Positions 1 through 18,260 of a stretch of 18,260 bases of DNA are shown here, piece after piece. The position numbers were made by a program, and so were the translations under genes. The stretch is from Microcaldota archaeon (GTDB taxonomy: Archaea; Micrarchaeota; Micrarchaeia; Micrarchaeales; CABMGC01): contig JAKBRL010000001.1 of the NCBI GenBank assembly GCA_021845465.1, positions 1 through 18,260 of the forward strand, given 5' to 3'. The notes under the pieces are model-generated. The model made no database searches, was not told the DNA's origin, and saw only the letters and a program-made list of their open reading frames with translations. Numbering within the stretch: the stretch's first letter is position 1; every line of letters starts with the position of its first letter.

Positions 1-80
1 GGCTTTGATAGGGCGGGCGTGTAGACAGGGAGCGCAAGCGACCTGTGAGCGCACCGCAACTAAATCCTAATTTGAAGCAC
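1..80 (+). rRNA. 23S ribosomal RNA, 3' end (partial)
   Basis: The first bases read GATAGGGCGGGCGTGTAG and match the conserved end of large-subunit rRNA; the E. coli counterpart is GATAGGCCGGGTGTGTAA. A local hairpin follows (ACAGG at 26-30 pairing with CCTGT around 42-46, capped by a GC-rich stem with AA in the loop). Then comes ACCGCAACTAAA, equivalent to the ACCGGTACTAATGAA of the bacterial 3' end. The gene starts outside the window. The exact 3' end is uncertain by about 15 bases. No 5S rRNA gene is recognisable in the bases that follow. The match is from recalled consensus, not an alignment. Confidence 0.85.
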
Positions 81-136
81 TCTCTTTAGAGAGAAAGTTT
101 CATCAAAAATCAAGCTTGCTTCTACTTACTTTTTCT

Positions 137-160
137 ATCGGCAGATAGCTATCTGTCGGT
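137..160. terminator. 24-base palindrome after the 23S gene; terminator hairpin or operator
   Basis: Bases 137-148 are complementary to 149-160, with two G:T pairs and no spacer (core GGCAGATAGCTATCTGTC). T-rich sequence lies on both sides (TTTTTCT before, GATTTTTAAAA after), so the RNA could form a terminator-like hairpin for the rRNA transcript. As DNA it could also be a protein site for the toxin-antitoxin promoter just downstream, since such pairs usually regulate themselves through palindromes. The sequence cannot decide between these. A smaller inverted repeat, CTCTC...GAGAG, lies at 80-93. Confidence 0.5.
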
Positions 161-196
161 TATCTGATTTTTAAAAGGTTGTATGCCAGTAAGACA

Positions 197-206
197 TTTA
201 TATTTA
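197..206 (+). promoter_or_regulatory. TATA box of the toxin-antitoxin pair
   Basis: The AT-rich box TTTATATTTA is centred about 31 bases before the ATG at 233. Archaeal transcription normally starts about 25 bases downstream of the box centre, which gives a leader of only a few bases. No Shine-Dalgarno sequence is needed or seen. Confidence 0.55.
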
Positions 207-232
207 TCATTTCCTGAGATAAGCGTGTTAAC

Positions 233-502
233 ATGTCTCTGGCGACTGCAAACATGTCTCCAAATGGGGAAGTTGTAATACCGTACGAACTTAGGAAGAA
301 ATTAAACATTTCTGAGAAGAGTATACTGGTTTTTAGGGAATCGAACGGAGAGTTGATTATAAGGCCAATATCTCCATTCTCAGAACTTATGGGGATAGAC
401 AAGAAACTTGGGATAAGTTCTTCTTCTTTGAAGAAGCTTAGAAGTGAGTGGAACAGAAAGCAGGTTAAGAGGATTGGTGCTTCTGATGGATTACATATTT
501 GA
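233..502 (+). CDS. vapB: AbrB/SpoVT-type antitoxin (VapB-like)
   Basis: This 89-residue protein has a swapped-hairpin AbrB-type DNA-binding domain at its N-terminus. The pattern SPNGEVVIPYELRKKLNI (residues 9-26) matches the family pattern S-x-G-[QE]-[VI]-x-[IL]-P-x-x-[IL]-R-x-x-L-x-[IL], followed by the strand segment ILVFRESNGELIIRPI. The C-terminal 40 residues are basic and helical-looking, as expected for the part that wraps around a toxin. The start at 233 leaves the usual seven or so residues before the hairpin; an ATG at 254 would cut into the first strand. The gene overlaps the PIN-domain gene by 17 bases, the typical antitoxin-first arrangement. It probably represses its own promoter with the toxin as co-repressor. 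Confidence 0.85.
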   Translation: MSLATANMSPNGEVVIPYELRKKLNISEKSILVFRESNGELIIRPISPFSELMGIDKKLGISSSSLKKLRSEWNRKQVKRIGASDGLHI

Positions 503-878
503 TACATCTTCATTCATAGCTTTTTTCAACAGTGATAAAGGCGCTGGAAAGATAGCAAAGCTCTTGAATAAAGTAGAAAAGGAGGAAGTGAACGGATATG
601 TAAGTCCTATAACCCTCACAGAACTCTATTACCTTTATGCGAGGAAGGATGTTTCGCTTGCCAATGACAGAGTCGAGGCGATTCTCTTCTCAAAGCTGAA
701 AATGGTAAAGATAGATGCTGAATTGACTCTGAAAGCAGAGAAGTACAGCAATAAGGATGTGCCGCTTGCTAACGCACTTATAGCCGCTGCAGCGGAGAAG
801 TATGGAGCCACTGTAGTCGCGCATTGCGACGGATTTGAGAAATTAGGGATTGATCTCTTTGATTACGAGTCAGGATAA
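486..878 (+). CDS. vapC: PIN-domain toxin (VapC-like) with altered acidic residues
   Basis: This 130-residue PIN domain is the size of a VapC ribonuclease. The ATG at 486 starts the usual first strand, DYIFDTSSFIAFF, with D6 as the first acid; E46 in LTELYYLY is the second. An ATG at 444 in the same frame would add 14 residues that do not fit the fold. The usual third acid, in a D-A-[LI]-I-A motif, is here N96 (LANALIAAA). The fourth, usually D three residues before a Phe, is C114 in HCDGF, with D115 one step later. Enzyme activity may therefore be weakened or use shifted residues. The gene overlaps the antitoxin gene by 17 bases and is surely co-transcribed with it. VapC toxins cleave structured RNAs such as tRNA or rRNA; the target here is unknown. 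Confidence 0.85.
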   Translation: MDYIFDTSSFIAFFNSDKGAGKIAKLLNKVEKEEVNGYVSPITLTELYYLYARKDVSLANDRVEAILFSKLKMVKIDAELTLKAEKYSNKDVPLANALIAAAAEKYGATVVAHCDGFEKLGIDLFDYESG

Positions 879-990
879 GTATATAGAGATAGATAGGCAT
901 TATAGGATATAATTAAGAAGCTTTTCTGGTTAATGTTAATAGTAATTAATCGGTTTAAGGCAAGTTTAAGATAAAAAAAATAAGAATAAT

Positions 991-1527
991 GTGAATATTA
1001 TGAATTTTGGAAGATATGCGATATTGGCAATTATTGTAGTAGTCATAATGGCAGTGATAGGTGTTCTCTTTTTTGTATACGCAGCAAACGCCCAGACAGT
1101 AAAGGTAGGGGACAATGTAAGCGTGTATTACACTGGAAGCTTTACTAATGGTACAATTTTTGGTACTAATGTAGGCCAAGCACCGCTTAATTTTACAGTT
1201 GGTGCAGGACAGCTTATACCTGGTTTTGATTTTGGAGTTGTGGGAATGAGGCTTGATCAGAACAAGACAATAACAGTATCACCTCAGGAAGGCTATGGAG
1301 AAGTCAACTCTTCGCTTTTTGTGAGCGTTCCTGTAAATGCATTCGGAGTAAACAGCACTGCGAATATAATTGTAGGCACTCCAGTCACAAGGATAGCCAA
1401 TGGGCTTCAGGAACACGGAATCATTTCAGCAGTAGGCTCGAATGATGTAACCGTAAACTTCAACTCTCCGCTTGCAGGAAAGACTCTAGTGTTTAAGATT
1501 GAAGTAGTAGCAATACATAAACCTTGA
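991..1527 (+). CDS. Membrane-anchored FKBP-type peptidyl-prolyl isomerase (SlyD-like)
   Basis: The 178-residue product has an N-terminal hydrophobic segment (residues 9-30), an A-A-N-A stretch that could be a signal-peptidase site, then an FKBP core: VKVGDNVSVYYTG, PLNFTVGAGQLIPGFDFGV, GMRLDQNKTITV and GYGE. After GYGE comes an insert-in-flap chaperone domain ending in VNFNSPLAGKTLVFKIEV, the signature of SlyD-like archaeal FKBPs. It should act outside the membrane, helping surface proteins fold. The residue matching the FKBP catalytic-pocket Asp (usually F-D-[ST]) is G58 (FGT), so isomerase activity may be reduced while chaperone activity remains. The start is GTG at 991; an ATG at 1000 gives nearly the same protein. 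It stands alone between the toxin pair and a convergent small gene. Confidence 0.88.
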   Translation: MNIMNFGRYAILAIIVVVIMAVIGVLFFVYAANAQTVKVGDNVSVYYTGSFTNGTIFGTNVGQAPLNFTVGAGQLIPGFDFGVVGMRLDQNKTITVSPQEGYGEVNSSLFVSVPVNAFGVNSTANIIVGTPVTRIANGLQEHGIISAVGSNDVTVNFNSPLAGKTLVFKIEVVAIHKP

Positions 1528-1658
1528 ATAGATTTTGTTTATTTTAGGAAGAGATAAAAAATAAAATAAATTCGAATTAAGATGGAGCTATCCTGAAGGC
1601 CATAACCAGATAGGGAATCTTGTATTCAGTTAAAAGGCTTATAGCTTGTTTTGCCTTC

Positions 1659-1799
1659 TTACTTCCCGCCTATCTTGAACATCTTGGTTCCGCAAGATTC
1701 GCATGTTCCGGTCATTGCTTTTTTGCCGTTTTTCATGGTTACTTCCTTCGCTCCCTTCATCTCTTTCTTTTCTTTGCATTTAACACAATATGCTTCCAT
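1659..1799 (-). CDS. Small zinc-ribbon protein (DUF5679-like), 46 residues
   Basis: The minus strand encodes a complete 46-residue protein beginning MEAYCVKCKEKKEMKGAKEV and ending TGTCESCGTKMFKIGGK. C5/C8 and C33/C36 form a four-cysteine zinc ribbon. The M-E-A-Y-C-x-x-C-K start, the T-M-K-N-G-[KR] centre and the C-G-T-K-M-F-[KR]-I end match a family I recall as DUF5679, widespread in archaea and some small bacteria; its function is unknown. A CAGGAG Shine-Dalgarno sequence (1805-1810) sits 5 bases before the ATG and a TATA-like box further up, so expression is likely. It is encoded opposite to its neighbours. AAGGC/GCCTT at 1653-1657 and 1634-1638 could form a weak hairpin after the stop. 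The rest of 1528-1658 shows nothing I recognise. Confidence 0.85.
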   Translation of the reverse strand: MEAYCVKCKEKKEMKGAKEVTMKNGKKAMTGTCESCGTKMFKIGGK

Positions 1800-1832
1800 A
1801 TTATCTCCTGATTATACCTTTCATGCTAACAT

Positions 1833-1840
1833 TATAAAAA
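1833..1840 (-). promoter_or_regulatory. TATA box of the small zinc-ribbon gene
   Basis: Read on the minus strand the box is TTTTTATA, about 37 bases before the ATG at 1799. This predicts a short leader that just includes the CAGGAG ribosome-binding site. Confidence 0.4.
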
Positions 1841-1911
1841 TATTACTGAGGATTAAGGCTATAATGCCGGAATAGCTTATGAGAATATGCCCTCTTCCTG
1901 ATTTAGAATAA

Positions 1912-1921
1912 CTTTATAAAG
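1912..1921 (+). promoter_or_regulatory. TATA box of the LamG pilin-like gene
   Basis: CTTTATAAAG is centred about 32 bases before the ATG at 1949, predicting a near-leaderless transcript. There is no Shine-Dalgarno sequence before the start. Confidence 0.6.
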
Positions 1922-1948
1922 ACTTCCTTTCTAATATAATCGAGTTAC

Positions 1949-2773
1949 ATGGGAAATTTCAAGCTCCAAAGTGCAATGGAGTATCTTATGACATACGGAT
2001 GGGCAATACTTATAATTGCTGTAGTTCTAGGTGCGCTGTTTGGTTTGGGAGTCTTTAATGCAGGATTTCTTACTCCAAAAGTAGGTCCTGGAGCTTGCCA
2101 GATAGAGAGACCTAATGGACCTGGAACCTCTGCACACGTATCAGCACAGGGAGAGTGTACAAATGGCGAGCCAGATCAGGTTGCTTCTTTCAACCCTATC
2201 TCAAATTCTTATGTTGAGGCAACAGGAGTTATTTCAGGAAGTTCTTCAGGAACAATATCTTTCTGGATGGATGCAAAGAGTACACAGCCTGCGCAGTCAG
2301 GAGTGGTCTCATTTGCAGGAGGAAATTACATAGGATTTGGAAGCGGAGGCTTGGGAGTTGATGGGAACGGATATACTGGAGTATCATCACTCTACAACAC
2401 ATGGAGTTTTATAACAGTAACATTCAACGGAATAAATACAGTGTATGTGAACGGACAGCAGGTCTACTCTGGATCTGGAAGTTTTACAACTAACCCTACA
2501 ATGTATATAGGAGATGTTGCAGGAACATCAGGCACCACATTTAACGGAATGATATCTAACGTGCAGTACTATAATGCAACATTAAGCCCTGCAGAGGTGC
2601 TTGCAATGTATCACAGCGGCATAGGAGTTGTGCCTTCAGTAGCAGTGAATCTTGTAGGATGGTGGCCTCTTAATGGCAATCCTAACGACTACAGCGGAAA
2701 CGACCAGAATGGCGCCTCGGTAGGATCTGTAGTATACACCAACTCATGGCAGTCTGAATACACAGCCCCTTGA
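1949..2773 (+). CDS. Surface protein with class III (pilin-like) signal and LamG domain
   Basis: This 274-residue protein starts with a charged stretch, then QSAMEYLMTYGWAILII. That is a class III signal: cleavage is expected before Q7, E11 is the conserved Glu at mature position 5, and the hydrophobic helix packs into a pilus-like filament or anchors in the membrane. Residues about 75-222 form a concanavalin-like (LamG) sandwich, with SGTISFWMDA, YNTWSFITVTFNGI, VYVNGQQVYSG, MYIGDVAG and MISNVQYYNATLSPAEVLAMY all typical. This fold usually binds sugars or proteins. Residues from 235 on (GWWPLNGN...DYSGN) look like the beginning of a second LamG repeat that stops early. Proteins of this design are common in Micrarchaeota-like genomes. 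It may be a minor pilin or adhesin. Its own promoter and terminator isolate it from the ATPase cassette that follows. Confidence 0.85.
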   Translation: MGNFKLQSAMEYLMTYGWAILIIAVVLGALFGLGVFNAGFLTPKVGPGACQIERPNGPGTSAHVSAQGECTNGEPDQVASFNPISNSYVEATGVISGSSSGTISFWMDAKSTQPAQSGVVSFAGGNYIGFGSGGLGVDGNGYTGVSSLYNTWSFITVTFNGINTVYVNGQQVYSGSGSFTTNPTMYIGDVAGTSGTTFNGMISNVQYYNATLSPAEVLAMYHSGIGVVPSVAVNLVGWWPLNGNPNDYSGNDQNGASVGSVVYTNSWQSEYTAP

Positions 2774-2781
2774 TTTTATTT

Positions 2782-2825
2782 TAAAGGCCCTCTTGCCAAC
2801 AAGAGGGCTTTTAGATTTATTTTGT
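2782..2825 (+). terminator. Strong hairpin terminator after the LamG gene
   Basis: GCCCTCTTG (2787-2795) pairs perfectly with CAAGAGGGC (2800-2808) around the four-base loop CCAA. The stem extends through a G:T pair and A:T pairs (2782-2786 with 2809-2813) and is followed by T-rich sequence to about 2825. It begins 9 bases after the stop codon. Such a bacterial-style intrinsic terminator is notable in an archaeon. Confidence 0.8.
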
Positions 2826-2836
2826 TTAAAATTACC

Positions 2837-4357
2837 ATGGGACTGCTTAAGATTCAGAATATTATGACAAATGAGCTTGCTAAGAGAACATTTCTTAGCA
2901 GGCCTCCTGAACCGCCTTACGAATTCTTGTTAAATGATCCTACAAATTCCATATTCGTAGGCATAACTAAACTCTTTGGAGTGCCTTTTACCTGGACATT
3001 TGCTTCTCTCACAAACCCACATATAAGCGTGGTGGGCATAACAGGTTCTGGAAAGAGTTTTTTTGTAAAGACATTCCTTACAAGGGCAAGCTACGTATGG
3101 GGCACAAATGCCATAATAATAGACTGGGCAGGAGAGTATATATCATGGGTTAAGCAGAGCGGAGGAAGGGTAATCTCCTTCTCGAAAGGAGACTACATGA
3201 ATATAATGGATCTCTCAGGGATGAGACCCCTTGACAGAACCAAGCAGATAATGAACTCTCTTGATATACTTACAGACATAGGCGAGTATCCTGAACAGAG
3301 AAGGCTTACTGCCGAGGCTGTTGAACAGGCATACGTAAATTTCGGATTCAATATAGCAAATCGCCCGCCTGAAGGAAAGGAGGCGCCTACACTCAAGGAT
3401 GTTGTCAGCCTTCTCGAAGAAAAGCAGACAGAGGGAACGTATGCCTACCCTGCGGAGCTTGAGAATGCCATATACAGGCTCAGGCAGTTCTCAAGACCTG
3501 GCGAAGATTATTTTGCAAATAGGAGCACCATAGACATAGGCAAGCTTACCACTTCGGGACTTGTCGACCTTGATCTTTCAAGCCTTCCGGATGAGAGATT
3601 TAGGGCTCTGGCTGCCCTTTTCATACTCCAGACTCTTAAGGAAAAGATGAGGATGGAGTCATGGAGCTCTAATGCAGGACTTAAGACAATAGTAACACTT
3701 GATGAGGCATGGAAGATAGCTAGCGACGAAAGGAGCGACGCCGTTACAATAATAAGGGAAGGTAGAAAGTACTCTTTTGGGCTTATAGTTGCATCTCAGA
3801 ATCCTACAGACATAAACGAGGCAATATTTTCCAATGTCGGAACTACAATAATGCTTAGAATAAAATTCGAGAAGTTTATGCAGTATCTCCAGGGATCGCT
3901 CAATTTCTCGGATTTCATGAGATCTGAGATAAGCAAGCTCGGGGTAGGCCAGGCGGCGGTGGACATGTCATTCAATACCTCGGTAAAATTCCCAAATGTC
4001 TTCCTTATTGAGCATATTGTCGGAGAGCTTCCTCTCGATATGTATATTATAAGCATAGAAAGCCTTCTGGAAGCTGATGAGCTTCAAAATCCTGACATAA
4101 AGAAAGACTTCACATTCGACAGGATTACGCTTGATGCGAAGCTAGTGGAGAACGGGCTGAATCCTGAAAGCTATATCAAGGTATTCAAGGAGATGAGTGC
4201 ACAGGAAAAGAAGGTAGATATAAGGAATTTTGTGGAGCTGTTGCTTGCCGAGAACATAGGAAGGGATGTGGTTGTTGCCCTGCTCAGGGATATAGGCTTA
4301 TCCGATATGCTAATAACCAAGGTATTCTCGTATGAGCGGAAAGGGGCTGGTGTCTGA
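2837..4357 (+). CDS. HerA/VirB4-like hexameric P-loop ATPase
   Basis: About 506 residues of the FtsK-HerA class. Walker A is GITGSGKS at residues 67-74, right after NPHISVV; IIIDWAGEY follows, as in VirB4/HerA proteins. Walker B is IVTLDEAWK with D289 and E290, and LIVASQNPTDI is the sensor/Gln region. These ATPases pump DNA or proteins or power conjugation pili. No nurA gene is nearby, which argues against the DNA-end-resection HerA. The last 75 or so residues form a separate helical module that is repeated as the next gene. The next ATG overlaps this stop by one base (TGATG), so the genes are translationally coupled. Start choice is uncertain: TTG 2822, ATG 2837 and ATG 2864 are all possible. 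An AT-rich box at 2824-2832 would suit 2864. Confidence 0.85.
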   Translation: MGLLKIQNIMTNELAKRTFLSRPPEPPYEFLLNDPTNSIFVGITKLFGVPFTWTFASLTNPHISVVGITGSGKSFFVKTFLTRASYVWGTNAIIIDWAGEYISWVKQSGGRVISFSKGDYMNIMDLSGMRPLDRTKQIMNSLDILTDIGEYPEQRRLTAEAVEQAYVNFGFNIANRPPEGKEAPTLKDVVSLLEEKQTEGTYAYPAELENAIYRLRQFSRPGEDYFANRSTIDIGKLTTSGLVDLDLSSLPDERFRALAALFILQTLKEKMRMESWSSNAGLKTIVTLDEAWKIASDERSDAVTIIREGRKYSFGLIVASQNPTDINEAIFSNVGTTIMLRIKFEKFMQYLQGSLNFSDFMRSEISKLGVGQAAVDMSFNTSVKFPNVFLIEHIVGELPLDMYIISIESLLEADELQNPDIKKDFTFDRITLDAKLVENGLNPESYIKVFKEMSAQEKKVDIRNFVELLLAENIGRDVVVALLRDIGLSDMLITKVFSYERKGAGV

Positions 4358-4653
4358 TGCCTGGAAGTTACAGCGTTAGCAGAATAGATCTGAAGAAGAT
4401 GCTTACTGCCTTAGGAATAGGAGAGGGAGCAGCAGAAGAGCTGGTAAATAAGCTCAACAAGATGCATAGGCATGTGAATGTGGTCTTCTTTGTTGATATG
4501 CTTGAGAAGCTTGGCCTGCGGCAGTATGATATAAACAACATATTAAGAAGGATAGGAGTAGATGACACGACAGTGGCTGAGGTATTCAATGTGCTTGATG
4601 AAGAGAGGATAAAGAGCTCTTTTGGAAGGCTTGTAAAACTTGAGGTAGATTGA
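4357..4653 (+). CDS. Small helical protein, stand-alone copy of the ATPase C-terminal module
   Basis: This 98-residue, all-helical, charged protein has no motif I can name. Its residues 40-77 (VNVVFFVDMLEKLGL...IGVDD...VF) align without gaps to 38 residues at the ATPase C-terminus (VDIRNFVELLLAENI...IGLSD...VF), with 11 identities by hand and many conservative pairs such as RRIGVDD against RDIGLSD. The region before this also follows the same pattern, so nearly the whole protein corresponds to the ATPase tail. The start overlaps the ATPase stop by one base and its own stop abuts the next ATG, marking an operon. It may bind the ATPase by module-to-module pairing, as a subunit or regulator. This is inference. 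Confidence 0.8.
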   Translation: MPGSYSVSRIDLKKMLTALGIGEGAAEELVNKLNKMHRHVNVVFFVDMLEKLGLRQYDINNILRRIGVDDTTVAEVFNVLDEERIKSSFGRLVKLEVD

Positions 4654-5049
4654 ATGGAGAAGAAGGCTTATTACTGTATGCTTTGCGGAAAGGAGAAGCG
4701 CGGCATAGAGATTGAGGAAGATGACGTGATACGCAGTATAAGGTGGTTCAAGCATGATATTCTTAAGAAACCGCTTTCAAACAACAAGGTAGTGATATGC
4801 AACGATTGTTATGATAATTATAAGAAATATTTTAAGAAATACAAATCAAGGCAGAGGACTTATATTATACTGGGAGTATTGTTTGCTGTTTTTGGAATAA
4901 TAGTGGCGCAGAATAAGGTATTGGCTATTATAACAGGAATAGTTGTAGTTGGTGCGTTGTACCTTCTCTCCTTTCTGAGTTATATGCCTGAGTTGAAGAT
5001 TAGCCAGAAGGATAAAGACGTAAAGAAAAAAGGCCAGAAACAACATTAA
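4654..5049 (+). CDS. Zinc-ribbon protein with two membrane helices
   Basis: A 131-residue protein of unknown family. C8-x-x-C11 (YYCMLCGKE) and C49-x-x-C52 (VVICNDCYDNY) form a zinc ribbon, followed by a strongly basic stretch (KKYFKKYKSRQR). Two hydrophobic helices follow at about 69-87 and 89-108, joined by a very short turn, and then a lysine-rich tail. The layout puts both the ribbon and the tail on the cytoplasmic side under the positive-inside rule. It follows the helical protein with no gap (TGA directly before ATG) and is the last gene of the cassette. It could be the membrane dock for the ATPase; that role is inferred only from position. Confidence 0.75.
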   Translation: MEKKAYYCMLCGKEKRGIEIEEDDVIRSIRWFKHDILKKPLSNNKVVICNDCYDNYKKYFKKYKSRQRTYIILGVLFAVFGIIVAQNKVLAIITGIVVVGALYLLSFLSYMPELKISQKDKDVKKKGQKQH

Positions 5050-5102
5050 GCGATTAGCCTACTGCGTAGAAAGAGAGATTTTGCAGATCAATCTTAATGG
5101 TC

Positions 5103-5438
5103 TTAATGAGATACCATCTGAAGTATGTATGCCCTCTGTTTTACGCTGACATCGCTCATCTTCATCTCTCCGTGCTCTATCCTGCTTGCATATTTGACTA
5201 CTTCGGAAGCGCATTTTCCACAGAGCACTCCTCCGAATATTCTGGAATTGGTCTTTAGGCTCTTTCCTTTGGCATTCTTCTGGATTGATATCCCACTGAG
5301 CTCCTTTTCACATATGCTGCAGTGAGGCATCGAATTCTTTCTTCTTACATAATGCACAACGTGCTTTCCGGATGGGGTTACCCTATCCAGCCTTCTCATA
5401 CTTCTTGATCTATGCATAGGTTTTGGCAAATTTAACAC
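5103..5438 (-). CDS. rpl34e: 50S ribosomal protein L34e
   Basis: This 111-residue protein has the L34e N-terminus, LPKPMHRSRSMRR...TPSGKHVVHYVRRK, and a zinc ribbon at C40-x-x-C43 and C73-x-x-C76. It belongs to the archaeal/eukaryal large ribosomal subunit. The first codon is GTG at 5438, one base after the stop of the upstream gene. A TTG at 5429 would give MPKPMHRSRS, which matches the usual archaeal start M-P-x-P-x-x-R-S-R-S exactly, so the true start may be this TTG. In many archaea L34e follows a DUF106 gene in the spc cluster, as here, but the usual downstream cytidylate kinase is missing. Confidence 0.92.
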   Translation of the reverse strand: MLNLPKPMHRSRSMRRLDRVTPSGKHVVHYVRRKNSMPHCSICEKELSGISIQKNAKGKSLKTNSRIFGGVLCGKCASEVVKYASRIEHGEMKMSDVSVKQRAYILQMVSH

Positions 5439-5439
5439 C

Positions 5440-5931
5440 TTAAGTATTATTTTTAGGCTCTTCTTTAAATGATGACTGCATTATGCCGAAGTTGTACTTG
5501 TCTTTTAGACGCCTTCTGTCATAATATGCTATAAGCTGCTGCAGCACCATAGTCAATATAAGTGAAAAAACTATAAATGCTAGTCCATAATTCAGAGTGA
5601 ATGAGAAGATATGGAAGTTTGGCACATTGCTAAAATATCGTGGTAATACAAGATAGTATAGTACAGCATATAATGGAAGAGTCACTATCATTGGCTTCAT
5701 CTGCATCTTCATGCTCTCTGAGCTGACTGCCATGAGCTCTTTCTGTTTTTCTGCAATCTCTTCCTTTGTTGCATTTCTCTTGGTAAGTTCCATAAGATGT
5801 TTTTGATGGGTATTCATATGTGCGCGCAGTTCATACATTCGGTCAACATCTATGATGACTCTTTGCAGAGCTATGAGTAGTATTGAGTAAGCTGCTGCAA
5901 CTAATATTATTTCTGCCTGAAGGGGTATCAT
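5440..5931 (-). CDS. EMC3/TMCO1-like (DUF106) membrane insertase of the YidC/Oxa1 superfamily
   Basis: The 163-residue membrane protein has an N-terminal helix (residues about 5-25), a charged coiled-coil segment (about 30-70, rich in K, E and Q), and two more membrane stretches (about 80-98 and 113-135). This is the three-helix plan of archaeal DUF106 proteins, which I recall as relatives of YidC, Oxa1 and EMC3 that insert membrane proteins. MKPMIVTLPLYAVLYYLVLPRYF fits the second helix region. Its ATG follows the adenylate kinase stop directly (TAAATG) and rpl34e starts one base after its own stop. This adk-DUF106-L34e order matches the end of the archaeal spc cluster. Confidence 0.85.
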   Translation of the reverse strand: MIPLQAEIILVAAAYSILLIALQRVIIDVDRMYELRAHMNTHQKHLMELTKRNATKEEIAEKQKELMAVSSESMKMQMKPMIVTLPLYAVLYYLVLPRYFSNVPNFHIFSFTLNYGLAFIVFSLILTMVLQQLIAYYDRRRLKDKYNFGIMQSSFKEEPKNNT

Positions 5932-6498
5932 TTAAACACTCTTTCCAAGTATCTCATTTATTGCTTCTTCCATATCACTGACGGCACGTTCAACTTGATT
6001 CTGCCTGTTCTTTACTATGTATAAAGGCAGATTTAGATGTGCTGCATAATATGACGCCATTGAGATATTTATACGCCGCTGTTCGTGTATCTCTTCTTCT
6101 GGCTCATCCTCCCTTGACCTTGTTTTGTCAATAAGCCTTCTGAACAGTATATCGTTTGCGTGTGCGTCTATATATATTATGCCTTTTAGGTCTTTGAATG
6201 AATCAAGATCGGATTTGGAGAAGCCAGGCACATATCGTGTCTTCTTCTTGACAGTCAGATGCGTATCTATTAAGAGGTCTTCATTTATCTTGTTTATTGT
6301 GTTGAGAATCACATCCTTTCTTATCGAAGCGATCTGATCATAGGACATATACCTTAGCTTGTCCCTGTCGACTACGCCGTTTGTTGAGGAACGCTTAAGC
6401 ATTTCGTCTGCAAGGCTTATTATCTTGATTATTTTTATGTTGTTTAGTATGGTCGACTTTCCTGAGCCTGGGGTGCCGGTTACTATTATTTTAGCCAT
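5932..6498 (-). CDS. adkA: Archaeal-type adenylate kinase
   Basis: This 188-residue nucleotide kinase has a P-loop GTPGSGKS at residues 8-15. IDTHLTVKKKTRYVPGF and RRLIDKTRSRED, followed by the E-Q-R-R-I-N segment, match the AdkA family of archaeal adenylate kinases (ATP + AMP to 2 ADP) rather than bacterial Adk with its LID zinc site. The gene leads the adk-DUF106-rpl34e set, which fits AdkA's normal position after secY. No secY is found here, and the upstream gene points away. Confidence 0.87.
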   Translation of the reverse strand: MAKIIVTGTPGSGKSTILNNIKIIKIISLADEMLKRSSTNGVVDRDKLRYMSYDQIASIRKDVILNTINKINEDLLIDTHLTVKKKTRYVPGFSKSDLDSFKDLKGIIYIDAHANDILFRRLIDKTRSREDEPEEEIHEQRRINISMASYYAAHLNLPLYIVKNRQNQVERAVSDMEEAINEILGKSV

Positions 6499-6538
6499 AA
6501 GAACACGCAGTATTTATAATAAAGATTATTCAACAGCA

Positions 6539-6546
6539 ATATATAA
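6539..6546 (-). promoter_or_regulatory. Probable TATA box of the adk operon
   Basis: On the minus strand the box reads TTATATAT, about 41-48 bases before the ATG at 6498, giving a leader of about 20 bases. A second AT-rich box (6511-6520) is too close to the start to serve unless the start lies further in. Confidence 0.35.
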
Positions 6547-6676
6547 TGATATTCAAGATATATAGCTTTTTGTCTGAATTGGGCTTGTGGGGGGGTAGTC
6601 CTGGACTAATATTTGCTTGTAACAAGGTGCACATTGTAACTTGGGGGTTTTTAGATATTTTTGTATAAATCGAGTT

Positions 6677-7627
6677 ATGAATCGTAAGAGAATCGCATTT
6701 ATAGTGTCTGCTATTATCGGAATAGTCATAGTACTGCTTGCAGTTTTGGTGGTAGTTCCTGGAATTATACAGAATTCTGGTTTAAATCAAATCTCTACGG
6801 ATCATACATACCGACTGGTATCCACACAAGTTCAAGGAACAGGATCTATAGTTGCAGAGATTAACAGCGTCTTAGGAATTTACTATTTGTTACCTAATAC
6901 CAACAGTTGGATTCTGAGTGGAGATACTTCAACAAATTATGATTTATATCCGGTATCTTACTTCTTGTCGTTCATGAATCTGAACAATGCAGCAATTAAC
7001 ACTAATAACAGTAATTTCGTTAAATCTAGTATAGCTTCTAATGTTATAGGTATTGCATCGGATTTTCTTAAAAACAGACTAGGACAGAATTATTATGATA
7101 GGTATGTACATCCTCTACTTGAAGTTCCTACATATAATTCGAATATCAGTATAGTTTATTTTTCATATAATATACCTATTGCAAATTCAATCATTATAAG
7201 TAATGAAATAGCACAGAACTCTGGAATAGTTATAGTTAACAACACCATAGAAGGTTCGATAATTGTACCAGTTTACAACAATGGTTCAGTAATACTAAAT
7301 ACAAATAATTCTGTAATGTTATATAATGGTCCAATGCGGCCTTATTATATCTCAGTCTCTCCGGATTATGCCATAAAAATAGCTAAAAGATTTGGGCTTT
7401 ATGCAGATGGTTATAATACTACATATTTGGCTTCGTTAAACTATGTTGTTAAAACAGGAAATAACTACACAGACATTTCACCTATGGTCTTTGTTTGGGT
7501 GGTGTATGTTGAAGGCAAAAATATGGGAAATTGTCTAAATCCAAATTTTGAAAAAGGGATATACATAGACGCAGAAAGTGGCAATATTATAGGCAGATTT
7601 AATGGACGGGGATGCGGCACGGCGTAG
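6677..7627 (+). CDS. Sequon-rich extracellular protein with one N-terminal membrane helix
   Basis: The 316-residue product begins MNRKRIAF, then a hydrophobic helix (about 6-29), then an extracellular region very rich in Asn, Ser, Tyr and Ile. I see at least seven N-x-S/T sequons. The C-terminal 100 residues (SPDYAIKIAKRFGL, MVFVWVVYVEG, GIYIDAESGNIIG) resemble a PepSY-like unit, where Y-x-D-A-x-[ST]-G-x-[IL] is typical. The two Cys in NCLNPNF and GRGCGTA could form a disulfide. The ATG at 6677 places the positive charges directly before the helix; an in-frame TTG at 6641 would add 12 residues without reason. TTTAGATA at 6650-6657 is the likely TATA box. The gene is more AT-rich than its neighbours. 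Function unknown. Confidence 0.75.
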   Translation: MNRKRIAFIVSAIIGIVIVLLAVLVVVPGIIQNSGLNQISTDHTYRLVSTQVQGTGSIVAEINSVLGIYYLLPNTNSWILSGDTSTNYDLYPVSYFLSFMNLNNAAINTNNSNFVKSSIASNVIGIASDFLKNRLGQNYYDRYVHPLLEVPTYNSNISIVYFSYNIPIANSIIISNEIAQNSGIVIVNNTIEGSIIVPVYNNGSVILNTNNSVMLYNGPMRPYYISVSPDYAIKIAKRFGLYADGYNTTYLASLNYVVKTGNNYTDISPMVFVWVVYVEGKNMGNCLNPNFEKGIYIDAESGNIIGRFNGRGCGTA

Positions 7628-7779
7628 TGTGCCAGATTTCCCAGGATTAGAGACTATATGCTTCCAAAGGATGAATTTTGCAAGAAGGATATTTCTCAAT
7701 GGTAAACTTTGATCCGTTATTTGAAAGCTTATTTATTATCCTATAGGAAATAAACATAAATAAATAAAAAAAATAAAAT

Positions 7780-7826
7780 AAGCGGGGCCTTTTTCTGTTT
7801 CGATTCAGATTTCATCGGCCCTGCTT
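7780..7826 (-). terminator. Thermosome terminator hairpin
   Basis: On the minus strand AGCAGGGCC (7825-7817) pairs with GGCCCCGCT (7789-7781), with one G:T pair and one more A:T pair at 7780/7826. The loop is long (7790-7816). A T-rich run follows (complement of the A-rich 7757-7779). It starts about 10 bases after the thermosome stop. Confidence 0.7.
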
Positions 7827-7836
7827 TTGTTTTTCA

Positions 7837-9492
7837 TTATTCAGGCATTCCTCCCATTCCTGGAGGCATTCCGCCTCCTGCGCCAGCGCCTCCAGACCTT
7901 CCTTTGGAGCTTATCATATCATCTATCCTAAGGATTGCAGCTGTTGCTTCTGTAGCGCTTGAAAGGGCTTGGAGCTTTACCTTCAGAGGCTCTATTACTC
8001 CTGGCTTTTCCATGTCAGCTATGGAGTTGGTGTACACATCTATTCCATAGACCTTCCCAGAATCTGTTTTATGCTTAGTCCTTAGGCTTACTAGAGTATC
8101 TATGGCATCCATCCCTGCGCTGTCTGCAAGTGTCTTAGGTATGACTTCAAGCGCGTCTGCAAATGCCTGTATTGCAAGCTGCTCTCTGCCTCCTACGTCA
8201 GTTGCATAGTCCCTTATCTTTGAGGCTACCTCTATCTCGGTACTTCCTCCTCCGGTCACATATTTGCCTGACTCTATTGCGCTTGCTAGTGCACCTAGAG
8301 CATCTGTAAGTGCCCTTTCTACCTCATCGACTGTCTGTTTTGCGCCTCCCCTTATGAAAATGGTCACGCTCTTTGGATCTTTGCATTTCTCTACAAATAC
8401 CATCTGTTCTCCTGAGACTTTCTTCTCCTCAACCATTCCCGCAAAGCCGAGATCCTCTTTTGTGAGGTCATCAAGGCTTGTTACAAGCCTTGCGCCAGTT
8501 GCCTTTGCAAGTTTTTCCATGTCGCTCTTCTTTGCTCTTCTGACAGCCATTATGCCTGCCTTTGAGAGATAGTGCTGTGCAACATCGTCTATTCCTTTCT
8601 GGACGAATATTACGTTTGCTCCGCTCTTTGCTATCTTTTCGGCCATCTCCTTCAGCATCTTTTCTTCCTGGGCTAAGAATGCCTGCATCTGATCTGGAGA
8701 GGTTATCTCTATCCTTGCATCAGTCTCTGTCTTTTCTATCTCCAGAGCGACATCAAGTAAAGCTATCTTCGCGTCCTTTATCTGCTTAGGCATTCCAGGA
8801 TGTGCTATCTCCTTGTCTATAAGGACACCGTTTATGAAGCTGGTCTCTTCTATGGAGCTGCCTTCCTTCTTCTCGAGCTTAATGAAGTCTCTGTCTATTG
8901 TTACTTTGTCTCCATTAGTTATGGATACCTGTTTTATTGCCTGCAATGCTAATTTTGCGAGCATCTGCTTTGTCTCTGGGCTTCCTATGTTCTTTGAGCC
9001 CATCGAGATCATTGCTATCTTTTGAAGCTTGTCCTCGTCGTTCAAGCTTATCTTGCCTGCTATTGAGTTTAATATCTCATATGCCTTGGATCTTGCCATC
9101 TCGTAGCCTTTTATTATTGCTGCAGGAGGTATCCCTTGGTCGAGTAGGCTTCCTGCATTCTTAAGCATCTCTCCGGCAATTATCACCGCGGAGGTTGTTC
9201 CGTCGCCTACCTCCTTGTCCTGAGTCTTGGCTATCTCTACCATTATCTTTGCTATAGGGTGCTCTACATTCATCTCTTGCAGGATTGTTGCTCCGTCGTT
9301 AGTTATTATTATGTCTCCTAATTCGCTTACAAGCATCTTGTCCATTCCTTTAGGACCCAGAGTAGTTCGCACTATGCTGGATACCGCATACCCTACTGCA
9401 ATGTTGGTACGCTGGGCTTCCTTTCCGATTAGTCTGCTTGCCCCTTCAGGTAATATCAAATACTGTTGCCCTCCTAGTTGGTTTTCTGCCAT
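7837..9492 (-). CDS. ths: Thermosome (group II chaperonin) subunit
   Basis: This 551-residue chaperonin folds cytosolic proteins using ATP inside a two-ring complex with a built-in lid. It has the TCP-1 marks: RTTLGPKGMDKML near residue 42, the nucleotide site NDGATIL and GDGTT (96-100), an intact apical domain, RGGAKQTVDEVERAL, VTGGGSTEIEVA and the DALEVIPKTLADSAGMD signature. The tail is GGAGAGGGMPPGMGGMPE, a Gly-Met tail as in GroEL and some archaeal thermosomes; such tails line the cavity. The ATG at 9492 gives MAENQLGGQQYLILPEGASR, a standard start. A TTG at 9522 would add 10 unneeded residues. It is a single-gene unit, divergent from tbp, with its own terminator. Confidence 0.96.
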   Translation of the reverse strand: MAENQLGGQQYLILPEGASRLIGKEAQRTNIAVGYAVSSIVRTTLGPKGMDKMLVSELGDIIITNDGATILQEMNVEHPIAKIMVEIAKTQDKEVGDGTTSAVIIAGEMLKNAGSLLDQGIPPAAIIKGYEMARSKAYEILNSIAGKISLNDEDKLQKIAMISMGSKNIGSPETKQMLAKLALQAIKQVSITNGDKVTIDRDFIKLEKKEGSSIEETSFINGVLIDKEIAHPGMPKQIKDAKIALLDVALEIEKTETDARIEITSPDQMQAFLAQEEKMLKEMAEKIAKSGANVIFVQKGIDDVAQHYLSKAGIMAVRRAKKSDMEKLAKATGARLVTSLDDLTKEDLGFAGMVEEKKVSGEQMVFVEKCKDPKSVTIFIRGGAKQTVDEVERALTDALGALASAIESGKYVTGGGSTEIEVASKIRDYATDVGGREQLAIQAFADALEVIPKTLADSAGMDAIDTLVSLRTKHKTDSGKVYGIDVYTNSIADMEKPGVIEPLKVKLQALSSATEATAAILRIDDMISSKGRSGGAGAGGGMPPGMGGMPE

Positions 9493-9585
9493 ATTATCAC
9501 TTGTTTTCTTTTTTAAGTACAAATAGAGACGTTTTTCAAAACAATTCTTGCTATTCTGAAAGACAATATATTATGCCAGGCAAAA

Positions 9586-9593
9586 TATTTATA
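9586..9593 (-). promoter_or_regulatory. Probable TATA box of the thermosome gene
   Basis: The minus strand reads AAAGGTATAAATATTTT, a good archaeal TATA element. It lies about 94 bases before the ATG at 9492 and predicts a leader of about 70 bases, long for this window. The 9493-9714 region between the two divergent genes shows nothing else I can support. Confidence 0.45.
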
Positions 9594-9674
9594 CCTTTGG
9601 AGAGAGGCTTTGATAGTGCAGATGCATGCCTTTTAGTCGAGAATAGGGCTTCCGGATGAGTGGTTTCCCGAGAT

Positions 9675-9688
9675 AGCTTTAAAAAGCT
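9675..9688 (+). promoter_or_regulatory. Palindromic TATA box of tbp
   Basis: AGCTTTAAAAAGCT is an exact inverted repeat (AGCTTT and AAAGCT around AA). Its centre is 33 bases before the tbp ATG, the right distance for a near-leaderless transcript. A symmetrical box is striking next to a gene for a one-repeat TBP. Confidence 0.6.
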
Positions 9689-9714
9689 TCATGTTATAAG
9701 TATATCTGAATACC

Positions 9715-10023
9715 ATGGCAAAGGAAGAAAAAAACAGGAAGCCCTTAGTTAAGATAAACCCTAAGATAAAGATACAAAACATAGTGGTAAAGTCGGATCT
9801 TCATGCCAATATAGACCTTTTTTCTCTTTCAAAGAATATCAGGGAAGTTGATTACGAACCTGAACAATTTCCAGGCGCGATATATAGGATAAAGGAGCCT
9901 AAGGCAGTTATAATATTATTCAAAAATGGAAAACTGATCTGTACCGGGTCGAATACAACCAAGAATATAAAGATAGTACTCGAGAGGGCAACGAAGGTCA
10001 TATCGAAGTATGTAATTTCTTGA
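9715..10023 (+). CDS. tbp: Single-repeat (half-size) TATA-binding protein
   Basis: The 102-residue product contains one TBP repeat; normal TBP has two in about 180 residues. IQNIVVKSDL, then YEPEQFPGAIYRIKEPKAVI, then ILFKNGKLICTGS match the repeat closely. The residues that in known TBPs contact DNA are present: N22 and V24 (central minor groove), F52 and F69 (the kink-forming pair, 17 apart as in yeast F99/F116), and T77. A lysine-rich tail (residues 1-19) precedes them. The ORF is complete: neither the bases before 9715 nor the next gene carries a second repeat, so this is not a simple frameshift. Two copies would be needed to build the saddle, so I infer a homodimer. Whether the genome also has a two-repeat TBP is unknown. 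The downstream gene starts 4 bases later. Confidence 0.92.
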   Translation: MAKEEKNRKPLVKINPKIKIQNIVVKSDLHANIDLFSLSKNIREVDYEPEQFPGAIYRIKEPKAVIILFKNGKLICTGSNTTKNIKIVLERATKVISKYVIS

Positions 10024-10027
10024 GGTC

Positions 10028-10660
10028 ATGTTTGGTTTTGGGTTTATAGTTTCAAAGAGTAAGCCAAATAACGCAGATTCTTCTATTCCTTCTGGATATA
10101 ATTCACAGAGTAATCCTTCTGCTCAGTCTGTAAATCCTACATCATCCGCTTCTTCCAGAGGCACAGGTACGAAAGTCAGCCGCTTACTTGTGATTGGAGT
10201 AGTGGCTGTAGTGATAATTGCATATTTTGGATATTCGAAATTCACAGTAAATAAGACAAGTGTCTCTTCCAATAGACAGGGACTGACTTTAGGTTTGGGA
10301 AATTATGAGTGTACCGGATACGCAGGATTTACATGTGATATCCAGAGTATTAATTCTAATAATAATACAGATAGTATTACCTTGAGTATAAGTCAGAATA
10401 GTGGCAGTAATTGGACCGATGTAAAATTCTTTTTAATGAATTATTCTTTTTATGATCAGAATTATAATCTTGGTATTTTTCCAAGTTATAATGTAAGCTT
10501 ACCCGCGCTGAATAACGGAAGTATTGCGAAGATAACTTTGTCAGTTCCTGCTATTTCAAATAAATCGAGCGACTACCTTGTTGCTAGTTACAGTACTCCA
10601 GATGAGCCGAATGCGACATCATCAGTAACATTAGGTGAGATTGGATCGCAGATTCCTTAA
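10028..10660 (+). CDS. Sequon-rich membrane protein of unknown function
   Basis: This 210-residue protein has a Ser/Asn-rich, probably disordered N-terminal part (about 11-45), one membrane helix (about 51-70) and an extracellular domain of about 135 residues. That domain looks all-beta (SITLSISQNSG..., IAKITLSVPAI), has a Cys pair (C95, C103) and eight N-x-S/T sequons (N75, N112, N128, N138, N155, N163, N178, N195), which makes N-glycosylation very likely. The ATG is 4 bases after the tbp stop, and the TGAGGTC overlap supplies a possible ribosome-binding site, so it is probably co-transcribed with tbp. No functional link to transcription is evident. I do not recognise a family. Confidence 0.75.
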   Translation: MFGFGFIVSKSKPNNADSSIPSGYNSQSNPSAQSVNPTSSASSRGTGTKVSRLLVIGVVAVVIIAYFGYSKFTVNKTSVSSNRQGLTLGLGNYECTGYAGFTCDIQSINSNNNTDSITLSISQNSGSNWTDVKFFLMNYSFYDQNYNLGIFPSYNVSLPALNNGSIAKITLSVPAISNKSSDYLVASYSTPDEPNATSSVTLGEIGSQIP

Positions 10661-10824
10661 TGTAATTTAGTTTCTGGATTTCCTAGAATGAGCCTAGACT
10701 ACTATAATTTTAGCATCAGGGCAGAATAATTGTAGGAGTTTAACGTAGTGTGCTGATTCGTCTGTAGTCTATCCGGCAGGCGTGTATTGTTTGTTGCTCT
10801 GGTATTCTATTATCTAAATACTCT

Positions 10825-11643
10825 TTATAAGTTTATATTTCTCTTTAATTTTCCAATGTCTTTTCTTAGTCTGCCAGACTCAAGCAGATCGGATATCTTA
10901 CCGTTTTTATTCTTATACCTTAGGCCGCTTATCAGAATGACAGGTAGACCGGCGTCGCTTTGACCCATTAACAGAGAACCGGCGGCGGCGACCTCATCTG
11001 CAAATGCGATCCTTACGTTCCTCTTCTTGCCATATATGTCCACCTCATTCATATCTCCTGTCAAAAGTGCAGGTATACCAGACACTCCTATTGCAAGCCC
11101 CAGCGAACCTGCCCTATACCTTATCCCTAATGAATCATTTATCACAATTCCAACTTCCTTGCCTGTGAGAGTCTTAATCCTATTCCTGATGCGGTTCGCG
11201 CTGTCGTCTGGATCTGCTGGCAAAAGGCTTACCATTTCCTTTTCTAGAGTGCCTGTGTTGGCCCTATCTATCCCACTGCTTGTGCAGATAAAACCTAACT
11301 TATGAATTGTTTCGATAATGCCGTTCTCCACACGTATTATCTCTCCTTCCTTCATTATCAGTTCAACCACTCTGGGGTCCTTCCCGCTTTTCTGCGCTAT
11401 CCTCTCTGCTTTTTTTGATGGTATTATCGATTTAAGAGAGACTAAGCGCCCTTCTGCTTTGGAGATAATTTTAGATGAGATGACCAGAATATCTCCATCT
11501 CTTGTCTCCATCTTATTTCGTGCCATAGCACCGAATATGATCTCTCCTAGATCATTCCCAGCTTTGATCAGTGGAATATCTGGAACTGCAGTCATAGTGG
11601 TTTTGTAGACTGCACATTTTAGCTTCTTATTCACAAATACCAT
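10825..11643 (-). CDS. cofE: CofE-like F420-0:L-glutamate ligase
   Basis: This 272-residue protein matches CofE, which adds glutamate to coenzyme F420-0 with GTP. Visible family segments are VPDIPLIKAGNDLGEII, DGDILVISSKIISKAEGRLV, PSKKAERIAQKSGKDPRVVELI, LLPADPDDSANRIR, VGIVINDSLGIRYRAGSLGLAIGVSG and FADEVAAAGSLLMGQSDAGLPV. The usual N-D-[ST]-[FL]-G-R-P-W-R here reads NDSLGIRYR. No other F420 gene is in the window, so the reaction could be F420 tailing or a related gamma-glutamyl ligation. AAGGTG (11654-11659), 10 bases before the ATG, is the probable ribosome-binding site. An ATG at 11595 is an alternative start but would remove the first strand. It lies 87 bases after the glycosyltransferase on the same strand. 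Confidence 0.85.
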   Translation of the reverse strand: MVFVNKKLKCAVYKTTMTAVPDIPLIKAGNDLGEIIFGAMARNKMETRDGDILVISSKIISKAEGRLVSLKSIIPSKKAERIAQKSGKDPRVVELIMKEGEIIRVENGIIETIHKLGFICTSSGIDRANTGTLEKEMVSLLPADPDDSANRIRNRIKTLTGKEVGIVINDSLGIRYRAGSLGLAIGVSGIPALLTGDMNEVDIYGKKRNVRIAFADEVAAAGSLLMGQSDAGLPVILISGLRYKNKNGKISDLLESGRLRKDIGKLKRNINL

Positions 11644-11730
11644 ATTGCAATTACACCTTATTAATCATTGTTTTTGTGATCCTACGCGTTTCAGCCAAAA
11701 TGCTTGCTAACTTTTGCGTTTGAATATCAA

Positions 11731-12873
11731 TTATCCTTTCTGGATCTGCTTTCTGGCTTTTGAGAGCTCAATATCAAACTTTTTGAAGAAAATTTCCCAG
11801 GAATAATTGCTTACGACTCTCTTCCTTCCGTTTCTGCCCATCTTTGCAGATTCCCCCGGATGCTCTGTGAGATAAAGCATCTTTTCGGCCATCTCCTTTG
11901 GTGAATTGACTAGGAAACCGGTTTTTCCTTCTGATATTGTCTCTGTTGGGCCTCCTTCATTTACAGAGATTACAGGCTTGGAGCTTGCCATTCCTTCCAA
12001 TGGCACATATCCATAATCCTCGTTTATAGCAGAAAAGAGCACTGCTGAAGATCTGGAGTATAGTTCTGAAAGCTCCTTGTCTGTTATGTTTGTTTTTATC
12101 TTTATATCAAGGCCTTTTGATAAGGATATCAGCTTTTTATAGTAGGCCTGGTGTTCCGGATTTGCAGATAAGGTGCCTGCAATTATAAGATGGTACCTTT
12201 TTTTAGAAGACTTGCTGAATCGCTTGAATGCTTCTATTACATAATCTTGGCGCTTGTTGGTGAGTATTCTTGAAGGATAGAAGAAGTATTTGTCGTCTCC
12301 TTGATTACTGAATTTTTCGTAGTCTATCCCTGGATTTATGACTTCGGATTCCCTTCCAAGATATTTCAGGATTCTTGCTTGTGTGTTTGTTGAATTTGCA
12401 GCTATGGCTTCTATGTTTTTTATAACCCTGTTGGATATAAGCTTGTAGGCTTTAGTCATTGCGGAATATAGGAACTTCTCTTTGTATGACCGGTATTTCA
12501 TCCTTTCAGAATAGAGATCGTAGACCTCCCTTGGAGGAGTATGGCAGTACCACAGAACTCTTGGATTCTTATGGCGTATCCACTCGCTTGGAGAGATATG
12601 TGCATTTAGCACATCGTAGTCTTCAGTTAGCTTTAAGTTGTAGAAGTTGTATCCGTATCTGAGGCCTTGTGATGCCCTGTATGGAAGCGCTTCTGAGAAA
12701 GGCACATCCTTTCCTATTACCTTTATGTCTAAGTCTTTGAATTCGGGAAATGTTGTTTTCGGATTGTATTCCAGAGTATATATTGGTGCTGAATAATGCT
12801 CGGCTATCTTCAGCATTACGCGCTCGAAGCCTCCTTTCAGGGATACATATGGCTGTATTATGAGAAGTTTCAT
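11731..12873 (-). CDS. GT4-family glycosyltransferase
   Basis: The 380-residue enzyme has the GT-B fold of family 4. The N-terminal half starts KLLIIQPYVSLKGGFERVMLKIA with the usual Gly-Gly donor/acceptor loop. The C-terminal half has FFYPSRILTNKRQDYVIEAF, then the E-x7-E motif EDYGYVPLE (near residue 283), then GGPTETI and GKTGFLV, which bind the nucleotide sugar. It begins 11 bases after aglB behind a near-perfect ribosome-binding site, so it is almost surely co-transcribed. It probably adds a sugar while the lipid-linked glycan for AglB is built. The sugar is unknown. No membrane helix is seen, so it works on the cytoplasmic face. Confidence 0.88.
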   Translation of the reverse strand: MKLLIIQPYVSLKGGFERVMLKIAEHYSAPIYTLEYNPKTTFPEFKDLDIKVIGKDVPFSEALPYRASQGLRYGYNFYNLKLTEDYDVLNAHISPSEWIRHKNPRVLWYCHTPPREVYDLYSERMKYRSYKEKFLYSAMTKAYKLISNRVIKNIEAIAANSTNTQARILKYLGRESEVINPGIDYEKFSNQGDDKYFFYPSRILTNKRQDYVIEAFKRFSKSSKKRYHLIIAGTLSANPEHQAYYKKLISLSKGLDIKIKTNITDKELSELYSRSSAVLFSAINEDYGYVPLEGMASSKPVISVNEGGPTETISEGKTGFLVNSPKEMAEKMLYLTEHPGESAKMGRNGRKRVVSNYSWEIFFKKFDIELSKARKQIQKG

Positions 12874-12878
12874 TCACT

Positions 12879-12886
12879 ATCACCTC
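12879..12886 (-). promoter_or_regulatory. Strong ribosome-binding site of the glycosyltransferase
   Basis: On the minus strand GAGGTGAT lies 5 bases before the ATG at 12873 and overlaps the aglB stop codon. It matches the complement of the conserved 16S rRNA 3' end, so translation re-initiates here after aglB. Confidence 0.75.
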
Positions 12887-15800
12887 ATCCAGGTATAGTG
12901 TAATTGTTGTGAACCCAGCTTGGCTTAGGAGGTATGTATGGAAGCTTTCCTGTGTAGTTATTCAGCCTCAATATCATTACCTGGTTTGATGAGTTCACCA
13001 TGTTTATTCCGGAGAAGTTCTCAGGATAAACTAGAGTGTATCCTGGCAGTTTTCCAAAGAAGAAGCCCTTGTAGTATGTCGAGCTGTAAAACTCAGTAGG
13101 TGCATTCGTAATGGTATCATTTGGCCCGTTTGGCAGATATATTGCAAGGAACTCCATTAGTGTCTGGCCGTTAGGGCCCTGTAGGCTTCCCATATAGTAA
13201 TTAGTAGACAGTACTATGTTGGTCTTGGTGCCGTTTTCGTTGTATACATCCAGGACTCCGTTTGAGTTAGGGGTTGTTGAGACACAGTATGAGGAGTTTA
13301 GAACATTTGGTATGGTTTGGCCTACAAGTGCCAATCCCTGCACTGCGGTAGTAGTGTTGGAAAAGCTGCAGTACTGGTTTATAGTAGGCTGTGCTGGAAT
13401 GGCTATGTCTACCGGATCGTGAGCCGTCTCGCATGGAGAAGTGCCTATCAGGAATGGCTGGTTGTACTGGGCTCCTTGTGAAATTGCATATGCACGGCTT
13501 GTTTGGTTTATGTCTACGCATGCAAGGAAATCTAGAGCAGACCATTTTTGCACTAGTTGGTTGTCAAATAGAAGATATCCTGCCTGAGCTGTATTGTCCA
13601 TGAATGATGCAAGCCTGGTGGCATTGTATCCGTCTTTGTTTCCCAGAACAAAATGTGCAGCTACATTGTAGTCGAGAGTTGCGACTGCGTTGTCGCCTCG
13701 AATCACGGCATTGCTGTTTCCAAACCAGTTTATCCAGTCTCCATAGTCCCACCATGCAAGTATTCTTGGCGCGTGTGGTCCTATGTTGCTTTTCGTCCAG
13801 GAAAGGGCATTTAGCCATTGATTTGTAAGGGTATTGCAGTACATAGTAGCTGCGACTACATTTGTTACATTGTTGCAGCTTTTTCCATATGCAGTGAATG
13901 TGCTTAACATTGAGCCTGATTCGAGTATTATTGCAATTAATATAATACCGATCAGAACATAAGTTGCAATCTGCCTCTTTGAAGGCTCAAGCCTTTTTAT
14001 CAATATATAAAGTTCCCCTATCACGATTCCCAGTGCGATTATGTAAGCTACTCCGAAGTGTGGAAGATATTTTATTTCACTCATTCCTGCAACTGCAAGC
14101 ACTGCGACCATGACAAATGTAAATATTGCAGACCTTGAATCTTTTACGAAGATATCATAGATGGTGAATATTCCAAACAATACAAGAATTATCCATACAG
14201 TTATAGGGAATCCAGATATGGCTGCGCCTATGACTCCGAATCCCGCAGATCCGAAGTTGAAGGCAGCGCCGGTAGTCACGTATTCCTGTACAGTCATGAA
14301 TAGTGGGGTTGATGGAGTTGTAAAGTGAGAAGCCAGAGCTAGAAATGAGGTTATAGGCCTGCTGAGAGGGCTGAGTACGGCAAGAGCCAGAATCAAAACA
14401 AGAAGACTTATTCTTACTACAAGGTCATTTACAGTTGTTCTCTTTAGGAGCTTGTACTTTTCAAGATAAACGGGCAGGTATTCGAATATCAGGGCTGCTA
14501 TGAACGCTATAAGAGGGAAGCCTATGATAGTTGGTATGCCAAGTATGCTTGGAATCCTGTTTGAAAGGGTTGCGTTGTAAGGGGCATATATCACATAGAA
14601 TATTATTATGACAAGGAGCATGATTCCGTTTGACTTGAAGAAGTCTATGCTGCTCTTCTTCCTTAGGGTATCGATTATTCCTTGTACAAGTATGTAAAGT
14701 GCAAGTACTGCGGCAGTTACATTGTAGTAGTGGGCTCCGAGGAAATTGGATGCGAACGCTATTCCTGCAAGTATTGCATATCTCTTCTCTTTTGGGTTCT
14801 TTACTGCGAGGGAGTATGCTGCCACCATGAAGAATAATGCGAAGATGCCCCATGGTTCAAGAAGTTGCTCTCCGGCTATGAATGTTGTTATTAGTGTAGG
14901 CATTGTTGCTATAAGTGCTGCGGCAGTAAGCGCTGGTAGTGAGCCATACTCATGATAGACAAACATGAAGACTATGAAAACGAGGAGTGCCGCTGTTATT
15001 GGAGGATAATAGGAACTTACAAGTGATAGAAGGTTAGTGCTTATTGTGGATGAACTTGGATGCGTATCTGCAATTCGATACCAATACGCTTCCAGATAAG
15101 GAATCAATGGCTGTATTCTGTCAGTAGTGCCGTTATTGACAGGCCATGCAGAATAATCAAGCCGGAATTGGTAGCCATAGGCCAGTATCTGCCTTGTGCT
15201 TAACATGTCAAAATAAGGATCAAACTCGAAGTATTTTGGAGAGTTTCCTATATTTATTATTCTTGAAGCGAATGTGATCAGCATTATAGCGAAGAGGATT
15301 CCCCATACAACATAGGCCCATTTCTTTGAGTCTGAAGAAGAGTTTTTCTCCGCTGGGCTCTTTCCGCTGCTTAGGAAGTGTTTTTCCTCTCTTTCATGCT
15401 CGCTTATTAACCTGTTTTCTTCCTCTATGTGGGATTTCTTTACATGTTCTAGTTCTTCTGCTCCTGCTCCCTTCTTTTTTAGAGCCTCGATCTCATCGTT
15501 GTTTCTTCTTGCGAGCTCTTCCTCTTCTTTTTCATGAGCCTTTACCATAGCCATGTCTAGTTCTGCTGAAGAGAATTGCTTTCTAAGATGTGTTATCCGC
15601 TCTCTTGCTGATGCGTTTATTTCAGTTATGACTCTAGAACTGGATTTTGAAGAGGATACCTTATTACTAAGAAAGGAGAAGTCTAAAGCTCCCTGTTGAT
15701 ATGATATAGCAATTCCTATTATAGTAAGCAGTATTACATTTATGTTGTAAAGGCCTACTGAAAATGAGAATGCATGTATAATATCCCTGAAATAGGATTC

Positions 15801-15971
15801 TGTCCAAGTAAGCATAGGAGGGAATATCATTCCGAATATGAATCCTATAACCGATATCTCAAATATGTTAAGCTTAGTTTTCTTGAGCAGGCCTAAGGCC
15901 AGGAAGAAGCCAGGAATCATTATTGATAAGAATCCGATTAGGAGGTCGGTGAAGAGCATTGTAGAAACCAT
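12885..15971 (-). CDS. aglB: AglB/STT3 oligosaccharyltransferase with N-terminal coiled-coil extension
   Basis: The 1028-residue integral membrane enzyme moves a lipid-linked glycan onto Asn in N-x-S/T outside the cell. The catalytic part starts near residue 218: a membrane helix, FEFDPYFDML with metal-binding Asp D251/D255, about a dozen membrane helices, and the WWDYG signature at 740-744 in the soluble C-terminal domain. Before this come about 220 extra residues: three hydrophobic helices (about 7-28, 36-58, 72-92) and a very charged coiled coil (about 115-205, rich in K, E and R). The first two helices (IMIPGFFLALGLLKK...FEISVIGFIFGM) recall the DUF1616 pattern, but I am unsure. Its own C-terminal domain carries sequons. 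ATG 15959 is an alternative start. It heads an operon with the GT4 gene. Confidence 0.93.
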   Translation of the reverse strand: MVSTMLFTDLLIGFLSIMIPGFFLALGLLKKTKLNIFEISVIGFIFGMIFPPMLTWTESYFRDIIHAFSFSVGLYNINVILLTIIGIAISYQQGALDFSFLSNKVSSSKSSSRVITEINASARERITHLRKQFSSAELDMAMVKAHEKEEEELARRNNDEIEALKKKGAGAEELEHVKKSHIEEENRLISEHEREEKHFLSSGKSPAEKNSSSDSKKWAYVVWGILFAIMLITFASRIINIGNSPKYFEFDPYFDMLSTRQILAYGYQFRLDYSAWPVNNGTTDRIQPLIPYLEAYWYRIADTHPSSSTISTNLLSLVSSYYPPITAALLVFIVFMFVYHEYGSLPALTAAALIATMPTLITTFIAGEQLLEPWGIFALFFMVAAYSLAVKNPKEKRYAILAGIAFASNFLGAHYYNVTAAVLALYILVQGIIDTLRKKSSIDFFKSNGIMLLVIIIFYVIYAPYNATLSNRIPSILGIPTIIGFPLIAFIAALIFEYLPVYLEKYKLLKRTTVNDLVVRISLLVLILALAVLSPLSRPITSFLALASHFTTPSTPLFMTVQEYVTTGAAFNFGSAGFGVIGAAISGFPITVWIILVLFGIFTIYDIFVKDSRSAIFTFVMVAVLAVAGMSEIKYLPHFGVAYIIALGIVIGELYILIKRLEPSKRQIATYVLIGIILIAIILESGSMLSTFTAYGKSCNNVTNVVAATMYCNTLTNQWLNALSWTKSNIGPHAPRILAWWDYGDWINWFGNSNAVIRGDNAVATLDYNVAAHFVLGNKDGYNATRLASFMDNTAQAGYLLFDNQLVQKWSALDFLACVDINQTSRAYAISQGAQYNQPFLIGTSPCETAHDPVDIAIPAQPTINQYCSFSNTTTAVQGLALVGQTIPNVLNSSYCVSTTPNSNGVLDVYNENGTKTNIVLSTNYYMGSLQGPNGQTLMEFLAIYLPNGPNDTITNAPTEFYSSTYYKGFFFGKLPGYTLVYPENFSGINMVNSSNQVMILRLNNYTGKLPYIPPKPSWVHNNYTIPG

Positions 15972-16038
15972 TGATTGTTTAGCTATTTAACGATGCGTTT
16001 TAAGCACTATTGATTACAGCATAATATTTTTAGGTCAT

Positions 16039-16048
16039 ATTTATATAG
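16039..16048 (-). promoter_or_regulatory. Probable TATA box of the aglB operon
   Basis: The minus strand reads CTATATAAAT about 70 bases before the aglB ATG, giving a leader of about 45 bases. The 15972-16150 interval also has AT-rich boxes for the divergent gene on the plus strand (for example CTTAATTTTTAA around 16102-16113). Confidence 0.4.
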
Positions 16049-16150
16049 ATGATGTTTCATTTAGGAAAAAGAGTGTCTGGAAGAGGTATAACATAAAGTT
16101 TCTTAATTTTTAATTGTAAGTATTATTATCAATTTTAAGTGAGCTAGATA

Positions 16151-17272
16151 ATGGAAGAGAAGGTTTCGGTAATTGGAGGAGGGACAGCAGGGCTTGTTAC
16201 AGCCAAGAGGCTTGCGAAGCTTGGCATAAATACTGTAGTCTATGACCAGAAGAGAGTTTTAGGAGAGCCGGTCAGGGCCTCAGGCATTCTTTCAATAAAA
16301 GGTCTTCAGAAGATAGGCATGAACTATAGCAGTGCAATCACTAATACGCTTCATGGAGCTAGGATACATGCTAATGGCAAGACCATGAATATTTCCTCAA
16401 AGCCTGCAGTTGCCCACGTACTTGACAGAAAGCGCCTTAATGATATATGCCATGATGAAGCTGTTGCAGAAGGTGCTGATGTCCTTTTAGGAAAGAGAGT
16501 GACAGGAAGAGAACTCGAAGGATTCTCTTCGGAAGGGATAGTGGTTGGTGCTGATGGGGCAGTCTCTGAAGTTGCAAGGCACTATAAAATCGGCAGCATT
16601 AAGAATTATCTGCTTACATATAAGGCAGAGTATAACACAAGCCATGACGACCACAGGGTAGTTGATGTTTTTTTTGATGGTAAGGTTTCAAAAGGCTTGT
16701 TCGGATGGATATGCCCAAATTCCGAAGATATACTGGAAGTAGGAATAGGTGTTGATTCTTCTTTTGGAAATGCAATGGCTTCTTTTAAGAAATTTATATC
16801 CACAAAGGAGATTTCAGATGTAATAGGAAACGCTAAAAGAATCTCAGAAGGGGCAAGCATGATACCGGTATCGCAGCGCAGCCGCATAGTAGACCCTAAA
16901 TCCAGAGTATTGCTTGTAGGAGATGCTGCGGGGCAGGTAAAGCCCTCGACAGGTGGAGGCATTATATATGGAAGCATTGCAGGCATTCTTGCCGCTGAAT
17001 CTATAAAGAATTATTTTGAACATGGAGCGGATCTTTATCAATATGAAAGAGCTTACAGGAAGACTTTCATGCTTGATATATGGATGCATGAGATGGTGAA
17101 GAGTTTCTATTCCGGAGTTGGAAACATGGGAATGGGTTTCACCCTGAAAATTCTTGAAGTATTGGGATTCGGTAGATTCCTTGGCAGGTATGGGGATATG
17201 GATATGCCAAGCGAAATGGCAAGGAATCTTTTAAGGCTTGGCAGCAAGAATTCTGAGATCAGCTTTGGCTGA
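16151..17272 (+). CDS. Geranylgeranyl reductase family flavoprotein
   Basis: This 373-residue FAD enzyme begins with the dinucleotide-binding loop VIGGGTAGL (residues 7-15), then an acidic/basic switch in VVYDQK. Later it has IVVGADGAVSEVAR and the second FAD motif RVLLVGDAAGQVKPSTGGGIIYG (near 253-275). This pairing is typical of archaeal geranylgeranyl reductases, which saturate the isoprenoid chains of ether lipids at the membrane surface. GEPVRASGIL matches the E-P-V-x-x-[GA] active-site loop, usually containing a Cys (C-G-G); here R-A-S-G takes that place, so substrate or activity may differ. The ATG at 16151 is the only start giving a full Rossmann strand. Its 3' end overlaps the convergent membrane gene by 14 bases. 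Confidence 0.88.
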   Translation: MEEKVSVIGGGTAGLVTAKRLAKLGINTVVYDQKRVLGEPVRASGILSIKGLQKIGMNYSSAITNTLHGARIHANGKTMNISSKPAVAHVLDRKRLNDICHDEAVAEGADVLLGKRVTGRELEGFSSEGIVVGADGAVSEVARHYKIGSIKNYLLTYKAEYNTSHDDHRVVDVFFDGKVSKGLFGWICPNSEDILEVGIGVDSSFGNAMASFKKFISTKEISDVIGNAKRISEGASMIPVSQRSRIVDPKSRVLLVGDAAGQVKPSTGGGIIYGSIAGILAAESIKNYFEHGADLYQYERAYRKTFMLDIWMHEMVKSFYSGVGNMGMGFTLKILEVLGFGRFLGRYGDMDMPSEMARNLLRLGSKNSEISFG

Positions 17273-18059
17273 TTTTCGGAGGTACTGAAGAAGTACCAAT
17301 CTCGGGCTTATTCTGATTTGGCTTTTGATTAGAATAAAAGTAGAATAATGGAATAGCGATCAAGAAAATCGGAGTGAATATTATTGAAGATATTGAAGAT
17401 ATTATGCTGCCTAGAATTGGAGAGAATATAAGTGATATTAGATATCCTATTGAAACAATTGCGCCTGCGATTGCAGAAATTGCAAACTCTATTTCAAATA
17501 TAGACCAGAAAAATGGGAGAGATTTGTTGTAACTTTTTTTAATAGATGCTATTATACCTAGATTTTCAATTATAGATATGGTTAATGATTGTGTAATTGT
17601 CACTGCGAGAAAGACAGAGAGTACAAAACTTATTAGGATAATGAGAAACCCTCCTATTCCGCCGAATATGAATCCAGATACCATCAGCGTTGCTATTATT
17701 CCGAAGATCAGGAATATTACAATAAATAAACCCGCAGTTCTTGCGAAAAAGGGCTTTGCGTCGCTGAATGCTTTTTTCAGGAGGATCTTTCCTCCTTCGA
17801 TTTTTTGTTTAGCTATCATTACAGACATCGAAGCCAGAATGATATAGAATACAAAATTTACTATAATTAGTGCTGCTAGAAAAACTATAGAAAGTGTAAA
17901 TAATTGAAGATTAGAAGGATTTGAAGCGTTTTGAATAAGGAATAAGTATAGAAAGAGAATGGGAAGTTGGAATATCTCGTATCCGATGAACAAAAGTATA
18001 ATCGTTGGTTTTTCCTTTAGGGTTAAGTATGCGTTCCTGAGAGAATCGTTTACATACAT
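17259..18059 (-). CDS. Multi-pass membrane protein of unknown function
   Basis: The 266-residue hydrophobic protein has about six membrane segments (roughly 18-42, 52-78, 105-132, 133-158, 190-213 and 215-243), a short N-terminal amphipathic start (NDSLRNAYLTLKEKP) and a polar tail rich in N, P, K and Q. Repeated motifs such as KKAFSDAKPFF and KKSYNKSLPFFWSIFEIE between helix pairs recall internally duplicated membrane families, but I cannot name one. Two ATGs (18059 and 18055 in another frame) sit at the start; 18059 is in frame, with AAGGT a few bases upstream. It lies 27 bases after the next minus-strand gene, suggesting co-transcription. The tail runs over the end of the convergent reductase gene. 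Confidence 0.75.
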   Translation of the reverse strand: MYVNDSLRNAYLTLKEKPTIILLFIGYEIFQLPILFLYLFLIQNASNPSNLQLFTLSIVFLAALIIVNFVFYIILASMSVMIAKQKIEGGKILLKKAFSDAKPFFARTAGLFIVIFLIFGIIATLMVSGFIFGGIGGFLIILISFVLSVFLAVTITQSLTISIIENLGIIASIKKSYNKSLPFFWSIFEIEFAISAIAGAIVSIGYLISLIFSPILGSIISSISSIIFTPIFLIAIPLFYFYSNQKPNQNKPEIGTSSVPPKISQS

Positions 18060-18086
18060 AATTGGACCTTAATCTAGTTTTGTTTG

Positions 18087-18260
18087 TCAACCCTTGAATA
18101 TAAATAACAATATGGCACCTATCACGGATAATATGAGCCCTATTATGAAGCCGCCGCCCATTGGCAGGCTTATAAACGCGGCAATTGCTATTGCTATCGC
18201 CATAAGCTTAGAATGCTTCAATGTTTTTGATATGAAGAGAGCTGATAAACCAAATGCTAT
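18087..18260 (-). CDS. Small membrane protein, C-terminal part (cut by window edge)
   Basis: The minus strand is open from the window edge (18260) to a TGA at 18089-18087, giving 57 residues. They form two hydrophobic helices: one with alternating Ala and Ile (MAIAIAIAAFISL), then LPMGGGFIIGLILSVIGAILLFIFKG. The Ala/Ile run comes from a GCA-ATA/ATT near-repeat in the DNA. The start is outside the window. The coding pattern and the short gap to the next gene support a real gene. Function unknown. Confidence 0.7.
   Translation of the reverse strand: MAFGLSALFISKTLKHSKLMAIAIAIAAFISLPMGGGFIIGLILSVIGAILLFIFKG

Follow-up and report, generated by a model that had tools for sequence, protein, structure and literature searches.

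Half-size TATA-binding proteins as candidate general transcription factors in Micrarchaeota

Introduction

The ancestor of the TATA-binding protein (TBP) is thought to have paired as two halves on the promoter. The 18,260-nucleotide stretch of micrarchaeal DNA analysed here (the window) contains a TBP gene that encodes a single repeat, and a first-pass annotation proposed that the gene is complete and that its product might form a homodimeric saddle or serve as an accessory factor beside a normal TBP. The locus raises the question of whether a half-size TBP gene is intact, whether it is accompanied by a conventional TBP, how its product might work, and how the half state arose.

Results and Discussion

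An intact single-repeat TBP gene

The gene, which we call copy B, is an intact open reading frame at positions 9715-10023 (+ strand), with an ATG start and a TGA stop, that encodes 102 amino acids. PF00352 matched the protein in a single stretch (residues 17-99, profile positions 1-85 of 85) with a score of 86.7 bits and an E-value of 9.6e-25 (cut-off 22.9); it was the sole domain above cut-off, leaving little in the 102 residues besides one repeat. The best PDB matches of copy B were archaeal TBPs, and both repeats of each were matched. The DNA-contact residues expected from the first-pass annotation were present and conserved: N22, V24, F52 and F69 were kept in all 76 relatives of an alignment picked from 240 listed (75 single-repeat sequences and one two-repeat fragment), and T77 in 73 of the 76. 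By match to yeast TBP, we take these five positions to be minor-groove contacts or stirrup phenylalanines. The codons for N22-I23-V24, with the two presumed DNA contacts, lie at 9778..9786 (+). The stirrup motif YEPEQFPG (residues 47-54; 9853..9876, +) was identical at all eight residues in 76/76 relatives; F52 is presumably its first intercalating phenylalanine, and its acidic residues presumably dock TFB. The second stirrup phenylalanine, F69, and T77 are found in LFKNGKLICT (residues 68-77; 9916..9945, +), in which FKNGK marks the half-TBP clan, whereas the canonical TBP consensus is FxSGK.

A six-frame scan that read through stops detected no second repeat downstream of copy B, and the next open reading frame (10028-10660) was without a Pfam match. 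With PF00352, the six-frame scan gave one match on the contig of copy B and one elsewhere in the genome. The protein cluster of copy B (P0001; 6 member sequences) spans 15 contigs, and 12 B-type loci from other genomes were among the 190 loci compared, so copy B is not an assembly slip. The source assembly is a draft of 38 contigs, but we consider the chance that a frameshift or contig end conceals a second repeat negligible and rejected a broken two-repeat gene, since the downstream frames are devoid of TBP-like sequence, the gene lies inside its contig, and copy B-like lengths recur in many other assemblies. These results confirm that copy B is a real, conserved, one-repeat gene, and the proposal that it is complete rather than the remnant of a two-repeat gene was borne out.

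A TATA-like stretch read from the sequence, TTTAAAAAG (9678..9686, +), lies 29-37 bases before the copy B ATG and is a putative promoter element of the half-TBP gene. The divergent neighbour of copy B, identified by its domain match, is a thermosome (Cpn60_TCP1) gene at 7837..9522 (- strand). The link between the two genes is not conserved, since only one of the 12 other B-type loci (L108) has a thermosome gene. A second stretch between the two genes, GCAAAATATTTATACC (9580-9595, +), looks like a BRE/TATA element with no obvious gene behind it, and is perhaps the promoter of a small RNA; no Rfam family or tRNA was detected in the window.

TBP and TFB complement of the source genome

The source genome (992 kb, 38 contigs, 89.1% complete, 3.04% contamination), with the window on a contig of 58.8 kb, yielded exactly two PF00352 matches, both single-repeat. 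One is copy B; the other, copy A (L001:1426-1788, up to 120 amino acids), is on another contig, in a neighbourhood of ribosomal protein L21e, RpoF and DUF655. The motif YEPEQFPG is kept in both copies. No two-repeat TBP was recovered from the 89.1% complete assembly in a six-frame profile scan, although with this completeness and contamination a missing TBP gene is possible for the genome taken alone. The genome also encodes an intact TFB: PF00382 matched it twice, and a zinc ribbon was recognised by eye. The suggestion of an accessory factor beside a normal TBP, along with the proposed whole-genome search for a second, two-repeat TBP, was only partly upheld: a second TBP does exist, but it is also a half.

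Distribution of single- and two-repeat TBPs

We compared relatives across Micrarchaeota and found that half-TBPs are a clade-wide trait, a point that the first-pass annotation had proposed to check: they were the rule in 15 of the 27 families sampled, and two-repeat TBPs in eleven. A PF00352 match was present in 276 of 301 genomes of the phylum, and repeat number was assigned in most of them from frame lengths and from whether matches were unpaired or adjacent, rather than by gene-by-gene reading. Of the 60 genomes most closely related to the source (families f1 and f2), 59 had PF00352 matches, and none of these 59 had two repeats in one gene, save for a tandem at a contig end in G021 that we rejected as an artefact. 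Unpaired single repeats only were found in 44/44 genomes of f14-f16 and f18-f27, the set being all genomes of these families with an earlier PF00352 match; the one genome listed for f17 (G156) was without a match. Five single-contig genomes, G033 with one gene and G042, G048, G058 and G264 with two genes each, were likewise single-repeat only, and the long frame of G264 was read and holds one repeat.

Two adjacent repeats were found in 18/18 genomes of f5-f13 and in 55 of the 59 genomes of f3/f4, where the two-repeat genes of G071 and G117 are cut by contig ends and G110 is in pieces. The f3 genome G069 carries a true single-repeat TBP inside a contig (L360 on C11) in a family that is otherwise two-repeat, a further switch of repeat number. 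A few other genomes stand out. G258 (f2, outside the 60-genome set) has a 185-amino-acid two-repeat TBP (L092, C43) in addition to two single-repeat genes; the protein groups with canonical TBPs and is attributable to a contaminant contig or to transfer. The two-contig genome G149 has three half-TBP genes (L075-L077), of which L076 and L077 are identical wherever the matched repeat is present in both.

Half-TBPs also occur in Diapherotrites-like archaea. PF00352 matches were obtained in 77 of 80 genomes of other archaea (78 families); among the matches listed outside Micrarchaeota, single-repeat frames were found in G307, G328, G378 and G387, and the rest were two-repeat. Single-repeat genes are also present in G440 (family of G328) and G457 (family of G307). 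Contig C1 of G457 encodes in addition a degenerate two-repeat TBP-like protein (L364; 44.2 + 27.1 bits) with a lipoprotein-like signal at its start, perhaps an exported TBP relative, and its presence weakens the case for half-TBPs as the sole TBP outside Micrarchaeota. The single-contig, 98% complete genome G309 (L262) has TFB matches and no PF00352 match above cut-off (best 17.4 bits); G330 of the same family has a two-repeat TBP. Three proteins appear by eye to be three-repeat TBPs, either real or assembly products: P0241, from a contig of 989 bases, resembles the half-TBP clan, and P0242 and P0243 look canonical, their repeats sharing long identical stretches.

One gene slot with one or two repeats

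The 190 Micrarchaeota TBP loci, some of which represent one genome fetched twice, included 178 that were nearer copy A than copy B. Although many of the fetched stretches were short, L21e was present in 136 and DUF655 in 131 of the 178 A-type loci. The two-repeat loci of Micrarchaeota share this neighbourhood in the five examined (L21e 5/5, DUF655 5/5, RpoF 4/5). L21e and DUF655 were each present at 10/15 single-repeat loci of f14-f21; the corresponding counts for f22-f27 were L21e 3/20, DUF655 17/20 and RpoF 15/20. Single-repeat loci of Diapherotrites-like archaea gave L21e 3/12 and DUF655 6/12, and their two-repeat loci, with short flanks, L21e 0/6, DUF655 0/6 and RpoF 2/6. Canonical TBP loci, also with short flanks, had these neighbours in 0/38 cases. 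Within Micrarchaeota, and with five two-repeat loci examined, a single gene slot is occupied by a one-repeat TBP in some families and by a two-repeat TBP in others. The shared neighbourhood, together with the grouping of the two-repeat copies with half-TBPs, suggests that one housekeeping gene switched repeat number repeatedly.

Copy B does not belong to this slot, since L21e, RpoF and DUF655 were found at 0/12 B-type loci. The copy B clan (8 rows, support 100/100) was, in the loci examined, confined to f1 and f2 and is sister to copy A of f1/f2 (82/98) on a long branch. Copy B is a second, lineage-specific paralogue outside the housekeeping slot and, being restricted to f1/f2 among these loci, is not a direct ancestral relic. 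All eight genomes of the f1 genus g3 had one PF00352 match each, all A-type; such genera suggest that copy A is sufficient and that copy B was probably lost where copy A stands alone; the f1 genomes without copy B are mostly incomplete MAGs. A split TBP, with copy A as the N half and copy B as the C half, was rejected as a general picture because the two copies group together within the half clan and copy A seems enough in whole genera.

The long branch leaves room for a role of copy B other than that of copy A, and copy B could differ in role. We consider it unlikely that copy B is an accessory protein that pairs with copy A to inactivate or redirect it, or that bends DNA elsewhere. Its restriction to f1/f2, its apparent absence from several f1 genera and its position outside the housekeeping neighbourhood would suit such a role, but its contact residues and TFB-facing stirrup are kept, and dN against six relatives over 61 codons was 0.05-0.10 (dS was returned as -1 and is presumably saturated).

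Origin of the half state

A tree of 121 repeats, drawn from 151 repeat rows, was split with support of 100/100 into canonical N and C repeats on one side and half-TBPs with both repeats of the related two-repeat TBPs on the other, the latter TBPs coming from five Micrarchaeota families and six others. We thinned the 151 rows for speed to an 89-row tree, leaving out long-branch or odd rows, including L092, L093, L094, L242, L247, L263 and L264. This unrooted tree of 89 alignment columns was compatible with three clans: canonical C (87/80), the half clan (100/98), and canonical N, whose grouping could be enforced without penalty (p-AU 0.515). With N, C and halves as three clans, the unrooted tree accommodates ancestral and reduced halves alike. 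Rooting by DUF3378 of RNase HIII was rejected, as its matches at E up to 1 differed little among N repeats (14/25), C repeats (8/25) and halves (8/25). Within the half-TBP clan, a single clade of N repeats was weakly rejected (p-AU 0.0286), and single clades of C repeats (p-AU 0.0675) and of singles (p-AU 0.0971) were not rejected.

The two repeats of the 11 half-clan two-repeat proteins are 50-81% identical to each other, compared to 35-58% in canonical TBPs. At the DNA level, the longest runs of identity between repeats were 98 bases in L238, 78 in L250 and 46-47 in L090, L091 and L243; the other six of the 11 genes had runs of 11-32 bases, and three canonical controls 9-12. The runs of L250 and L238 point to a general transcription factor whose repeats either undergo gene conversion or were copied very recently; with runs of 46-98 bases in five of the 11 genes, conversion is a serious alternative to new duplication. 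A quick, unrooted single-gene tree of RpoB from 54 chosen genomes (G069 absent) separated all 21 canonical-TBP genomes from all 33 half-clan genomes by a branch with SH-aLRT 98; on this tree the single state needs five changes, at least four of them forced by starred branches.

Three histories were weighed against these results. We give an even chance to a derived reduction, in which a two-repeat ancestor of Micrarchaeota and Diapherotrites lost or split off a repeat, the remaining half now acts as a dimer, and two-repeat genes were remade by duplication. Two-repeat TBPs are widespread among the matches listed for the 80 other archaeal genomes, genome reduction is typical of DPANN, and the halves are slightly closer in mean identity to canonical C repeats (42.2%) than to N repeats (39.9%), all of which suit a reduction; a half clan that stands apart, outside both canonical N and canonical C, does not, and at the few positions diagnostic of N or C repeats the halves are mixed.

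Somewhat short of an even chance is a history without re-duplication, in which all two-repeat TBPs of the clade stem from one two-repeat ancestor, their repeats kept alike by gene conversion, and the halves are repeated losses. This history would explain the long identical runs between repeats, is compatible with the single clades of C repeats and of singles, and fits the single-repeat gene of G069 in a two-repeat family as a loss. It is at odds with the weak rejection of a single N clade, and the changes on the RpoB tree imply that switches took place, whatever their direction.

We regard it as improbable, though worth weighing, that the half-TBP predates the canonical duplication, that this duplication took place on the branch leading to the remaining archaea, and that Micrarchaeota and Diapherotrites kept halves and fused them separately. 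The separate clans of the repeat trees and the RpoB branch that parts canonical from half-clan genomes would agree with such an ancestral state. PMC7414124 places Altiarchaeota, Micrarchaeota and Diapherotrites in DPANN Cluster 1 and does not settle on one archaeal root; its candidates include Micrarchaeota-Diapherotrites versus the rest and DPANN Cluster 1 versus the rest, both of which would favour ancestral halves, and all DPANN versus the rest, which would not. The similarity of the DUF3378 matches, which provides no usable outgroup, and the 89 alignment columns also tell against ancestral halves. The fuller proposal, that Micrarchaeota and Diapherotrites retain the pre-duplication half-TBP homodimer as their sole TBP and that the two-repeat form was remade in place more than once, strikes us as quite unlikely.

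Structure and a possible mode of action

The AlphaFold2 model of copy B is a single-repeat TBP lobe (pLDDT 90.2) that superposed on one lobe of the human TBP-DNA complex 1cdw at 0.7 Å over 82 columns. Foldseek returned 44 hits for this model at E up to 0.001, all of them TBP chains or TBP fusions by title. The natural fusion L091 was modelled as a complete saddle (pLDDT 89.4), with TM (target) scores of 0.84-0.90 against the DNA-bound TBPs in its top 20 hits. Judged from sequence and models, the half-size TBP is likely to be a general transcription factor that acts once two halves have paired. Its most probable working form would be a homo- or heterodimeric saddle used with a normal TFB, and the homodimeric saddle seems the best-supported mechanism, with the natural head-to-tail fusions and the conserved contacts as what we would consider the best indirect evidence for a dimer saddle.

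In the proposed mechanism, two chains (B+B or B+A) would join edge to edge into a ten-stranded saddle, as in the canonical one-chain TBP. Both Asn/Val/Phe/Phe/Thr contact sets would hold the dimer on the TATA box, where it would bend the DNA and offer the YEPEQFPG stirrup to an ordinary TFB. Since copies A and B both keep this motif, either end of the dimer could dock TFB, and the BRE contact of TFB would set the direction. Copy A would be the housekeeping subunit, and copy B an extra f1/f2 subunit, dispensable in some genera and probably tuning promoter choice. We infer dimerisation, DNA binding and bending, the use of TFB and the division of labour between A and B.

We also looked at promoter regions. 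TATA-like hexamers were found at -50 to -20 of 20 of 78 divergent first genes, whereas two equally long upstream windows gave 11 and 9 (Fisher p 0.11 and 0.04), a weak enrichment in the expected direction. A promoter search by EM, run with no control, gave A/T-rich sequence and no clear motif, and a few TATA-like elements were seen by eye upstream of seven tRNAs (one with 19 bases only).

Other genes of the window

An overlapping pair at 233-878 (+) encodes a MazE/AbrB-type antitoxin (PF04014) and a PIN-domain protein (PF01850), resembling a VapBC-like toxin-antitoxin pair. An F420-0:gamma-glutamyl ligase family protein (PF01996, 200.7 bits) is encoded at 10825-11643 (-) of this reduced archaeal genome. 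A 1028-amino-acid membrane protein at 12885-15971 (-) has a WWDYG motif and an STT3/AglB core match of 22.3 bits, below the cut-off of 23; it adjoins a group-1 glycosyltransferase gene (11731-12873), and the two probably serve protein N-glycosylation.

Relation to known systems and significance

The half-TBPs have the domain, contact residues, stirrup and predicted fold of the canonical archaeal TBP (PDB 2z8u, 1mp9, 1pcz and 1ais), but the canonical protein has two tandem repeats per chain, whereas the half-TBP has one, in a clan apart from the canonical N and C repeats. The two-repeat TBPs of Micrarchaeota and Diapherotrites (such as L091, L238 and L244) belong to the same clan as the half-TBPs and amount to two half-TBPs head to tail where the half-TBP gene has one. 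The N-terminal domain of RNase HIII (DUF3378, PF11858) is also a single TBP-like domain, but copy B scored 17.5 bits against it, below the cut-off of 27, and is without an RNase H domain.

Monopartite TBP-domain proteins, each a stand-alone single TBP domain like copy B, are present in some Archaea, as Brindefalk and colleagues reportedly described in 2013. The half-TBPs here are in addition the only TBP detected, are family-wide, occupy a housekeeping locus and alternate with two-repeat forms. In the literature searched, we found no account in which half-TBPs are the sole TBP, characterise a whole clade or alternate with two-repeat TBPs in one locus, and the part of PMC7203096 that was searched makes no mention of TATA or TBP. 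Copy B scored at most 86.6 bits against the NCBIfam TBP models (PRK00394), whose cut-offs are 181-347, and the two-repeat L091 also fell below them. The 13 NCBI-given names among the copy B relatives listed were all 'hypothetical protein'; TBP does appear in JGI names and in some NCBI entries such as P0225. The scant notice of half-TBPs may stem from these models and names.

Organisms with halves as their only detectable TBPs, one of them in a housekeeping locus, would make the dimer stage of TBP testable with natural proteins. The single- and two-repeat relatives are natural before-and-after pairs that might show what a dimer loses and gains by fusion, and the repeat state of TBP is a character that follows a contested deep division in the Archaea. 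Should the pre-duplication half-TBP indeed have been retained, the archaeal root would lie between the Micrarchaeota/Diapherotrites branch and all other archaea, and the origin of TBP would have been replayed within these lineages.
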